From Arthrobacter sp. CAN_C5 (lineage in GTDB: Bacteria > Actinomycetota > Actinomycetes > Actinomycetales > Micrococcaceae): 64,000 bases of DNA. Positions 1 through 64,000 of the stretch are shown piece after piece (the stretch's first letter is position 1; the number at the start of each line of letters is the position of its first letter). Made by a program: the position numbers and the translations under genes. Under the pieces are notes generated by a model. The model was given only the letters and a program-made list of their open reading frames with translations, searched no databases and had not been told where the DNA came from. The stretch lies in NCBI RefSeq assembly GCF_017875735.1, contig NZ_JAGGMZ010000001.1, positions 2,976,001 to 3,040,000 on the forward strand. Direction: 5' to 3'.

Positions 1-900
1 TTGCCGGCCGGGTTCGTCCGGCAGGGAGAGCTGAAACTGCCTGGCCGCTGGAGTGTCCGCTCGGAGGACCTCGGTGCGGGGTAAAGGCTCCTTCCACTGG
101 GCGAACTCGGCCGCGATGGCACCGGCGGTAGGCCTACCCTCGGGGTTGTCTGCGGTCATCCGTGACAGCAACGATTCCCAGGCCGGCCCGAGTTCAGCCG
201 GAATTGCGGGCGACCGGTGCAGCCGGGCGACCGCGGCTTCCAGGCTCGTCCCGGGGTAGGCCCTGGCACCCGTGAGGCATTCCAGCAGGACCAGTCCGAG
301 CGAGTAGATGTCGGTCGGGGTTCCGACCGTGCCGCCGCGCGCCTGTTCAGGACTCAGATAGGCGGCGGTGCCGACCGTCTGCCCCGTGGCGGTCTGCCGG
401 GCGGCGTCGTAGAAGCGTGCGATACCGAAGTCGGTGAGCAGGTAGCCGAAGACTCCACTGTCCGGATCGGCTGCCCGGGTCAGGATGTTCGACGGTTTGA
501 TGTCGCGGTGCAGGATGCCTCGCTGGTGGATGTACGCAAGTGTCCGGGCAACATCCCATCCGGCCAGGCGGACGGCGTCGGCCGGGAGCGCGCCGCCGGC
601 GAGCATCGCGCCCAGGTCGGGGCCCTCGACGAGTTCCATCACCAGGTAGGTGGGACCGGATGACGTACTCGACGAATCCATATCCAGCACCCGCACCAGT
701 CCCGGGTGGTGCAGGTCCGCGAGCAGCCGTGCCTCATCCGATCCGCGGGAGACGCCGTCGGCGACCCCCGGACGGAACAGCTTCACGGCCACATCCCGGC
801 CGAGCCGGGTGTCCCGGGCATGGTAGACCTCGGCCATCCCGCCGACGCCGAGGACGCTGCCCAGAAGGTAGCGTCCGTCAGCCAGTGCTTGGGTACTCAT
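1..900 (-). CDS. Serine/threonine protein kinase, partial (C-terminus beyond window edge)
   Basis: The reverse strand from an ATG at 900 reads open to base 1 (300 codons), so the C-terminal part lies outside the window. The visible part is a Hanks-type kinase domain: a glycine-rich loop (GSVLGVGGMAEVY, about residues 14-26), the ATP-binding lysine in VAVKLF (residue 40), the catalytic loop HRDIKPSN (131-138) and the Mg-binding DFG (157-159), followed by an activation segment and GTAAYLSPEQ. Such kinases phosphorylate Ser/Thr on protein targets and often continue into a membrane segment with PASTA or other sensor domains; whether this one does cannot be seen. It stands 127 bp from the end of the next leftward gene, so it could be its own transcription unit. 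The kinase assignment is secure; substrate and signal are unknown. Confidence 0.93.
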   Translation of the reverse strand, partial: MSTQALADGRYLLGSVLGVGGMAEVYHARDTRLGRDVAVKLFRPGVADGVSRGSDEARLLADLHHPGLVRVLDMDSSSTSSGPTYLVMELVEGPDLGAMLAGGALPADAVRLAGWDVARTLAYIHQRGILHRDIKPSNILTRAADPDSGVFGYLLTDFGIARFYDAARQTATGQTVGTAAYLSPEQARGGTVGTPTDIYSLGLVLLECLTGARAYPGTSLEAAVARLHRSPAIPAELGPAWESLLSRMTADNPEGRPTAGAIAAEFAQWKEPLPRTEVLRADTPAARQFQLSLPDEPGRQ

Positions 901-1027
901 GCCGCCTCCGCTGGTTGATTTCCTGACCGATTCTACGTGGGAGCCTATTTCTCGCCACCGGACTTCCCCGGTCACGACGACGGCGCCGCACCAACATGTG
1001 CCGCGCCGTCGTGAAGGGGTGGAACGG

Positions 1028-2440
1028 TTACGCCACGTTGTTGTCGTAGTCGTGGTCGCGGGTTTCCCTGCTGAGCCAGAGTGCAACGAACGTGGCAACC
1101 GCCGCCGCACTGAGGTACAGGCCCACCAGGAATGTGCTGCCGTCCGCCAGTTGCCACAGGGCGATGGCGACAAACGATGCCGGAGCCGCGCCGATGACGC
1201 TTGACATGTTGTAGGCGACAGCCGAGCCGGTGTAGCGGACGTTGGCGGGGAACAGTTCCGGCAGGATCGCCGCCATCGGACCGAAGGTAAGACCCATCAG
1301 GATAAAGCCGATGATCAGCAGTGCCATCGCGCCGGTGGTGCCCGCACCGAATAGCGGGACCCAGGTGAACCCGAACAGCGCGATCCCGATGGTGGTGGCC
1401 ATCAGCATCTTCCGGCGGCCGAACTTCTCGGCGAGCGGACCGGAGACCAGGGTGAAGATGCCGAAGAACACCACACCGATGATGAGCATGATCAGGAAGT
1501 CACCGCGGGCAATGCCAAGTCCCGGCACGAAGGCCTCAGCGGCGGCGTCGTCGAACCCTCGTCCCGCAGCTTCAGCGGCCGTCCGTGCGTCCTCGACCGT
1601 AGCCGGGGTGGTGCCGAAGGTCAGCGTGAAGGCGGTCATCAGGTAGAACAGCACGTAGGTGGCGAACATAATGAACGTGCCGAGCAGCAGGGCACGCCAC
1701 TGGTGCTTGAAAACGCTGGCGAGGGGCAGTTTCACTACCTTGCCCTTGTCCTTGACCTGCTGGAAGGAGTGGCTTTCGATGAGTTTGAGCCTGACGTACA
1801 GCCCAACGATGACCAGCACGGCGCTGAGCAGGAACGGCACCCGCCAGCCCCAGGCCAGGAACTCCTCGTTGGTGAGGGTGGCGTTCAGGTAGACGAACAG
1901 CAGGTTCGCGAGGATAAAGCCGATCGGAGCACCCAACTGTGGGAACGTTCCGTAGACGGCGCGCTTGTTTTTCGGTGCGTTCTCGGTGGCGAGCAGTGCG
2001 GCACCGCTCCATTCGCCACCCAGGGCAAGACCCTGGAAGAAGCGCAGCAGCACCAGCAGTGCGGGCGCGAGGATGATCCAGCCATCCACCTGCGCTGTCG
2101 GCAGCACACCGATGAGGAAGGTGGCAATACCCATCGTCAGCAGCGACGCGACCAGCGTCCCCTTGCGTCCGATCCGGTCCCCGTAGTGGCCAAAGATGAT
2201 CGATCCGAGCGGGCGTGCCACGAAGGCGACGCCGAAGACGGCGAAGGAGCTCAGGAGCGCATTCGCTGGAGTAGCGTCCGGGAAGAAGAGCGCCGGGAAG
2301 ACCAGCACCGACGCCGTGGCGTAAATATAGAAGTCATAGAACTCGATGGTGGTGCCGATGAGGCTCGCGAAGATGACGCGGCCCTTGGGATTCTTCGGCG
2401 TCGAAGCACCGGCGTCCACGGCGGACGGGGATGTTGACAT
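1028..2440 (-). CDS. MFS transporter, metabolite:H+ symporter (MHS) type
   Basis: A 470-residue polytopic membrane protein with about 12 hydrophobic segments. The loop between TM2 and TM3 reads GHYGDRIGRKGTL, the MFS signature, and GGEWSGAALLATENAP is characteristic of the MHS branch (relatives of ProP, ShiA, KgtP and citrate/dicarboxylate carriers). It is expected to import an organic acid or compatible solute with protons across the cytoplasmic membrane. The substrate cannot be told from sequence and no catabolic partner gene adjoins it. The ATG at 2440 has only a weak purine-rich stretch upstream (GAAAGAAAG). Two operator-like inverted repeats lie 80-115 bp upstream (see 2520-2555), suggesting specific transcriptional control. 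Confidence 0.9.
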   Translation of the reverse strand: MSTSPSAVDAGASTPKNPKGRVIFASLIGTTIEFYDFYIYATASVLVFPALFFPDATPANALLSSFAVFGVAFVARPLGSIIFGHYGDRIGRKGTLVASLLTMGIATFLIGVLPTAQVDGWIILAPALLVLLRFFQGLALGGEWSGAALLATENAPKNKRAVYGTFPQLGAPIGFILANLLFVYLNATLTNEEFLAWGWRVPFLLSAVLVIVGLYVRLKLIESHSFQQVKDKGKVVKLPLASVFKHQWRALLLGTFIMFATYVLFYLMTAFTLTFGTTPATVEDARTAAEAAGRGFDDAAAEAFVPGLGIARGDFLIMLIIGVVFFGIFTLVSGPLAEKFGRRKMLMATTIGIALFGFTWVPLFGAGTTGAMALLIIGFILMGLTFGPMAAILPELFPANVRYTGSAVAYNMSSVIGAAPASFVAIALWQLADGSTFLVGLYLSAAAVATFVALWLSRETRDHDYDNNVA

Positions 2441-2519
2441 GTCTGCGGCTTTCTTTCATTACGGCGGGCCTGATGGCACCGCGATGAGGCGGCTGAATGC
2501 ATCAATCAGAACAGCAAGG

Positions 2520-2555
2520 TCCAACAGGTGGATAAAATTGTCCAGTATGTGGACA
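2520..2555. promoter_or_regulatory. Paired operator-like inverted repeats upstream of the MHS transporter
   Basis: Two short inverted repeats share one architecture: TCCA-N5-TGGA at 2520-2532 and TGTCCA-N5-TGGACA at 2539-2555. Their centres are 21 bp apart, two helical turns, so dimers bound at both would sit on the same DNA face. They lie upstream of the leftward transporter start at 2440. This resembles cooperative repressor sites such as those of GntR-type regulators; the regulator is not in the window, so function is inferred. Confidence 0.5.
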
Positions 2556-2620
2556 GCTCAGCCGTGAGACAAGCCACAGCACCGTTGACTCTTGGAACCC
2601 GGTGCTGGGAACTTTTGGTT

Positions 2621-4021
2621 CTAGAGCCGGACGTGCAGGCGTCGTGCCGCTTCGGAGATTGAGCCGGTCAGCGACGGGTAGACGGTGAACGTGTTGGCCA
2701 CATCGTCCACGTGCAGCTTTTTCGTCACGGCCAGGGCCAACGGGAAAATCAGCTCCGAGGCGCGGGGCCCGACGACGACGCCGCCGATCACCGTTCCGGA
2801 CCCCTTGCGGGAGATGATCTTCACAAATCCGTCGGTCACGTTCATCATCTTCGCGCGGGCGTTGGTGTGGAGGGAGAGCTTCACGACGTCGCCCTGGTAG
2901 CGGCCGGATTCGACGTCGGCCTCGGAGACCCCCACGGTGGCAATTTCGGGGGCGGTGAAAATATTGGACGCAACCTGCTTGAGCTTCAGCGGGGTGACGC
3001 TGTCACCCATCAGGTGGGCCATCGCGATCCGGCCCTGCATGGCGGCCACCGACGCGAGCGCCAGCACCCCCGTGCAGTCCCCCGCCGCGTACACGTTCGG
3101 GGCCGAGGTGCGCGAGACGCCGTCGACCTTGATGTGCCCCGACTCGGTGAGCTGGACTCCCGCATCCTCCAACCCGATCCCCGCGGTATTGGGGATGGAG
3201 CCGACCGCGATGAGACAGTGACTGCCCTCGACGGTCCGCCCGTCCGAAAGGGTGACGACGACGCCGTCGCCCACCCGCTCGACGCCCTGGGCGCGGCACT
3301 CGGAGAGCACTGTCATGCCGCGGTTCCGGAAGACGTTCTCGAGCACCTCGGCGGCGTCGGCATCCTCGCCGGGGAGCACCCGGTCGCGGCTTGAAATCAG
3401 GGTGACCTTGGATCCCAGACCGTCGTACGCGGAAGCGAACTCGGCCCCGGTGACCCCGGAGCCGACCACGATGAGATGCTCCGGCACCTCGGTGAGGGTG
3501 TAGATCTGGGTCCAGTTGAAGATGCGTTCACCGTCCGGCTGCGCCGTGGGCAGCTCCCGGGGGTGCGCGCCTACCGACAGGAGGATGGCGTCCGCCTCGA
3601 CGGTGGTGGTTTCGTCGCCGGCCGTGACCTCCAGGCGGTGGTTGTCGAGCAGTTTCCCCTCGCCGATGAGGATCTTCACTCCCACCCGCTCCAGCGCCCG
3701 GGAGATGTCGGCGGACTGCTCGGCAGCGAGGCGCAGCAGTCGTTCATTGACCTGGCCCAGGTCCGCGTAGGCAGCTTTGGTATTCTCGAACCGCACGCCC
3801 AGCTCATGCGCGGAATCGACGCGGGCCATGATGTCAGCCGTGGCGATCAGAGTTTTGGATGGCACCACATCGGTGAGGACTGCAGCCCCGCCGAGCCCCT
3901 GGCGCTCCACGATCGTGACGGTCGCACCGAGTGAGGCAGCAACCATCGCCGCCTCATATCCACCGGGCCCGCCGCCCAGGATGGCAATTCGCAGGGCACT
4001 GAAATCTAGTTGGCTGGTCAC
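2621..4021 (-). CDS. lpdA: NAD(P)H-quinone dehydrogenase, LpdA-like flavoprotein disulfide reductase fold
   Basis: A 466-residue two-dinucleotide-domain flavoprotein. The N-terminus carries the FAD-binding GGGPGGYEAA motif (about residues 15-24), the middle carries the NAD(P)H-binding GSGVTGAEFASAY motif, and ALASVAAMQGRIAMAHLMG near residue 325 is the second FAD motif (AAGDCTG precedes it). Where lipoamide dehydrogenases have CxxxxC, this protein reads GGAAVLTDVVPSKTL, so the redox disulfide is missing. That is the hallmark of mycobacterial LpdA (Rv3303c), a quinone reductase and not a true lipoamide dehydrogenase. The GTG at 4021 is the first in-frame start before the glycine motif. It is divergent from purine nucleoside phosphorylase, similar to the gene neighbourhood in mycobacteria. 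Confidence 0.85.
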   Translation of the reverse strand: MTSQLDFSALRIAILGGGPGGYEAAMVAASLGATVTIVERQGLGGAAVLTDVVPSKTLIATADIMARVDSAHELGVRFENTKAAYADLGQVNERLLRLAAEQSADISRALERVGVKILIGEGKLLDNHRLEVTAGDETTTVEADAILLSVGAHPRELPTAQPDGERIFNWTQIYTLTEVPEHLIVVGSGVTGAEFASAYDGLGSKVTLISSRDRVLPGEDADAAEVLENVFRNRGMTVLSECRAQGVERVGDGVVVTLSDGRTVEGSHCLIAVGSIPNTAGIGLEDAGVQLTESGHIKVDGVSRTSAPNVYAAGDCTGVLALASVAAMQGRIAMAHLMGDSVTPLKLKQVASNIFTAPEIATVGVSEADVESGRYQGDVVKLSLHTNARAKMMNVTDGFVKIISRKGSGTVIGGVVVGPRASELIFPLALAVTKKLHVDDVANTFTVYPSLTGSISEAARRLHVRL

Positions 4022-4126
4022 AACTGACCATTCTGTCCTATCGCTGCCGCGCTCTCAAACGGTTGAGGTGGTCCGCGCCCGCCCCGGCGGTGGCCGCGGG
4101 CTGGGAACTGAGGGTAAGTTTGACCA

Positions 4127-4951
4127 GTGATCGAGAACTCCACGTCAATGACGCCGACCGACCCCTTCGACCTGGCACGAGCCGCAGCGGAGTACATCGC
4201 CGCCGAAACCGGCGTCGATACCCACGACATTGCCCTGGTGCTGGGATCGGGCTGGGGTGAAGCAGCCGACCTCATTGGAGAGACCACCCACACCCTGAAG
4301 GCATCGGACATCCCCGGGTTCTCCGCCCCCGCGGTCGAAGGACATGTGGGGACGGTGCGATCGGTCCTGACGACGTCGGGCAAGCGCGCGCTGGTGGTCG
4401 GCTCCCGCACCCATTATTACGAGGGCAAGGGTGTCAGGGCGGTAGTCCACGGGGTGCGCACTGCAGCAGCTGCGGGGGCCAGGGTGATGGTGCTGACGAA
4501 CGGGTGCGGCGGGCTGCAGGAACAGTGGACTCCCGGCACCCCCGTCCTGATCAGCGACCACCTGAACCTCACCGCCACCTCCCCCCTTGAGGGCGCCACC
4601 TTCGTGGACCTGACCGACCTGTACTCCCCGCGGATCCGCGACCTCGCCCGCGAAGTCGATCCCACCCTGGACGAGGGCGTCTACGCACAGTTCACCGGCC
4701 CGCACTACGAGACCCCGGCCGAGGTCAGGTATGCCAGGACCATCGGCGCCGACCTGGTCGGCATGTCCACGGCGCTCGAAGCCATTGCCGCGCGGCACGC
4801 CGGCATGGAGGTCTTCGGGATCTCCCTGGTCACCAACCTCGCGGCGGGCATCAGTTCAACACCCCTGAGCCACGCCGAGGTCATCGAATCCGGCGCGGCC
4901 GCCGGGCCCCGCATTTCACGCCTGCTTGCTGACATCATCAGCCGGCTCTAG
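4127..4951 (+). CDS. Purine-nucleoside phosphorylase
   Basis: A 274-residue trimeric-type PNP, which cleaves (deoxy)inosine or guanosine with phosphate to the base plus (deoxy)ribose-1-phosphate. Landmarks are LVLGSGWGEAADL (phosphate loop), the SRTHYYEG region, VLTNGCGGL, and the nucleoside-binding segment with FTGPHYETPAEVRYAR and VGMSTALEAIAARH. The GTG at 4127 is used; an ATG 21 bp downstream is an alternative with a poorer upstream site. It is followed after 26 bp by the phosphosugar mutase gene in the same direction, so the pair is probably an operon feeding sugar-1-phosphates into central metabolism. deoC about 5 kb away encodes the next step for deoxyribose phosphate. Confidence 0.92.
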   Translation: MIENSTSMTPTDPFDLARAAAEYIAAETGVDTHDIALVLGSGWGEAADLIGETTHTLKASDIPGFSAPAVEGHVGTVRSVLTTSGKRALVVGSRTHYYEGKGVRAVVHGVRTAAAAGARVMVLTNGCGGLQEQWTPGTPVLISDHLNLTATSPLEGATFVDLTDLYSPRIRDLAREVDPTLDEGVYAQFTGPHYETPAEVRYARTIGADLVGMSTALEAIAARHAGMEVFGISLVTNLAAGISSTPLSHAEVIESGAAAGPRISRLLADIISRL

Positions 4952-4977
4952 CACCTGACCAAAGGTAACCAGAAGTC

Positions 4978-6714
4978 ATGACGCACGCCGACCACCAACC
5001 ACTCCTCGCTGCCGCCCGCGCCTGGGCCGCTGAGGATCCGGACCCGCAGACGACGGCGGAACTTCAGGCCCTTCTCGAGCGGTACGACGACGCCGACAGC
5101 GCCACCATGGTGGCCCAGGAACTGCAGGACCGTTTCAGCGGCCCGCTCCTGTTCGGCACCGCTGGCCTGCGGGCTGCTCTCGGCGCCGGGCCCAACCGGA
5201 TGAACCGGGTGGTGGTACGCCGCGCAGCCGCCGGTGTCGCCGCCTATGTGCTCGGGATCGCCGACGGCGCCTACGCTCCCCGCGCCGTCGTCGGATTCGA
5301 CGCCCGCCACAATTCCCGGATCTTCGCTGAGGAGACCGCCGCGGTCTTCACCGCCGCCGGCATCCAGACCTTCCTGATGCCCACCGAGTTGCCGACCCCG
5401 GTGCTCGCCTACGCGGTGCGCGCCCTCGAATGCGAGGTGGGGGTGATGGTGACGGCCAGCCACAACCCGCCCCAGGACAACGGCTACAAGGTCTACCTGG
5501 GCGGACGCGCTGTGGACGACGCCGGCCGGGGCGCACAGATCGTCGCACCGCAGGACGCCGAAATCGCCGACCGGATCGCCGCGGTCGGCACCCTGGACAG
5601 CATCGTGCTGGCCCCCGGGGGCTGGAACATCCTGCCCGAGAGCATCGCAAAGGACTACGTGACCTCCGTGGTGGGTCTCGCCGACCGCGAGGCGTTCCCG
5701 GCCCGGGACCTGTCCATTGTGCTGACCCCCCTGCACGGGGTGGGCGGAAAGACCGCGCAGGACGTGCTGGCCGCCGCAGGCTTCGGGACCGTCCACGTTG
5801 TCGCCGAACAGGCGGAACCGGACCCCGACTTCCCGACTGTCGATTTCCCCAACCCCGAGGAGCCGGGCGCCCTCGACCTTGCCCTGGCTGCGGCGGAAGC
5901 CCAGGACGCCGATCTGGTGCTGGCCAACGATCCCGACGCCGACCGGGTGGCGGTCGCCGCGAAGGATCCAGCCACCGGTGAGTGGAGGATGCTCCGGGGG
6001 GACGAAACCGGGGCGCTGCTTGGCCAGCACCTCGCCACCCGTCTGGTCCAGGACGCCGCACCTGGCGCGCCCGCGCCGGTCTTCGCCAACTCGATCGTCT
6101 CCTCACGGTTGCTGGCAGGTATCGCCGCGGCCGCAGGCATCACCCACACCGAAACCCTCACCGGGTTCAAATGGATCTCGCGTGTTCCCTCCCTGACGTA
6201 TGGCTATGAGGAGGCGCTGGGCTACTGCGTAGCGCCCGGGATGGTCAGGGACAAGGACGGCATTTCTGCGGCCCTGCTCATGGCCGAGTTGGCGGCAGCC
6301 ACCAAGGCGGCAGGCCGGACCCTGTTCGATCTGCTGGACGACCTGTCACTGCTGCACGGGTTACACGCCAGCGACCAGCTGTCCGTCCGGGTCGGCAGTC
6401 TCGGGCTGCTGGGCGCCATGATGAACCGGCTGCGGGAAAACCCGCCGCAGGCCTTCGCCGACTCGGCAATCGACGTTGTCGAGGACCTCCTCCTGGGCCA
6501 TGCAGGACTGCCACCGACCGACGGACTGCTGTTCCTCACCCGGGACAACACCCGGGTGATCATCCGCCCCAGCGGCACCGAACCGAAGCTGAAGTGCTAC
6601 CTCGAGGTAGTGGAACCGGTCGAGTCGGCCGCAGCACTCGAGGACGCCAAGGTCATCGCACGCGCACGCCTGGACGCGGTCCTCCGGGACGTCGAGGAGT
6701 CGTTGGGTCTGTAG
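4978..6714 (+). CDS. Phospho-sugar mutase (phosphomannomutase/phosphoglucomutase family, PmmB-like)
   Basis: A 578-residue alpha-D-phosphohexomutase family enzyme. The catalytic phosphoserine loop is TASHNPPQDNGYK (about residues 160-172), the Mg-binding loop is DPDADR (about 320), the sugar-specificity region contains GYEEALGY, and the C-terminal phosphate-binding domain reads RPSGTEPKLKCY. Length and layout fit the PmmB/phosphopentomutase-like subgroup that often adjoins purine nucleoside phosphorylase in actinobacteria. Given that neighbour, conversion of (deoxy)ribose-1-phosphate to the 5-phosphate is a reasonable role besides hexose phosphate isomerisation. The actual substrate cannot be decided from sequence. 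The start ATG follows PNP by 26 bp. Confidence 0.88.
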   Translation: MTHADHQPLLAAARAWAAEDPDPQTTAELQALLERYDDADSATMVAQELQDRFSGPLLFGTAGLRAALGAGPNRMNRVVVRRAAAGVAAYVLGIADGAYAPRAVVGFDARHNSRIFAEETAAVFTAAGIQTFLMPTELPTPVLAYAVRALECEVGVMVTASHNPPQDNGYKVYLGGRAVDDAGRGAQIVAPQDAEIADRIAAVGTLDSIVLAPGGWNILPESIAKDYVTSVVGLADREAFPARDLSIVLTPLHGVGGKTAQDVLAAAGFGTVHVVAEQAEPDPDFPTVDFPNPEEPGALDLALAAAEAQDADLVLANDPDADRVAVAAKDPATGEWRMLRGDETGALLGQHLATRLVQDAAPGAPAPVFANSIVSSRLLAGIAAAAGITHTETLTGFKWISRVPSLTYGYEEALGYCVAPGMVRDKDGISAALLMAELAAATKAAGRTLFDLLDDLSLLHGLHASDQLSVRVGSLGLLGAMMNRLRENPPQAFADSAIDVVEDLLLGHAGLPPTDGLLFLTRDNTRVIIRPSGTEPKLKCYLEVVEPVESAAALEDAKVIARARLDAVLRDVEESLGL

Positions 6715-6824
6715 GCGGGCGCCCGGGTTGTTTTTCGGCGTTCACCTCCGCGAAACACCCGGGCAATCAGGGCTACCTACGGTGAAGTGGTACCAGCCAC
6801 CGATCAAGCCCCGGAGATCGACCA

Positions 6825-7145
6825 ATGCAGCTCGCAGACCCCACTGGATCCCCGTCCCGCCGGGCTCTGCGGTACGAGGGTTCCTACGGGAGCATTGAAC
6901 TCCGAGGCAGCACACTGCGCATCAACGGGACGCCGGTGCTCCTGGCGCCCGCGCCAATGGCAGTCTTCGGGGCGCTCCTCGAAGCTCGTGGGGCCGTCTT
7001 GACGAGGGCCCATCTGGCCTCGGTGCTTCCGGGCGCCGCTGACGCGCACGCCCTCGACATGACGGTCAGCCGGCTGCGGAAGGCGCTCCCGGATCCCCGG
7101 CTGGTCGCGACGGTGGTGAAACGGGGTTACCGGATTCCGGTCTGA
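6825..7145 (+). CDS. Stand-alone winged-helix DNA-binding protein
   Basis: A 106-residue protein that is essentially one OmpR/PhoB-type winged-helix domain, seen in LRGSTLRINGTPVLLAPAPM, VLTRAHLASVLPG, ALDMTVSRLRKAL and the terminal wing VVKRGYRIPV. There is no receiver domain and no adjacent kinase. A GGAG sits just upstream of the ATG. Similar modules occur in actinobacteria fused to HemD-like domains, so this may be an orphan derived from such a fusion, or a small autonomous regulator. Its target is unknown; the nearest genes are a mutase upstream and a small membrane protein 77 bp downstream. Confidence 0.75.
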   Translation: MQLADPTGSPSRRALRYEGSYGSIELRGSTLRINGTPVLLAPAPMAVFGALLEARGAVLTRAHLASVLPGAADAHALDMTVSRLRKALPDPRLVATVVKRGYRIPV

Positions 7146-7222
7146 GCGCCGCTGCGCTGCCTCACGCCGACGGGCAGTTATGGTTAAGGGAGTATCGTTT
7201 CGCACACCTCCGAGGAGACTCA

Positions 7223-7504
7223 ATGGCACACCCCACGACTTCGGCATCCCCGGAGCGGTCCGCTCCGGCCAAGCAGCCCACCCACTCCGGGGAAGGCCAC
7301 CTCGCCAGCAACCTGGTGACGTTCGCCGTGATGATGGTCCTGTTCCTCGGATCGATTTTCGCCCTGACCTTCTTCGACCAGAGCAATGTCTGGGCGTTCG
7401 CCGTCTGCCTGACCCTGTTTTTCTTCGCGTTCTGGATTCCCCAGGCAATCCTCGGACGCTCCGATACCGGCCCCGCCCTTGCCAAGGGCGACCGCAAGGC
7501 GTAG
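7223..7504 (+). CDS. Small two-TM membrane protein of unknown function
   Basis: A 93-residue protein. The first 30 residues are polar and rich in Ser, Pro and His; two hydrophobic helices follow (about 31-52 and 57-77), then a short polar tail ending in KGDRKA. The ATG is preceded by GAGGAGACTCA, a strong ribosome-binding site, which supports it as a real gene. I recognise no family. The gene ends 20 bp before the large hairpin at 7525-7596. Confidence 0.7.
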   Translation: MAHPTTSASPERSAPAKQPTHSGEGHLASNLVTFAVMMVLFLGSIFALTFFDQSNVWAFAVCLTLFFFAFWIPQAILGRSDTGPALAKGDRKA

Positions 7505-7524
7505 CCCCCGGCACCCAACAACCG

Positions 7525-7596
7525 CACACAAAAGTGGCGGACCTGCAGGAAAGTGGTTGAGCAACCACTCCCCTGCAGGTCCGCCACTTTTGTGTG
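7525..7596. terminator. 72-nt hairpin with perfect 25-bp outer arms between convergent genes
   Basis: Arms 7525-7549 and 7572-7596 are perfect reverse complements over 25 bp (core AAAGTGGCGGACCTGCAGG). A 2-nt mismatch on each side leads to an inner stem (AGTGGTTG at 7552-7559 with CAACCACT at 7562-7569). It lies between the rightward membrane-protein gene and the leftward aldehyde dehydrogenase pair and is symmetric, so it could terminate transcription from both sides. It lacks a long U tract and is much longer than a typical terminator. Confidence 0.65.
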
Positions 7597-7618
7597 GGTG
7601 GGAGCTGGGCCGGGAGGC

Positions 7619-8497
7619 CTAGATCAGACCTTTGGTGTGCCAGACGGTCTTCGTTTCGGTGAAGAAGGTGATCCGGTCGATCGAGGGGGCACCGGCGTCG
7701 GGCCCGGTCTCCGGAGGGAGCACCCGCTTGAGCGTTTCCGCAGCGGCGATCTGCAGGTCCACCCAGTCCAGGTTTTCGGCGCCGAGCAGGTCCAGGGCGT
7801 TGACGTCGGCATGCGAGGCCAGCCACGGAGCGATTTCCGCTGGCGAACCACTGAGGATGTTCACGACGCCGGCGGGCACGTCGGAGGTGGCCAGTACCTC
7901 TCCGAGGCTGAGCGCGGCCAGGGGCGCCCGCTCGTTGCCGATGACCACCGCGGTGTTGCCGCTGACCAGCACCGGCGCGACCGCCCGGACGAAACCGATC
8001 AGTGAGCCGGGGCCCTGCGGTGCGATGACCGCCACCACGCCGGTGGGCTCGGGGGTGGACAGGTTGAAGTAGGGGCCGGACACCGGGTTGGCGTTGCCCG
8101 CCACCTGGACATACTTGTCCGCCCAGCCGGCGTACCAGACCCACAGGTCAATCGCCTCGTCGACCTGGGCGATCGCGGCCGCGGCCGAGACGCCCTCGGA
8201 CGCGGCAATTTCGTCGGCAAACTGGGCCCGGCGCCCATCGAGCACCTCGGCGATGCGGTACAGCACCTGGCCCCGGTTGTATCCGGAGGTACCGGCCCAG
8301 CCGCTGACGGCCCCGCGGGCGGCGGTGACGGCGTCGCGCGCGTCCTTGCGTGAGCCCTTGGCCGCATTGACGGTGTTCAACAGGGGTCCACCCTTCCTGG
8401 TCGGTACCTCATAGACGCGTCCGGATTCGCTGCGGACAAACTTGCCGCCGATGTAGAGCTTGTAGGTCTTCGGTACGCCTAGCCGTGCAGCGCTCAT
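7619..8497 (-). CDS. Aldehyde dehydrogenase-like protein lacking the catalytic domain
   Basis: A 292-residue protein related to the coenzyme-binding half of aldehyde dehydrogenases: YKLYIGGKFV near the start, the alpha-helical DARDAVTAARGAVSGW region, GVVAVIAPQGPGSLIGFVRAVAPVLVSGNTAV, and VPAGVVNILSG. After the position where ALDHs normally continue into FTGS, the catalytic Glu and the catalytic Cys, the sequence jumps to a short tail (FFTETKTVWHTKG) that resembles the usual ALDH C-terminal oligomerisation strand. The protein contains no cysteine. Its ATG overlaps the stop of the full-length ALDH gene (ATGA), so the two are probably made together and may form a complex. It is likely a non-catalytic partner rather than a random fragment, because the frame is clean. 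Confidence 0.82.
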   Translation of the reverse strand: MSAARLGVPKTYKLYIGGKFVRSESGRVYEVPTRKGGPLLNTVNAAKGSRKDARDAVTAARGAVSGWAGTSGYNRGQVLYRIAEVLDGRRAQFADEIAASEGVSAAAAIAQVDEAIDLWVWYAGWADKYVQVAGNANPVSGPYFNLSTPEPTGVVAVIAPQGPGSLIGFVRAVAPVLVSGNTAVVIGNERAPLAALSLGEVLATSDVPAGVVNILSGSPAEIAPWLASHADVNALDLLGAENLDWVDLQIAAAETLKRVLPPETGPDAGAPSIDRITFFTETKTVWHTKGLI

Positions 8498-9999
8498 TTG
8501 GAGCCTCCCAGTGGGGTCTTGGACATGAGGGCCGAGACGACGGACTTGTCTGCAGCGCCCGACGACGCTGGTGCCAGGTAGGCGCCCAGACCGTGGCGAC
8601 CGCCCTCCCTGCCGTAGCCGGATTCCTTGTAGCCGCCAAACGGTGAGGCGGGGTCGAACTTGTTGAAGGTGTTGGCCCAGATCACTCCTGCGCGCAGCTT
8701 GTCGGCGACGGCGAGCACGCGGCTGCCCTTGTCCGACCAGATGCCAGCTGACAGGCCGTAGGGGGTGTTGTTGGCTTTCGCGATCGCTTCGGCCGGCGTG
8801 CGGAAGGTCAGCACCGAGAGCACCGGTCCGAAGATCTCGTCCCGGGCAATGCGGTGGCTGGTGGATACGTTGGTGAAGATGGTGGGCGGGAACCAGAAAC
8901 CCTGCTGCGGCAGGTTGCTGTCGGGGCTCCACCGGGTGGCGCCCTCCTGCTCCCCAATGTCGGAGAGCTCGCGCATCCGGCCGAGCTGGGACGCCGAGTT
9001 GATCGCACCAATGTCGGTGTTCTTGTCGAGGGGGTCACCGACGCGCAGCGTGGACAGGCGGGACTTGAGCCGTTCGACCACCTCGTCGTGGATCGATTCC
9101 TGGACCAGCAGGCGGGATCCGGCGCAGCAGACCTGCCCCTGGTTGAAGAAGATCCCGTTGACGATGCCCTCGATGGCCTGGTCGATGGGGGCGTCGTCGA
9201 ACACGATGTTCGCGCCCTTGCCGCCGAGCTCGAGGGTGAGTTTCTTGCCCGTGCCGGCCGTTGAACGGGCGATGGACCGTCCGACGGCGGTGGAGCCGGT
9301 GAAGGCGACCTTGTTCACATCCGGGTGGTTGACCAGGGCGGAGCCTGTTGCACCGGCTCCGGTGACAATGTTGACGACACCCGCTGGCAGGTCGGCCTGC
9401 TGCAGGATCTCGGCGAAGAGCATCGCGGTCAGGGAGGTGGTCTCGGCGGGTTTGAGGACCACGGTGTTGCCCGCGGCCAGGGCCGGGGCGATTTTCCATG
9501 CCAGCATCAGCAGCGGGAAGTTCCACGGGATCACCTGTGCCGCGACACCCAGCGAGCGGGGGTTGGGGCCCATTCCGGCGTGGTCGAGCTTGTCGGCCCA
9601 GCCGGCGTAGTAGAAGAACCACGCGGCCACCAGGGGCACGTCGACGTCGCGGCTTTCCTTGATCGGCTTGCCGTTGTCGAGGGTTTCTGCGACTGCCAGT
9701 TCACGGGCGCGTTCCTGCACCAGGCGGGCGATGCGGAACAGGTACTTTCCCCGGTCCGTGCCCGAGAGCTTCGACCAGGTCTTCTCGTAGGCGCGGCGGG
9801 CGGCGGCGACGGCGGAGTCGACGTCGGCCTCGCTGGCGCACGAAATGGTGGTGATCTTCTGCTCGGTGGCAGGGGAAATGGTGGTGAAGGATTCGCCGTT
9901 GCCGGGAACGAACTCACCGTTGATGAACAGGCCGTACTCGCTCTTGAGGTCCAGGATGGCCGTGGACTCCGGGGCCGGTGCGTACTCGAGAAAAGTCAT
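8494..9999 (-). CDS. Aldehyde dehydrogenase, catalytic
   Basis: A 501-residue NAD(P)+-dependent aldehyde dehydrogenase. It has VIPWNFPLLMLAWKIAPALAAGNTVVLKPAE, VAFTGSTAVGR, the general base in LELGGKGAN, the nucleophile in FFNQGQVCCAGSRL, and EIFGPVLSV. A good ribosome-binding site (AAGGATCC) precedes the ATG. It lies 11 bp downstream of deoC and overlaps the truncated ALDH-like gene. Since DeoC releases acetaldehyde from deoxyribose-5-phosphate, oxidation of acetaldehyde to acetate is the likely role. After the terminal GREGGRHGLGAYL the protein lacks the usual YTEVKTVW-type tail, which instead appears at the end of the neighbouring truncated protein. Confidence 0.92.
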   Translation of the reverse strand: MTFLEYAPAPESTAILDLKSEYGLFINGEFVPGNGESFTTISPATEQKITTISCASEADVDSAVAAARRAYEKTWSKLSGTDRGKYLFRIARLVQERARELAVAETLDNGKPIKESRDVDVPLVAAWFFYYAGWADKLDHAGMGPNPRSLGVAAQVIPWNFPLLMLAWKIAPALAAGNTVVLKPAETTSLTAMLFAEILQQADLPAGVVNIVTGAGATGSALVNHPDVNKVAFTGSTAVGRSIARSTAGTGKKLTLELGGKGANIVFDDAPIDQAIEGIVNGIFFNQGQVCCAGSRLLVQESIHDEVVERLKSRLSTLRVGDPLDKNTDIGAINSASQLGRMRELSDIGEQEGATRWSPDSNLPQQGFWFPPTIFTNVSTSHRIARDEIFGPVLSVLTFRTPAEAIAKANNTPYGLSAGIWSDKGSRVLAVADKLRAGVIWANTFNKFDPASPFGGYKESGYGREGGRHGLGAYLAPASSGAADKSVVSALMSKTPLGGSK

Positions 10000-10010
10000 G
10001 GGTTGGATCC

Positions 10011-11030
10011 TTAGTCGATCGTGACGTAGGCAGGGCCGGAGTAGCTGCCGCTGGTGAGCTTCTGACGCTGCAGGAGCACGTCATTGAGGAGGCTGGAGGC
10101 GCCGAAGCGGAACAGGTCCGGCTGAAGCCAGTCCTCCCCCACCGTTTCGGCGACGGTGACCAGGTACTTGATGGCGTCCTTGGAAGTGCGGATGCCGCCG
10201 GCCGGCTTGACCCCGATCTTCTCACCGGTGAGCCGGTGCCAGTCGCGGACCACTTCGAGCATCGACAGGGTGACCGGGAGGGTCGCCGCAGGGGCTACCT
10301 TGCCGGTGGAGGTCTTGATGAAGTCGCCGCCAGCCAGGATGGAAAGCCACGAGGCGCGCCGGATGTTGTCGTACGTGTTCAGCTCCCCGGTCTCGAGGAT
10401 CACCTTCAGGTGGGCGTAGGAACCGTCGTCGCGGCGGCAGGCTTCCTTCACCGCAACGATCTCGTCGAAGACCAGGCCATACCGCCCGGAGAGAAACGCG
10501 CCACGGTCAATGACCATGTCGATCTCGTCCGCACCCGCCGCCACCGCGTCGGCGGTGTCGGAGAGCTTCACCGACCGTGAGGCCCGCCCGGACGGGAAGG
10601 CCGTAGCGACCGCCGCAACGTTGATCCTGCCCGCGGCGTCCGCGTCGTGGGCCCTGCCCAGCGCCTCCACGGCGTGGGGCACCATGTCGCCGTACACGCA
10701 GACCGCTGCCACCCGGGGGGTGGACAGGTCATCGGCGTCGGGAACCAGCGCTTTGGCGACGAGGGATCTCACCTTGCCCGGCGTGTCGGCACCCTCCAGA
10801 GTGGTCAGGTCGATCAGGGAGATGATCTTGTCCAGGGCCCAGGCCTTGGAGGTGGTCTTGATCGACCGGGTCCCGAGGGACGCTGCACGCGCCTCAAGGC
10901 CCACGGCGTCAACACCGGCAATGCCTTCGAGGTAGCGTTTCAGGGCCTTCTCGGTCAGGTCCCCGCCGATCACTTCCAGTGCCCGTGACGCAGGCGCTAT
11001 GGCGGTGCTCCCGGTGGCAGTAGTTTCCAT
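10011..11030 (-). CDS. deoC: Deoxyribose-phosphate aldolase
   Basis: A 339-residue class I aldolase that cleaves 2-deoxyribose-5-phosphate to acetaldehyde and glyceraldehyde-3-phosphate. The Schiff-base lysine region is GGDFIKTSTGK, with LKVILETGEL and KPAGGIRTSKDAIKYL (phosphate binding) around it; EIDMVIDRGAFLSG is also typical. It has an N-terminal extension of roughly 80-100 residues compared with the E. coli enzyme, as in the longer actinobacterial form. It heads a three-gene leftward operon with the two ALDH genes and completes the deoxynucleoside breakdown route begun by the nearby PNP and mutase. Confidence 0.93.
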   Translation of the reverse strand: METTATGSTAIAPASRALEVIGGDLTEKALKRYLEGIAGVDAVGLEARAASLGTRSIKTTSKAWALDKIISLIDLTTLEGADTPGKVRSLVAKALVPDADDLSTPRVAAVCVYGDMVPHAVEALGRAHDADAAGRINVAAVATAFPSGRASRSVKLSDTADAVAAGADEIDMVIDRGAFLSGRYGLVFDEIVAVKEACRRDDGSYAHLKVILETGELNTYDNIRRASWLSILAGGDFIKTSTGKVAPAATLPVTLSMLEVVRDWHRLTGEKIGVKPAGGIRTSKDAIKYLVTVAETVGEDWLQPDLFRFGASSLLNDVLLQRQKLTSGSYSGPAYVTID

Positions 11031-11194
11031 CGTTGAGTGTTCTCCGTACTTCGGTTCGGTGCCACGGCGGGACGGTTCCCACAGCCGGGCAACAGGGCCG
11101 CGGCGACGCTGCTGAACGGCTGGTTTCCGCAGGCTGTGGGACAGGGGGTCATACCCGTGTGGTCGGGTTCGACTTTACCACTGCAGGGCGTCGC

Positions 11195-14100
11195 CTACTC
11201 GGTGAAGATCGCGTCCACGACGTTCTGCGCCCAGGTAAGGATGTCGGCGTCGGACAGGTCCCGGCCGCCCACCGGCGAGGTCTTCGGCTTCGGGATCAAG
11301 GCCGCGTTCAATGCTGGTTTCAGCGAGGATCCCGGATACATGCGCTTGAGCCGCATTTCCTTCGATTCCGGGAGCTCCGCCGGCGCAAACTTGATGAAGT
11401 TTCCCTGCAGCGCAACATCGGTCAGGCCTGCCGCACGCGCCGCCACCCGGAACCGGGCGACCGCAATCAGGTTGACCACCGGAGCGGGTGGCTCCCCGTA
11501 CCGGTCACCCAGTTCCTCCACCACGGCGTCGATGGCGTCGTAGGTGATCGCGGAGGCCAGCTTGCGGTAGGCCTCCAGACGCAGCCGCTCCCCCGGTACG
11601 TAGTCGTGGGGCAGGTGGGCGTTGACCGGCAACTCGATCTTCATCTCCGCTGCCTTCTCCTCCGCGTCGCCACGGAAGTCCGCGACTGCCTCACCGACCA
11701 GCCGGATGTACAGGTCGAAACCCACCCCCTGGATGTGGCCGGACTGTTCCCCGCCAAGCATGTTGCCTGCACCGCGGATCTCAAGATCCTTCAGTGCGAG
11801 CTGCATGCCGGCGCCGAGCTCGTTATGGGAGGCGACAGCCTTCAGCCGCTCCAGTGCCACCTCGCCCAACGGCTTCTCCGAGGGGTAGAGGAAGTAGGCG
11901 TAGGCACGTTCGCGCCCTCGTCCCACCCTGCCGCGGAGCTGGTGCAACTGGGACAGGCCGTAGTTGTCGGCCCGGTCCACGATCAGGGTGTTGGCATTGG
12001 AGATGTCCAGCCCGGTTTCGATGATGGTGGTGCACACGAGGACGTCGAAGCGTTTTTCCCAGAAGTCCACGATGATCTGTTCCAGCCGGGACTCGCTCAT
12101 CTGGCCGTGCGCGACGGCGACCCGCGCCTCGGGCACCAGCTCTTTGAGGTGCGCAGCGGTGCGGTCGATCGAGGACACCCGGTTGTGGACGAAAAACACC
12201 TGGCCCTCACGCATCAGCTCGCGCCGCACCGCTGCTGAGGTCTGCTTGTCCGTGTAGGGGCCCACATAGGTGAGCACCGGGTGCCGTTCCTCGGGTGGGG
12301 TGGCCAGCGTCGAAGTTTCCCGGATACCGGTCAGCGACATCTCGAGGGTCCGGGGAATCGGGGTCGCGCTCATCGCGAGCACGTCCACGTTGGTGCGCAT
12401 CTTCTTCAGCGCTTCCTTGTGTTCCACGCCGAAACGCTGTTCCTCGTCGACGATGACCAGGCCCAGGTCCTTGAACTGGACCTGGTTGGACAGCAGCCGG
12501 TGGGTGCCGATGACGACGTCGACAGCGCCGGAACCAATCCCCTCGGAGGTCTCCCGCGATTCCTTGGCACTCTGGAACCGGGACAGGGGTTTGACCCTCA
12601 CCGGAAAACCGGAAAACCGTTCGGAGAAGGTCTCGTAGTGCTGTTGCACCAGCAGCGTGGTCGGCACCAGCACCGCGACCTGCTTGCCGTCCTGGACGGC
12701 CTTGAAGGCGGCCCGCACCGCGATCTCCGTCTTGCCGTAGCCGACGTCGCCGGAGACCAGCCGGTCCATCGGCACTTCGCGCTCCATATCCGCCTTGACC
12801 TCGTTGATGGTGGTCAGCTGGTCGGGGGTCTCGATGTAGGGGAACGCCTCTTCCAGCTCACGCTGCCAGGGGGTGTCCGCGGAGAAGGCGAAGCCGCGTG
12901 ATGCCATCCGCGCCGAGTACAGCCGGATCAGTTCCCCCGCGATCTCCTTGACTGCCTTGCGTGCCTTGGACTTGGTGCTCGCCCAGTCGGATCCGCCCAT
13001 CTTGCTGAGCGCCGGGGCATCCCCGCCCACATACCGGGTGACCTGGTCGAGCTGGTCTGTGGGGACAAACAGCCGGTCGCCGGGAGCGCCGCGCTTGGAG
13101 GGCGCGTACTCGAGCACCAGGTACTCACGGATGGTCTTGGTGGGCCCCGCCCCGGTGGCACGCTGCAGCAGTTCAACGAAACGGGCCACACCGTGCTGCT
13201 CGTGCACCACATAGTCGTTCTCACGGAGCTGCAACGGATCGACGGCGTTGCGCCGTTTGGAGGGCATTTTGCGCATGTCCCGGGTTCCGGACGCAGTGGT
13301 GCGGCCCAGCAGGTCAGCCTCGGTCAGGAGTCCCAGCTTGAGGGAGTCGAGGACGAAGCCCCTGCCCGCGGACGCCGTCGTAATTTCGATGATCCCCGGC
13401 TGTGGCGGTGACTCTAGTGAATCCACCCGGGCGGCCGGAATGTCGTGGTCGTGGAACAGTTCAGCGAGGCGCGCAGCCGGACCGGGGCCCTCGGTGGCTA
13501 CGACCACCCGCCACTGGTCGCGCACGCGGCCGCCCAGGAAATCCATCATTTCGGCCACGTCGCCCTGGTAGCCGCGGGGCTCTCGTGCCCGCACCGTGAA
13601 TGCGTCGATCTCTGGAAGGAATTCCTGCAGCGACTCGTCGGAACCGAAGGAGGTAATTGACCACCAGGCGACCTTGTTCGCGAGCGCCGCCGAGCGGGTA
13701 TCGGTCAGGGACCTGAAGCTCGCCGTCTGCAAATCGGCGCCCAGGGCGCCGCCGAGGTCGAGCGGTGCGGCGCCGCCCTCGGACGCCGTGGACCAGGCTG
13801 CCTCAAGGAACTCCTCATTGGTGGCGGCCAGATCGTGGGCGCGGGTCCGCACCTTCTCGGGCTCAATGACGACGGCGATCGACCCGGCGGGCAGCTCACC
13901 GACCAGGGGCACCATCGCATCGACCAGCACCGGGGCGAGCGACTCCATCCCCTCCACTGCGATGCCGCCGGCAATCTTTTCCAGCATCGCTGCGGCGGCG
14001 GGCAGGTCTGCCTTGAGTTTAGCTGCCCGGGACATGACCGAGGGGGTGATCAGGATTTCCCGGCAGGGCGGGGCGAAGAGCATTCTCGGCTGGCCGTCCT

Positions 14101-14824
14101 CCTCGCGGACCAGCGAGCGCTGGTCGGCGACGGCGAACCAGCGCATCGCTTCCACCTCGTCACCGAAGAACTCGATCCGCAGGGGATGGTCCTCGGTGGG
14201 CGGAAACACGTCGATGATTCCGCCACGCACTGCGAACTCACCACGATGGGTGACCATGTCCACGCGAGCGTAGGCGGCGTCGGACAGGGCCCGGACCACC
14301 TCAGTGAACTCGGCGTCCTGGCCGACCCTCAGGGTGACCGGCTGCAACTCGCCCAGGCCCGCGACCAGTGGCTGGACGACGGCGCGGATGGGCGCAATGA
14401 TGACCCGCACGGGTGACCCCTCGGGGTGTGCGAGCCGGCGCAGGACGGACAGCCGGCGGCCCACGGTGTCTGACCGCGGCGAGAGACGTTCGTGGGGCAG
14501 CGTCTCCCAGCTGGGGAACTCCTCGATGTCGGCGACCGGCAAATAGCTCCGGAGTGCCGCGGCAAGGTCTTCGGCCTCCCGGCCGGTGGCGGTGACGGCC
14601 AGCACTACCGGTGTGCTGGCGCCTCCCTCGGCGTTACCGTCAGTTGTAGTTGAGGATGAGGCCAGACCATCCACCATTTCGGCCAACAAGGCTGCCCGCA
14701 GACCGGCCGGCGCGCCGATCTGCAGGTCGGTGTTCCGGTCAGCGACCCCGTGCGAGGCATTCGTCCTCACCCGGGCGAACGACGTGTCCTCGATCAGTGC
14801 GGCGCGCAGTCCGTTCAGGCTCAA
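11195..14824 (-). CDS. mfd: Transcription-repair coupling factor
   Basis: A 1209-residue Mfd, which removes RNA polymerase stalled at DNA lesions and recruits UvrA. The UvrB-homology module is at the N-terminus, a CarD-like RNAP-interaction domain (LRENDYVVHEQHGVARFVEL) is in the middle, followed by a RecG-like helicase: Walker A GDVGYGKTEIA (about 690), DEEQRFG Walker B (about 790), TATPIPRTLEMSL, and QLRGRVGRGRERAYAYF; a TRCF C-terminal domain ends it. I place the start at a TTG at 14824, with GAGGAG six bases upstream, giving SLNGLRAAL at the N-terminus. The open frame runs 39 codons further, but that extension lacks Mfd similarity. Confidence 0.95.
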   Translation of the reverse strand: MSLNGLRAALIEDTSFARVRTNASHGVADRNTDLQIGAPAGLRAALLAEMVDGLASSSTTTDGNAEGGASTPVVLAVTATGREAEDLAAALRSYLPVADIEEFPSWETLPHERLSPRSDTVGRRLSVLRRLAHPEGSPVRVIIAPIRAVVQPLVAGLGELQPVTLRVGQDAEFTEVVRALSDAAYARVDMVTHRGEFAVRGGIIDVFPPTEDHPLRIEFFGDEVEAMRWFAVADQRSLVREEDGQPRMLFAPPCREILITPSVMSRAAKLKADLPAAAAMLEKIAGGIAVEGMESLAPVLVDAMVPLVGELPAGSIAVVIEPEKVRTRAHDLAATNEEFLEAAWSTASEGGAAPLDLGGALGADLQTASFRSLTDTRSAALANKVAWWSITSFGSDESLQEFLPEIDAFTVRAREPRGYQGDVAEMMDFLGGRVRDQWRVVVATEGPGPAARLAELFHDHDIPAARVDSLESPPQPGIIEITTASAGRGFVLDSLKLGLLTEADLLGRTTASGTRDMRKMPSKRRNAVDPLQLRENDYVVHEQHGVARFVELLQRATGAGPTKTIREYLVLEYAPSKRGAPGDRLFVPTDQLDQVTRYVGGDAPALSKMGGSDWASTKSKARKAVKEIAGELIRLYSARMASRGFAFSADTPWQRELEEAFPYIETPDQLTTINEVKADMEREVPMDRLVSGDVGYGKTEIAVRAAFKAVQDGKQVAVLVPTTLLVQQHYETFSERFSGFPVRVKPLSRFQSAKESRETSEGIGSGAVDVVIGTHRLLSNQVQFKDLGLVIVDEEQRFGVEHKEALKKMRTNVDVLAMSATPIPRTLEMSLTGIRETSTLATPPEERHPVLTYVGPYTDKQTSAAVRRELMREGQVFFVHNRVSSIDRTAAHLKELVPEARVAVAHGQMSESRLEQIIVDFWEKRFDVLVCTTIIETGLDISNANTLIVDRADNYGLSQLHQLRGRVGRGRERAYAYFLYPSEKPLGEVALERLKAVASHNELGAGMQLALKDLEIRGAGNMLGGEQSGHIQGVGFDLYIRLVGEAVADFRGDAEEKAAEMKIELPVNAHLPHDYVPGERLRLEAYRKLASAITYDAIDAVVEELGDRYGEPPAPVVNLIAVARFRVAARAAGLTDVALQGNFIKFAPAELPESKEMRLKRMYPGSSLKPALNAALIPKPKTSPVGGRDLSDADILTWAQNVVDAIFTE

Positions 14825-15040
14825 TGGTTCTCCTCGAGGATCCGACAGTTTCCGGGGACAACGGTGGCCGCGGTAGGCGGTTCCGACCGGTTTATCCAGC
14901 ACAAAAGCCCGAAATTCTGTCGAATTCCGGGGATACCCCAAGCCTACCCTGTGGGACCCACCCGGCGGCCCGGGAAGGCCCTAGGATGGGTGGGGCGCAA
15001 ACCGCATTCCACCTCACCGCCTTTCCATTACGGAGGAACC

Positions 15041-15544
15041 TTGGCACTGAACGCTTCGACCACCCTGCCCTACGACGCCGCCACGGTAACCGGCGTCTTC
15101 ACCGACGAGGCTTTCCTGAAGCACGTTAGCGAGAAGGTGGGCGGCACCCTGAAGTCGGTCACCGTCGACGGCGACACCGCCGCCGCCTTCACCCTGAGCG
15201 CCGTCCGGACGCTTCCCACGAAGCGCCTCCCGGACATGGTGCGTAAGTTTGTCGGCGAGTCCCTCACCGTCACCCAGACGGAACACTGGACCGCTCCGAC
15301 GCCCGATGGGTCCCGCACCGCCAAGGTCACCATGACCGTCGCAGGTGTGCCGGTCACCGTTGACGCCGAACAGCGTCTGGTCGCGGCCGGCGCCGACACC
15401 CGGGTGGACCTCACCGGGACCGTCAGCTCGTCGATCCCCTTCATGGGGTCCAAGATCGCGTCGGCGGCTGAACCCATGATCGGTAAGGCACTGAACCTTC
15501 AGGCCACCGAGGCACGCAAGTGGCTCGAGAGCCGCCAGGGCTAA
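15041..15544 (+). CDS. DUF2505-like protein
   Basis: A 167-residue protein beginning at a TTG with a perfect ribosome-binding site (GGAGGAACC) just upstream. The pattern LPYDAATVTGVFTDEAFLKHVSEKVGG, TQTEHW, VAGVPVTVDAEQRL and a terminal ATEARKWL matches the actinobacterial DUF2505 family, which resembles START/polyketide-cyclase-type lipid-binding folds. Function unknown. It starts 216 bp from the mfd start (divergent) and is followed after 13 bp by a small membrane protein gene, probably cotranscribed. Confidence 0.8.
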   Translation: MALNASTTLPYDAATVTGVFTDEAFLKHVSEKVGGTLKSVTVDGDTAAAFTLSAVRTLPTKRLPDMVRKFVGESLTVTQTEHWTAPTPDGSRTAKVTMTVAGVPVTVDAEQRLVAAGADTRVDLTGTVSSSIPFMGSKIASAAEPMIGKALNLQATEARKWLESRQG

Positions 15545-15557
15545 GGAGTTCATCACC

Positions 15558-15779
15558 ATGTCGCTTCCCACCCCCCTGGCCCTGATCCTCATCCTGGCCG
15601 GCATCTGGACTTTGATCGTCTGGCCACCCTTCCTGCGGCGCGTCTTCAAGGACCCACGTTCCAAAGATGAGTCGGGTGCACCTACCCGGTTCCTCAAGGT
15701 GCACTTTATGCTGATTACCACCTCAATGATCCTGGGCGTAGCCACCCTCGTGATCGGCGTCCGCGCCCTGGTTGGCTAG
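15558..15779 (+). CDS. Small two-TM membrane protein (SCO4848-like)
   Basis: A 73-residue protein with two hydrophobic helices (about residues 5-26 and 46-70) separated by a basic/acidic loop. AAGGAG precedes the ATG. Size and the motif LILAGIWTLIVWPPFLRRVFKD resemble the SCO4848-type small membrane proteins of actinobacteria; that family match is from memory. Function unknown. Confidence 0.68.
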   Translation: MSLPTPLALILILAGIWTLIVWPPFLRRVFKDPRSKDESGAPTRFLKVHFMLITTSMILGVATLVIGVRALVG

Positions 15780-15833
15780 AAGCATCGAGTTGGCTGTCAG
15801 TATCGAATTGGCGAAATCAGAGAAGGTCGCACC

Positions 15834-17186
15834 GTGAGCAACAACCAGGAACCAAAGGCACCAAAGCGGGTCCTCGAAAGGTCGAGCTACCCGGAGTACC
15901 TGCGGCTCAATGAGATCCTCCGCAAGGAAACGGTCGGTGGCATCCTGCTGCTGATCGCCGCCGTCGCGGCCCTGATCTGGGCTAACTCGCCAGCCTCAGC
16001 CAGCTATTTCGCGATTCGGGATTTCGAGTTTGGGTACGAGCCCTGGCATCTGCGGCTGAGCGTCGGGGCCTGGGCCGCGGACGGGCTGCTTGCCATCTTC
16101 TTTTTCCTGGTGGGCCTCGAACTGAAACGGGAGTTTGTTGCTGGTGACCTGCGCAAGTTCAGCCGGGCGGTGGTGCCGGTGACGGCTGCCGCCGGCGGCG
16201 TCCTGGTGCCCGCCCTCTTCTACGTGATCGTGAACCTGTCCTCCCCCGAGTCCTTGCGGGGGTGGGCCATTCCGACGGCAACCGACATCGCCTTTGCCCT
16301 CGCCGTCCTGGCAGTGATCAGCTCCCACCTCCCCAGCGCGCTGCGAGTTTTCCTCCTGACCCTCGCCGTCGTGGACGATCTCATCGCGATTGCCATCATC
16401 GCTTTCTTCTACTCCGACGACGTCGAGTTCACCTACCTGCTCTTCATGCTGGTGCCCCTGGCGTTGTTTGGCTTCCTGGCGCAGAAGAACCCCAAGTACT
16501 TTGGCCGCCACACCCCTGCCGCCTGGCTGATCCTCCTCCCGATTGGTATCGCCACCTGGATCCTGATGCATGCGTCGGGCGTTCACGCCACGGTCGCCGG
16601 TGTCCTGCTCGGCTTCCTCGTGCCGGTGCTCCGCAAGGCCAAGGACGGCACGGTGAAGATGCCCCGGCCGAACAAACCGGGGCTGGCCGAAATATTCGAG
16701 CACCGCTTCCGCCCGCTGTCCACCGGATTCGCTGTCCCGGTGTTCGCGTTCTTCTCGGCAGGTGTGGCGGTTGGTGGGACCGAAGGCCTGCTGTCGGCCC
16801 TCGGCGACACCGTCACCCTCGGCATTATCGCGGGACTGGTAATCGGTAAACCGATCGGGATCCTGCTGACCACCTTTGTGCTCACCAAAACGACCCGCGC
16901 CAACCTGGACCCGGATCTGCGCTGGATCGACCTGTTGGGAGTGGGCCTGCTCGCAGGGGTTGGCTTCACCGTGTCGCTGCTGGTCAATGACCTCAGTTTC
17001 GCCCAGGGAACCGAGCAGAACGACCATGCGAAGGTCGCCATTCTCGGCGCGTCCCTGATCGCTGCCCTCGCCGCCACAGTGATCCTCCGGAGCCGGAACA
17101 AGCATTACCGCGGGATCGAGGAAGCCGAACAGGTGGACGCGGACAACGACGGCGTGCCCGACCTCTTCGAGGGGCGGGACCGCTAG
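15834..17186 (+). CDS. nhaA: Na+/H+ antiporter NhaA
   Basis: A 450-residue antiporter that exchanges Na+ or Li+ for protons and supports pH and salt homeostasis. The functional aspartate pair is in [13 protein letters not shown], preceded by [15 protein letters not shown], and GLELKREFV is also characteristic. About 11-12 membrane helices are visible, with a long hydrophilic C-terminal tail after residue 420 ending in [14 protein letters not shown]. The GTG start has GAGAAGG upstream. A short direct repeat (ATCGAGTTGGC at 15784-15794 and ATCGAATTGGC at 15802-15812) lies in the 54-bp gap upstream and might be regulatory. Confidence 0.94.
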
Positions 17187-17204
17187 GGCTAATCGGGCGT
17201 GGAC

Positions 17205-18991
<1,787 letters not shown>

Positions 18992-19029
18992 CTACGCGCC
19001 CCGACCGGAAGGTTTACCCCTCACGCACT

Positions 19030-19069
19030 GGGCGCCCTGTCACCCCGCTGTCGGGATGACCGGGCGCCC
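19030..19069. terminator. GC-rich hairpin, probable terminator
   Basis: GGGCGCC at 19030-19036 pairs with GGCGCCC at 19063-19069, with further pairing inside (GTCA/TGAC and CCG/CGG). It lies 30 bp beyond the stop of the leftward secreted-protein gene and upstream of sufS, a sensible position to end that transcript. No clear U tract follows. Confidence 0.5.
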
Positions 19070-19098
19070 GGTACATGAGGGGTGGTGCTGCCTAGTTT

Positions 19099-20823
19099 CT
19101 AGTGTGCCCAGGTATATGGCACAGGTGTCACACCGTCATCGAGAACGACCTTCGGCGGTGTCTTAATCGTATTGTCATTTGTCGTCCGGTAACTGTTCGG
19201 GGTCAGCATGAGAATTCGCTTTCCCTTCCCGATGGGCCCGGATTCGCTTCCGCTTATCCACTCATCCGTAATTGCACCAATGATTGTGAGTTTTCCGTCC
19301 GACTGATTGGACATGAAATTCACGTGGCGGCGGGTGTGCGAACTGTGAATCACCGGCTGGTTATGAACAATGTTGAAGCTCTCTTCATGATTGATCCCTG
19401 TGACGTTGCGGATTGACTGGAGGTTCCAGGTTTCCGCGTTATTGGAGTACCAGAAGGTCGGCATGCCGACGAGGGAGTCGTGAGTGAACACGTTGTAGAG
19501 CTTCGCCCGGTCATGGTTGTTGTACCCAATGGGGGATGCCCCCACGATGGGACCTTTAACACGAGATCCAAAGGAGTTACCGGTCCAGCGGTAACCATCG
19601 ATTTCAACGTCCCGGGTCACGGAATCGCTACCTCGCCACCAGTTGAGGCCGAAAGTTTCTCCCGGAGGAGTCCCTGCGTCTCCCGGGACGCCCGTGATAA
19701 GGATGTCCCGAACCGTGGTTCCGGGCGATGACTGGCCCACCATGATGCCGTTGTACAGGTGTCCCTGCACTGTTCCCTGAAGCCAGAAATCGGAGAGGAT
19801 CTGGTCCTGACCATCGTTCATTCTCATCAGGTAGAGCTGGTTTGTTTGACCGCTTCCCTGCGCCGGGACCGTCGACCCGAACGAAGACGTGTTTGCTTTC
19901 ATCCGGATGATTGTGTCGCGGCCCTCCCCGATGATGCCCTTGACAGTCGATGGCACTCGGATCGCAGCAGCCGGGTCACGGAAGTTGGAGACTTCAAAGA
20001 CGCCTGCGGGGAGTTTGAGAACTTTCCCTGCGAGCTCGGGCTTCGCGAGGACGGTATTGATATTCTCGCCGGGCTTTGCCACATTCTCCCAGAGCACCCA
20101 ATTGCTGGCGGCGGGAGGCGCCGGAGCAGGAGCCGGAGCAGGTGCCGGTGCGGGAGCCGGAGCAGGTGCCGGTGCGGGAGCCGGAGCAGGTGCCGGTGCG
20201 GGAGCCGGAGCAGGTGCCGGTGCGGGGGCCGGAGCAGGTGCCGGTGCGGGGGCCGGAGCCGGAGCAGCCACCGGCGCTGCCGTGGCGTCCGGAGCCTCTA
20301 CCCAGAACTTGACGCCCTCGTCAGCCCATCCATCCCCCGAAAGGGCGGTCCGTTCCGCCGGAGTCGTCGCGAACCGGTGAATGTCGCCCTTCAGGAATCT
20401 GTGCACAGGGATTCCACAGTCCATAGCAGTCGTCGAGGCATAGAACTCAATTTTCTGGCTCTGGTAGGCGTGGTTGCTGATGGCCTTCTCGTACTCCCCG
20501 ATACCGGGGGTATCAGGCATCCAGACGAAGTTGCCGTCTTTATACATCCGGTAGACCGGATGAAGCCCTTCGGCTGCGGCTGGTGCGGCTGCAAAGACCA
20601 GTCCGGTTTCCTCGGTGAAGCCGAAGTCTTCCTTGGCCGCAGCAATTTCAGCCGTCGATGAACTGAGAAGTGTGGCGCCGCTCCCAGGATTGATGCTCCG
20701 ATAGAAGTTTTGATTCATAGCGTCGCATGTCGTCTCATCAGCTGCAACGGCGGCCGTGCCCGTGAGGGGCAGGAGGGAGATTGCGAGCAAGTATCCGATA
20801 GTACGGGTGGTTGTTTTCCTCAT
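19099..20823 (-). CDS. Secreted protein: DUF5648-like module, Ala-Pro hinge, right-handed beta-helix
   Basis: A 574-residue exported protein. I start it at the ATG at 20823 (AGAGGACC upstream); a Sec signal peptide follows, ending near AVAADET. Residues about 30-165 resemble DUF5648 repeats (HPVYRMYKDGNF, VHRFLKGDIHRFATTPAERTAL, GWADEGVKFWV), which occur in secreted enzymes. Then comes a roughly 55-residue alternating Ala-Pro hinge encoded by a 24-bp tandem repeat, and from about 225 a pectate-lyase-like beta-helix (AAIRVPSTVKGIIGEGRDTIIRM and Asn/Gly-rich rungs). It may be a surface or secreted polysaccharide-binding or -cleaving protein. No catalytic triad could be named. It sits at the edge of the surface-polymer locus. 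Confidence 0.7.
   Translation of the reverse strand: MRKTTTRTIGYLLAISLLPLTGTAAVAADETTCDAMNQNFYRSINPGSGATLLSSSTAEIAAAKEDFGFTEETGLVFAAAPAAAEGLHPVYRMYKDGNFVWMPDTPGIGEYEKAISNHAYQSQKIEFYASTTAMDCGIPVHRFLKGDIHRFATTPAERTALSGDGWADEGVKFWVEAPDATAAPVAAPAPAPAPAPAPAPAPAPAPAPAPAPAPAPAPAPAPAPAPAPAPAPAPAPPAASNWVLWENVAKPGENINTVLAKPELAGKVLKLPAGVFEVSNFRDPAAAIRVPSTVKGIIGEGRDTIIRMKANTSSFGSTVPAQGSGQTNQLYLMRMNDGQDQILSDFWLQGTVQGHLYNGIMVGQSSPGTTVRDILITGVPGDAGTPPGETFGLNWWRGSDSVTRDVEIDGYRWTGNSFGSRVKGPIVGASPIGYNNHDRAKLYNVFTHDSLVGMPTFWYSNNAETWNLQSIRNVTGINHEESFNIVHNQPVIHSSHTRRHVNFMSNQSDGKLTIIGAITDEWISGSESGPIGKGKRILMLTPNSYRTTNDNTIKTPPKVVLDDGVTPVPYTWAH
20131..20250. repeat. Five-copy 24-bp tandem repeat encoding the Ala-Pro hinge
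   Basis: Five adjacent 24-bp units (20131, 20155, 20179, 20203, 20227) begin with AGCCGGAGCAGG or GGCCGGAGCAGG and continue GTGCCGGTGCGG. On the coding (minus) strand they encode alternating Pro-Ala. Units 1-4 are identical, and unit 5 differs at the first base. This homogeneity suggests recent slippage-type copy-number change and a variable-length linker. Confidence 0.9.
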
Positions 20824-21150
20824 AGAGGGTCCTCTGGTAGGTGCGGTGAGTGGCAAGAACGCAAATCACGATCTCGCGCATTCCTAGCAACTAAGCCCAG
20901 CTCTCAGTGTTCAGTGCGCTGCTATGCCGCGTAGGCGGCGTGCAATTGGGGTGGTTAATTGACCAGAATCGTGCCAGCCAGTTTCCTGGTTGATCTTCTC
21001 CGTTGGGGAGGACGGACCACGACCCATGACCTCGTCCCAACCCGAGCGGTGGGAACGATCCTGTAACCAAAACTCACCGGCAGGTTCCGATAGCCGATGG
21101 TCAGGGAAGACTGTATCACGGAAACGTAACGCACTATCTATGGGGGGAAA
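20824..21150. other. Intergenic region, 327 bp, no gene seen
   Basis: It lies between two leftward genes and must carry any promoter for the beta-helix protein, unless the gene is reached by read-through. I see no convincing ORF. A loose inverted repeat (GTTGGGG...CGTCCCAAC around 21003-21042) is present but bulged, and no clear -35/-10 pair could be chosen. Confidence 0.5.
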
Positions 21151-22599
21151 CTAAGTTACGGACACGCCGCGGAATTCGACCGGAGGATATTCCCAGTAGT
21201 TGCGGCACAGGGAAAAGTATCCCCCACGGTAGACATCGGTTCGGGCAGTCACCGTGCCACTCCCGTCATCCAGCCTGACGCATCGTAAGGTGCTGGAAGT
21301 GACCTCAATGCGGAAGCGCATCCACTCGCCAACGACTGGCGGCAAAGTGAGAACCCGGCCCAGCGGGTACCCGTCAACTTCGCCGGCCACCCGGCCAAAA
21401 AGGACAAGCTCTCCGTCGCGTCGAATAATCAGGTGGTATCCGCCAGAGTCGGCGGGCGCCCGCACCCGGTAGGGCGAGTCATCCCGTTGCCCAAAAGCAA
21501 CCCCCGCGTGGTCCCTGTCACGGGGTAAAGTTTCGGGCCAGCGCATTTCAAAGTTGATGCTGTAATTTGACGTCGGGACGGGACACAGCGATCCCATGCA
21601 GTAGCTTGCCTTGTCGCTATGCGCCAAGAGAATCGACGACCCGGAGCTGATAATTTCTGGTTGGTGTGTCCAGGCCAGCGCCCATGGCAAATCTCCGTGA
21701 CCGCGCAGACCGGTCGCAAAGATATCCGCTCTGGACCGCGCACTTGACGTTGTGACATACGGAATGTTTGAGCACATCATTCCCCTCACGCCGAGGCCAA
21801 CAAGCCGGTCTCGCATCGAGCGTGTGTGTACTTCCCACACCATCACGGGTATACCGCCCTGGACCAAGGTACGAATGAGATCGTCGGGTGCCGAATGATG
21901 AATGCCGAGGAGGTCATACCTCGACACGAGTCTTTCGAGGCCCTCCTCAAGAACGCCGAAATCGTCGGCGGGTAAGTAGCCCCATGTTTTGTATCCGCGC
22001 CGCGTAACCTCATCAGGAACATCAACCAATGCCGGCTGCTTCCACACAAAATGCTGGGTGGAATCCGGATAGGAATCCATGAGGTCCAGCAGAGCTGCCG
22101 TGTTCGTCCCCTGCTTATCTTCAATGAAAATCACCGAGTGGGCAGCGTGGCTGTCCAGGACGTCCTGAAGTCGCGGAATCGGCAGCAGGAAGCTATTGGG
22201 CCCGAGCCACTGTCGGGCATTGTTCTGCAAACTTCGAAGCCCATCGAATTTCGTCTCGGCAATCACCCGATCGACGCCGGTCATTCTGAGTGTATTGAGA
22301 TCATGGTGGCATACGAGCTCTCCGTCAGCGGTTGCGCTAAGAGAAATCTCGATTGCCTTCGCTCCGGCGGCCAGCGACTGTGTATAAGCATCAGCAGTAT
22401 GTTCAGGCCAGTTATCCATTGAGCCGCGGTGCGCGACATAGAACACCGCCTCTGCCAACAGCCCGTCAACCGTGTGGACCGGATGTACCTGCTGCACGGG
22501 GTTCCGAGCGGAGCATCCGGCGAGCAGGATCGCTCCGGACGCGCCTGCAAGAAATCGTCGCCGGGAAAACAGCAAATGTCCGTTCTCGATCGATTCCAT
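21151..22599 (-). CDS. Tat/lipobox glycerophosphodiester phosphodiesterase-like protein
   Basis: A 482-residue protein with SRRRFLAGASGAILLAGC near the N-terminus: a twin-arginine-like signal plus a lipobox cysteine, so it is probably a surface lipoprotein. Residues about 50-310 form a GDPD TIM barrel (HRGSMDNWPEHTADAY, AGAKAIEISL, HHDLNTLRMTG, IFIEDKQG, VMVWEVHT). The catalytic histidines are kept, but the usual E-x-D metal pair reads E-I-S, so one acidic ligand is replaced. Residues about 330-482 look like a beta-sandwich add-on. It is the last gene of a leftward operon with the polymerase (3-bp gap). It could remodel glycerol-phosphate-containing lipids or polymers, or be catalytically altered. 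Confidence 0.8.
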   Translation of the reverse strand: MESIENGHLLFSRRRFLAGASGAILLAGCSARNPVQQVHPVHTVDGLLAEAVFYVAHRGSMDNWPEHTADAYTQSLAAGAKAIEISLSATADGELVCHHDLNTLRMTGVDRVIAETKFDGLRSLQNNARQWLGPNSFLLPIPRLQDVLDSHAAHSVIFIEDKQGTNTAALLDLMDSYPDSTQHFVWKQPALVDVPDEVTRRGYKTWGYLPADDFGVLEEGLERLVSRYDLLGIHHSAPDDLIRTLVQGGIPVMVWEVHTRSMRDRLVGLGVRGMMCSNIPYVTTSSARSRADIFATGLRGHGDLPWALAWTHQPEIISSGSSILLAHSDKASYCMGSLCPVPTSNYSINFEMRWPETLPRDRDHAGVAFGQRDDSPYRVRAPADSGGYHLIIRRDGELVLFGRVAGEVDGYPLGRVLTLPPVVGEWMRFRIEVTSSTLRCVRLDDGSGTVTARTDVYRGGYFSLCRNYWEYPPVEFRGVSVT

Positions 22600-22602
22600 C
22601 TG

Positions 22603-23967
22603 TCATCGACCTATCCAGCTTGTGTCCGAACCGATGCTGTGCCGGGGTTTCAGCTGAGCCGCGGAGTCAGGGAGCACATCTTCGTCCGCTGGTGAACGCG
22701 GGCGTTGCCCAGCGCTAGTCCTGATTCGAGGATTGCCGACCGATCGTTGGGCCGCGATCACCGTCATGGCGACGACAGTCCATACGACGACGCCGGCAAC
22801 AGACCGCGTAGCGAGTCCGCTGTAGGTGTGCGGGATGATTGCTACAACAAGTCCTGCAATAGTAAGTCCCGGGACATGGTGTCTCGAGTGATTCCTCAGC
22901 ACCACGAAGAGCAGCAAACCGAAGTACAGAATGGCAAAAAAGATTCCGATATCTACGGCATACATGAGCACCGAGCTTTCAAAACTGGTCTGCAGGCCAG
23001 CGTACTCGGATATTTCATAGCTAGATGTGACACCTTGCCCGGTGAAAAAGTACTGTTCCCAGTCACGGGCGAACACTCCATAAGCCTTGTTTCTGGCCTC
23101 GGTGGATCCGGTGTCGTCGGCGACCCTTTCGAGTATTCCCGCAGCGAGAGGTGAGGCGAGCAGGCCCACAAACCCCACCCCCACCAGAGTTAGAACAAGA
23201 GCTTTGATTGATCGCCGGTGGCGGGAGAAGGCAATTGCATAGACGGCTCCGGCAGAGGCAACGATCATTCCTACGCGTGACTGAGTGATCATTACTCCAG
23301 CCATGAACAGCGCTAACATCGGAACCGCGAGGAAGAGCCTACGGACACCGGCAAGCAAAGGCATCAGCGCACACAGTACAAGCGACAACGCCAGTGGCTG
23401 GTCGAAAGTACCCATCCACCGTTGAGTTTCAGGGTTGAACCAGAACTGTGTCAGGAAGCCTGATTCGTACAGCAGAACGCTTTGTGAAGACCACTGCCAC
23501 ATCGCGATAAGCGTCACAATACTGGCGAACAGGAACAGAAAGTTGCGGAGTGTGTACACCAGCGTTGGGGAGTTTCCTCCCACGGAAATAATCAGCAGGA
23601 AGAGCACCGCGGGGACGATCATTTGATCGGTGAGCAAGACGATACCGCCGCCGGTCTGCACTGTCCTCGTCGTCAGAAGGGAAGTCGCCAGGACCAGCAG
23701 CAGGATGAGAAACAGATAACTGTTGCGTGCCACCGCGTTGAGCAACGACCGGGGATCCTGAACCATCTGCACGCAGATCACGGCGAACGTCAACCAGGTC
23801 GCAGCATGGAAGGTCAGCGGACCGATGCGCTGGCCTGTCAGTAGGTAACTTCCCACGGTCGGAACGAAAAACCAGAGGGCAATGATGCAGATTATTGCGG
23901 CGGTCGGCCGGTTACGCAGAAGAAAAGCAACCGCAAAGCAGAGACCTATCCACGCAAGAAGCTGCAC
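22603..23967 (-). CDS. O-antigen ligase/polymerase-like (Wzy) membrane protein
   Basis: A 454-residue protein with about 11-12 membrane helices and a large extracytoplasmic loop. The Wzy_C/O-antigen-ligase features visible are the TQSRVGM segment and the loop STEARNKAYGVFARDWEQYFFTGQG, which parallels the R...G.G pattern of this family. In a Gram-positive glycopolymer locus it most likely polymerises lipid-linked repeat units on the outer face of the membrane. It follows the chain-length/BY-kinase-like gene by 39 bp and precedes the GDPD-like gene by 3 bp. The short hydrophilic C-terminus is Arg/Pro rich. Confidence 0.83.
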   Translation of the reverse strand: MQLLAWIGLCFAVAFLLRNRPTAAIICIIALWFFVPTVGSYLLTGQRIGPLTFHAATWLTFAVICVQMVQDPRSLLNAVARNSYLFLILLLVLATSLLTTRTVQTGGGIVLLTDQMIVPAVLFLLIISVGGNSPTLVYTLRNFLFLFASIVTLIAMWQWSSQSVLLYESGFLTQFWFNPETQRWMGTFDQPLALSLVLCALMPLLAGVRRLFLAVPMLALFMAGVMITQSRVGMIVASAGAVYAIAFSRHRRSIKALVLTLVGVGFVGLLASPLAAGILERVADDTGSTEARNKAYGVFARDWEQYFFTGQGVTSSYEISEYAGLQTSFESSVLMYAVDIGIFFAILYFGLLLFVVLRNHSRHHVPGLTIAGLVVAIIPHTYSGLATRSVAGVVVWTVVAMTVIAAQRSVGNPRIRTSAGQRPRSPADEDVLPDSAAQLKPRHSIGSDTSWIGR

Positions 23968-24006
23968 CCTAGGCCCCCTGGCGAGTCGCCCGAATTACAG
24001 CGCTGG

Positions 24007-25440
24007 TCATTGGCTCTCCACATGCTGACCGCGCTTTTCCTTGCTCTCTGGCTCTGTGGGGAAGGTGCCGGGGTCTTCGGTGGGGTCCGCGTCCGTGTGA
24101 CCTTCATGCTCTGATGAAAAGCGGGCTCGTATCCGCTTGGGCAAAGGCACAGCGTTAAGGACAATTCCCAGAACCTTGGCACCCACCAGTTCCAATGTCT
24201 CCGCTCCCGCTCTCACACCGTTGGGCGTGGAGTAGCCATACCGGGCAACGACTATCACCCCATCTGAGAGAGCGGCAACCGTTCGCGAGTCCGCGAAGGG
24301 GAGAAGCGGAGCGGTATCGAGGACCACCAGATCGTAGGCCTCTTTGGCCTTCCTGAGGACAGCCTCCACAGCGGCGGCGTTGAGGAGTTCCGAGGCCCGG
24401 CCGGATGCCGTGCCTGCGCACATAATCGAGAGTTGTTCATACGGTCCGGAATTGATGACCGATCCGAATTCACGCCCGTGCTGCAGCACCTCTGCTAATC
24501 CGTCTTTATGCACGGATCCGAGACCAGGCGCGAGCTGCGGGTTGCGAATATCGGTTTCGATAAGGAGAGTCCGGTAGCCCGCTTCCGCGCAGGCAGCAGC
24601 AAGATTGAAGGCAACGGTGGACGCACCCTCACCGACAGTCGCTGAAGTGACGGCGATGACCCGTAAGGAGTCGGCGTCAGAACGGAAATGAAGGTTGGTA
24701 CGCAGATTTCGGAAGGCTTCGAATTGTAGGGAATTTCGGACCGACACGCCGGGGCTTCCACGATCCACCTTTCGGTCAGCGGGCACCGTCGAAAGAAGCT
24801 GCAGCCCGCTTGCTTCCTCGAGATTATCAATCGAGCGGAGCGTGTTGTCAGCGCGGCTGCGAAGAATAATGAGTCCCACGCCCAGCGCCAGCCCGACCAG
24901 TATTCCCAGCCCGTAGTTCAGCATCTCGCTGGGAGAGACAGGATTGTCATCCTGGGTTGGTCCCGCAACCACATTGAGGACGGTTTCAGCACCCTCAGGG
25001 CTTCCGGCGCCTTCAAGGTCGTTGACCAGGCGATTAAAATTCGTGGCAATCGATGACGCAAGTGCCGTCGCTTCGTCCTGGTCTTCGCTTCGCACATTCG
25101 CGGTGAGTATCAGTGTGTCAGCGTCGCCATTCGCGCTGATCATATCTGTCACCGTCTCAACGGATTCCTCAACGCCACTGGCCTTCGAAATCTGCTCAAC
25201 GATCTTTTCGCTGGTCAGCAGGGTCGCATACCCGATGATTCGCAAGCGAGCGAGTTCGTCCGCCTGCAGGGCCGTCTGCCCCTCCGCAGTCGGAGCGAAG
25301 ACGTAGAACCGCACGGTGCTTTGATAGACCGGGACGGTCGCGGCGGTAACTGCGCCCGCAATCCCGGTGCACAGTAAAACCGAAATGAGAATCATCCACC
25401 AATTCCTGCGTGCCGATCGGGCGAATGAATTCTGCAGCAT
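24007..25440 (-). CDS. Polysaccharide chain-length determinant fused to a BY-kinase-like domain with degenerate Walker A
   Basis: A 477-residue Wzz/CpsC-CpsD-type fusion. An N-terminal helix (WWMILISVLLCTGIAG), an extracytoplasmic region to about residue 165 and a second helix (LGILVGLALGVGLIIL) make up the Wzz domain; the cytoplasmic kinase-like domain follows. The expected GEGKS/T reads VGEGASTVA (lysine to alanine), and the Walker A' motif reads LLIETDIRNP in place of the usual D-x-D; Walker B VVLDTAPLL is kept. The C-terminal tail is acidic and has no tyrosine cluster. It is therefore probably a structural or regulatory copolymerase and not an active tyrosine kinase. The ATG at 25440 is preferred over a GTG 60 bp upstream because the membrane helix then lies normally near the N-terminus. 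Confidence 0.85.
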   Translation of the reverse strand: MLQNSFARSARRNWWMILISVLLCTGIAGAVTAATVPVYQSTVRFYVFAPTAEGQTALQADELARLRIIGYATLLTSEKIVEQISKASGVEESVETVTDMISANGDADTLILTANVRSEDQDEATALASSIATNFNRLVNDLEGAGSPEGAETVLNVVAGPTQDDNPVSPSEMLNYGLGILVGLALGVGLIILRSRADNTLRSIDNLEEASGLQLLSTVPADRKVDRGSPGVSVRNSLQFEAFRNLRTNLHFRSDADSLRVIAVTSATVGEGASTVAFNLAAACAEAGYRTLLIETDIRNPQLAPGLGSVHKDGLAEVLQHGREFGSVINSGPYEQLSIMCAGTASGRASELLNAAAVEAVLRKAKEAYDLVVLDTAPLLPFADSRTVAALSDGVIVVARYGYSTPNGVRAGAETLELVGAKVLGIVLNAVPLPKRIRARFSSEHEGHTDADPTEDPGTFPTEPESKEKRGQHVESQ

Positions 25441-25677
25441 TGGTTGAGACCTGCCTTCGTCTAGGATCCTGGCCGCGCTCCGGGCAATACACTCGGACAC
25501 GGCTGGGAGCGAACCCGGCTTTGGGCACAGGTAAGCGCTTCGGATCAGTATTACCTACAATTCAGGCGGGCGTAACCCCATTGACAGAACTGCATACAAT
25601 CATTCGTAGATGCACGGTGTCGCGCCTCGACCGGGCTATCAGGTCTCCGCTTCACCTCTGGACAGGGGGCATGCAAG
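25441..25677. promoter_or_regulatory. Divergent promoter region of the two polymer operons
   Basis: 237 bp between the leftward chain-length/Wzy operon and the rightward GT4/Wzx/GT2 operon. A TTGACA at 25581-25586 is the only near-consensus -35 I see for rightward transcription; no -10 at ideal spacing is obvious (TACAAT at 25595-25600 is too close). No GTAG/CTAC palindrome of the LAL leader type was found here. Confidence 0.4.
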
Positions 25678-26832
25678 GTGACGAATAAAAAATTGCGAGT
25701 GCTGGTCACACATCCAAGCAGTGAGTTGTACGGAACAGACCGGGTTCTTTTAGAGAGCGTCGATGGTTTCCTGGAACAGCATTGGACCGTTGCGGTTGCG
25801 CTACCTGTCACTGGTCCTCTTGTACCGGAACTACAGGATCGAGGGGTGATTGTTTACCGGTGCAGTTCCCCAGTGCTCCGGAAAAGTCTTTTATCCCCGG
25901 CTGGCGTCATCCGGCTGGTCTTTGCCTCTCTGATAGGCGCGGTTAAAGGAATTCGCGTCATCCTGGAATTTAAACCCGACATTATCTACGTTAATACGAT
26001 AACAATTCCGCTCTGGCCAGTCCTGGGGCGCCTCAGTGGCCGCCCCGTCCTCACCCACGTCCATGAGGCGGAGGGGAGCGCTCCGCGTATCCTCAGGATC
26101 GCTTTGGCCGCACCCCTCTTGGCTGCCACCGCAATTGTTGCCAACAGCCGGTACAGCGCTGGAGTCCATGCATCCGTAGTCCCACGGTTGAGGGGAAGGG
26201 CCGAGATAGTCTACAACGGCGTTCCCGGACCGGCCACGGCATCACCTGCGCGCGCCGATCGCCCGCAACCTCTCAGAGTGCTCTATGTGGGCCGACTGTC
26301 CCATCGCAAGGGGGTGGATGTCGTGATCGATGCAGTCGGAGAACTCCATCGGCGGTCGGTCCCGGTAGTGCTCGACGTCGTCGGTTCCGTGTATCCCGGA
26401 TACGAACCCTACGAGCAAAGCCTCAGGGATAGCGTCGGTCACCAGGGCCTCGATGAATTCGTGACGTTCCACGGGTTCCACAACGATGTGTCGGCGTTCA
26501 GAGCTTCTTCGGATGTGGCTGTTGTGCCATCACGACTCGACGAGCCTTTCGGCAACACAGCGGTCGAGACACTGCTGGCAGGCCGCCCCCTCGTTGTGAG
26601 TGAAACCTCCGGCCTCAAGGAGGCCGCAGAGGGTTATCAGAGTACCCAGTTCGTGAGTCCAGGCAGCGTCCAGGAACTCGCTGACGCCCTCCATCGCGTT
26701 GTGAATGAGTGGGACTACTTCCGCCGGACCGCGGCACTGGATTCCACAGCGGCGGCAACCAAACACAGTACGCAGTCCTATCGCGACGCCCTCTCCGATC
26801 TCATTGAGCGAACTGTGTGTGCAACCCGGTGA
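25678..26832 (+). CDS. Glycosyltransferase, family 4 type
   Basis: A 384-residue GT-B fold transferase using a nucleotide sugar. The N-domain begins VLVTHPSSELYGTDRVLLESVDGF; the C-domain begins RVLYVGRLSHRKGVDVVIDAV and carries the donor-binding segment SRLDEPFGNTAVETLLAGRPLVVSETSGLKE, including the E-x7-E pattern of GT4. It should act in the cytoplasm, adding a sugar to the lipid-linked repeat unit. It starts with GTG at 25678 and ends in a GTGA overlap with the flippase gene. Donor and acceptor are unknown. Confidence 0.87.
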   Translation: MTNKKLRVLVTHPSSELYGTDRVLLESVDGFLEQHWTVAVALPVTGPLVPELQDRGVIVYRCSSPVLRKSLLSPAGVIRLVFASLIGAVKGIRVILEFKPDIIYVNTITIPLWPVLGRLSGRPVLTHVHEAEGSAPRILRIALAAPLLAATAIVANSRYSAGVHASVVPRLRGRAEIVYNGVPGPATASPARADRPQPLRVLYVGRLSHRKGVDVVIDAVGELHRRSVPVVLDVVGSVYPGYEPYEQSLRDSVGHQGLDEFVTFHGFHNDVSAFRASSDVAVVPSRLDEPFGNTAVETLLAGRPLVVSETSGLKEAAEGYQSTQFVSPGSVQELADALHRVVNEWDYFRRTAALDSTAAATKHSTQSYRDALSDLIERTVCATR

Positions 26833-28334
26833 AACGCGGATCGGTCGACCGGACTGGCATGCCACCGAGCACCAGCCCAGCGGCGGCCAACGACGGATAC
26901 CATCAGGGGAAGGCTGTCCATGGTGTCCGCTGGTCGCTGCTCGCCGTGATCGGTCGTCAGGGCTTCCAAATCTGCAGCGCCCTGGTTCTGGCGAGACTAC
27001 TTGGCCCTGCAAGCTACGGAATCATCAGCGTGGCGAGCATCTACATCGTCCTGGTGACGCTCCTCCTCGATCAGGGCCTCTCTGCCGCGCTTGTTCAGCG
27101 TCCGCAACTGGCGCCCCGAGCGGCAGGCGCAACCGTCTCCCTGAATCTGATCACTGCTATTCTGCTGGGAGCCCTCACCTGGCTCGCAGCCCCTCCACTG
27201 GCGGATTTCTTCAGCGTCCCCGAGCTGGTTTTTGTCCTGCAGATACTAGCTGTCGCTCTTCCCCTCAAAGCGATCGGTATTGTCCCCCGCGCCATGTTGT
27301 CCCGGGAACTCAAATTTCGCGGTATGGCCGTGTCAGATATTGTCGGCGCTGCGATCGGTGCGATCTGCGGTGTGGCCGCGGCGCTTCTGGGTGCCAGCTA
27401 CTTTGCTGTGGTTTACCAGGTGATTGCCACTGACATCGTTGCGGGATTGATCTTGCTCGTTGCTGCGAAGGGCCCTGCCCCGAATTTGCACCTTAACGAG
27501 GTTCGGCCTCTTTTGCGCTTCAGCATGGGCATCTTCGGCGTCAACGCCTTGGCCTATTTCTCCCGCAACATTGACAACATCCTGGTTGGAAGATTTCTTG
27601 GAGTAACCTCGCTATCTCTTTACGGGATGGCGTACAGGGTGCTCGCTGTGCCAGTTATGCTCTTCGGCCAGACAGTGAATCGGGTCATGTTCCCCGTATT
27701 CTCGCGTACTTCCACTGACCGAGACCTTGTCTCGGGTAACCTCCTCAAATCGATGCAAGTGCTATCAATGCTCGTGGTGCCAGTGATGGCCTTCACAGCG
27801 TGTGCTTCCCCCCTCCTCGTGCAACTTGTTCTCGGGGATGCTTGGGCCGAGGCGGCACCGCTTCTCAGCGTATTGGCGATAGCAGGCGCCCGGGAAACCA
27901 TCTTCTTCATTGCGCCTTCGCTGATGCGAGGCATGGGCAAAGCTGGCCTGAATTTGAAATACGAGATTCTAGCGACGATCGCCCAGGTGACGGGGATAAT
28001 CGTCGGACTCCAGTTTGGTTTGTTTTGGGTGGCCGTCGGTTACGCCGCCGGCGGGTTTCTGTTGACACCGGTCCTTCTCATCATCCAATCACGATTGTGC
28101 GGCGCTAGCGTCCGCGAGCAGTTGGGGACGATCTGGCCCGCGGTTCACTGCAGCGCGTGGGGTGCGGCGGCCTACATCGCTGTTGGTCTTCTAGAAATGC
28201 CGGACATCGTCCGGTTGGCTGCAGGATTCATCGCTTTCATGGGTGTGGCCATTCTGGTGCTGACAGCGTTCCATCGTCGGCGGACCCTGGTTTTTCTATC
28301 CCGTCTGAGGACTTTGACCAACCTGCGAAAATAG
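26829..28334 (+). CDS. Lipopolysaccharide/exopolysaccharide flippase (Wzx-like, MOP superfamily)
   Basis: A roughly 501-residue protein with about 12-14 membrane helices, beginning GVRWSLLAVIGRQGFQICSALVLARLLGP, a typical polysaccharide exporter start; VPRAMLSRELKFRGMAVSDIVG and SRNIDNILVGRFLG are also typical of the PST group. It should flip undecaprenyl-linked units outward for the Wzy-like enzyme. I chose the GTG at 26829, which overlaps the previous stop (GTGA); a GTG 12 bp upstream and an ATG at 26859 are alternatives. The next gene follows after 30 bp. Confidence 0.85.
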   Translation: MKRGSVDRTGMPPSTSPAAANDGYHQGKAVHGVRWSLLAVIGRQGFQICSALVLARLLGPASYGIISVASIYIVLVTLLLDQGLSAALVQRPQLAPRAAGATVSLNLITAILLGALTWLAAPPLADFFSVPELVFVLQILAVALPLKAIGIVPRAMLSRELKFRGMAVSDIVGAAIGAICGVAAALLGASYFAVVYQVIATDIVAGLILLVAAKGPAPNLHLNEVRPLLRFSMGIFGVNALAYFSRNIDNILVGRFLGVTSLSLYGMAYRVLAVPVMLFGQTVNRVMFPVFSRTSTDRDLVSGNLLKSMQVLSMLVVPVMAFTACASPLLVQLVLGDAWAEAAPLLSVLAIAGARETIFFIAPSLMRGMGKAGLNLKYEILATIAQVTGIIVGLQFGLFWVAVGYAAGGFLLTPVLLIIQSRLCGASVREQLGTIWPAVHCSAWGAAAYIAVGLLEMPDIVRLAAGFIAFMGVAILVLTAFHRRRTLVFLSRLRTLTNLRK

Positions 28335-28364
28335 GCGATCACAGTTCACCTCGAAAGGAGCAAC

Positions 28365-29333
28365 ATGGCTATCTCCAGCCGGGAACAGATGGTAATCGCG
28401 GTGTTAACCTACCGCCGGCCCGATGATCTTGCCGTAGCTCTACCAGAGCTGATCTCCCAGGCGCGATCCAGCAGCATCCCGGCTACCATCCTGGTCATCG
28501 ACAATGACCCGGATGCGGGTGCCCGCGCTCTTGTGGAGGGCAAAGACCGAGAACTGGTGCGTTACGTTCACGAACCGGTTCCTGGTATTGCCGCGGCCCG
28601 GAGCCGAGCACTCGCTGAAGCCAGAGAGATGGCTCTGCTGGTGTTCATCGACGACGATGAGCTGCCGTCGCGCGGTTGGCTGGACCTCCTCGTGGAGGTC
28701 CAGCGAAGCACGGGAGCGGCCGCCGTCGTTGGTCCGGTCATCTCAGAATACGTCCACCCGCCTGAGCGGTGGATCATGGCGGGAGAATTTTTCATCCGCC
28801 GCAGAATGCCCACTGGCACTGTTGTCACCGTCGCAGCGACGAACAACCTGCTCTTGGATCTGAATCAGGTCCGAGCGATGGGTCTGGACTTCGACCTCCG
28901 GTTTGGGTTGTTGGGGGGCGAGGACACCCTGTTCACCCGGCTCCTGGTGCAACGAGGGGGCAAAATTGTGTGGTGCGATGAAGCAATCGTGATGGATCGC
29001 GTACCCGCTCAACGACTCACTCGATCCTGGGTGCTCCGACGGGCGTTCAGCAGCGGCAATAGCTGGAGCCGAGTTGATCTTGAACTGGCCAGCGGCAGCC
29101 ACGGCAGCCTCCTTGTTCAACTGCGGTCGCGTCTGAAGCTGCTCGCAGCTGGACTAGTCCGCATTGGCGGAGGGTGTGTACGAGGCTTTCAGGGGTTAGT
29201 GACCGGGTCGGTAAAACACAGGGCCAAAGGGTTGCGTACCATCGCCCGGGGCGCGGGAATGGTGTCGGGAGCGGTTGGCTACGTGTACCGGGAGTACCGG
29301 CGGGCGCAACCAACCGCCGCCGCCGCCGGCTAG
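28365..29333 (+). CDS. Glycosyltransferase, family 2 type
   Basis: A 322-residue GT-A transferase. VIAVLTYRRPDDLAVALPELI is the N-terminal nucleotide-binding strand, LVFIDDDELPSRGWLDLL contains the DDD metal site (about residue 97), and FGLLGGEDTLFTRLLVQRGGKIVWCDEA is the C-terminal acceptor/base region. A good ribosome-binding site (GAAAGGAGC) precedes the ATG. It is the last gene of the rightward operon, and its stop shares CTAG with the stop of the convergent PKD protein gene, so the two transcripts must overlap. Confidence 0.87.
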   Translation: MAISSREQMVIAVLTYRRPDDLAVALPELISQARSSSIPATILVIDNDPDAGARALVEGKDRELVRYVHEPVPGIAAARSRALAEAREMALLVFIDDDELPSRGWLDLLVEVQRSTGAAAVVGPVISEYVHPPERWIMAGEFFIRRRMPTGTVVTVAATNNLLLDLNQVRAMGLDFDLRFGLLGGEDTLFTRLLVQRGGKIVWCDEAIVMDRVPAQRLTRSWVLRRAFSSGNSWSRVDLELASGSHGSLLVQLRSRLKLLAAGLVRIGGGCVRGFQGLVTGSVKHRAKGLRTIARGAGMVSGAVGYVYREYRRAQPTAAAAG

Positions 29334-31975
29334 GGCACCTGATCGACCGTCAGATTGTCGAATTGGGCTAGGACAGGTGCATTCCCCGCGCCGCTCGACA
29401 GGTAGGTGAAGAGGCCGACGCCGCCCTCCACCTGCAAGGCTGCGGTTGAATCGGAAGCAGACACCAGCCAATCCGATGGTTCCGCGGTCCCTTCCGTCCA
29501 GACTTTTGCGGTGATGATGGTGGGCGACACCCCAACGACCCGCAGCCGGATCTGTAATTTTTGTCCCGCAACGTACTGAATGCCTGGAACCGTCCGGGAC
29601 ATCAGGGACGTTTCGCCACCACCCACCACCCGCGTCGCGTCCAGGCGGACAGCGCCGCTTCCTGAGATATGCAGCTTCGCCTGATAGCGTACGGAAGCGC
29701 CCACGGTACGACCGGACAGCCATAGATAGGTTCCGCTGCCGCTGCCCACTTTCGACAACTGCACTTGCACGCTGGAATCAGTCCGGGTCGAAGATATGGC
29801 GTTGAGGCTCGCCGACGGACCAATCCCAGGCTGGTTAAGGTTGATCGTTCCGACACCGTTGCCGACAGAGAACAGGGATGCCGAACCACCCAGTGCCCAT
29901 GCTCCTCCCTGGTCTGCAGAACCGAACCCCGATGCCACGTTCCGTCCGAAAGCGTCGCGTGCCAGCGTATCTCCCGCCGGTGGCGGGTTATCAGCGGAGA
30001 CTCCAACCTGGCGCACCACTGTGGCGGAGGCGCCGTCGTTGTCCCGCACAGTGAGCCGGATACTGTACGTCCCCGCCGTGGCGTAGGTATGGGCCGCAGT
30101 GACGCCGGTCGCCGTACCACCATCGCCAAAGTCCCACGCATAAGAAGCAACCGTCCCATCAGAATCACTTGACCCGGAACCATCCACCGTGACGGTCAGA
30201 CCGTTGACGTTAGACGTGAACAATGCGGCCGGGGCTGCATTAGCTGGTGGCTCTGTGCTGCCCACGGGAACGTTGACGCTGACCGTGCCCGAGCCCACCG
30301 TATTTCCGAACGGATCGCTGGTGACTATTCGATAGGTGTGGGTTCCCGCTGACAGCCCGACATCGGTGAACTCGACGTTCGGCCGGTTCCAGAAGGTGGA
30401 CTGCCGGATGGTGGTGTGCACTGGTGTAGCTGTATTGCCGTCGCGGATGACCCTATAGGTGAGGTTTTCGTTGTCGCGGTCCCAGTTGGTCTGCCACCGT
30501 ACGCGCACCTCACCGGCCCGCACATAGGTCAAGGCTGGATTCGTTGCGCTGCCTGAGATCCTGGGGCCGTCATCATTGGGAGCGATGTCACGCACCGCAA
30601 ACCGGACGAGCCCCTGTTGTGCCCTGCCATTCACATTCCGGAACTCCCCGGCCATGGCAACATACTGTTCAGTGCCGGTTACTGTCCATGGCCCCTGAGA
30701 CTGCCCCGTCGCCGTTCCGGTATCCAACTGTGGGAACCAGGTGAGAAGTTCCGGTGCCGGCCGACCCGTGAAGCTAGGATAACCGTAGATGTCGGCCGTG
30801 GCGGTTCGGGTTGCAGCTTTGCTGAATGCCACGGCGCGCCACCACGTCCGCGGCTCGGTTTGCGGGAATCCTCCGATGTTGCCGCAGTAGTGGGCATGGC
30901 CCGCTGTGTATACAGCGGTGGAGGAGGCCCAGACACCGTACGTATCGCCGTGGCAGTCTTCTACCCACTTGAGGTTGCCGTTTGACCAGTTTCCGGCGAA
31001 GGCCCCCTCCAGGTTCCCTCCGGTTCCGAAGATGTAGCCAGTGCCGTAAAAGTTGGTTCCGTCTGAGGAAAGGGAAAGGATTGCTGAATCCGTGCCCGCA
31101 TTGCGGATGACATCATTAACACCGAGCGTCAGGGACGCACCGGTCGTCGCATTCACCCGCCCAAGGCCGTAGCCCGGCCGGTTGGACCCGTTGAGGGTGG
31201 TGAAAGCTCCCCCGATGATGACCTGTGTTTCGTCGGGCGACAATACCAGAGCGTTCACCCGCTCGTTCGCTATCGGATTCCACGGCAGGAGGCCGCCGTC
31301 GGACGCCCGCACGGCAGCAAGCCGCGTTCGCGAGGCTGACCCGACGGAACCGAATGTTCCACCCAGGTAGACGGTATCGTTGGTGGCGGAGATGGCTCGA
31401 ACTGACCCGCCCATCCGAGGGTTGAAACTGGATATGACCGCTCCGGAGGAAGGGTCCAGTGCTACCGCCCGGAGCCGGGAGGTTCCATTTACCGAAGTGA
31501 AATCGCCACCCACGTATATCCGGGAGCCGTTGGGTGCAGCCGCGATGGTGAGCGCCTGACCGTTGAGGTTCGGCGCGAAGGAAGACAGAAGCGCACCAGT
31601 GGTCAAGTTGTACGCCAGGATATTGTTTCGCGTGACTGTATTCGAGTTCGGAGCCGCACCAGCCGGTCGCGCCGTGCTGAACTTGCCAGCCACGTACACG
31701 ATGTTGCCGACGATGACCTGCTGCCAGGCGACGCCGTTGATCTGAGCGGTCGGCAGGGCATCGGATGAAACTGTGACAGGGGTAGCAGGGTCTAGAGGGT
31801 CCGCTGGTGCTGTATCTGCGCTAGCGGGCGCGCCGATGATCGCGATTGAACACGCTAGCAAAAGACACAATGCGGCAGCAGTAAAGGCCCGTCCTGCGTG
31901 CCTGGTCCTGAAGGTTGGACCGGCGGAGACAGCGCTATGGACCGTCCCCTCCCGTAACGCTGGGTAGTCGGTCAT
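29330..31975 (-). CDS. Large secreted propeller/PKD-domain surface protein (shorter paralogue)
   Basis: An 881-residue exported protein. A signal peptide (hydrophobic core AAALCLLLACSIAIIGAPASA) is followed by a beta-propeller-like region to about residue 470 built of repeats such as RIYVGGDFTSVNG, TVYLGGTFGSVG and VIIGGAFTTLNG. A fibronectin-III-like segment (about 475-575), a PKD domain (about 580-665, with SSDSDGTVASYAWDFGDGG) and a C-terminal beta-rich domain of about 210 residues follow. It is paralogous to the 1504-residue protein two genes upstream and shares DCHGDTY...GHAHYCGNIGGFP. No sortase signal or transmembrane anchor is visible. Role in adhesion or polymer binding is inferred from domains and location. 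RBS AGGACC precedes the ATG. Confidence 0.82.
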   Translation of the reverse strand: MTDYPALREGTVHSAVSAGPTFRTRHAGRAFTAAALCLLLACSIAIIGAPASADTAPADPLDPATPVTVSSDALPTAQINGVAWQQVIVGNIVYVAGKFSTARPAGAAPNSNTVTRNNILAYNLTTGALLSSFAPNLNGQALTIAAAPNGSRIYVGGDFTSVNGTSRLRAVALDPSSGAVISSFNPRMGGSVRAISATNDTVYLGGTFGSVGSASRTRLAAVRASDGGLLPWNPIANERVNALVLSPDETQVIIGGAFTTLNGSNRPGYGLGRVNATTGASLTLGVNDVIRNAGTDSAILSLSSDGTNFYGTGYIFGTGGNLEGAFAGNWSNGNLKWVEDCHGDTYGVWASSTAVYTAGHAHYCGNIGGFPQTEPRTWWRAVAFSKAATRTATADIYGYPSFTGRPAPELLTWFPQLDTGTATGQSQGPWTVTGTEQYVAMAGEFRNVNGRAQQGLVRFAVRDIAPNDDGPRISGSATNPALTYVRAGEVRVRWQTNWDRDNENLTYRVIRDGNTATPVHTTIRQSTFWNRPNVEFTDVGLSAGTHTYRIVTSDPFGNTVGSGTVSVNVPVGSTEPPANAAPAALFTSNVNGLTVTVDGSGSSDSDGTVASYAWDFGDGGTATGVTAAHTYATAGTYSIRLTVRDNDGASATVVRQVGVSADNPPPAGDTLARDAFGRNVASGFGSADQGGAWALGGSASLFSVGNGVGTINLNQPGIGPSASLNAISSTRTDSSVQVQLSKVGSGSGTYLWLSGRTVGASVRYQAKLHISGSGAVRLDATRVVGGGETSLMSRTVPGIQYVAGQKLQIRLRVVGVSPTIITAKVWTEGTAEPSDWLVSASDSTAALQVEGGVGLFTYLSSGAGNAPVLAQFDNLTVDQVP

Positions 31976-32003
31976 AACGGTCCTGCCTTAGTCGAGCACT
32001 GGA

Positions 32004-32996
32004 CTACTGAAGGATCGGTCTGTTTCCGGCAGCGACCGGTAACGGACCGTGTGATCGCCCGCGAATGCCGGTAACGGCGAACGCGGGCACAACGGATGAC
32101 ACGCCGGCAATTTTTCTCCGGTCGCTCTCCGAGTAAAGCCCGTGGATCCAAGCATCGTTGCCGGATCCTTCAACATTATTGGTCTTCATGAGTGCCTCGG
32201 CCTGGGTTCCGGGTATCAAGGCGAAGTGTCGCGGAGTTGCGGATATCTGACGCACCGGATAATCGGAGCGCAGCGCTACCCAGTGGAGCCAAACGTCATC
32301 GGCTGTGGGGCTGAGCTCGCGAAAGGCTGTCCCGTGTTTCGCCAGTTCGACCAGCATCTCCGGCGGGTAGATGATCCCCGAAACTCCGAGCCCGAAGTTG
32401 GAGAAGCGCGGTTCAGTGTCTTTGCAGTTCGGCCAAGTGTGATAGCTGTTCAGCTTGCCGTCGTCGAGAATAATCTTACTTGCCCAGTGGCAATTGACAC
32501 TTGCCGGATGTTTAAGATGGGCATCATAAAGTCGGCGCAGCCAGTACCTCGGGTACATGATGTCGTCGTCCGCCGTGACCAACGGCAAGTAGTGGTCCTG
32601 CACCGATTTAACGTACGGGAAGTATTTGGTGTGCGGCCCCAGGTTGTCCGTCAGCGAAATTTTTAATCCGCGGCGCTCGAGTCGACGCAGAGCTGCAGGA
32701 AGAGCTGCATATAGCTCAGGATCGTCAAGCCAAAGCGTGATCCGGGAAGGTCTGGAACTGCCGAGGGCAATCGACTCAATAGCGATGGCGGCGGCGTTGA
32801 TACGCCGCCCATAGGTGGTGAGGGATACGGCTACCGGTGTTGCCCCCGTGACCGCACGGCGTACCGTGAGATTGCGCATCCGGAGATAGAACCACAGGAG
32901 ATGGTTCCTGAACCGGCGGGTACCTCTGCGCAGCATCCGGGCGCCTAGGCGAAGAGGCGATGGGGCCGGTGTAGCTGAGAACGGTCCGGGTTTCAT
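32004..32996 (-). CDS. Putative glycosyltransferase (GT-A-like)
   Basis: A 330-residue protein. I start it at the ATG at 32996, which has GAAAGGATC upstream, instead of the longer frame. AVSLTTYGRRINAAAIAIESIALGSSRPSRITLWLDD resembles the nucleotide-binding half of GT-A transferases and LVTADDDIMYPRYWLRRLYDAH carries a DDD metal-type motif with an acceptor-like pattern. It lies between two large PKD-protein genes in the leftward operon, so it may glycosylate the polymer or the surface proteins themselves. No membrane segment was seen. Confidence 0.72.
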   Translation of the reverse strand: MKPGPFSATPAPSPLRLGARMLRRGTRRFRNHLLWFYLRMRNLTVRRAVTGATPVAVSLTTYGRRINAAAIAIESIALGSSRPSRITLWLDDPELYAALPAALRRLERRGLKISLTDNLGPHTKYFPYVKSVQDHYLPLVTADDDIMYPRYWLRRLYDAHLKHPASVNCHWASKIILDDGKLNSYHTWPNCKDTEPRFSNFGLGVSGIIYPPEMLVELAKHGTAFRELSPTADDVWLHWVALRSDYPVRQISATPRHFALIPGTQAEALMKTNNVEGSGNDAWIHGLYSESDRRKIAGVSSVVPAFAVTGIRGRSHGPLPVAAGNRPILQ

Positions 32997-33056
32997 TCGA
33001 TCCTTTCCAAGCTGGCCGGGTTCCTTTGTGACGGTGAACCCGGCCAGACACATTTG

Positions 33057-36000
33057 TTATGGCACCGTGGTTACGGTGAAGTCATCGAAACGGGCGGTAA
33101 CCGGGGCGTTGGTCGCTGACCCGGAGAGGTAGGTCAGCAGGGCAACGCTTCCTGGAGCCTGCAATGCCGCTGTGGTATCGGTCGCCGTGACCGTCCACGC
33201 TGCCGGCTCACTGGTACCGACCTTCCACACCTTCGCGTTGATCGTGGTCGGAGAGGTTCCCGTGACCTGCACGCGCACCTGCAGCTGCTCCCCCGCGGCG
33301 AGTTGAAGCCCGGGCACGGTTCGCGTCGCGAGAGTGGTCATTGCGCCGTTGACCACCCGGGTCGCATCAACTGTCACAGCACCCGTCGATGACACCCAGG
33401 CCTTGCCCCGATACTCCGCCGTCGGAACCCTCCGACCCACCACATACATGAACGTTCCACCGCCGGATCCGATCTTGTCCAACCCGAACTTCACCAAGGA
33501 CTCGGTGCTCGTTGATGACACCGAGTTCAAATACGCGGAAGGCCCCGAACCCGCGCTAGCCATCCGGATCGATCCAACACCATTCGCCACCGAGAACAAC
33601 GACGCCGAACCCGCCAGGGTCCACGCACCGCCCTGATCAGAGGTCCCCCACCCCGAGGAAACAGAGCGGTCGAACGTATCCACCGCCAGAACCCCGTTTC
33701 CTGCAGGAGGCGCAACCACCGTCACATCCTTGGTCGTACTGTGGGTTGCACCGTCATCGTCGGTGACCGTAAGACGCACGGTGTAGGTACCGGCCGCCGC
33801 GTACGAATATGTCGCGTTCACCCCGCTACCTGTGCCACCATCGCCGAAATCCCAGGCGTAAGCGGCAACTGTTCCATCCGAATCGGTCGACCCGGAACCA
33901 TCCACCGAAACCTTCAACCCATCCACCGTTGACGTAAACGCCGCCACCGGAGCCACATTCACCGGCGCCGCAGCAACTGCCCCTACGGTGGTTACGGTGA
34001 AGTCATCGAAACGGGCGGTAACCGGGGCGTTGGTCGCTGACCCGGAGAGGTAGGTCAGCAGGGCAACGCTTCCTGGAGCCTGCAATGCCGCTGTGGTATC
34101 GGTCGCCGTGACCGTCCACGCTGCCGGCTCACTGGTACCGACCTTCCACACCTTCGCGTTGATCGTGGTCGGAGAGGTTCCCGTGACCTGCACGCGCACC
34201 TGCAGCTGCTCCCCCGCGGCGAGTTGAAGCCCGGGCACGGTTCGCGTCGCGAGAGTGGTCATTGCGCCGTTGACCACCCGGGTCGCATCAACTGTCACAG
34301 CACCCGTCGATGACACCCAGGCCTTGCCCCGATACTCCGCCGTCGGAACCCTCCGACCCACCACATACATGAACGTTCCACCGCCGGATCCGATCTTGTC
34401 CAACCCGAACTTCACCAAGGACTCGGTGCTCGTTGATGACACCGAGTTCAAATACGCGGAAGGACCCGAACCCGCGCTAGCCATCCGGATCGATCCAACA
34501 CCATTCGCCACCGAGAACAACGACGCCGAACCCGCCAGGGTCCACGCACCGCCCTGATCAGAGGTCCCCCACCCCGAGGAAACAGAGCGGTCGAACGTAT
34601 CCACCGCCAGAACCCCGTTTCCTGCAGGAGGCGCAACCACCGTCACATCCTTGGTCGTACTGTGGGTTGCACCGTCATCGTCGGTGACCGTAAGACGCAC
34701 GGTGTAGGTACCGGCCGCCGCGTACGAATATGTCGCGTTCACCCCGCTACCTGTGCCACCATCGCCGAAATCCCAGGCGTAAGCGGCAACTGTTCCATCC
34801 GAATCGGTCGACCCGGAACCATCCACCGAAACCTTCAACCCATCCACCGTTGACGTAAACGCCGCCACCGGAGCCACATTCACCGGCGCCGCAGCAACTG
34901 TGACGTCCTTCGTGGTGCTGTGAGTAGCACCATCGTCATCAGTCACCGTCAACCGCACGGTGTACGTACCAGCGGTGGCATAGGTATGCGTCGCATTCAC
35001 CCCGGTACCCGTGCCACCATCGCCAAAGTCCCACGCATACCCGGCAACCGTCCCATCAGAATCAGACGACCCCGAACCATCCACCGCAACACCCAACCCA
35101 CTCACCGTCGACGTAAACGCCGCCGTTGGGGGCGCGTTGAGCAATACCCCGGTGGTTCCGGCGTCGAAGTGGGTCTTGACCGCCCCAGCGCTCAGGGCCG
35201 TCGGGTAGATTGCCACTTCGTCGATGTCGCCCTGAAAGTATCTGCTGGTTGGAATTGAAGCCCAGCCCGCCAGGTTGTCGCCACCAATCCTCCAGTATCC
35301 GTCAAATGATCTGCCCGTCGTGGTGTCGGTGCGGCCAGCGACGCGCGCGCCATCAACGTAAAGCTGCATTCCACCTGTCCCAAGAGTTGCAACGACATGG
35401 TGCCAGGCGCCGTCGTTGTAACGGGTGGTGCTATTGACTGTGCGCCGCACACCTTTCGGAGCAACCCCGAAGAAAATTCTGCCGAGGTTATCCATATAAA
35501 CATGCCGGTCTACATCAGCGGACAACGTACTGAGTGCATTTCCGAACCCAATGATCTTGCCACCTGACGTAGTGGTGGTCTTAATCCATGCCTCGGTGCT
35601 GAACGTGTTGGGCCGCTTGGCGCGGGTTGGGTTAGCAATAATGCCGCTCGTGGTGCCGTTCAGCCTCACACTCGTGTTCGCCTCGCCGCTCAGGGCTCCT
35701 GCTGTGCCGAAGGTGACCCCGGCGGACGCCGTCAGGTCCTCTACGCCCACCGAATCGAATACGGTGGGACCAACTGGTTCACCCAGCCGCCAGTGTGTTG
35801 TTGGCTCATCCCTTTTCACGGTCTGTTGATAGGCGCTGGCCTGCTGTTCTTCGCCCGACACCGTGACAGTCACTGTGTCGGAACGAACCTCGTTGCCAGC
35901 CGGATCCGTGACGAAGATCCGGTAGCCATACTGCCTACCCGGCACAAGACCGGTGTCGGTGAAGGACATACCCGGACGCTCCCAGAACGTCGATTCCAGT

Positions 36001-37571
36001 GATTTCGTGTGAATCACGACCGTATCCCGGCGAACCTGGTAGGTCAGGTTCTTGTTGTCCTGGTCCCAGTTGGCCTGCCAGCGAACACGCACTGTTCCCG
36101 GCGCCGTCGAAATCAGGGTTGGATTGAAGTTAGTGCCGGTTACGCGGGGACCCCGCAGGTTCGGCGCAATCCCTTTCACTGCGAAGCGAACCAATCCTTG
36201 CTGCGCCGCGCCATTGACTGACGGAAACTCGCCGCCATAGGCGAGGTACTGATTGTTACCAGTGACCGACCACGGCCCCTGGTTCTGACCGGTGAACCGT
36301 CCGTCGAGGATAGTCGGAAACCAGTTCAGCAGCGTCGGTGACGGGTTGCCCTCGAAGTTTGTATAGCCGAATGGTTCATCAGTGATCGTACCCGTGGCGC
36401 TCTTGCTGAATGCCAAAGCACGGTTAAATTGCCACGGAGCTTCCTGGGGAAACCCGCCGATATTCCCGCAGTAGTGGGCGTGGCCAGCTGAATAGATGGC
36501 ATCTCCCACCGGAAATACGGAATAGGTGTCACCGTGGCAGTCCTGAATCCAGTCAGTAGAGAAGTCCGACCACTTGACCGAGAAAACTCCCTCGTGTGTA
36601 CTGTCCCGCCCGAAGGTATAACCGGAGCCGTAAACGTTTGTGGAGTCGGACGCAAGACTGGTAACGGAACCACTCGGGCCGCCGTTGCGAACGATATTGT
36701 TGATCGGAAAAGGCAGGGATTGACCCGTCGCGACGTCCACTGCGCCAAGACCATATCCCGGACGGTTGGAGCCATTGAGTGTTGTGAACGATCCTCCAAC
36801 GACCATCTTCGTGCCATCGGGTGACAGGGCCAAGCCGTTGACCTGTCCATCACCGGCCACTGGCGCCCAGTCAAGCAGGGCGCCATCGGTGGCTCTGAAT
36901 GCGGCAAGTCGGGACCTGACGACGGTGCCTACTCCGGTGAATACACCGCCAAGATAAACTGTGTCGTTTGTCGCCACGATGGCTCGCACTGATGCGTCCA
37001 TCTTCGGCACGAAATTCGTCAGGAGGCGCCCGTTGGAAGGATCCAGGGCCGCGACCCGCCACACCGTTGCGCCATTGACGGTGGTAAAGGCGCCGCCTAC
37101 ATAGATCCGTAATCCGTCCGGAGAAGACGCAATCGCTGTGGCCTGGCCATTGAGGTTCGGCGCAAAAGAATCGATGAGCACACCGGTGCGGATGTCATAG
37201 GCGAGGATGTTGTTGCGCTGAACGGTATTCGCACCCACTGGGGAGCCAGCCGGGCGTGCAGTGGTGAAGTTGCCAGCCACGTAGACAGTATTGCCGACGA
37301 TGGTTTGCTGCCAGACAACGCCGTCGATCTGAACCGTCGGCAGCGCATCAGCGGTCACGGTCGTGGGGCTGGCTGGGTTCGCAGGGTCTATCGGTGCGCT
37401 GTCTGCTGCAGCGGGCGTCACTCCCACGATGGCCATCGATACGGTTACCGCGAGCGCGCACAACAGCGAGGTGAGGTTGCGGAACAGCGATCGAGTATTT
37501 CCTCCAGGACTTTTCTGGGCATTCTGGAGAGGACCCGCGGTCCGCCGATGAGCCGGTTCTTGTGCTTTCAC
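33057..37571 (-). CDS. Giant secreted surface protein: propeller, FN3-like, LamG-like, three PKD modules, duplicated C-terminal unit
   Basis: A 1504-residue exported protein; the GTG at 37571 has AAGAAGG upstream. Signal peptide (SLLCALAVTVSMAIVGVTPAAA), then a propeller-like region to about 465 with RIYVGGAFTTVNG-type repeats and DCHGDTY...GHAHYC, an FN3-like segment (about 470-570), a LamG-like jelly roll (about 590-800), and a first PKD domain (about 813-890). Two nearly identical 304-residue units follow (about 891-1194 and 1198-1501), each a PKD domain plus a 200-residue beta-rich domain. The two DNA copies are 913 bp and differ at one base. No anchor motif is visible. It is likely a long stalk-like adhesin or wall-polymer-binding protein. 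Confidence 0.83.
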   Translation of the reverse strand: MKAQEPAHRRTAGPLQNAQKSPGGNTRSLFRNLTSLLCALAVTVSMAIVGVTPAAADSAPIDPANPASPTTVTADALPTVQIDGVVWQQTIVGNTVYVAGNFTTARPAGSPVGANTVQRNNILAYDIRTGVLIDSFAPNLNGQATAIASSPDGLRIYVGGAFTTVNGATVWRVAALDPSNGRLLTNFVPKMDASVRAIVATNDTVYLGGVFTGVGTVVRSRLAAFRATDGALLDWAPVAGDGQVNGLALSPDGTKMVVGGSFTTLNGSNRPGYGLGAVDVATGQSLPFPINNIVRNGGPSGSVTSLASDSTNVYGSGYTFGRDSTHEGVFSVKWSDFSTDWIQDCHGDTYSVFPVGDAIYSAGHAHYCGNIGGFPQEAPWQFNRALAFSKSATGTITDEPFGYTNFEGNPSPTLLNWFPTILDGRFTGQNQGPWSVTGNNQYLAYGGEFPSVNGAAQQGLVRFAVKGIAPNLRGPRVTGTNFNPTLISTAPGTVRVRWQANWDQDNKNLTYQVRRDTVVIHTKSLESTFWERPGMSFTDTGLVPGRQYGYRIFVTDPAGNEVRSDTVTVTVSGEEQQASAYQQTVKRDEPTTHWRLGEPVGPTVFDSVGVEDLTASAGVTFGTAGALSGEANTSVRLNGTTSGIIANPTRAKRPNTFSTEAWIKTTTTSGGKIIGFGNALSTLSADVDRHVYMDNLGRIFFGVAPKGVRRTVNSTTRYNDGAWHHVVATLGTGGMQLYVDGARVAGRTDTTTGRSFDGYWRIGGDNLAGWASIPTSRYFQGDIDEVAIYPTALSAGAVKTHFDAGTTGVLLNAPPTAAFTSTVSGLGVAVDGSGSSDSDGTVAGYAWDFGDGGTGTGVNATHTYATAGTYTVRLTVTDDDGATHSTTKDVTVAAAPVNVAPVAAFTSTVDGLKVSVDGSGSTDSDGTVAAYAWDFGDGGTGSGVNATYSYAAAGTYTVRLTVTDDDGATHSTTKDVTVVAPPAGNGVLAVDTFDRSVSSGWGTSDQGGAWTLAGSASLFSVANGVGSIRMASAGSGPSAYLNSVSSTSTESLVKFGLDKIGSGGGTFMYVVGRRVPTAEYRGKAWVSSTGAVTVDATRVVNGAMTTLATRTVPGLQLAAGEQLQVRVQVTGTSPTTINAKVWKVGTSEPAAWTVTATDTTAALQAPGSVALLTYLSGSATNAPVTARFDDFTVTTVGAVAAAPVNVAPVAAFTSTVDGLKVSVDGSGSTDSDGTVAAYAWDFGDGGTGSGVNATYSYAAAGTYTVRLTVTDDDGATHSTTKDVTVVAPPAGNGVLAVDTFDRSVSSGWGTSDQGGAWTLAGSASLFSVANGVGSIRMASAGSGPSAYLNSVSSTSTESLVKFGLDKIGSGGGTFMYVVGRRVPTAEYRGKAWVSSTGAVTVDATRVVNGAMTTLATRTVPGLQLAAGEQLQVRVQVTGTSPTTINAKVWKVGTSEPAAWTVTATDTTAALQAPGSVALLTYLSGSATNAPVTARFDDFTVTTVP
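33067..34900. repeat. 913-bp near-perfect tandem duplication inside the giant surface protein gene
   Basis: Copy A spans 33067-33979 and copy B 33988-34900, offset 921 bp and separated by 8 bp. Reading both copies side by side I found one difference, C at 33543 versus A at 34464, which is synonymous. The 921-bp offset is 307 codons, so the duplication keeps the reading frame. The near identity indicates a very recent event or ongoing gene conversion. Confidence 0.93.
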
Positions 37572-37573
37572 GA

Positions 37574-38428
37574 CTAACCTTCTTCGCCTGGTGCCGCACC
37601 TTCGAATGCAGCGATGGGGGAGGATGCTTCCCTGTTGAAAAGAATCCGTACTTGGTCCCGCTGATCGGCGGGAATCGAAAAGACGAGGGTGGTCGCTGCG
37701 GATTCGCCCGCGTCGACGGTTGCCGGGAATTCGGTGGCACCGGATCCAGTCAGTTGAACCGCTGGCAGGCTGTCCGGGCCAAACTCGACGTTCACCACTG
37801 AGTTGGTCAGCGATACCGCCTCGCCGGTGGTGTTCTCCACGGTGATGACGAACCGCAGAGCCGGTCCGGCGATCTCGCCGATCCCGTAGGCTTCGGCGTC
37901 GATTGCCTCCATCGAGCTCACGGACGCTGTGATGCCCTTGGCGAAGGCGGACGGCTCGTCGAGGGTCACCGGCTCGGACACGGGCTGTTCGATGGCGGCG
38001 AGTTCCGCATCGGTGGTCGCGGCCTCCTCAGCCTCCTCAGCCTCCTCAGCCTCAGCGGACTCGATATCGGCTGGTGCTGCTGCATCGGTGGTCGCTGCTG
38101 CCTCGTCGGTCTCTGGCGCGGCCTCCTCGTCCCCGGCAGCTGGTTCGGTCGACGGGGCGTTGGCGGGTGTCGAAGCGTCCGGCTCCTCCGGTCCGGCGTC
38201 AGTCGGCGATGCAGTGCCCGCCGCTGGGACGGAGACGGTGGGGGTGGGGGTGCCTTCAGCACTGACGTCAGTGGCTGCCTGGCTGGACACCAAATAGCCG
38301 ATGCCCAGGGTGAGTGCCAGCCCACAGGCCAGCACCCCCGCCATAACCTTTCGTCCTGTGCTGTGGGGAGCTGTCTCCTCCGGTGTACCGGCGTCAATCG
38401 GATCATTCACTGCGCTTGGATCATTCAC
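37574..38428 (-). CDS. Membrane-anchored acidic protein with DUF4352-like C-terminal domain
   Basis: A 284-residue protein: a short cytoplasmic N-terminus, one transmembrane helix (VMAGVLACGLALTLGIGYLV, about residues 29-48), a long Pro/Ala/Glu/Asp-rich extracellular linker with an EEAEEAEEA stretch (about 60-145), and a beta-rich C-terminal domain (RFVITVENTTGEAVSLTN) like DUF4352 or telokin-like domains. GTG start overlaps the previous stop (GTGA). It sits between the CDP-alcohol transferase gene and the giant surface protein gene (2-bp gap) and may help display or assemble that protein; that is inferred from position only. Confidence 0.72.
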   Translation of the reverse strand: MNDPSAVNDPIDAGTPEETAPHSTGRKVMAGVLACGLALTLGIGYLVSSQAATDVSAEGTPTPTVSVPAAGTASPTDAGPEEPDASTPANAPSTEPAAGDEEAAPETDEAAATTDAAAPADIESAEAEEAEEAEEAATTDAELAAIEQPVSEPVTLDEPSAFAKGITASVSSMEAIDAEAYGIGEIAGPALRFVITVENTTGEAVSLTNSVVNVEFGPDSLPAVQLTGSGATEFPATVDAGESAATTLVFSIPADQRDQVRILFNREASSPIAAFEGAAPGEEG

Positions 38429-39255
38429 TGTGCTGCACTCCCGGAGACGTCGGCGTGGCGGGCCCTGCTGGGTGCGTCAGGGCGGTTCCGGGCCGTGGCA
38501 TCAAGCCTGCCCATGTCCCTAAACCATTTGACTGACGCCAGGACCAAGTGGCCGAGGTTGGCGACAAACACCACCGTGTAGAGGGCCATGAAGATTGACG
38601 GCGCCCCGAGCAGGACGAAGGTGAGGCACAAAAACCCGTAGTCGGTGGGAATCAGCAGCAGCGACTTGAGCCGGGATCCCGACCCTTTCGAGGGAACCGC
38701 CCCGGTTTTAAGGGTGTGGATTTCTTTCAGATGATCGTTGAGGATCATGGAGAAGAAGGCAACCGCTGCAACCACGCAGAAACCCAACGGAACCAGCAGC
38801 CAGAGCGGGCTGGACAGGTCAAAGCCGCGGTAGGCGCCGATCAGTACCGCCAGATGGATACTGGAAAGCTTCGCGCTGTCCACCACGTGGTCGAGCCATT
38901 CGCCGGAGAGCGATCCGCCGCCGCGCAAGCGAGCGACCTGTCCGTCCGCCGCGTCAAACGCGTACCCGACGGCCAGGCAAAGCCAGACAGCAATCCCGAG
39001 CCCCCAGGAGAGGTTCCCGAAGGCAATCATCCCGATTCCGGTGAAGGTGAATGCGGCGCTGATGACGCTGACGGCGTTGGGGGTCAGACCGGCACGGTGG
39101 CACGCGGCCGCAAGATACCTCCCGGCACGGCGGTTGATGTAGACCGAGTAGGGCGGGGCCCCGGGTGCGGCGACCTTCTGCGCGGCGGCCAGGGACAGCA
39201 CTGTCCGGCGATAGGTCCCGCCGGTGGAACGGCGTTCGGTGAGAGTCTGGCTCAT
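38425..39255 (-). CDS. CDP-alcohol phosphotransferase family membrane enzyme
   Basis: A 276-residue membrane enzyme with about six helices. The family signature DGxxARx8Gx3Dx3D is complete: DAADGQVARL, then GSLSGEWLDHVVDSAKL. Such enzymes transfer a phosphoalcohol from a CDP-linked donor to an alcohol acceptor (phosphatidylglycerolphosphate, phosphatidylinositol, or similar reactions). Next to a GCT-type cytidylyltransferase and a glycosyltransferase in the same operon, it is more likely to act in building an alcohol-phosphate-decorated polymer or glycolipid than in housekeeping phospholipid synthesis. The start at 39255 makes an ATGA overlap with the upstream transferase. Acceptor and donor are not known. 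Confidence 0.85.
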   Translation of the reverse strand: MSQTLTERRSTGGTYRRTVLSLAAAQKVAAPGAPPYSVYINRRAGRYLAAACHRAGLTPNAVSVISAAFTFTGIGMIAFGNLSWGLGIAVWLCLAVGYAFDAADGQVARLRGGGSLSGEWLDHVVDSAKLSSIHLAVLIGAYRGFDLSSPLWLLVPLGFCVVAAVAFFSMILNDHLKEIHTLKTGAVPSKGSGSRLKSLLLIPTDYGFLCLTFVLLGAPSIFMALYTVVFVANLGHLVLASVKWFRDMGRLDATARNRPDAPSRARHADVSGSAAQ

Positions 39256-40472
39256 GTCGTCACCACCTTGGGTGCCGTAACAATGCTCGTGGCGTCGGCT
39301 GTCCGGCGGCGTCCGCCGAGACGACGCGCCGGGGTCTTCGCCAGGGAGTAGCACAGCTTTTCGTAGCGTTCAGCGACGTCGTCCCAGTCGTACCGTTCGG
39401 CAGCGCGCCGTGCGAGCCGGCCACGCCGTTCGCAGTCAACGGGGTCGCGTTCGGCGGAGTGCACGAGGCGCATCACGTCGTCGCTGTCGGCGAAATAGCG
39501 GCCCGCCTCGCCCAGCACTTCCGAATTGAAGTCCACTTGGAATGCGTTGGTGGCCGCTCCTGCACCGATTGCGCGGAGCAGCGAGGGGTTGGTACCGCCC
39601 ACCGAGTGCCCGTGCCAGTACACCCGGGCGTTGGCGTACAGCTGGTCGAGGAGTTCCTGATCCCACACTCCCCCAAGAAACTGCACCCGCTGATCGGCAA
39701 GTGAGTGGACCTTCCGGATGTAGGTGTCCGCGTAGGGTGCGGTGCCCACCACCACGAGGGGCAGTTGGGCGGCACTCCTGCGGTAGCCATCAACAACCAG
39801 GTGGACGTGGTTTTCCGGCTCGAACCGCGCCACGACCAGGTGGTATTTGCCGGTCTCCAGGCCCAACTCCTGCACCTTGTCGCTGGCGGGGTTGTCAATC
39901 AACGGTGCCCCGTAGGCGATGTACTCGGTGGGTGCGTTGAACCGCTCACGGTAGTAGTCCTTAATGCCGATGGCGTCGGCGATCAACGCGTCGGACCATT
40001 TGACGGCGAGCGCTTCGACGGCGCGGTAGTAGCGTTTCCCCACCTTGCCCCATTTGGCACGCTTCCATTCCAGACCGTCCACGTGGGTGGCAACGGGAAT
40101 CCCGGCCGCGCGAATCACGGGCAGCCAGGGCGCGTTGGCCGCGTTAAACACGATCGCGACGTCGGTGCGGTGCCGAAACAAGTGGCCAACCGACAACCCG
40201 GTGTGGCTCAGGGTTTCCAGCGAACGCTTGCGCAGGGACGGAAGATGGACGAGCCGCATGCCGAGGTGCTCCCGCACGTCAGCGTCCGCTGGGGTCACCG
40301 GACGGCAGTAGACGGTCACTTCATGGCCCATCGCCGCAAGGCGGCTGCCGACCTCTTCGATGCAGGTTTCGAACCCGCCGTAACGTGCGGGTACCCCCCG
40401 GGTACCGACCAGCGCAATGCTGAGCGGTGTCATTCGCTGCGAGCCCAGCGGATTGTTCAGTGATTTCAACAT
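39252..40472 (-). CDS. Glycosyltransferase with DUF1972 N-domain (rhamnosyltransferase-like GT4)
   Basis: A 406-residue GT-B transferase beginning SIALVGTRGVPARYGGFETCIEEVGSRLAAMGHEVTVYCRP, the signature of the DUF1972/GT4 group that includes rhamnosyl- and galactosyltransferases of polymer clusters. The C-domain shows LVVARFEPENHVHLVVDGYRRS and later GGTNPSLLRAIGAGAATNAF. It probably adds the second sugar to the primed lipid carrier. The ATG at 40472 shares one base with the cytidylyltransferase stop (TAATG). Donor specificity cannot be fixed from sequence. Confidence 0.88.
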   Translation of the reverse strand: MLKSLNNPLGSQRMTPLSIALVGTRGVPARYGGFETCIEEVGSRLAAMGHEVTVYCRPVTPADADVREHLGMRLVHLPSLRKRSLETLSHTGLSVGHLFRHRTDVAIVFNAANAPWLPVIRAAGIPVATHVDGLEWKRAKWGKVGKRYYRAVEALAVKWSDALIADAIGIKDYYRERFNAPTEYIAYGAPLIDNPASDKVQELGLETGKYHLVVARFEPENHVHLVVDGYRRSAAQLPLVVVGTAPYADTYIRKVHSLADQRVQFLGGVWDQELLDQLYANARVYWHGHSVGGTNPSLLRAIGAGAATNAFQVDFNSEVLGEAGRYFADSDDVMRLVHSAERDPVDCERRGRLARRAAERYDWDDVAERYEKLCYSLAKTPARRLGGRRRTADATSIVTAPKVVTT

Positions 40473-40963
40473 TAGTTGGTCCCATTCAACAGTGGATATT
40501 CGTGGTGTTCACGGTTCAGGTTCTCCAGGGCCCTCCGTAGCGCGGTACTGGAGGTGTGGACGGTGTACGGAAAGTAGACGACCGAGACGTTCCGCACAGC
40601 GAACTCCTGTTCGAGCCGCCGAGCCCGCTCGGTTCCCCGCCAGTCGTCGCCCTTGAAGAAGATGTTGAACCTCAGCTGATCCCAGACGGCCATCTTGTCC
40701 GGTACGGTTTCGGCGCAGACCCGGTCGACCAGGCCAATGTTCTCGACAATCTCCATCCGCTCGGCCAAGGGGATCACAGGCCGGCGTCCCTTCGTGACCT
40801 CAAGGATGTCGTCGGAGACCACCCCCGCGATGAGGAAGTCACAGCGGGATTTCGCCTGCCGCAGGATGTTCAGGTGTCCCACATGAAACAGGTCGAAGGC
40901 TCCCGCCGCGTACCCGATGCGGATACCCTGCACCTGCTCGTTGCCTGTTGAGTCGTAGGTCAT
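40472..40963 (-). CDS. Cytidylyltransferase (glycerol-3-phosphate/alcohol-phosphate type)
   Basis: A 163-residue nucleotidyltransferase fold protein. IRIGYAAGAFDLFHVGHLNILRQAK carries the HVGH motif (HxGH), and KGDDWRGTERARRLE plus TVHTSSTALRRAL (the STxxR-type end motif) match TagD/GCT-type enzymes that make CDP-glycerol or a similar CDP-alcohol. I start it at 40963, where ATGA overlaps the sugar transferase stop and AGGAG is 8 bp upstream; the open frame extends further but without family sequence. It is a plausible source of donor for the CDP-alcohol transferase two genes downstream, though use by secreted polymer synthases elsewhere is possible. Confidence 0.85.
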   Translation of the reverse strand: MTYDSTGNEQVQGIRIGYAAGAFDLFHVGHLNILRQAKSRCDFLIAGVVSDDILEVTKGRRPVIPLAERMEIVENIGLVDRVCAETVPDKMAVWDQLRFNIFFKGDDWRGTERARRLEQEFAVRNVSVVYFPYTVHTSSTALRRALENLNREHHEYPLLNGTN

Positions 40964-42459
40964 CAGTACGCTCCTGTCGGTTTGACCAGTACTTTGAAGG
41001 TTCGCCACATGATCATCAGATCCCCGGTGACCGACCAGTTCTCGACGTAGTACAGGTCGAGGCGAACACTCTCGTCCCAGCCCAGATCCGACCGGCCGCT
41101 GATCTGCCAGAGACCTGTGAGACCTGGCTTGATGAACAACCGGCGGTGGGTATGTCCTGCATAACCAGAAACCTCGCTGGGAAGCGGCGGCCGGGGCCCG
41201 ACCAGCGCCATGTCACCGCGGAGGACGTTGAGGAGCTGCGGGAGTTCGTCAATGGAGTACTTGCGGATCCACCGGCCCACCCGGGTGACCCGGGGATCGT
41301 CACGCATCTTGAAGAGGACCCCGTTGCCCTCGTCGCATGCCTTGAGACCGGACAGGTCCGCCTCCGCGGTCGTGACCATCGACCTGAACTTGTACATCGG
41401 GAACTCGGCGGATCCCCGGCCAACACGGTGCTGCTTGAAAATCACCGGGCCCTTAGTGTCGCGCCTGATCAGCAGCGCCACGATGGCGAAGACGGGGGCC
41501 AATGCGATCAGGGCTGTAAGGGACACGACCACGTCCATCAACCGCTTCACGACGTGGCGTCCCCCAGCGAACTGTGGCATTTCGACGTGCATCAGGGGCA
41601 GGCCCTCAACCGGACGCATCTGGATCCGGGGGCCGGCAACATTGGTGAGCGTTGACGCCAGCACCAGTTCGGTTGCCGTGCGTTCCAGCCGCCAACCGAG
41701 TTCACGGATGTATTTGCTTCCCTTGTGGAGGTGGCCAGCGACGATCACTGCATCGGCCCCGGTGTCGGCGACCGACTTTTCCACCCTGCTCAGCCCGTAG
41801 ACCACCGGGATCTGCCGCTCGCCTGCCTGAATGACCTGCGACCGGTCCTTGCCTTCCAGGACGGTCCCGACGACGTCATACACCGCCCCGGTCTTCTTCG
41901 CCAGCTGGCCGACCACGTACTGGACGTCGTCGTGCCGTCCCACCACGATGACCTTGGACAGGAACAGTCCGAACTCCCGCTGGCGCATGAGCCAGTTCCG
42001 CCAGATCCACCGGCTCCCCAGCAGCCCGACCAGGCCAGCGGGGAGGGTGATAATCAGGAAGTTGCGGAAGTCGTGGGCACCAAACAGGACCACTGCGACT
42101 GCCATCCAGCTGAAAGTGGCGGCGCTCGCCTGAACGATCCGCTTGTATTCGGAGACACCCACACCGATCAGCCGCGGGTCACGGGTCCTGAACGTTGACA
42201 GCATGGCCAGCCACCCCCCGCAGACTGCAACGGCGAACGTCACTGTTTCGGTGGTGGCCGCACCGCTGACCATGCTGTTCAGGATCCAGTCTGTGCTGAT
42301 GATCACTGCCGTGAGGATGATCAGGGTGTCGGTGACCCGCAGGGACATCTGGTAGCGCTGACGCCAGGGAACTCCCGACACGGCTGCTGCGCGGACTCTG
42401 GGACGCCGCGTGAGCGCGGGGAACGGGAATCTTAGGGTCTGTTCCTGAGTCTGATACAT
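40963..42459 (-). CDS. Polyprenyl-phosphate sugar-1-phosphate transferase (priming enzyme)
   Basis: A 498-residue initiating transferase. Four or five hydrophobic helices in the first 160 residues, a Rossmann-like CoA-binding-type middle (VIVVGRHDDVQYVVGQL), and a C-terminal bacterial sugar transferase domain: KRLMDVVVSLTALIALAPVFAIVALLI, VIFKQHRVGRG, YKFRSM, and KYSIDELPQLLNVLRGDMALVGPRP with the conserved Asp-Glu. It transfers a sugar phosphate from a UDP-sugar to undecaprenyl phosphate at the cytoplasmic face, starting the repeat unit. It is the first gene of the eight-gene leftward operon. The ATG at 42459 is preferred; an open frame extends to 42576 into the RNA-like element at 42513-42572. 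Confidence 0.9.
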   Translation of the reverse strand: MYQTQEQTLRFPFPALTRRPRVRAAAVSGVPWRQRYQMSLRVTDTLIILTAVIISTDWILNSMVSGAATTETVTFAVAVCGGWLAMLSTFRTRDPRLIGVGVSEYKRIVQASAATFSWMAVAVVLFGAHDFRNFLIITLPAGLVGLLGSRWIWRNWLMRQREFGLFLSKVIVVGRHDDVQYVVGQLAKKTGAVYDVVGTVLEGKDRSQVIQAGERQIPVVYGLSRVEKSVADTGADAVIVAGHLHKGSKYIRELGWRLERTATELVLASTLTNVAGPRIQMRPVEGLPLMHVEMPQFAGGRHVVKRLMDVVVSLTALIALAPVFAIVALLIRRDTKGPVIFKQHRVGRGSAEFPMYKFRSMVTTAEADLSGLKACDEGNGVLFKMRDDPRVTRVGRWIRKYSIDELPQLLNVLRGDMALVGPRPPLPSEVSGYAGHTHRRLFIKPGLTGLWQISGRSDLGWDESVRLDLYYVENWSVTGDLMIMWRTFKVLVKPTGAY

Positions 42460-42512
42460 GTCACACAGCTGTCCGGCGGCCTGCGCTGAAACGCCGGCCG
42501 TCTTTCGTGAAA

Positions 42513-42572
42513 GGAGCCGACGACGGCTGGGGACGAGCCTTGGTCTCGGAAGGCTCCGACGTCGCCGGCTCC
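42513..42572 (-). ncRNA. Folded leader element E1 (YYGAGACY-loop motif) upstream of priming transferase
   Basis: On the minus strand a 13-bp outer stem (positions 42513-42525 with 42560-42572) is complete with one G-U pair. Inside is a hairpin GAGCCTT-CCGAGACC-AAGGCTC and a 3' junction strand GTCCCCAGC. The element starts about 54 bp upstream of the sugar transferase ATG, so it would be in that mRNA leader, followed by only TTT. Similar folds are at 48645-48717 and 54085-54141. It could be a regulatory leader or a terminator-like attenuator; no known Rfam family was recognised. Confidence 0.6.
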
Positions 42573-42770
42573 GCATGAGGAGGACGCATACCGAGGTGCT
42601 GGACAGGTACCATCCGGCATGCTCCCCGCTGCGTCCAGGACGGAATGACGTGGCCTAGCCCGGCCACTGTTCCGCCAGCTGGTAGTAGGTGGAAACGCGT
42701 AACTCCAGAAAACCGGCGGATTGCGCCGCAGGTTGAGTTGTTCAACATATCGAGACCCGCTTCATAAATG

Positions 42771-42798
42771 CCCAAGTACTGCAATTCCCAAGTACTGC
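42771..42798. promoter_or_regulatory. Direct repeat CCCAAGTACTGC, possible regulator site
   Basis: Two identical copies of CCCAAGTACTGC (42771-42782 and 42787-42798), separated by AATT, 16 bp apart. The 13-mer ATTCCCAAGTACT at the second copy is also present, inverted, at 48535-48547 upstream of the next LAL operon, and AAGTACTG recurs at 53940-53947. That makes it a candidate binding site; the protein is unknown. Confidence 0.45.
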
Positions 42799-42836
42799 CT
42801 TCGGGGGCAAGCCTATGAATCCGCCCGGAACCGGAC

Positions 42837-42879
42837 ACGAGTGGTAGCTACCTGACTTCCGGCAGGTAGCACTACTCGT
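42837..42879. promoter_or_regulatory. Long imperfect palindrome containing GTAG/CTAC half-sites
   Basis: Left arm ACGAGTGGTAGCTACCTG (42837-42854) and right arm CAGGTAGCACTACTCGT (42863-42879) pair over 17 positions with one bulge and one mismatch, with an 8-bp spacer. It holds GTAGCTAC and GTAGCACTAC, related to GTAGTGGCTAC (48807-48817) and GTAGCGACTAC (53981-53992). It lies 380-420 bp upstream of the priming transferase start, downstream of LAL1. Confidence 0.5.
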
Positions 42880-43007
42880 GCTGGCACCCCCGCCGCGGGT
42901 AGTACTCGCTGGATGACCGCCGGCTACGCGCGAGTCCCGCGGCGGTCCGGGTGCGGGCAATGGACCCGAGGCTGTCGGTACCTGGTCCGCTGGCCGCCTT
43001 GGGCTCG

Positions 43008-43044
43008 CGGACACGCAGGACCCGAGCCGGACGCGCAGGATCCG
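43008..43044. repeat. Direct repeat CGGACxCGCAGGAyCCG
   Basis: CGGACACGCAGGACCCG at 43008-43024 is followed by CGGACGCGCAGGATCCG at 43028-43044, with two differences and a 20-bp offset. It sits 30-70 bp beyond the stop of LAL1 within an otherwise gene-free 617-bp region. Function unknown. Confidence 0.6.
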
Positions 43045-43076
43045 CTGGCGGTCTGGCGGGTGCTACCTAAGTCAAT

Positions 43077-45767
43077 TTAGGACGGGTTGAGATCCTGCAG
43101 GTCCTCGCGGCGGCTGATGCCGAGCTTCGCGAAAATCCGGTACAGGTGCCCTTCCACGGTGCGTACCGACACTCCGTGCTGTTCGGCAATGTCGCGGTTG
43201 GAGTGGCCGCGGGAAGCAAGGGTGACGATATCCTGTTCCCGTTGGGTCAGCTTGGTGGCTGACTGGGCCTCCGAGAATTGGTGCCCGTGCAGTCCCTCCA
43301 GCTTGTCCACCACAGCGTTCAGTGTGGGTTGCAATGCACGGGAGCGCTGGGTCTGGCCCTGCGCGGACAATAGGTTGATGGCCGTACCCAGGCATTCGGC
43401 GGCAATCAGGAAGTAGTCGGCGTCCCGGGCTTGCTGGGCGGCAACTTCCAGCGCAGTGGGGTCCTTGGCCAGCATCCCGGCGGCCATCGCGTTGACCATC
43501 GCTCCATCGGCCCCCTCGAAGGTGGCGGTGATTCGCTGCAGGGCGGTGAGCGAGGCGGAGTCGCCCAGGCGGACCGCCAGTTCGAATGCTGACGCGGCGA
43601 GGGTTGCCATGCCAGTGGACTCGGCGTCCTCGGCGATCCGTCGGAGTTCTGTGATCGCCGCCGAGGCGCCCACCAGGTGCGCGTTCGCTCCCACGGCGTG
43701 AATTTTTCCCTGCAGCCGGGCCTGAAGCGACCCATAGGCGGGAAGGGCTGCGAACTCGTTCGAGTAGCGCTGGGCGCCCGCTGTGTCCCCCGCCATGGCG
43801 CAGGCGTAGGCCGCCATCCCGGTGGACATGGTCAGCAGTTGGGCGATGTCTGATTCACGGAATCCTTCGACAGCAAGCATCAGGCGTTTCCGTGCGGTCC
43901 GCATCCGACCCTGACGCAGCGCAATGATGCCTTCGAAGTACTCAAGAATTCCGCCGAAGTACACCATTCCGCCGTCGGCGGCCTGCGAGTACGCGGCCAG
44001 GAGCGAGCCGATCGCCTTCCACTGCCCGCCGCGGATCAGTGACATCCCGTGCCGGGTGATTACGAACTCCTGATGGCGCAGGAAGCGGTGCCCGCTCGCC
44101 GCGATGATCTCGAGCGCCTCGGTGGTGGCGGCTGCACCTGCCAGCGGCCGGCCCGTCGACCCGAGTGCCTCACCGAGCAGGGCCAGGGCAGCCAGACGGG
44201 TTTCCTCGGTGCCCTCTGGGTTGTCTCTGATGGCGACCAGATGGGTTTCCGACTCGAGGTAATGCCCCTCCAGGTTGAGCACGAAACAGGACAGGATCTG
44301 GCTCCCCATCCGGGAGAGCCTGATGGAGCGGCTGGACGATCCGTTCCGTTGCTGTTCGATGCGGTCCACCGTCTGCTCCCAACGGTGGACGTCCTCCCGA
44401 ATCTCCTGGGAATTCCCTCCTCCCCTCATTCGCAGGTCGATCGACAGGAGGGTAGCCTCCTTGGCGATCCGCAGGCTCCCGCAGTTGATGAGGGCCTCGT
44501 CAACCAGTTCGCGTGCGTAGGCGAAGTCGCCGCGCGTCATCCGCGCGTGCGCAATTTCCACCAGGGCACGCGACTTCAACTCGGGTGCCTGGACCACCCG
44601 CGCCGCACGGAGCGCGAAGGTGGGGTCGTAGAGCCGGTTTGCCACGATTGCGGCCTTCAGCAATGTGGCGTCGTCAAGCACGGCCCCGCAGTCGAGTCCC
44701 CAGGACACCCAGCGGAGGAACCCTTCGATCGAATCGGCCTGGTCCTCGATCAGTTTGAGGAGACGCCGGCGGATGGCATTGCTCCGACCAATCGGCACCT
44801 GCGCACGGATAGCCTCCCCGTACAGCGGGTGGGCGAGCGCCACCCGCGGGTCGGGGCCGGGGGTAAGGGAGAGGAGCTGGTCATCGACCAGGGTATCGAC
44901 GGCGAGGGGGTCGCAGGTTTCGCGAAGGACGCTCAGTGCTACTGGCTCGGCGAGCGCGACGGTCTCCAGCACCTCGAGCTCTGCCGTCGAGCGGCCCCGG
45001 AGCTGTCCCTGGATCAGGTCCGTGAGCCGCAGGTCGATCCCGGGCCGTTCACCGGAAAGGCACCATACTCCGTTCCGCTGCACCAGGTACTTGGACCGCG
45101 CATCGGGGTGGAGCAGGGCCAGGAGAAACATCGGGTTGCCTTCGGAGGCCTTGCTGAGGACGGCGCTCACGCTGGAGAGGATCTCATCGCCCAGCTCCCT
45201 GACACATAGTTCGTGGATCTGCTGCCGGTTCAGCGGATTGAGATCGTACCGGTACAGCATACCGTCGTGGGACAGCGCCAGGAACTCCGAGGGTGGGCCG
45301 GGGTTGGGCCGGGCGAGCACCAAGGCCCGGGCGCGTCGGGTGGCGATGAGCTGTGCGAGGAGGACACTGGTGCTGTCGTCGAGGTCGTGGGCGTCGTCCA
45401 CGATAAACAGGGGAACCGTGCCGCCTGTGCCCTGTTGCCCCAGGTGCCGGGTCAAAGCGCGGTAGATGGCGATGGGCGATCCGGCGTCGGCCACCGACAG
45501 TTCTCTCAGATAGGGAGCGAGCGCGCCGAACGGCACCTTTTTCAGCGAAGGCTGGGCACCGATATGCACCACCGTGACGTCCCCGCCCAGTCCATCGGCA
45601 ACCGTCCGGGCCAGCGCAGTCTTACCCAGCCCGGGATCACCCACCACGATGGCGCCGAACAGGTGGGGCTCCGACAGTTTCGACAGGATGTCCCTGACCA
45701 GGAGCTGCCTGCCGACCAAATTGGTGGAGGGCGGAGTAACGCCAACCACGGGTTCAGGACTATTCAA
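43077..45767 (-). CDS. LuxR-family LAL regulator 1 (ATP-binding)
   Basis: An 896-residue LAL protein: an N-terminal AAA-type ATPase module with Walker A GDPGLGKTALARTV (about residues 42-55) and Walker B LFIVDDAHDLDD (about 120), a long alpha-helical TPR-like middle, and a C-terminal LuxR HTH, LTQREQDIVTLASRGHSNRDIAEQHG then TVEGHLYRIFAKLGIS. Such proteins use nucleotide and small-ligand or protein sensing to control transcription (MalT-like). The TTG at 45767 overlaps the LAL2 stop by 8 bp, so LAL2 and LAL1 form one operon. No ligand can be predicted. Confidence 0.87.
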   Translation of the reverse strand: MNSPEPVVGVTPPSTNLVGRQLLVRDILSKLSEPHLFGAIVVGDPGLGKTALARTVADGLGGDVTVVHIGAQPSLKKVPFGALAPYLRELSVADAGSPIAIYRALTRHLGQQGTGGTVPLFIVDDAHDLDDSTSVLLAQLIATRRARALVLARPNPGPPSEFLALSHDGMLYRYDLNPLNRQQIHELCVRELGDEILSSVSAVLSKASEGNPMFLLALLHPDARSKYLVQRNGVWCLSGERPGIDLRLTDLIQGQLRGRSTAELEVLETVALAEPVALSVLRETCDPLAVDTLVDDQLLSLTPGPDPRVALAHPLYGEAIRAQVPIGRSNAIRRRLLKLIEDQADSIEGFLRWVSWGLDCGAVLDDATLLKAAIVANRLYDPTFALRAARVVQAPELKSRALVEIAHARMTRGDFAYARELVDEALINCGSLRIAKEATLLSIDLRMRGGGNSQEIREDVHRWEQTVDRIEQQRNGSSSRSIRLSRMGSQILSCFVLNLEGHYLESETHLVAIRDNPEGTEETRLAALALLGEALGSTGRPLAGAAATTEALEIIAASGHRFLRHQEFVITRHGMSLIRGGQWKAIGSLLAAYSQAADGGMVYFGGILEYFEGIIALRQGRMRTARKRLMLAVEGFRESDIAQLLTMSTGMAAYACAMAGDTAGAQRYSNEFAALPAYGSLQARLQGKIHAVGANAHLVGASAAITELRRIAEDAESTGMATLAASAFELAVRLGDSASLTALQRITATFEGADGAMVNAMAAGMLAKDPTALEVAAQQARDADYFLIAAECLGTAINLLSAQGQTQRSRALQPTLNAVVDKLEGLHGHQFSEAQSATKLTQREQDIVTLASRGHSNRDIAEQHGVSVRTVEGHLYRIFAKLGISRREDLQDLNPS

Positions 45768-48411
45768 GGATCATCTTCAGTTGGCTACGGTTGGAGACCC
45801 CCAACTTCGCATACACCTGATACATATGCCCTTCGACCGTCCTGATGGACAGCGTCAGCATTGCCGCGATATCGCGGTTGCTTGATCCTTCGGCAACCAG
45901 CCGGGCGATGCTCCGTTCACGTTCGGAGAGCTTGTCCAGGACGCGCTGGCGCAACTCCCCGCCACCGCGCCCCACCGTGCGCAGGATGCCGCTTGCCGCC
46001 ATGGCGGCCCGCTTCTCCCCCTCACCGGGGCTGTCGGCCGACATCCGCTGCACCAGGTTGGCTGCGTCCGCGGCCAACCGCTGATTACCGACGTCGGCCG
46101 CCAGCTTCGCAGCCTTGAGGATCTGGGCGGTGTCGCCGGAGGCCACTCCCTTGCCGTACAGGGCACAGATTTCGGCGAACACTCCCTGGCCATCCATGCC
46201 GCTTGTCGCAAGCCGCTCCCCGACGTCGGTCATCCCCAGTTGCACCGCCTGGCAGAGGAAGAACAGTTCGTGTCCGAAGTTGCCTGCCGCCCGGTCCTCG
46301 TCGGCCAGCTGGAGCATCTCCCCGGCGGCCTGCAGGCGGTCCCGCGTCGCAGTCGAAGCCAGGACGGAGAAGTATCTGGTGGCCCGCGCGGTATGCCAGT
46401 CGAACCGCCGGGCGGCCAGGTCCACCTTCCCAAGGTGGGACATCGACAGCTGGGCATCACCGATGAGGGTGTACGCATAGGCAGTGGCCGCTTCGGCCAG
46501 GCTGAGGAACTCCTGCCGATCGCGGATCCGCAGTTGGCTCAGTGCGGGGAGCAGTTTGGTCAGAGCCTCGGTCCCACGCCCGGCGTAGGCATACAGGCAG
46601 CCCTCCGCCAACTCGAGCGAGGTCCCATCGAAGATTCCCGCGAGAGATCCCTCCTGATGGTCGCTGATCATCGCCAGACACCGCTCCCACTGACCAGAAA
46701 TCAGCATGACTGAGAACAGCCGCACCTGGGCTGACTCGGCGAGCAGGGGGTCCTCGGTGGAGTCCGCCAATCGGGATACCACCAACCGGCTGAGTTGCAC
46801 CGCGTCGTCCTGACGTCCCGTCATGCTGAGGGCTTCGGCCAGCCAGCCGCACAGCTGGTGCCGGACGGTCGGATCCATTGAGTCGCCCTGTCTCAGGAGG
46901 TCATCGATGGGCTCGATCATGGCTGCGTACCGCCCGTTGTGGGCGCTGAGCTCCGCGTCGAGCAAGTCCGTCTCAGCGAGCAGGCCTGCAAGACCCTCAA
47001 GGCCTGACTGTCCTTCCCGGATCAGTCGTTCGCGGATCTTCGCCAGAAGGACATCCGCCTCGGCGAACCTCACCTGGTCCCGGCTGAGCAACCTGCACCT
47101 GAGCACCTGCATGGACACCCACTCGTGGAGGTTCGGGTCCTGGGGCTCCGAGGAGATGAACGCGTCCAGAATCTGCAGGGCCCGCATGGTATCGCCCTGG
47201 ATTCCATAGGCCCGCGCTTTTTCGGTGACTTCCCTAGCACCCACTTTCTCTGGCGGAACCGCGCCAAGGAACCGGAGTGCACCCTCCGTGTCGAAGTAGC
47301 GGTTCGCAAGCTGGGCCGCCTCGATCGCCAGGACAGGGTCAATCTCCAGTGAACTGTCCAGGCACCAGGCCGCATAGTTCATCCGGCTCAGTGCAGGCAT
47401 GGGGAGTTTGAGGGAGGCGGCAGCCAACTGCTGGACAAGCTCCCTGCTCCGGCCAACGGGTACCTGGCGTCGAATTACCTCGCCGATCAGGCCGGTGACG
47501 ACCCGGACCATGGGTTGCTGCGTCAGCTCGATCTCGAAGATCCCGGTTTCCATCAGCGCGTCCACTTCGTCCCCGCCGGCGAAATCGGAGAGCAGCTCCA
47601 GTGGCATCGCCCCGACGATGGAGACGATCTCGGCGGTTCGTCGCTGGTCGGGAGACAGCCGGGCCAGACGGGTGGAGATCCGCTCAGTGATGATGCGGCC
47701 GGGATCGGGTGACCTCCGTGGACCCGCCACCCAGATTCCGTCCTGGGTAGTGATGTACCCGGACTCCACCTGTTCCCTGCCGATGGCTTGCAGAAACAGC
47801 GGGTTACCCCCGCTGGCGTGCCAGGTGTCGAGCACGACAGACCGGGAGACTGGCCCTCCAAGGCCGAGGGTCAGCAGCTCCGCTGTGTCGGCCAGCGATA
47901 GGGGCTCGATATCCACCCGGCGGATGAGCTCATCTTTCCAGAGGTCGCTGAACTCGTCGGGAGCTGCGTGGAGGGTCTGGCACACGAGCAGCACTTTCAC
48001 AGCCCCGCTCTTCACCAGGTGGGCAATCGCCGTCGCCGAGGCACTGTCCAGATCCTCGATGTTGTCCACAAGGATGAGGGTCCGTTTGCCGCCTGACCGC
48101 CCAGCGAAGAGCTCCTGGAGGCTCCGCAGCAGGATGAGCGGATTGTCGACTGCCGCATCATCAAGGTCGCTCAGCACGAAGTTCAGTGCGCCGTAAGGCA
48201 TGTCTGCGGTGAGTGCGCTCCCCCTGATGTAGAGAAGATCAAAGTTGGCCTCGACGTCGCGGGAGACCCGTTGCGCCAGCACGGTCTTGCCGATGCCTGC
48301 CTGGCCGGTAAGAACGGCGCCCTGGCAGTCTTGAGGGACCACGGCATCCCGCAGAACTGATAACTCACTGTCCCGGCCAACAAGTGGCCAGGCTCCTTGT
48401 ACACCAAACAT
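45760..48411 (-). CDS. LuxR-family LAL regulator 2 (ATP-binding)
   Basis: An 883-residue LAL protein. Walker A GQAGIGKTVLAQRV (about residues 37-50), Walker B LILVDNIEDLD (about 116), a long helical repeat region and the LuxR HTH LSERERSIARLVAEGSSNRDIAAMLT with TVEGHMYQVYAKLGVS. It is the first gene of the LAL2-LAL1 pair. The 455-bp region upstream (48412-48866) contains the folded element E2, an AAGTACT motif and GTAG/CTAC sites, so its promoter is probably complex. Its target is not known; the adjacent polymer operon is the obvious candidate. Confidence 0.87.
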   Translation of the reverse strand: MFGVQGAWPLVGRDSELSVLRDAVVPQDCQGAVLTGQAGIGKTVLAQRVSRDVEANFDLLYIRGSALTADMPYGALNFVLSDLDDAAVDNPLILLRSLQELFAGRSGGKRTLILVDNIEDLDSASATAIAHLVKSGAVKVLLVCQTLHAAPDEFSDLWKDELIRRVDIEPLSLADTAELLTLGLGGPVSRSVVLDTWHASGGNPLFLQAIGREQVESGYITTQDGIWVAGPRRSPDPGRIITERISTRLARLSPDQRRTAEIVSIVGAMPLELLSDFAGGDEVDALMETGIFEIELTQQPMVRVVTGLIGEVIRRQVPVGRSRELVQQLAAASLKLPMPALSRMNYAAWCLDSSLEIDPVLAIEAAQLANRYFDTEGALRFLGAVPPEKVGAREVTEKARAYGIQGDTMRALQILDAFISSEPQDPNLHEWVSMQVLRCRLLSRDQVRFAEADVLLAKIRERLIREGQSGLEGLAGLLAETDLLDAELSAHNGRYAAMIEPIDDLLRQGDSMDPTVRHQLCGWLAEALSMTGRQDDAVQLSRLVVSRLADSTEDPLLAESAQVRLFSVMLISGQWERCLAMISDHQEGSLAGIFDGTSLELAEGCLYAYAGRGTEALTKLLPALSQLRIRDRQEFLSLAEAATAYAYTLIGDAQLSMSHLGKVDLAARRFDWHTARATRYFSVLASTATRDRLQAAGEMLQLADEDRAAGNFGHELFFLCQAVQLGMTDVGERLATSGMDGQGVFAEICALYGKGVASGDTAQILKAAKLAADVGNQRLAADAANLVQRMSADSPGEGEKRAAMAASGILRTVGRGGGELRQRVLDKLSERERSIARLVAEGSSNRDIAAMLTLSIRTVEGHMYQVYAKLGVSNRSQLKMILE

Positions 48412-48534
48412 AGCGCCCCACTACATGGTGCAGGTCGGCACGGCGAGTCGTCCCAGCCCGACAGATTCAAGGAAGGAGGAAACGGTCCCCGTTCCAGCTT
48501 TGACGAAAGTTGCAGAGTCCGCCTCAGCTTCTCA

Positions 48535-48547
48535 AGTACTTGGGAAT
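48535..48547. promoter_or_regulatory. AGTACTTGGGAAT motif shared with the priming-transferase leader
   Basis: AGTACTTGGGAAT is the exact reverse complement of 42784-42796. It lies about 124 bp upstream of LAL2. A 13-bp match in two promoter regions 5.7 kb apart is unlikely by chance at this GC content, so this is a candidate regulator site. Confidence 0.45.
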
Positions 48548-48644
48548 AACCATACGCTGGATTGAGGATTAAGGCACGCGAAGTGGCCAAAAAATGTGAG
48601 CGGTCTCACGGGACCCTGGCCTCGGCATCGAGTGAGGGTACTAC

Positions 48645-48717
48645 CCATGGTAGGGCCGACGGCGGGCTGGGGATCAGCCCGGTCTCAGAAGGCTGGCCGC
48701 CGCCGGCCCGACCATGG
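48645..48717 (-). ncRNA. Folded leader element E2 (YYGAGACY-loop motif) upstream of LAL2
   Basis: An outer stem of 13 bp with one G-U pair (48653-48665 with 48697-48709) extends past one mismatch by CCATGGT/ACCATGG to 48645 and 48717. The inner minus-strand hairpin is AGCC-TTCTGAGACC-GGGCT, followed by GATCCCCAGC, matching E1 in layout. It lies between the LAL3 stop and the LAL2 start, about 235 bp upstream of the latter. There is no U tract, so simple intrinsic termination is less likely here. Confidence 0.58.
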
Positions 48718-48806
48718 GTTCCGCCGGTGAGGGCGGAAAGGGTCTCCCTGGGCACATGGCCCGGGTGACACAGTCAGACTACGGTCCACATACCTTCCCC
48801 ACACGC

Positions 48807-48817
48807 GTAGTGGCTAC
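48807..48817. promoter_or_regulatory. GTAG-TGG-CTAC palindrome
   Basis: GTAGTGGCTAC followed by TCG lies in the gene-free region between LAL3 and LAL2. The same half-site pair occurs at 42844-42875 and 53981-53992. Other GTAC/CTAC-type matches (GGTACTACCC around 48637, CGGCTACTTC around 48833) cluster nearby. Confidence 0.4.
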
Positions 48818-48866
48818 TCGTCTTCGTGCCAGCGGCTACTTCACTCAGCGCCCGGTCTACGCGGCT

Positions 48867-51572
48867 CTAAGGCTCGTGGGAGCCTTCCTCCAACAGCCCG
48901 ATGACCAGATCATCCCGGCCCCCGATGCCGAGTTTGAGGTAGATCCGGTAGAGGTGTCCCTCAACTGTCCGGCGGGAAACGGTGAAATAGGTGGCTATTT
49001 CCTGGGAGGACGCACCCCTCACCGCAAGCCTGGCAATCTCCTGTTCCCTACGGGTCAAGGCCACCCGGGTCAGGGCTTGATCGGTGACGGCACGGGTCCG
49101 GACCCTTCCAAGCATGGGAATCAAGCCACGCAGCTGCTGTCGGACCATACGCTGCACCCTTTCCTCCCCCCTCCGTCCGTACTCTGAGGCGCCACGCGCC
49201 AGGCACTCGGCCGCCAGGAGATGCCGGCCGGCACTGAGTGCCTGTGCCCCGGACGCCACAAGCTGGGCCGGGTCTGACGAAGCTGCAGCGAGTGCGATGA
49301 TGCGGATGGTGTCAGAGTCGGTGGCACCCAGTTCGTTGGCCAACTCCTCAAGGCGCCCGGCACTAACCGGACGCTGCAGGAGGAAAAGCAGTTCGAGGAT
49401 CTCGGCCTCCGCGTTGACCAGTCCCCGTGACTTTGCCTCGGCGGCTCCTGCCTCGATCGCCGCCACCTCCTGGTTCGTCACCGCCAACCACGACTTGGCG
49501 GCGGAAATGTACCCGTCCGCCACCAAACGCTGCGGCAGGAACCCCCGGTACGGGAGCACCCTGTAGTCCTGGAGGTACCCCAGGGCACGCTCATTGTCCC
49601 CCACCAATCGGCTGGCAAAGGCGGCGGTTCCCAGGGCCAGGGGGAGGAGCATCTCGGGGTCGTGGCGTCGGAGTTCCTCGATTCCGGCGGCCAGCAAGTC
49701 ACAGCTAGCATCGATGCGCCCGCATCTGAAGTCCAGCACGCCCTGCAACGTCATCAGGTTGCCGCCGAAGTGTTGCAGTGCTGGCGGCGCTGACTGGTCA
49801 AACGATTCGCGCAGGAGTGCGAATCCTGCCTCGTCCATGGTCAGCACCAGCAGCGCCCCATGGCGGGTAATCGCGGTGCGGTAGTGCCGGGCAAGGTCCC
49901 CGTTCTCCCCCGTGGTCGCAACCGCTGCAAGGGTCAGATCCTTTGCCTCAGCGGTCTTTCCCGTCGCACCCAGGGCTTCTCCCAGCAACATTCGCGAGAG
50001 CAGGCCAACGGTGGATGAGGGCACCGTGCCACCGACGATGCCGCGCAGGCCCCGGATCGCGGTGCTGTAGTCACCGGCCAGGCAGTGCGAAACGTGCCTC
50101 AGGATCGCCGCGCCACACTCGACCTGGTCCCTCTTTGCTGGGTCGTCCTGCCGGTTCTGGGCGGCGTTCAACCGCTGGCCCACCACCGCCCAGCGGTCAG
50201 CGATACCGAGGAGGTCCTCAGCACTGCCCCCTCGCTGCAGGGTGATCTGGGCCTCGGTGACGGCGGCCTCCGCCAGGATCCCCGGATCTGCCGCCTCTTC
50301 GATGAGTCCGCGAATCTCGGCGGCGGCCGCTTCGGTGTCGGCCAGGTACAGGAAACTTCGTGCCGATTCCACCCTGGTAGCCGTGGCGAACTCGGGCGTG
50401 GTGACTGCTGCCGAGAATCGTTGCGCCTGGCGGGGCGCGAACCCGTTGTTGGCCTGTTGGGCGGCTGCCAATAACTCCTGATCCGGAATTCCATCGCCGA
50501 GATCCATTGCCCAGCCCACACTGGTGCTGGCTCCCGCGGCTGCCAGTACCTCGCGTCCATGCTGGGATGCTCGCAGGGTTCTGAGGATCTCGACCCGCCG
50601 ACCGGGAGGAAGGAGGTGTCGAATCACTTCCCCATACACCCGCGGTTCGACCGTGACACGGCTCCTGCGGCTGCCGGGCCGTCCCGAATAGGCCAGGAGA
50701 TTCACCGCGAGCCCCTGTTCCATGGCGGTGGGGTCCAGCAGATGCCGTGCGGCGGTGGTGGGAATACCTCCCAGCATTGCAACCATTTCGATGGCTCCGC
50801 GAGTAGCAGGTGTGCAGCCGAGGAGAAGCGCCTTGACCCGCTCCACCAGTTCGTCTCCGGCGGATTTCGGGGTTGAAACCAACAGCCACACCCCGTTGCG
50901 CTCAACGAGTGCCCTGGTGGAGCGCAAGTGGGAGATCAGCGCCCTGATGATAGCGGGATTCCCCTGGGACCAATCGGTGAGGAATGAAGTTGCGTTGGAA
51001 CTGACAATCCCGCCCAGATCCCGCTGGGAGAGCACTGCCACCTGTTCCCGGCCCAACGCCGAAAGTTCACACCGCATGAGCAGGCCGTCCCGGCAGAGTG
51101 AGTAAAGTTCCTCTGGCACATTCCCCAGTGACCGGGTGAGCACCAGGAGGCGAATTTCCCGGGCCAACGCGAGCTGGCCGAGGAGGTGGCTGCTCTCCTG
51201 ATCCAGGTGGTGGGCGCTGTGGACGGTCACCAGCACCGGCAGTCCGGCTTCAGAAGAAACGGAGTTCAGGGCTGCCCTGATCAGCCGCAGTACTGCCAGC
51301 CGGGACTCGAGATCGCCGGGAGCTGAATCGAGCAGTAGAGGCGCCAGCGCCCCATAGGGTACGCGACTCAGCGAGGAATCCGCGTGGATGGCCAGCGGCA
51401 CTACCGTGCCTTCCAGCCTCATCAGGACCTGTGACGCCACCGCCGACTTGCCGATGCCGGCGGGGCCACACACCCAGGCTCCGCTCATGAGCGGGTCCAG
51501 AATGCTGGCTGAGACCTGGTCTATGTCGGCGGACCGCCCGATCAGTCCGCCAGCCCCGAGCTGGGCGTTCAC
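48867..51572 (-). CDS. LuxR-family LAL regulator 3 (degenerate Walker B)
   Basis: A 901-residue LAL protein with Walker A GPAGIGKSAVASQV (about residues 39-52). At the Walker B position the sequence is VLVTVHSAHHLDQESS; the usual acidic pair is replaced by His-Ser, so ATP hydrolysis may be impaired. A helical repeat region follows, and the HTH LTRREQEIARLAVRGASSQEIATYFTVS with TVEGHLYRIYLKLGIG ends it. GTG at 51572 overlaps the LAL4 stop (GTGA), so LAL4 and LAL3 form one operon. It may sense nucleotide without hydrolysing it. Confidence 0.86.
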   Translation of the reverse strand: MNAQLGAGGLIGRSADIDQVSASILDPLMSGAWVCGPAGIGKSAVASQVLMRLEGTVVPLAIHADSSLSRVPYGALAPLLLDSAPGDLESRLAVLRLIRAALNSVSSEAGLPVLVTVHSAHHLDQESSHLLGQLALAREIRLLVLTRSLGNVPEELYSLCRDGLLMRCELSALGREQVAVLSQRDLGGIVSSNATSFLTDWSQGNPAIIRALISHLRSTRALVERNGVWLLVSTPKSAGDELVERVKALLLGCTPATRGAIEMVAMLGGIPTTAARHLLDPTAMEQGLAVNLLAYSGRPGSRRSRVTVEPRVYGEVIRHLLPPGRRVEILRTLRASQHGREVLAAAGASTSVGWAMDLGDGIPDQELLAAAQQANNGFAPRQAQRFSAAVTTPEFATATRVESARSFLYLADTEAAAAEIRGLIEEAADPGILAEAAVTEAQITLQRGGSAEDLLGIADRWAVVGQRLNAAQNRQDDPAKRDQVECGAAILRHVSHCLAGDYSTAIRGLRGIVGGTVPSSTVGLLSRMLLGEALGATGKTAEAKDLTLAAVATTGENGDLARHYRTAITRHGALLVLTMDEAGFALLRESFDQSAPPALQHFGGNLMTLQGVLDFRCGRIDASCDLLAAGIEELRRHDPEMLLPLALGTAAFASRLVGDNERALGYLQDYRVLPYRGFLPQRLVADGYISAAKSWLAVTNQEVAAIEAGAAEAKSRGLVNAEAEILELLFLLQRPVSAGRLEELANELGATDSDTIRIIALAAASSDPAQLVASGAQALSAGRHLLAAECLARGASEYGRRGEERVQRMVRQQLRGLIPMLGRVRTRAVTDQALTRVALTRREQEIARLAVRGASSQEIATYFTVSRRTVEGHLYRIYLKLGIGGRDDLVIGLLEEGSHEP

Positions 51573-53905
51573 CGTCTGAACGCGGTGCTGAGATTCACCT
51601 TCGCCAGGAGCTCAGCCCTGGTCCGGACGTGAAGTTTCGTGTACACGCGGTGCAGGTGTCCTTCGACGGTACGGACACTGACATCCATGGCTAGTGCCAG
51701 GTCCCGGTTGGTCTTGCCGTCAACCACTGCGGTGACCACTTCGACCTCGCGCCGGGTCAGGGAAGCAAGCTGTCGCCGTGCTCCGAGCGCGGTGCCGGAC
51801 ACACCGACGACGCCGCGAACGCGGTCCGCGACGTAGGCAATGGTCGCGCGCTCGCCGGATTGGGCGGCGAGCTGCACCGCCGACGCGGCCGCGTCACGGG
51901 CAAAAGACTGGTCGCCGAGGTGCTGCGCCAGTTCCATTGCCTGCAACACCAGCTCTGCGTCCTCCGCATCGACGCCCTTGGCATAGAGCTGGCTCAGGGC
52001 AGCGAACCGTCCCTGGCAGGTTGCGCTGAGTTTGAGGATTGGCTGGGCAACCCCGGTGTCTCCCTGCCGCATCGCGCCGCACAGGGTCATCAACTCCCAG
52101 GAACTATTGCCCAGCGCCGCGTCCTCCCTGCTGAGCTCACGCAATTCGAAAGCTGACCGGTCAGCCGATGCCGTGCCCGCCAGGGCCAACGCCGCGAAGT
52201 GCTTGGTCAGGCGTCGCACCGTCCAGGATGCCGTCCGGGACGGGATACTGGCGATCGCGAGGTAGTCAGCCGCCTGCGCCGGATTATCCGGAGCGCTGAC
52301 AAAGGCCAGCGCCGCGGCGGCGAGGGGCGCCGCACCCGCGGGGTCGTGCACCTGAAGTTGTCGCAGTGCCGGGTGGAGTAACGGCTCCGCCTCGGCGGGT
52401 CGTCCGGCCGCCGCGTAGATCAGTCCTTCGGCAAGCTCCTCATAGGTTCCAGTGCCGGGGCCCAGGCTCAGCAGGTGGTACGCCGACACCTCCAGCAGAC
52501 CTGTCAGGTTGCCCGACACTGCCTCGAGGGTAGCAAGCGTCATGGCGATCCGGGACGGCAGCGGCGGTTGGCCGGCAATGTCGGAGTGCAGCGCAACGGC
52601 AGCTTCCTTCGCATCATCCACCCGGCCGGTGAACGCGAGCGCCTCGCACAGCCACGCGGCAGCCAGACGACGGTGGTCAGGCTCGAGCGCACCGGGAATA
52701 AACTCTGAAGACTTCAGCTCGGTCACTACATCCCGAAAATGGCCCTTGGCTGCGGCCTGGCGTGCACGCTCGAGGATTCTCGCTGCCTGCTGCTTTCGGG
52801 GTTCGCCGACCGGTCGACTCAGCGGGCCGGATGCGGACCTGCTGGCTGCCAGGTGGGGACTGAAGCCATCGACCGGGTTCGTCAGACCGAGCACCGCGTC
52901 GCTGAGGAGCGGGGTCGCCACGGAGACGGTGGCCCACCGGTCGCTGGCAATGGAGAGCATTCCCTGCTCCTGGAGATCATCCAGATCTCCCAGGGCGTCG
53001 CCTGGGACGGCGGCGAGTGGTGTCGTCCCAGCGGCGGCGAGGGCGCCCAGCAGCCGGCGCTGGGCGGGTTGAAGCATGACAATCCGGTCGGCGATCAGGG
53101 CGGTGGTGGCTTCGCTGGGCCGCACCTTGTCCGCGGTCAGAACCCAGACGCCTGCACCGCAGCTGAGCGCACCAGCAGCGACATAGTCGCGCACCAGTGC
53201 GCCGAGAAGCCTGGGATTTCCGCCGCTGTGGGTGTGCAGAGCGAGCGACGAGGCCCGGGACGCACCGGCACCGAGGGTCGCCGCAAGGTACGCAGCGACC
53301 TCCTGCTGGGACAGGGGCGCCAGGTCCATCCGCACCAGGGTGCCCTTCAGGGACAACGTCTGGAAGTAAACGGGGGCGTCCGCGAGATCGCTGCAGGCAG
53401 CGACCAGCCGGATGGTCCCGGCCTGCACCATCTGGCCCAGCACCGTTGTCGACGCCTCGTCCAGATAGTGGGCGTCGTCGACCACAACGATCACGGGTAG
53501 GCCCAGCGCCTTGCCTTTGAGCACGCGTGTGAGGGCGCTGATCACCCGGACCGGATGGCTGAGGACGTGCTCTCCCGTGTCCGCCAGCAGGACCCGAAGG
53601 GCACCGTAGGGTTCCCGCACGTTACGACCAGAGCCCCGAAGGTGGATCAGGCAGGCGGTGGCCCGAAGGTGGTCCACCATCGACCGCAGGAGTGCTGTCT
53701 TGCCGCTTCCTGATTCGCCGGTCAGCAGGACCGATGAGGGGGCAGACCCCTCCAGCAGCAGATCATTGAGAGTTTGGGGAAGGTACGCGCGGGCGCCCCT
53801 CGGGGGCGTCGTCGCACTGCTGGCCCCCGTCCGTGGCTCGGGAGACGCCTGACGCCACTCAATCGGGGCAGGCGGGTGGGCATGCGTACTGATGTTGAAA
53901 CTCAT
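51569..53905 (-). CDS. LuxR-family LAL regulator 4 (shorter)
   Basis: A 778-residue LAL protein, the shortest of the four because of a reduced helical middle. Walker A GESGSGKTALLRSM (about residues 62-75), Walker B VIVVVDDAHYLDEAS (about 145), and LuxR HTH LTRREVEVVTAVVDGKTNRDLALAMDVS with TVEGHLHRVYTKLHVR. It is the first gene of the LAL4-LAL3 pair. AAGG lies near the ATG at 53905. Upstream are a GTAGCGACTAC site and the folded element E3. Confidence 0.86.
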   Translation of the reverse strand: MSFNISTHAHPPAPIEWRQASPEPRTGASSATTPPRGARAYLPQTLNDLLLEGSAPSSVLLTGESGSGKTALLRSMVDHLRATACLIHLRGSGRNVREPYGALRVLLADTGEHVLSHPVRVISALTRVLKGKALGLPVIVVVDDAHYLDEASTTVLGQMVQAGTIRLVAACSDLADAPVYFQTLSLKGTLVRMDLAPLSQQEVAAYLAATLGAGASRASSLALHTHSGGNPRLLGALVRDYVAAGALSCGAGVWVLTADKVRPSEATTALIADRIVMLQPAQRRLLGALAAAGTTPLAAVPGDALGDLDDLQEQGMLSIASDRWATVSVATPLLSDAVLGLTNPVDGFSPHLAASRSASGPLSRPVGEPRKQQAARILERARQAAAKGHFRDVVTELKSSEFIPGALEPDHRRLAAAWLCEALAFTGRVDDAKEAAVALHSDIAGQPPLPSRIAMTLATLEAVSGNLTGLLEVSAYHLLSLGPGTGTYEELAEGLIYAAAGRPAEAEPLLHPALRQLQVHDPAGAAPLAAAALAFVSAPDNPAQAADYLAIASIPSRTASWTVRRLTKHFAALALAGTASADRSAFELRELSREDAALGNSSWELMTLCGAMRQGDTGVAQPILKLSATCQGRFAALSQLYAKGVDAEDAELVLQAMELAQHLGDQSFARDAAASAVQLAAQSGERATIAYVADRVRGVVGVSGTALGARRQLASLTRREVEVVTAVVDGKTNRDLALAMDVSVRTVEGHLHRVYTKLHVRTRAELLAKVNLSTAFRR

Positions 53906-54219
53906 TGAGAGACCTTTTCTTCGCGTTCCCAGCGTTGTGAAGTACTGATCACGGTAGAACTCCCGCCCGGCACCCGCATGAGTAGCGACTACCCGAATTT
54001 TTCGCTCGCACTACGCATCGGCTACTTGGATCCGTAGGGCCGGGGTACTCGGCAGTCTTCGTTTCGAGGATGAGCATCAAAAAAGGGACCGACGTTGGGA
54101 TGGGGGTGGCCCAGTCTCAGAGGCCGCCCAACGTCGGCCCCCGCATTTGGGGCCGCAATGGCTCAGCGGTCTGGATCATTTCACCATGTCACCACTGATC
54201 GTGAATCTAATTTTATCCG
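53906..54219. promoter_or_regulatory. LAL4 promoter region (314 bp, no gene)
   Basis: This region between pth and LAL4 contains AAGTACTGA at 53940-53948, GAGTAGCGACTACC (GTAG-CGA-CTAC at 53981-53992), CGGCTACTTGGATCCGTAG (about 54019-54037) and the folded element E3. No ORF was supported. It is the clearest of the three leader regions that share the motif set. Confidence 0.6.
54085..54141 (-). ncRNA. Folded element E3 (YYGAGACY-loop motif) with T6 tail
   Basis: A 15-bp stem with one G-U pair on the minus strand (54085-54099 with 54127-54141), inner hairpin GGCCT-CTGAGACT-GGGCC, and ACCCCCAT on the 3' side. The minus strand then runs into TTTTTT (54084-54079), as in an intrinsic terminator. 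It lies 79 bp beyond the pth stop and 180 bp upstream of LAL4, so it could end the pth transcript, be an attenuator for LAL4, or both. Confidence 0.6.
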
Positions 54220-54807
54220 TTATTTCCCTGCCGAGTGGTATTTCTGCTGAGCGCTGACAAGCCCCTCGGTAATAAGCGATTCCACGGCATCAGCCGCGTC
54301 CTCGAGGAGGAAGCCCAGCTCCTTCTTTTCGACCGTTCCGAAGTCACGGAGCACATGATCGGCTGCATCCTGCCGCCCCGGGGGGCGGCCCACCCCGACC
54401 CTGATCCTTAGGTAGTCCTTGGTACCGAGAACCTTGGAGATGTCCCGCAAACCGTTGTGTCCGCCCTCACCGCCGCCAGCCTTCAGCTTGACCGTGTTGA
54501 AGTCGATGTCGATCTCGTCGTGCACGGCAATGACCCGTTCAGCGGGTATGTCGTAGAAACGGCAGAGGGCTCCGACCGGGCCTCCGGAGAGATTCATGTA
54601 GGTCAACGGCTTGGCGAGGATCAGCTTCGGTCCGCCGATGCCCAGACGGCCTTCGAGGACAGCCGCGTGCGCCTTGTGGCTTTTGAATTTCCCGCCGAGC
54701 CGTTCGCCCAGCGTGTCAAGAACCATCTGACCCACATTGTGTCTGTTGCGGCTGTAGTCGGGCCCTGGGTTCCCGAGCCCGACTACCAGCCACGTGTCAT
54801 TCGCCAC
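54220..54807 (-). CDS. pth: Peptidyl-tRNA hydrolase
   Basis: A 195-residue Pth, which frees tRNA from drop-off peptidyl-tRNA. VGLGNPGPDYSRNRHNVGQMV carries the catalytic His and Asn, LTYMNLSGG and HDEIDIDFNTVKLKAGGGEGGHNGLRDI complete the active site, and RIRVGVGRPPG is family-typical. It is cotranscribed with rplY (20-bp gap). It is followed on the leftward side by element E3. Confidence 0.95.
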   Translation of the reverse strand: MANDTWLVVGLGNPGPDYSRNRHNVGQMVLDTLGERLGGKFKSHKAHAAVLEGRLGIGGPKLILAKPLTYMNLSGGPVGALCRFYDIPAERVIAVHDEIDIDFNTVKLKAGGGEGGHNGLRDISKVLGTKDYLRIRVGVGRPPGRQDAADHVLRDFGTVEKKELGFLLEDAADAVESLITEGLVSAQQKYHSAGK

Positions 54808-54827
54808 GGGTATTCCCGTAGATGGAG

Positions 54828-55451
54828 TTACTCGCCCTCTTCGGACTTCTCGCCGGAGGCAGCGACAACGTCGCCCTCGGCAACTGTCTCTTCATCTTCA
54901 TCGCCGAGATCCTGGACGGTCGGCTCGCTGATGTTGACGATCAGCGTGTCCGCTTCGATCAGCAGGGTGACGCCCTTGGGAAGCACGATGTCAGAGGCAT
55001 GGATGTGCTCGCCAACGGTGCGACCCTCAACGTTGACGGTGAGGGAATCAGGCAGGTGGGTGGCTTCGGCTTCGACCTCGACCGAGTTGTGCTCGAGGTT
55101 CATGACGGCGCCCGGCGCCAGCTCGCCTTCGACGTGGATGTAGACGTCAACAGTGACCTTCTCGCCCTGACGCACGGTGAGTAGGTCAAGGTGCTCCACG
55201 ATGCGCTTCAGTGGGTTGCGGACAACGTACTTGGCCAGGGCCAGGTGCTTCTCCCCTTCAACATCGAGAGTCAGCAGCGCGTTGGACGTCCTCAGGGCGA
55301 GGGTGGTTGCTTTGGAAGGCAACAGTACGTGGATGGGATCCGCACCGTGGCCGTAGATGACCGCAGGGATTTTGTCTTCGCGGCGTGCACGGCGCGCCGC
55401 GCCCTTGCCGAATTCAGTGCGTACTTCTGCGGGGAGTGTGAGGTCAGACAT
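54828..55451 (-). CDS. rplY: 50S ribosomal protein L25/general stress protein Ctc
   Basis: A 207-residue long-form L25 (TL5/Ctc type): the N-terminal 5S rRNA-binding domain with EFGKGAARRARREDKIPAVIYGHG, a beta-rich C-terminal domain (LPDSLTVNVEGRTVGEHIHASDIVLPKGVTLL) and an acidic tail (DEDEETVAEG). The ATG at 55451 has AGGAGACTC upstream; the open frame reaches 55493 but the protein start is clearly MSDLTL. It sits 20 bp upstream of pth. Confidence 0.95.
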   Translation of the reverse strand: MSDLTLPAEVRTEFGKGAARRARREDKIPAVIYGHGADPIHVLLPSKATTLALRTSNALLTLDVEGEKHLALAKYVVRNPLKRIVEHLDLLTVRQGEKVTVDVYIHVEGELAPGAVMNLEHNSVEVEAEATHLPDSLTVNVEGRTVGEHIHASDIVLPKGVTLLIEADTLIVNISEPTVQDLGDEDEETVAEGDVVAASGEKSEEGE

Positions 55452-55814
55452 TGAGTCTCCTGTGTTGACGAGTAGTGGATCGTTGCTGGGCAAACGATCG
55501 GCAGCTGTCTAGAAACAGTTCATCGTCAACACATTCAGTGTTGGACTCTCGTCACTAACCACCGTCGATCACGGAACAATCCCGGGTGGTACCGGGATGC
55601 TCCCTCGCCTAGGCATCGCGTTCAATGGTACAGCACTTGCGGGCCTGCCCTGCACCCGCGCTCCAGAATCCGTTGGGGCCCGGACCGGCAGGAGGTTCCT
55701 CATCATCCTCTAATGTGTGAGTCGTACCGTTGAAGTCTGTTGGAACCGCTGGCAAGCAACCAGCGGGAAGCATCTCGTCGAAAGCTCCCCGGAGCTGCCG
55801 GACAAAGGATCAGC
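55452..55814. other. Gene-free divergent region between rplY and UDP-glucose dehydrogenase
   Basis: About 360 bp with no supported gene. Two simple hairpins are visible: TCCCGG-GTGGTA-CCGGGA (55580-55597) and CCGCTGG-N7-CCAGCGG (55746-55766). The second is 49 bp before the dehydrogenase start and would be in its 5' leader. Neither matches a riboswitch I know. Confidence 0.5.
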
Positions 55815-57128
55815 ATGCGAATTTCAGTAATAGGTTGTGGCTACCTGGGAGCCGTGCACGCGGCCTGCATGGCAAAGCTGGGGCACGACGTCGTCGCTAT
55901 CGATGTCGACGAACGCAAGATCAGCGAGTTGCAGGCCGGCCGGTCACACTTCTTCGAGCCCGGCCTGCCAGAACTTCTCGACGAGGTTCTCCAGACGGGC
56001 CGGTTGAAGTTCAGTTCCGAGATCAGTGATGCCCGCGGAGCGCAGGTGCACTTCCTGTGCGTGGGTACCCCCCAGCGCAAGGGCGAGTACGCTGCCGATC
56101 TGCGGTACGTGGACGCCGCCTTTGCCTCCCTCGTCGACTCCCTCGAGGAGGGGAACCTGGTGGTGGGCAAGTCGACGGTTCCGGTCGGCACCGCAGCCCG
56201 GCTGGCCGATGACCTGCTGGACCGGTTCCCGGACGCCAGCCTGGCCTGGAATCCCGAGTTCCTGCGGGAGGGCTTCGCCGTGAAGGACACGCTCAGCCCT
56301 GACCGCCTGGTCTACGGCGTTCCCGCCGGGGAGGACGGGAACCGCGCGACGGCCCTGCTCGATGAAGTGTATGCCGGCCCCCTGGGGCTGGGGACACGCC
56401 GACTGGTGGCCGACTATGCGACGGCGGAACTGGTCAAGTCGGCCGCCAACTCGTTCCTCGCCACCAAGATTTCCTTCATCAACGCCATGGCAGAGGTATG
56501 CGACGCCGCCGGGGCGGACGTCACCCTGCTCGCCGACGCGATTGGCATGGACGATCGGATTGGCCGCAAATTCCTTAACGCGGGGATTGGCTTCGGCGGT
56601 GGCTGTCTCCCGAAGGACATCCGCGCATTCATGGCCCGGGCCGGTGAACTGGGTGCCGACCAGGCGCTGACGTTCCTCCGCGAGGTGGACGACATCAACC
56701 TGCGACGTCGGATCCGGGTAGTTGAGTTGACCCGCCAGCTGGTGGGCGGATCCCTGCTCGGCAAGCGCATCACGGTCCTGGGGGTGGCATTCAAGCCCAA
56801 CAGCGACGACGTGAGGGATTCCCCCGCCCTGAGCATCGCGGCCCAGCTCCAGCTCCAGGGCGCCGATGTCACGGTGACTGACCCCGAGGCCCTGGCCAAC
56901 GCGAGGGGACGGTTCCCCGAGCTGAACTACGAACCCGACTTCGGTGCAGCCGTCGCGAAGGCCAACGCGCTCCTCATTCTCACTGAGTGGGACCAGTACC
57001 GTTCAGTCGATCCGGCGGAGCTGGCCACGCAGGTGGCCAGCAAGAACATCCTCGACGGACGGAACGTCCTGGACCCCGTCCAGTGGCGTGCAGCCGGCTG
57101 GAAATACCAGGGCATCGGCCGGCCATAA
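55815..57128 (+). CDS. ugd: UDP-glucose 6-dehydrogenase
   Basis: A 437-residue UDP-glucose/UDP-ManNAc dehydrogenase family enzyme. NAD-binding VIGCGYLGAVHAACMAKLG is at the N-terminus, the catalytic cysteine lies in GFGGGCLPKDIRAF, and FKPNSDDVRDSPALSI is the C-terminal UDP-sugar domain signature; this places it in the Ugd group. It makes UDP-glucuronate, a likely precursor for the surface polymer. The ATG at 55815 has AAAGGATC upstream; the frame continues upstream but without family sequence. It converges with prs, leaving 40 bp. Confidence 0.92.
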   Translation: MRISVIGCGYLGAVHAACMAKLGHDVVAIDVDERKISELQAGRSHFFEPGLPELLDEVLQTGRLKFSSEISDARGAQVHFLCVGTPQRKGEYAADLRYVDAAFASLVDSLEEGNLVVGKSTVPVGTAARLADDLLDRFPDASLAWNPEFLREGFAVKDTLSPDRLVYGVPAGEDGNRATALLDEVYAGPLGLGTRRLVADYATAELVKSAANSFLATKISFINAMAEVCDAAGADVTLLADAIGMDDRIGRKFLNAGIGFGGGCLPKDIRAFMARAGELGADQALTFLREVDDINLRRRIRVVELTRQLVGGSLLGKRITVLGVAFKPNSDDVRDSPALSIAAQLQLQGADVTVTDPEALANARGRFPELNYEPDFGAAVAKANALLILTEWDQYRSVDPAELATQVASKNILDGRNVLDPVQWRAAGWKYQGIGRP

Positions 57129-57168
57129 CTCACACCGGACTCCCGCCGGGTAACTCCGGGACCAGCCC

Positions 57169-58149
57169 CTAGGCGTTGCCGTCAAACAGGCTGGTCACGG
57201 ATCCGTCGTCGAAGACTTCCCTGATGGCCCGGGCGATCAGCGGTGCGATCGACAGCACGGTGAGCTGGGGGAACCTCTTCTCCGAGGGGATCGGCAGGGT
57301 GTTAGTCACCACCACCTCGCGGGCGCCGGACTCCGAGAGGCGGCGGGCCGCCGGATCCGAGAAGACAGCATGGGTGGCGGCGATGATCACATCTTTGGCA
57401 CCGGCGTTCTTGAGCACCTGGACGGCGCCGGAAATGGTTCCACCCGTGTCGATCATGTCGTCGATCAGCACGCAGGTCCGACCCTCAACCTGGCCCACCA
57501 CCTGCTTGGAGACTGCCTGGTTCGGGACCGTCAGGTCACGGCTCTTGTGCACGAAGGCCAGGGGCGATCCGCCCAGCCGTTCGGCCCACTGCTCGGCGAC
57601 CCGGACCCTGCCGGTATCGGGCGAGACCACAGTGACGTTGTCGGCGTCGACCCGGGTACGGATGTAATCGGCAAGCAGCGGAATGGCCATCAGGTGATCC
57701 ACTGGGCCGTCGAAGAAGCCCTGGATCTGCGACGTGTGCAGGTCAACCGACATCAGGCGGTTGGCGCCGGCTGTCTTGTAGAGGTCGGCGACAAGCCGGG
57801 CCGAGATCGGTTCGCGGCCGCGGCCCTTTTTGTCCTGCCGTGCGTACGGGTAGAACGGGGAGACCACTGTGATGCGCTTGGCCGAGGCCCGCTTCAGGGA
57901 ATCGATCATGATCAGCTGTTCCATCAGCCAGTTGTTCAGCGGCGCGGGATGTGCCTGGATCACGAACACGTCGGTGCCGCGCACGCTCTCCCCGGACCTG
58001 ACGTAAATCTCGCCGTTCGCGAAGTCGTAGGCGGAGATCGGGAGGAGCTCGGTACCAAGCGTCTGGGCGATCTCCTCGGCCAGTTCGGGGTGGGCCCGTC
58101 CGGAGGCCAGGACCAGTTTCTTTTCGCCGCGTGCGGTGATCTCACTCAT
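57169..58149 (-). CDS. prs: Ribose-phosphate pyrophosphokinase
   Basis: A 326-residue PRPP synthase that makes PRPP from ribose-5-phosphate and ATP. The ATP-binding flexible loop region FYPYARQDKKGRGREPISARLVADL, DLHTSQIQGFFDGPVDHL and the PRPP loop CVLIDDMIDTGGTISG are clear. The ATG at 58149 overlaps the glmU stop (ATGA), which fixes the start and shows translational coupling. A longer open frame upstream is out-of-register glmU sequence. Confidence 0.96.
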   Translation of the reverse strand: MSEITARGEKKLVLASGRAHPELAEEIAQTLGTELLPISAYDFANGEIYVRSGESVRGTDVFVIQAHPAPLNNWLMEQLIMIDSLKRASAKRITVVSPFYPYARQDKKGRGREPISARLVADLYKTAGANRLMSVDLHTSQIQGFFDGPVDHLMAIPLLADYIRTRVDADNVTVVSPDTGRVRVAEQWAERLGGSPLAFVHKSRDLTVPNQAVSKQVVGQVEGRTCVLIDDMIDTGGTISGAVQVLKNAGAKDVIIAATHAVFSDPAARRLSESGAREVVVTNTLPIPSEKRFPQLTVLSIAPLIARAIREVFDDGSVTSLFDGNA

Positions 58150-59696
58150 GAACGGTCGCTTTCGTCTGTGGTGCCCGGGGTCGTGCTGGGGAGGTCGGCG
58201 GTGGCCGGAGCCCGCTGGGCTGCGGCGGCAGCGGTGGCGGCGGCAGTGTCGGGCCGTTTGGCCTGCACCCAGCCCTCGGCCGTGCGCTGCGGTGCAACGC
58301 TGATGGCGAGGGCGCCGGGGGGCACGTCGTTGCGGACGACGGCGCCCGCACCGGTGTACGCACCATCCCCGACCACGACGGGCGCCACGAACACCGTGTT
58401 CGATCCGGTCCTCACGTTGGCGCCGATGACGGTGCGGTGCTTGTTGACGCCGTCGTAATTGGCGGTGATGTTGCCGCACCCAATGTTGGTGTCTTCACCG
58501 ATCTCTGCGTCCCCGGCATACCCCAGGTGGGACAGTTTGGAGCCGCGCCCGATGGTCACGTTTTTGGTCTCATAGAACGCGCCGATCTTTCCGTCCTCCC
58601 CGAGAACCGTGCCGGGCCGCAGGTAAGTGAATGGGCCGACGGCGGCGCGGGCGCTGATCTGGGCGCCCGACCCGTGGGTGCGCAGTACCCGCGCCCCCTC
58701 CCCGACTACGACATCGGTCAGGGTGCTGTCCGGGCCGACGACGGCGTCCCGGGCGATATCGCAGGCACCGTGGAGCTGGGTGCCGGGGAGGATCGTCACG
58801 TCCTCGGCCAAGCGCACCGACGTGTCGATCCAGGTGGTAGCGGGGTCGATAATCGATACGCCTGCCCGCATCCAGCGGGTGAGGGTGCGCCGGTTGAGTT
58901 CAGCGCCGAGTGCAGCGAGCTGCACCCGGTCGTTGGCACCTTCAACCTGCCACGGGTCGTCCGAGACGACTGCTGCCACCCGACCGCCCCGGCGTGAGGC
59001 AATGCCCAGGACATCTGTCAGGTACATTTCGCCCTGTGAGTTGCCGGCGGTCACCGAGGTCAGCGCGTCACGCAGGGTCGCCGCGTCGAACGCATAGATT
59101 CCCGAGTTGATTTCGTTGATGGTCCGCTGGGCGTCGGTCGCGTCCTTGTGCTCGACGATCCCGGTGACCGTGCCGTCGTCGGCCCGCAGGATACGGCCGT
59201 AACCGGAGGCGTCGCCGAGCACCGCGGTCAGCACCGTGACGGCGTTGTCCCCGCCGATATGCGCCTCAATAAGCTGGGCGAGCGTGTCGGAGGTCAGCAG
59301 GGGCACATCGCCGTAGGTCACCACGACCGTGCCCTTCAGGGGTGCGCCCGCGTCCCCGTCGAGGGCGTCGAGGGCCACCTGGACGGCGCGTCCGGTGCCG
59401 GGCACGTCATCCTGGTCGACGATGACTGCCTGCGGATCCAGCTCGGCGATATGGCCCGCAACGCGATCGCGTTCGTGCCGGACGACGACGGCGAGTGCAT
59501 CGGGGACCACGCCGCGTGCGGCGGCGACGGCGTGCCCCACCATTGACCGTCCGCCGAGGGTGTGGAGGATCTTCGGGGTCCGGGACTTCATTCGTGTTCC
59601 GGCTCCGGCGGCCAGCACGATGACTGCCGCTGGGCGTTTCGCGCCTGCCTCGGGGATCTGTTCCTGAGAGTGGGTGTTTGAGGTCTGCGGACCCAT
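58146..59696 (-). CDS. glmU: Bifunctional GlcNAc-1-P uridyltransferase/GlcN-1-P acetyltransferase
   Basis: A 516-residue GlmU making UDP-GlcNAc for peptidoglycan and polymers. The uridyltransferase half starts VIVLAAGAGTRMKSRTPKILHTLGG (about residues 25-50) with TYGDVPLL and EINSGIYAF; the acetyltransferase half is a left-handed beta helix ending near GSNTVFVAPVVVGDGAYTGAGAVV. The start at 59696 has AGGAG about 10 bp upstream. An Ala/Thr-rich tail (about 30 residues) is added at the C-terminus. Coupled with prs. Confidence 0.95.
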   Translation of the reverse strand: MGPQTSNTHSQEQIPEAGAKRPAAVIVLAAGAGTRMKSRTPKILHTLGGRSMVGHAVAAARGVVPDALAVVVRHERDRVAGHIAELDPQAVIVDQDDVPGTGRAVQVALDALDGDAGAPLKGTVVVTYGDVPLLTSDTLAQLIEAHIGGDNAVTVLTAVLGDASGYGRILRADDGTVTGIVEHKDATDAQRTINEINSGIYAFDAATLRDALTSVTAGNSQGEMYLTDVLGIASRRGGRVAAVVSDDPWQVEGANDRVQLAALGAELNRRTLTRWMRAGVSIIDPATTWIDTSVRLAEDVTILPGTQLHGACDIARDAVVGPDSTLTDVVVGEGARVLRTHGSGAQISARAAVGPFTYLRPGTVLGEDGKIGAFYETKNVTIGRGSKLSHLGYAGDAEIGEDTNIGCGNITANYDGVNKHRTVIGANVRTGSNTVFVAPVVVGDGAYTGAGAVVRNDVPPGALAISVAPQRTAEGWVQAKRPDTAAATAAAAAQRAPATADLPSTTPGTTDESDRS

Positions 59697-59788
59697 TGAG
59701 GAGACACTCCTGCCTGTAGTTTTCACTGTCAACCGGAAAAGTACAGGCTCACACCGGCAATACTACCCGCGGCAATACTTTCCGATTG

Positions 59789-59860
59789 TTCCGCCCATAG
59801 GATTCGAACCTATACTCCACAGCTCCAAAGGCTGGGGTGCTGCCATTACACCAGGGCGGA
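59789..59860 (-). tRNA. tRNA-Gln (UUG anticodon)
   Basis: The minus strand folds as a complete cloverleaf: acceptor TCCGCCC (5') with GGGCGGA (3') and discriminator A, D-arm with GTAATGGCAGC, anticodon loop CTTTGGA giving anticodon TTG (reads CAA), and T-arm GGTTCGAATCC. CCA is not encoded. It lies between glmU and the ABC-F gene. Confidence 0.95.
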
Positions 59861-59957
59861 CTGTGCCAACCAAGCCCCTCTCGGGTCCCGGACGCACGGT
59901 TATCCAGTTTGCCATGAGTCGGGGGCTTCCTGCGACTTGGAAGCCCCCGCTGCGGTG

Positions 59958-61766
59958 TTATTTCCCGACGACCTCGGCTGCTGCAAGCCACTGCAGCTCC
60001 AGGTCCTGCTGCTCGGCCTGGACCGCCTGCAGCTTCGTGTTCAGCGTGGCCATCTTGTCGAAGTCGACGTCACCGCCGGCCCCGTCATTCATCTGCTGCT
60101 GGATGCGTTCCACCTGCGCTGCGGCCTTGCCGAGCTGGCGTTCGATGCGGGTCAGGTCCTTCTTCGCCTGGCGTGTCTCTTCGGAGCTGTACGCGGTAGC
60201 CGATCCGGCGCTGGCCTGGGCATCGTCAGCGTTGAGGGGGGAAGCGCCTGCTCCGGACTCCGCGGCGCGGCGCAGTTCGAGGTACTGGTCCACTCCCCGC
60301 GGCAGGTCACGCAGTTTACCGTCGCCCAGGAGCGCCATCTGCGAATCGGTGACCCGCTCCAGCAAATACCGGTCGTGGGAGACGACCACCAGGGTGCCGG
60401 GCCAGCCGTCCAGGACGTCCTCGATCGCCGCCAGGGTGTCAGTGTCCAGGTCGTTGGTTGGCTCGTCGAGCATCAACACATTGGGCTCACCCACCAGGAG
60501 GCGGAGCAGCTGCAGCCGGCGGCGTTCACCACCGGAGAGGTCCTTGACCTTGGTCCACTGCTTCGCGTTGGTGAAACCAAGCTGCTCCACCAGTTGGGTG
60601 GCTGACACCTCACGCCCACCCACGCTGAAAACACGCTTCTCCTGCTCGATGACCTCGGTGACGCGCAAGTGCTCCAGCTCGTCGAGTTCCTTGACCTCCT
60701 GGGAAAGGACTGCCGTCTGGACCGTCTTGCCCTTCTTCACCTTGCCGGCGTCAGGGGTCACCTCGCCGTTCAGCATCCGCAGCAGGGTGGTCTTGCCTGA
60801 CCCGTTAACCCCGACCAGCCCCAGCCGCTGCCCGGGGGCGAGGCGCAGGGTGATGCCGTCGAAGAGATTCTTCTCTCCGAGCGCCAGTGAGACATCCTCA
60901 AGGTCCAGGACATCCTTGCCCTGCCGGGCCATGGCCATCTTGCTCAGGGCGAGGGAGTCGCGTGGCTCGGGCACATCGGCGATCAACGCGTTTGCTGCCT
61001 CAATCCGGAACTTCGGTTTGGCGGTCCGTGCGGGGGCCCCGCGGCGCAGCCAGGCAAGTTCCTTCTTGACCAGTTGCTGCCGCTTGCCTTCGACCACCGA
61101 GTCCATCCGGTCACGCTCCGCCCGGGCGAGGACGTAGGCGGCGTAACCGCCGTCGAACCCGTCGACGACGCCGTCGTGCACCTCCCAGGTGCGGGTGCAG
61201 ATTTCGTCGAGGAACCAGCGATCGTGGGTGACGACCAGGAGCCCGCCGTCGCTGGGACGCCAGCGCTCGGCCAGATGGCGGGCGAGCCAGGCCACGCCCT
61301 CAACGTCGAGGTGGTTGGTGGGCTCGTCGAGCATGATGACGTCGTCGTCGCCAATCAGGAGTTTAGCCAGGGCAACCCGGCGCTTCTGCCCACCGGAGAG
61401 CGAAGAGACCTTGGCGTGCCAGTCAACCTCAGCGACCAGACCGCCCATCACGTCGCGGATCTTGGGATTGGAGGCCCATTCGTGGTCCGCCTGGTCGCCC
61501 ACGATTGCTTCGCCGACACTCAGGTCGCCGTCCAGGACGTCGGTCTGGTCCAGGTAACCCACGTGGACGTCGCGGCGGCGCGTGACCCGGCCCTCGTCGG
61601 GGGTGGCGCGCTGCGCCAGGAGACGCATGAGGGTGGACTTGCCGTCGCCGTTGCGACCGACCATACCGATCCGGTCGCCATCCTCGATGCCGAGGGAAAC
61701 GCCGTCGAGAACGGTGCGGGTGGCAAACGTGACGCTGACGCTTTCAGCGCCCAGAAGATGTGCCAA
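59958..61766 (-). CDS. ABC-F family ATPase (Uup-like)
   Basis: A 602-residue soluble protein with two ABC domains. First: GRNGDGKSTLMRLL, LSGGQKRRVALAKLL, VIMLDEPTNHLD. Second: GVNGSGKTTLLRML, LSGGERRRLQLLRLL, VLMLDEPTNDLD. A linker of the ABC-F type lies between, and a coiled-coil C-terminus (residues about 520-600) suggests the Uup branch. ABC-F proteins act on ribosomes to relieve stalls or protect against antibiotics. I start it at the TTG at 61766 (GGAAG upstream); the preceding 23 codons are not conserved-looking. Confidence 0.92.
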   Translation of the reverse strand: MAHLLGAESVSVTFATRTVLDGVSLGIEDGDRIGMVGRNGDGKSTLMRLLAQRATPDEGRVTRRRDVHVGYLDQTDVLDGDLSVGEAIVGDQADHEWASNPKIRDVMGGLVAEVDWHAKVSSLSGGQKRRVALAKLLIGDDDVIMLDEPTNHLDVEGVAWLARHLAERWRPSDGGLLVVTHDRWFLDEICTRTWEVHDGVVDGFDGGYAAYVLARAERDRMDSVVEGKRQQLVKKELAWLRRGAPARTAKPKFRIEAANALIADVPEPRDSLALSKMAMARQGKDVLDLEDVSLALGEKNLFDGITLRLAPGQRLGLVGVNGSGKTTLLRMLNGEVTPDAGKVKKGKTVQTAVLSQEVKELDELEHLRVTEVIEQEKRVFSVGGREVSATQLVEQLGFTNAKQWTKVKDLSGGERRRLQLLRLLVGEPNVLMLDEPTNDLDTDTLAAIEDVLDGWPGTLVVVSHDRYLLERVTDSQMALLGDGKLRDLPRGVDQYLELRRAAESGAGASPLNADDAQASAGSATAYSSEETRQAKKDLTRIERQLGKAAAQVERIQQQMNDGAGGDVDFDKMATLNTKLQAVQAEQQDLELQWLAAAEVVGK

Positions 61767-61831
61767 GGGTGTACTGCTTCCTGATGGTGGGGGGATGAAA
61801 GGCTTGAGCTGGCCCCTGCAAGGGCCACGGG

Positions 61832-62806
61832 TCAAGCGGTGTAGTCGTTAACAATTCTGGCACCGTGCACCGGACCATGCACTGCCGTCGCGGTCAAGCC
61901 GCCGCTCGAGAGCTGATCGGCGAGCGCTGCCGCATGCGCTTCGTCCGCGGCGAGGAACGCAATGGTGGGCCCCGATCCGGAGACCAGCCCGGCGAGGGCT
62001 CCCGCGTCGGTGCCCGCCTGCAGGATCCCGGCGAGATCCGGAGCCAGTTCGAGTGCCGCCGCCTGGAGGTCGTTGTGGAGTAGTTCGGCGAGTGCGACCG
62101 CGTCGCCTGCACGCATCGCGCTGAGGATCCGCGGGTCGATGTCCGGCGGGGTGGCCGGTTCGGTCCCGTCCCGCAGCCGGAGTTCGTCGAGCGTCCGGTA
62201 GACCTCGGGGGTGGAGAGCCCAAAAGCGGACGTCACGAGCACCCAGTGAAGGGGCGTCTTCGAGATTGCTGGCGTGAGCTGCTCCCCCACCCCGACTCCG
62301 ACCGCTGTGCCGCCGACCAGCGCAAACGGGACGTCGGCGCCGAGGTCGGCCGCCATTTCCGCGAGCTCGTCCCGGGAGAATCCGCTGTTCCAGAGGGCAT
62401 CGCAGGCCAGGAGCGTCGCAGCCGCATCAGCGGACCCCCCACCCATCCCCCCGGCCACGGGCACCCGCTTGGTGATATCGAGCAGCAGCCCGGTTGAGCC
62501 GCCGCTAAGATCAGCGAGCAGGGTGGCAGCGCGCGCAGCAAGATTGGTGGCATCCAGCGGGATGCTCTCGACCGGCAGGTTCAGAGATCCCTGCCCGTTG
62601 ACCGTAACAACGATGCCCGGCTCGGCCGTGACGGTCGCGGTGACCTCCTCATACAGGGAGACGGCCAGGTACACGCTCGCCACGCTGTGGTAGCCGTCCT
62701 CGCGAAGCGGCCCCACCCTGAACGAAACGTTGATCTTTCCGGGCGCGCGGACGCTCACCCTCGCGGGAGCACCGCTGAAGAGTCCTGCCGTTTTGCCTAC
62801 CTCCAT
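61832..62806 (-). CDS. ispE: 4-diphosphocytidyl-2-C-methyl-D-erythritol kinase
   Basis: A 324-residue GHMP kinase of the non-mevalonate isoprenoid pathway, phosphorylating CDP-ME. VRAPGKINVSFRVG is the N-terminal motif, the ATP loop reads VPVAGGMGGGSADAAATL, and GSGPTIAFLA is the C-terminal motif. The ATG at 62806 has GGAG six bases upstream and is preferred to the in-frame TTG nine bases further on. It is 65 bp upstream of the ABC-F gene, the usual actinobacterial neighbour. Confidence 0.94.
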   Translation of the reverse strand: MEVGKTAGLFSGAPARVSVRAPGKINVSFRVGPLREDGYHSVASVYLAVSLYEEVTATVTAEPGIVVTVNGQGSLNLPVESIPLDATNLAARAATLLADLSGGSTGLLLDITKRVPVAGGMGGGSADAAATLLACDALWNSGFSRDELAEMAADLGADVPFALVGGTAVGVGVGEQLTPAISKTPLHWVLVTSAFGLSTPEVYRTLDELRLRDGTEPATPPDIDPRILSAMRAGDAVALAELLHNDLQAAALELAPDLAGILQAGTDAGALAGLVSGSGPTIAFLAADEAHAAALADQLSSGGLTATAVHGPVHGARIVNDYTA

Positions 62807-62877
62807 AGTCTCCAACCTAGATCACCGGGCCCTGAACCGGGAATCCTGTCGGCCTCCTGCCTGACCGTTGCGTAAAG

Positions 62878-62921
62878 ATAGTAAGCGTGCTTACATTGCA
62901 GTTTGTAAGCAGGATTACTAT
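62878..62921. promoter_or_regulatory. 17-bp inverted-repeat operator before the DUF-type stress gene pair
   Basis: ATAGTAAGCGTGCTTAC (62878-62894) and GTAAGCAGGATTACTAT (62905-62921) are reverse complements at 15 of 17 positions, with a 10-bp spacer; the left arm is itself a palindrome (GTAAGC-GT-GCTTAC). They end 15 bp before the start codon, covering the likely promoter and ribosome-binding region. Probable repressor or sigma-factor-linked site; the protein is unknown. Confidence 0.6.
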
Positions 62922-62935
62922 CCGAAGGAAGAACT

Positions 62936-63772
62936 ATGACTACCCAGAATTGGTCAGAGGATCCCCTGACAGCTGCGCCCTCCGGCGAGCGTGTCCGGCC
63001 CGATTCACCAGCAGGCAACACACCGGTCGGCGAGAGCAACGGGTCCGCCGGTGTCAAGGACCAGGCGAAGGACCAGGCCAAAAAGGTGGGCCGCGACGGG
63101 CTGAATGCAGCCCAGGGAGTCGCCCAGACTGCGACCACCGAGGCGAAGAATGTTGCTGCTGAAGCCAGCACGCAGGCGAAAAACCTGTTGGGCGAACTCG
63201 GTTCGGACCTCAAGGATCAGGCGGGCGCGAGCCAGCAGAAAGCCGCCGAGGGACTACGGTCCATCAGTGATGAGCTGGTTTCCATGGCAGACAACGGGGA
63301 CCATAACGGCCCCGCCAACTCCCTGGTCCGCCAGGCTGCCCAGCGGTCGGGAGACGTTGCTGGCTGGCTGGAAGGCCGGGATCCAGGATCGCTGCTGGAC
63401 GAGGTCAAGGACTTCGCCCGTCGCCGTCCGGGTACCTTCCTGATGGTCGCTGCGGGAGCAGGCCTGCTCGCCGGTCGCCTCACCCGTGGGCTTGCTGGCG
63501 CAGGATCGGACTCTTCGAGCACGACGCCAGCCAACCCGGCGCCGGAGTACCCACCGACCGTGCCTTCTCAGCCCGCAGCCGGCACTGGCCCAGCGTTTGC
63601 ACCAGCCACGCCCGCTACCGAGACAACTCCGATGATGGACAACGGCCTGACCTCGGCCGATGACGCCCGGCAGATTTCGAACGATCCGCTGGCGGACCCG
63701 TTGGCGGCCGAGCCAGTCATCGTCCCGGGTACCCGCACCCAGAACGAGCGACTCGATAGGGACCTGCGCTAA
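62936..63772 (+). CDS. Hydrophilic repeat-rich protein with one membrane helix (DUF3618-neighbour type)
   Basis: A 278-residue protein. A polar N-terminus is followed by an amphipathic helical region with 11-residue-like KDQAKDQAKKVG and AAEASTQAKNLLGEL repeats (about residues 40-110), resembling LEA/apolipoprotein-type helices. A single hydrophobic segment (FLMVAAGAGLLAGRL, about 178-195) is followed by a Pro/Ala-rich tail. GAAGGAAG precedes the ATG. Its stop overlaps the next gene's start (TAATG), and the next product is a holin-superfamily protein; such pairs are common in actinobacterial envelope/stress loci. Exact function unknown. Confidence 0.75.
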   Translation: MTTQNWSEDPLTAAPSGERVRPDSPAGNTPVGESNGSAGVKDQAKDQAKKVGRDGLNAAQGVAQTATTEAKNVAAEASTQAKNLLGELGSDLKDQAGASQQKAAEGLRSISDELVSMADNGDHNGPANSLVRQAAQRSGDVAGWLEGRDPGSLLDEVKDFARRRPGTFLMVAAGAGLLAGRLTRGLAGAGSDSSSTTPANPAPEYPPTVPSQPAAGTGPAFAPATPATETTPMMDNGLTSADDARQISNDPLADPLAAEPVIVPGTRTQNERLDRDLR

Positions 63773-64000
63773 TGAGCGGTATTCACACCGGAGGATCCCA
63801 GGCGTACGAACCGTCACACACCACGGCCGAGGATCGGGCAGCCAATGAGTCGTTGGGATCGCTGCTCAGCGATGTGACTCGTAATCTGTCCACCCTGATG
63901 CGTCAGGAGCTGGAGCTCGCCAAGGCTGAACTGCGTGAAAGCGGCACGAAGGCTGGCAAGGGCGCGGGCATGTTGGGCGGCGCCGCCATCGCCGGCCACT
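63772..64000 (+). CDS. Phage-holin-superfamily (DUF1469-like) membrane protein, partial
   Basis: The ATG at 63772 shares its A with the previous stop codon (TAATG), and 76 codons are visible before the window ends. ESLGSLLSDVTRNLSTLMRQELELAKAEL is typical of the actinobacterial holin-superfamily III / DUF1469 proteins, whose N-terminus precedes two membrane helices; the first begins at the cut (AGMLGGAAIAGH). It is translationally coupled to the upstream protein. Confidence 0.75.
   Translation, partial: MSGIHTGGSQAYEPSHTTAEDRAANESLGSLLSDVTRNLSTLMRQELELAKAELRESGTKAGKGAGMLGGAAIAGH

Follow-up and report, generated by a model that had tools for sequence, protein, structure and literature searches.

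Control of a gene through an ORF in its own leader is known from RepY/RepZ, the leader-peptide system of IncI-type plasmids. The arrangement reported here resembles it in that a leader ORF overlaps the main ORF, the loop of a stable hairpin can pair with a start-site sequence, and the two frames would be translated in a coupled manner. The two differ in that the present case concerns a chromosomal exopolysaccharide gene of actinobacteria, with no plasmid involved, and that the loop would pair at the start of the leader ORF and not at that of the main ORF. The EAR element, a processive antiterminator, likewise lies in an exopolysaccharide operon leader, that of the Bacillus eps operon, whereas the present element is a single hairpin. 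A LoaP/RfaH-type antitermination partner was rejected, since the genome encodes only one protein with a NusG domain (PF02357).

ANTAR target RNAs consist of two hairpins whose hexaloops have A as the first and G as the fourth base, and in dual-hexaloop antitermination a small RNA, EutX/Rli55, takes part (PMC8934654). The element is similar in that some genes are preceded by two consecutive hairpins, of which the second is terminator-like, and in that two copies precede ANTAR genes. In contrast, its loop of about 8 nt lacks the A at 1 and the G at 4, and ANTAR genes are not its general neighbours. The first hairpin has a mean z of −1.0 over 96 matches, with 46% below −1, and is therefore not universal; its loop also varies. 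Identity with an ANTAR target was thus rejected, as a loop like CUGAGACC breaks the hexaloop rule in the form given there and the upstream loops vary. A possible alternative pairing of an upstream GGCYCC with the 5′ arm shows mismatches in several lineages (judged by eye, uncounted).

The element occurs three times, as E1, E2 and E3, in the window, i.e., the whole stretch of 64,000 nt of Arthrobacter sp. CAN_C5 that was analysed (Table 1). A preliminary description of this DNA had proposed three alike hairpins on the minus strand, and these were recovered by direct reading, folding, pattern search and a covariance model, R1. In the sequence they share an outer stem of 13–15 bp with one G-U pair each, as had been stated, an inner hairpin with the loop CCGAGACC (E1), CUGAGACC (E2) or CUGAGACU (E3), and CCCCA in the 3′ bulge. 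On folding of the minus strand, the shared fold was the minimum-energy structure of E1 (z −2.94) and E3 (z −4.54), while for E2 (z −6.34) the outer stem was recovered and the minimum-energy inner part departed from the shared fold; the plus-strand z values of E1, E2 and E3 were weaker (−2.69, −5.06 and −2.10). The exact pattern TCYGAGACYN{7,9}CCCCAKCC matched three times genome-wide, at E1, E2 and E3, and its reversal never. With R1, trained on 12 sequences including E1, the three scored E values of 5.8e-18 to 8.5e-6 in the 3.86 Mb genome, where the next best was 0.73, and they are the sole genomic copies below 0.7.

Table 1. Features of the locus, in window coordinates.
Feature	Position	Strand	Evidence or remark
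E1 hairpin	42513..42572	-	sequence, pattern, model R1 (E 5.8e-18), covariation
E1 outer stem	42572-42560 / 42525-42513	-	
E1 inner hairpin, loop CCGAGACC	42549-42542	-	
E1 CCCCA-bearing bulge	42534-42526	-	
E2 hairpin, leader of LAL3	48645..48717	-	sequence, pattern, model R1
E2 extra outer stem, ACCCATGGT / ACCATGGGT		-	
E2 loop CTGAGACC	48688-48681	-	
E3 hairpin with T6 tail	54085..54141	-	sequence, pattern, model R1
E3 loop CTGAGACT	54120-54113	-	
Promoter box, E1 transcript	42833..42852	-	matrix score 13.5, the lowest of the three boxes; -10 TAGGCT 42815-42810
Promoter box, E2 transcript	48799..48818	-	matrix score 23.5; -10 TAGTCT 48781-48776
Promoter box, LAL1 transcript	53974..53993	-	score 22.4; between E3 and LAL1; -10 TACCGT 53956-53951
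Upstream ORF, 95 codons, through E1	42461..42748	-	no Pfam/NCBIfam match
GGTCTC directly before upstream-ORF start	42752..42757	-	reverse complement of E1 loop (GGUCUCG / CGAGACC)
GGTCTC just before LAL1 ATG (53905)	53909..53914	-	
Priming glycosylphosphotransferase of exopolysaccharide synthesis, 498 aa	40963..42459	-	PF02397 E 1.2e-67; TIGR03025 above cut-off; start placed at ATG 42459
LAL1 (ATPase and LuxR-type HTH)	51569..53905	-	Pfam
LAL2	48867..51572	-	Pfam
LAL3	45760..48411	-	Pfam
LAL4	43077..45767	-	Pfam
pth, peptidyl-tRNA hydrolase, upstream neighbour of E3	54220..54807	-	PF01195

E1, E2 and E3 belong to one structured-RNA family of the Arthrobacter group without an Rfam match. Over 77 distinct sequences, 97.8% of the stem cells were paired and 19 of 20 stem pairs changed on both sides (225 cells), bearing out the predicted covariation; these are our own pair counts, not R-scape values, taken from 80 matches at E ≤ 1e-6 from 71 sources with weak copies left out. 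Compensatory changes exceeded those in the controls and homologues occur elsewhere, as in a conserved structured RNA. The minus strand had been favoured from the asymmetry between G-U and A-C pairs, and the 77 relatives agree with 133 cells of the G-U type against 20 of the A-C type. The outer stems had also been said to differ in sequence, which is only partly right, since one part (GCCGRCG / CGYCGGY) is conserved in sequence as well. The predicted homologues beyond the window were found as model matches: of the 395 genomes sampled from the same Micrococcaceae-type family, a major one in soil, 228 (more than half) matched, and outside this family matches were nearly absent. The sole match outside (genome G192, E 1.2e-4) is probably due to chance, because it overlaps a gene on the other strand; the reversed control of the core pattern matched 4 of 196 genomes. 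At the gathering score, Rfam release 15 (4227 models) detected only a tRNA in the window, and even at E values up to 1 there was no match in 10 + 9 loci of the element, in agreement with the preliminary description and setting the element apart from EAR. In the accessible parts of the literature, the matches listed for structured RNA, small RNA and leader peptides of Arthrobacter held nothing on the element, and none was listed for RNA motifs of Micrococcaceae. A mobile or REP-like element was rejected, with at most seven copies per genome and the same neighbours in related genomes. E1 had two matches among plasmid records and none among phages, and no plasmid record matched a copy from a relative (L137).

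The element had been placed before LAL and sugar-transferase genes, and the relatives support this, which links the family with large LAL regulators and with exopolysaccharide synthesis at its priming step; it also precedes SufS genes. In the E1 leader, the TGA of the upstream ORF lies one base before the transferase ATG. As in a translation-coupled attenuator, where a leader ORF reaches the start of the regulated gene, an ORF running through the hairpin and overlapping or abutting the transferase start was present in 41 of 49 transferase leaders, compared with 4 among the 59 other copies for which a gene was recognised. In 37 of the 49 such an ORF began as GTCTC-N-ATG, and in the rest a GTCTC-ATG ORF was fused with the transferase frame (one), ended early (two) or was lacking (nine). 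Both counts demand a start codon; in an earlier subset the ORF ended at the transferase start in 25 of 29 leaders, three of which (L011, L016, L017) have no start codon upstream in frame. It is scarcely credible that the conservation is that of a peptide, with the hairpin coding for PSETKAxPQPSSAP in the upstream ORF. Most listed transferase leaders do read the hairpin in one frame, but paired stem changes alter the peptide, two leaders (L112, L207) use another frame, and such an ORF is missing from most of the E3, LAL and SufS copies.

The small overlapping gene, whose start matches the hairpin loop, suggests an RNA switch for the cell's sugar coat. Judging from sequence, we lean slightly towards a translation-coupled switch in the transferase leader, with E3 as a separate short RNA with the same loop. 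E1 and E2 would be parts of leaders whose transcription is driven by a dedicated promoter box, and in the transferase leader the hairpin loop (UGAGACC or CGAGACC) would pair with the GGUCUC before the upstream-ORF start and block this ORF. If some trigger allowed its translation, ribosomes would run through and open the hairpin and then reinitiate at the transferase start, which overlaps the ORF; if not, the transferase would remain unexpressed, and transcription may also end at the stem, which with its T-rich tail is terminator-like. The CCCCA bulge is unexplained by this switch. If the pairing is true, the locus offers a testable case of leader-ORF control in actinobacteria. The preliminary description, which stands as to structured minus-strand RNA, homologues, covariation, the lack of an Rfam match and placement, missed the ORF, the likely loop partner, the box and the possible independence of E3.

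The words at the ORF start are consistent with such pairing, GGUCUCA being the reverse complement of the conserved loop UGAGACC. GTCTC-ATG was found in 40 of 49 transferase leaders versus 5 of 94 other copies, with the caveat that related leaders are not independent samples, and among all 5-mers just before an ATG in 27 transferase leaders GGTCT and GTCTC were each present in 18 leaders and words not overlapping GGTCTC in at most 3. In the 300 nt upstream of 96 matches GTCTC was counted 40 times and GAGAC 14 times, compared with 20 and 12 downstream. The calculated duplex of the E1 loop with its leader has an energy of −12.2 kcal/mol; in the predicted fold of the isolated leader, GGUCUC is engaged in other pairs. 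Some leaders carry more GGTCTC than one loop in cis could use, namely three in L164 and L206 and two in L087 and L168, which speaks against the pairing model. By hand count, loop position 2 is C in 8 leaders, which carry the pairing G (4), the non-pairing A (3, one related group) or both (1), and U in 37, which carry only A (25), only G (5), a mixture (4) or C or U (3). Because the loop hardly varies, covariation cannot prove the pairing, and this alternative pairing at the leader start shows none that is convincing. A likely partner behind the conservation of the loop is the GGUCUC at the upstream-ORF start. GTCTC-ATG is present in 1 of 23 copies before SufS and in none of 30 before LAL genes, and the stretch from the E2 box to LAL3 contains no GTCTC. 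Since the hairpin is kept at these genes, a function independent of the loop–leader pairing must exist.

Alternatively, the hairpin could be an aptamer for a protein or small molecule, with loop and CCCCA bulge making up a single pocket whose binding governs termination or antitermination. Positions of loop and bulge rank among the columns that do not vary in 30 aligned copies, whereas the stems drift; the fold is also present before genes without such an upstream ORF, and the stem is terminator-like. CUGAGA is also reminiscent of the T-loop word of the TPP riboswitch. However, the neighbouring genes share, in our judgement, no pathway that would name a ligand; ANTAR genes follow at just two loci, the search for an RNA-binding partner having covered NusG and the scanned neighbours; and an aptamer leaves the GGTCTC at the ORF starts unexplained. 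We regard this reading as rather unlikely.

A promoter box common to both (consensus approximately AGTAG-N3-CTACTCGTGYG, followed by a -10) precedes E1 and E2; it is probably controlled by the LuxR-type LAL regulators and is a candidate binding site for these proteins. A box on the same strand within 330 nt upstream was found for 50 of 87 E1/E2-type matches versus none of 14 of the E3 type; over all 101 matches there were 50 upstream, 3 downstream, 5 antisense upstream and no antisense downstream boxes. In the 94 leaders left after removal of near-identical upstream regions, a regular expression modelled on words already observed in these leaders matched 16 (0.48 expected), and a matrix matched 52, a count that is partly circular because 17 of these sites had gone into the matrix. 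A strict pattern occurred twice in the genome, both times at this locus, as often as its reversed control. It was present in 134 of 390 family genomes, in many of which the reversed control was at least as common, and by hand count in 117 of the 246 genomes from genera that carry the element versus 17 of 144 others, the lineages not being independent. Standard promoter scans of the three regions gave no sigma-70 site, and among the literature matches listed for the box word none was related.

The box also bears on the view that the hairpins are ordinary intrinsic terminators of upstream genes (pth, LAL) that share a loop by chance. The stem is GC-rich and the tail T-rich, with T at the first two tail positions at 0.48 and 0.58 versus 0.19 in the background. 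E3, about 80 nt behind pth, carries six T directly after the stem, and at all 19 E3-type loci of the first batch the copy stands behind pth. The upstream neighbour is co-directional in 77 of 101 matches and the next gene convergent in 12; with our own gene caller and duplicates included, the orientations were ++ in 64, +- in 12, -+ in 9, -- in 9 and incomplete in 7, a distribution that speaks for neither a pure terminator nor a pure leader. On the other hand, the stems covary around a conserved loop and bulge, the directional box precedes so many hairpins, the upstream gene is divergent in 9 of 101, E1/E2-type tails are weak (about 3 T in 8), and the element sits in leaders with an ORF running through it. 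Plain termination, already disfavoured for E1 and E2, is therefore very unlikely to account for the family.

E3 had been placed in the leader of a LAL pair, but a promoter box lies between E3 and LAL1, so that it need not belong to the LAL1 leader; E3 may be a short transcription unit of its own. Its loop could then act in trans: as small RNAs, E3 and perhaps also terminated leaders would base-pair through GAGAC in the loop with GGUCUC where the upstream ORF and the LAL1 mRNA start. In 11 of 22 E3-type copies a -10 box is found 7–8 nt upstream of a small 5′ hairpin (mean 2.0 and maximum 7 in 500 shuffles; 0–4 of 22 at shifted positions), and the T tail is strong, so these copies look like units of about 85 nt. 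In addition, LAL1 of the window begins with AAAAGGTCTCTCAATG, for which the calculated duplex with the E3 loop is −8.1 kcal/mol, and 9 of 101 matches, some of them weak, lie between two genes both running the other way, as a free-standing RNA gene might. Against this, GGTCTC precedes the next gene's start in only 3 of 30 E3 loci, the window's own E3 has no clear -10, and transferase leaders with GGTCTC exist in genomes in which a single copy was found (e.g., G061), where cis action must therefore suffice. We consider trans action doubtful, and to the same degree a wider base-pairing circuit, in which E2 LAL transcripts, the E3 RNA and the E1 leader would compete for GGUCUC at the upstream-ORF and LAL1 starts, so that regulator transcripts would set exopolysaccharide priming through RNA and through a LAL-dependent promoter.

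The three minus-strand hairpins E1, E2 and E3 share a common fold by sequence reading and folding, and the exact core pattern occurs at these three places only in the own genome. A search of that genome with R1, a covariance model built from 12 sequences including E1, returned the three copies with E-values of 5.8e-18, 8.5e-7 and 8.5e-6, the next best match having 0.73. The minimum-energy fold of isolated E2 contains the outer stem and lacks the shared inner hairpin; its place in the hairpin family is based on the alignment. Between E2 and the regulator gene LAL3 lies a second, terminator-like hairpin (GTGAGACCGCTCAC) with a T6 tail, containing by chance TGAGACCG, a word also present at the E2 loop. 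The element has no match in Rfam 15, and a tRNA is the sole Rfam match of the window.

Features on the minus strand of the window
Feature	Coordinates	Strand	Remark
E1	42572-42513	-	before the EPS priming transferase
E2	48717-48645	-	before LAL3
E3	54141-54085	-	behind pth, upstream of LAL1
Upstream ORF	42748-42461	-	TGA-C-ATG; transferase ATG at 42459
Terminator-like hairpin	48609-48590	-	
tRNA	59789-59860	-	

The pairing is maintained as the sequences diverge. In the E1-type alignment (12 sequences) all 240 cells are paired (100%), and both sides change in 5 of 20 pairs. Two larger alignments, which were fitted to the model and are biased towards it, are 97.7% paired with two-sided changes in 11 pairs and 73 cells (34 sequences, 29 distinct) and 97.8% paired with such changes in 19 pairs and 225 cells (80 sequences, 77 distinct). 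None of 500 shuffles of the 80-sequence alignment reached its value, and slid structures gave no more than 6 such pairs and 23 such cells. The excess of G-U over A-C cells (133 versus 20) fixes the strand of the RNA.

The core pattern was found in 40 of 196 genomes, every one from the same family, and in none of the 78 genomes that represent the order's other families; a reversed control pattern matched in 4 of the 196. In wide searches, whose stricter filters lose weak matches, the covariance model R2, built from 34 sequences, found matches in 228 of 395 family genomes and 19 of 32 genera, with up to 7 copies per genome at E-values up to 0.01. With R2, 13 of 248 genomes of the order sample matched, 12 of them inside the family, as did 2 of 396 in the phylum sample, both inside it. 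Among 23 named stretches with the element, 21 belong to Arthrobacter, Tersicoccus, Specibacter or an uncultured Micrococcaceae bacterium; the other two (L087, L091) are titled Sporosarcina beigongshangi and Acidobacteria MAG, titles that are probably wrong, both stretches probably being from genomes of the same family. The 11 kb Arthrobacter alpinus plasmid pRK01 (NZ_CP013201.1, L171) carries a hairpin, LAL-like pieces and, downstream of the hairpin, transferase-like sequence.

Many copies precede genes for the priming transferase (TIGR03025 over cut-off), SufS, Mfd or another LAL, and others precede SARP-type (BTAD), ANTAR or polysaccharide deacetylase proteins; the reference set for the 101 hit rows was drawn from these neighbours and is blind to other gene classes. 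Counted by hand, 41 of the 101 rows have a LAL gene immediately upstream; a few places are listed in two rows. E3-type copies follow an L25 gene and pth in 19 of 19 loci, and the next gene is mostly a LAL or a SufS-type cysteine desulfurase (at L135, TIGR01979 over cut-off).

A 20 bp promoter box, about AGTAG-N3-CTACTCGTGYGC, typically lies 17 bp before a -10 element (TAGGCT, TAGCTT etc.). Counting rows that include duplicates, 50 of 101 hits have it within 330 nt upstream on the strand of the hairpin, compared with 3 downstream, 5 antisense upstream and 0 antisense downstream; these 50 all belong to the 87 hits of E1/E2 type, versus 0 of 14 with the exact E3 core. As a regular expression the box is present in 16 of 94 leaders (0.48 expected), and as a matrix, in a partly circular comparison, in 52 of 94 versus 58 of 2000 random pieces. 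In the window, boxes stand before E2 and LAL1, with a weaker one before E1. The GTAG-N3-CTAC symmetry resembles LuxR-type sites, and we infer that LAL proteins, which carry a LuxR-type HTH, bind the box. E3-type copies have a strong T tail and, in 11 of 22, TANNNT 7-8 nt before a small hairpin (shuffle mean 2.0); the window's own E3 lacks TANNNT at that position.

Counting the loop word had an unexpected outcome, an excess of its reverse complement in the 300 nt upstream of 96 hits (GTCTC 40, GAGAC 14). In most transferase leaders GTCTC stands immediately 5' of an ATG (40 of 49, versus 5 of 94 other copies). A ranking of all 5-mers before ATGs, with no word chosen in advance, placed GGTCT and GTCTC on top (in 18 of 27, no unrelated word exceeding 3). 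Leaders from related genomes do not count as independent; the word occurs in genomes of at least the genera g1, g20, g25, g26, g29 and g32. In 14 of 17 leaders listed, the ORF that begins at this ATG has 54-117 codons; it is longer in L162, L163 and L218, running into the transferase frame in L162 and L218, and at L200 it stops before the hairpin. The in-frame fusion at L162 and L218 would place the hairpin in the N-terminal coding region of the transferase. Of the 49 transferase leaders, 37 have such an ORF that crosses the hairpin and reaches the transferase start; in 1 it is fused with the transferase frame, in 2 it stops short, and 9 leaders lack GTCTC-ATG. The ORF end coincides with the transferase start in 25 of 29 leaders (3 of them without a start codon found), 18 of the 25 by a 4-base overlap (ATGA, GTGA or TTGA). 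In a larger set of genomes, with the remaining gene classes as control, ORF overlap occurs in 41 of 49 transferase leaders versus 4 of 59 copies elsewhere whose downstream gene was recognised. At L028/L154 (G113), tandem hairpins 117 bp apart both lie in one upstream ORF before a priming transferase.

The calculated duplex of GGUCUCA with the loop CUGAGACC has -10.0 kcal/mol, and E1's own pair -12.2 kcal/mol. By hand count, leaders with loop C have the pairing G in 4 of 8, the non-pairing A in 3 and both in 1, and those with loop U have only A in 25 of 37. These base changes are suggestive of pairing in two groups of genomes and contradict it in one, so the putative GGUCUC-loop pairing is likely, though unproved. 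The window's LAL1 starts behind GGTCTC, as in only 3 of 30 E3 loci. Two or three GGTCTC precede the upstream ORF start at L164, L206, L087 and L168, pointing to several partner molecules rather than a single one.

On the best account, the hairpin would be a translation-coupled leader switch before the priming transferase of exopolysaccharide synthesis. In this it would most resemble the way in which leader ORFs control plasmid replication genes. Since the hairpin serves elsewhere without the ORF, the loop and the CCCCA bulge probably interact with a further partner, be it a protein, RNA or ligand. By the loop rule the element is no ANTAR target, and the own genome has no NusG paralogue that it could serve. 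We call the element a new RNA family, with its loop used in an unusual way. E3 may be a free RNA carrying the same loop. A tandem pair of hairpins with weak scores at L141 (G410:C12), of which the first is abutted by a full promoter box, lies between genes both in the opposite direction; these hairpins are candidate free-standing RNA genes.
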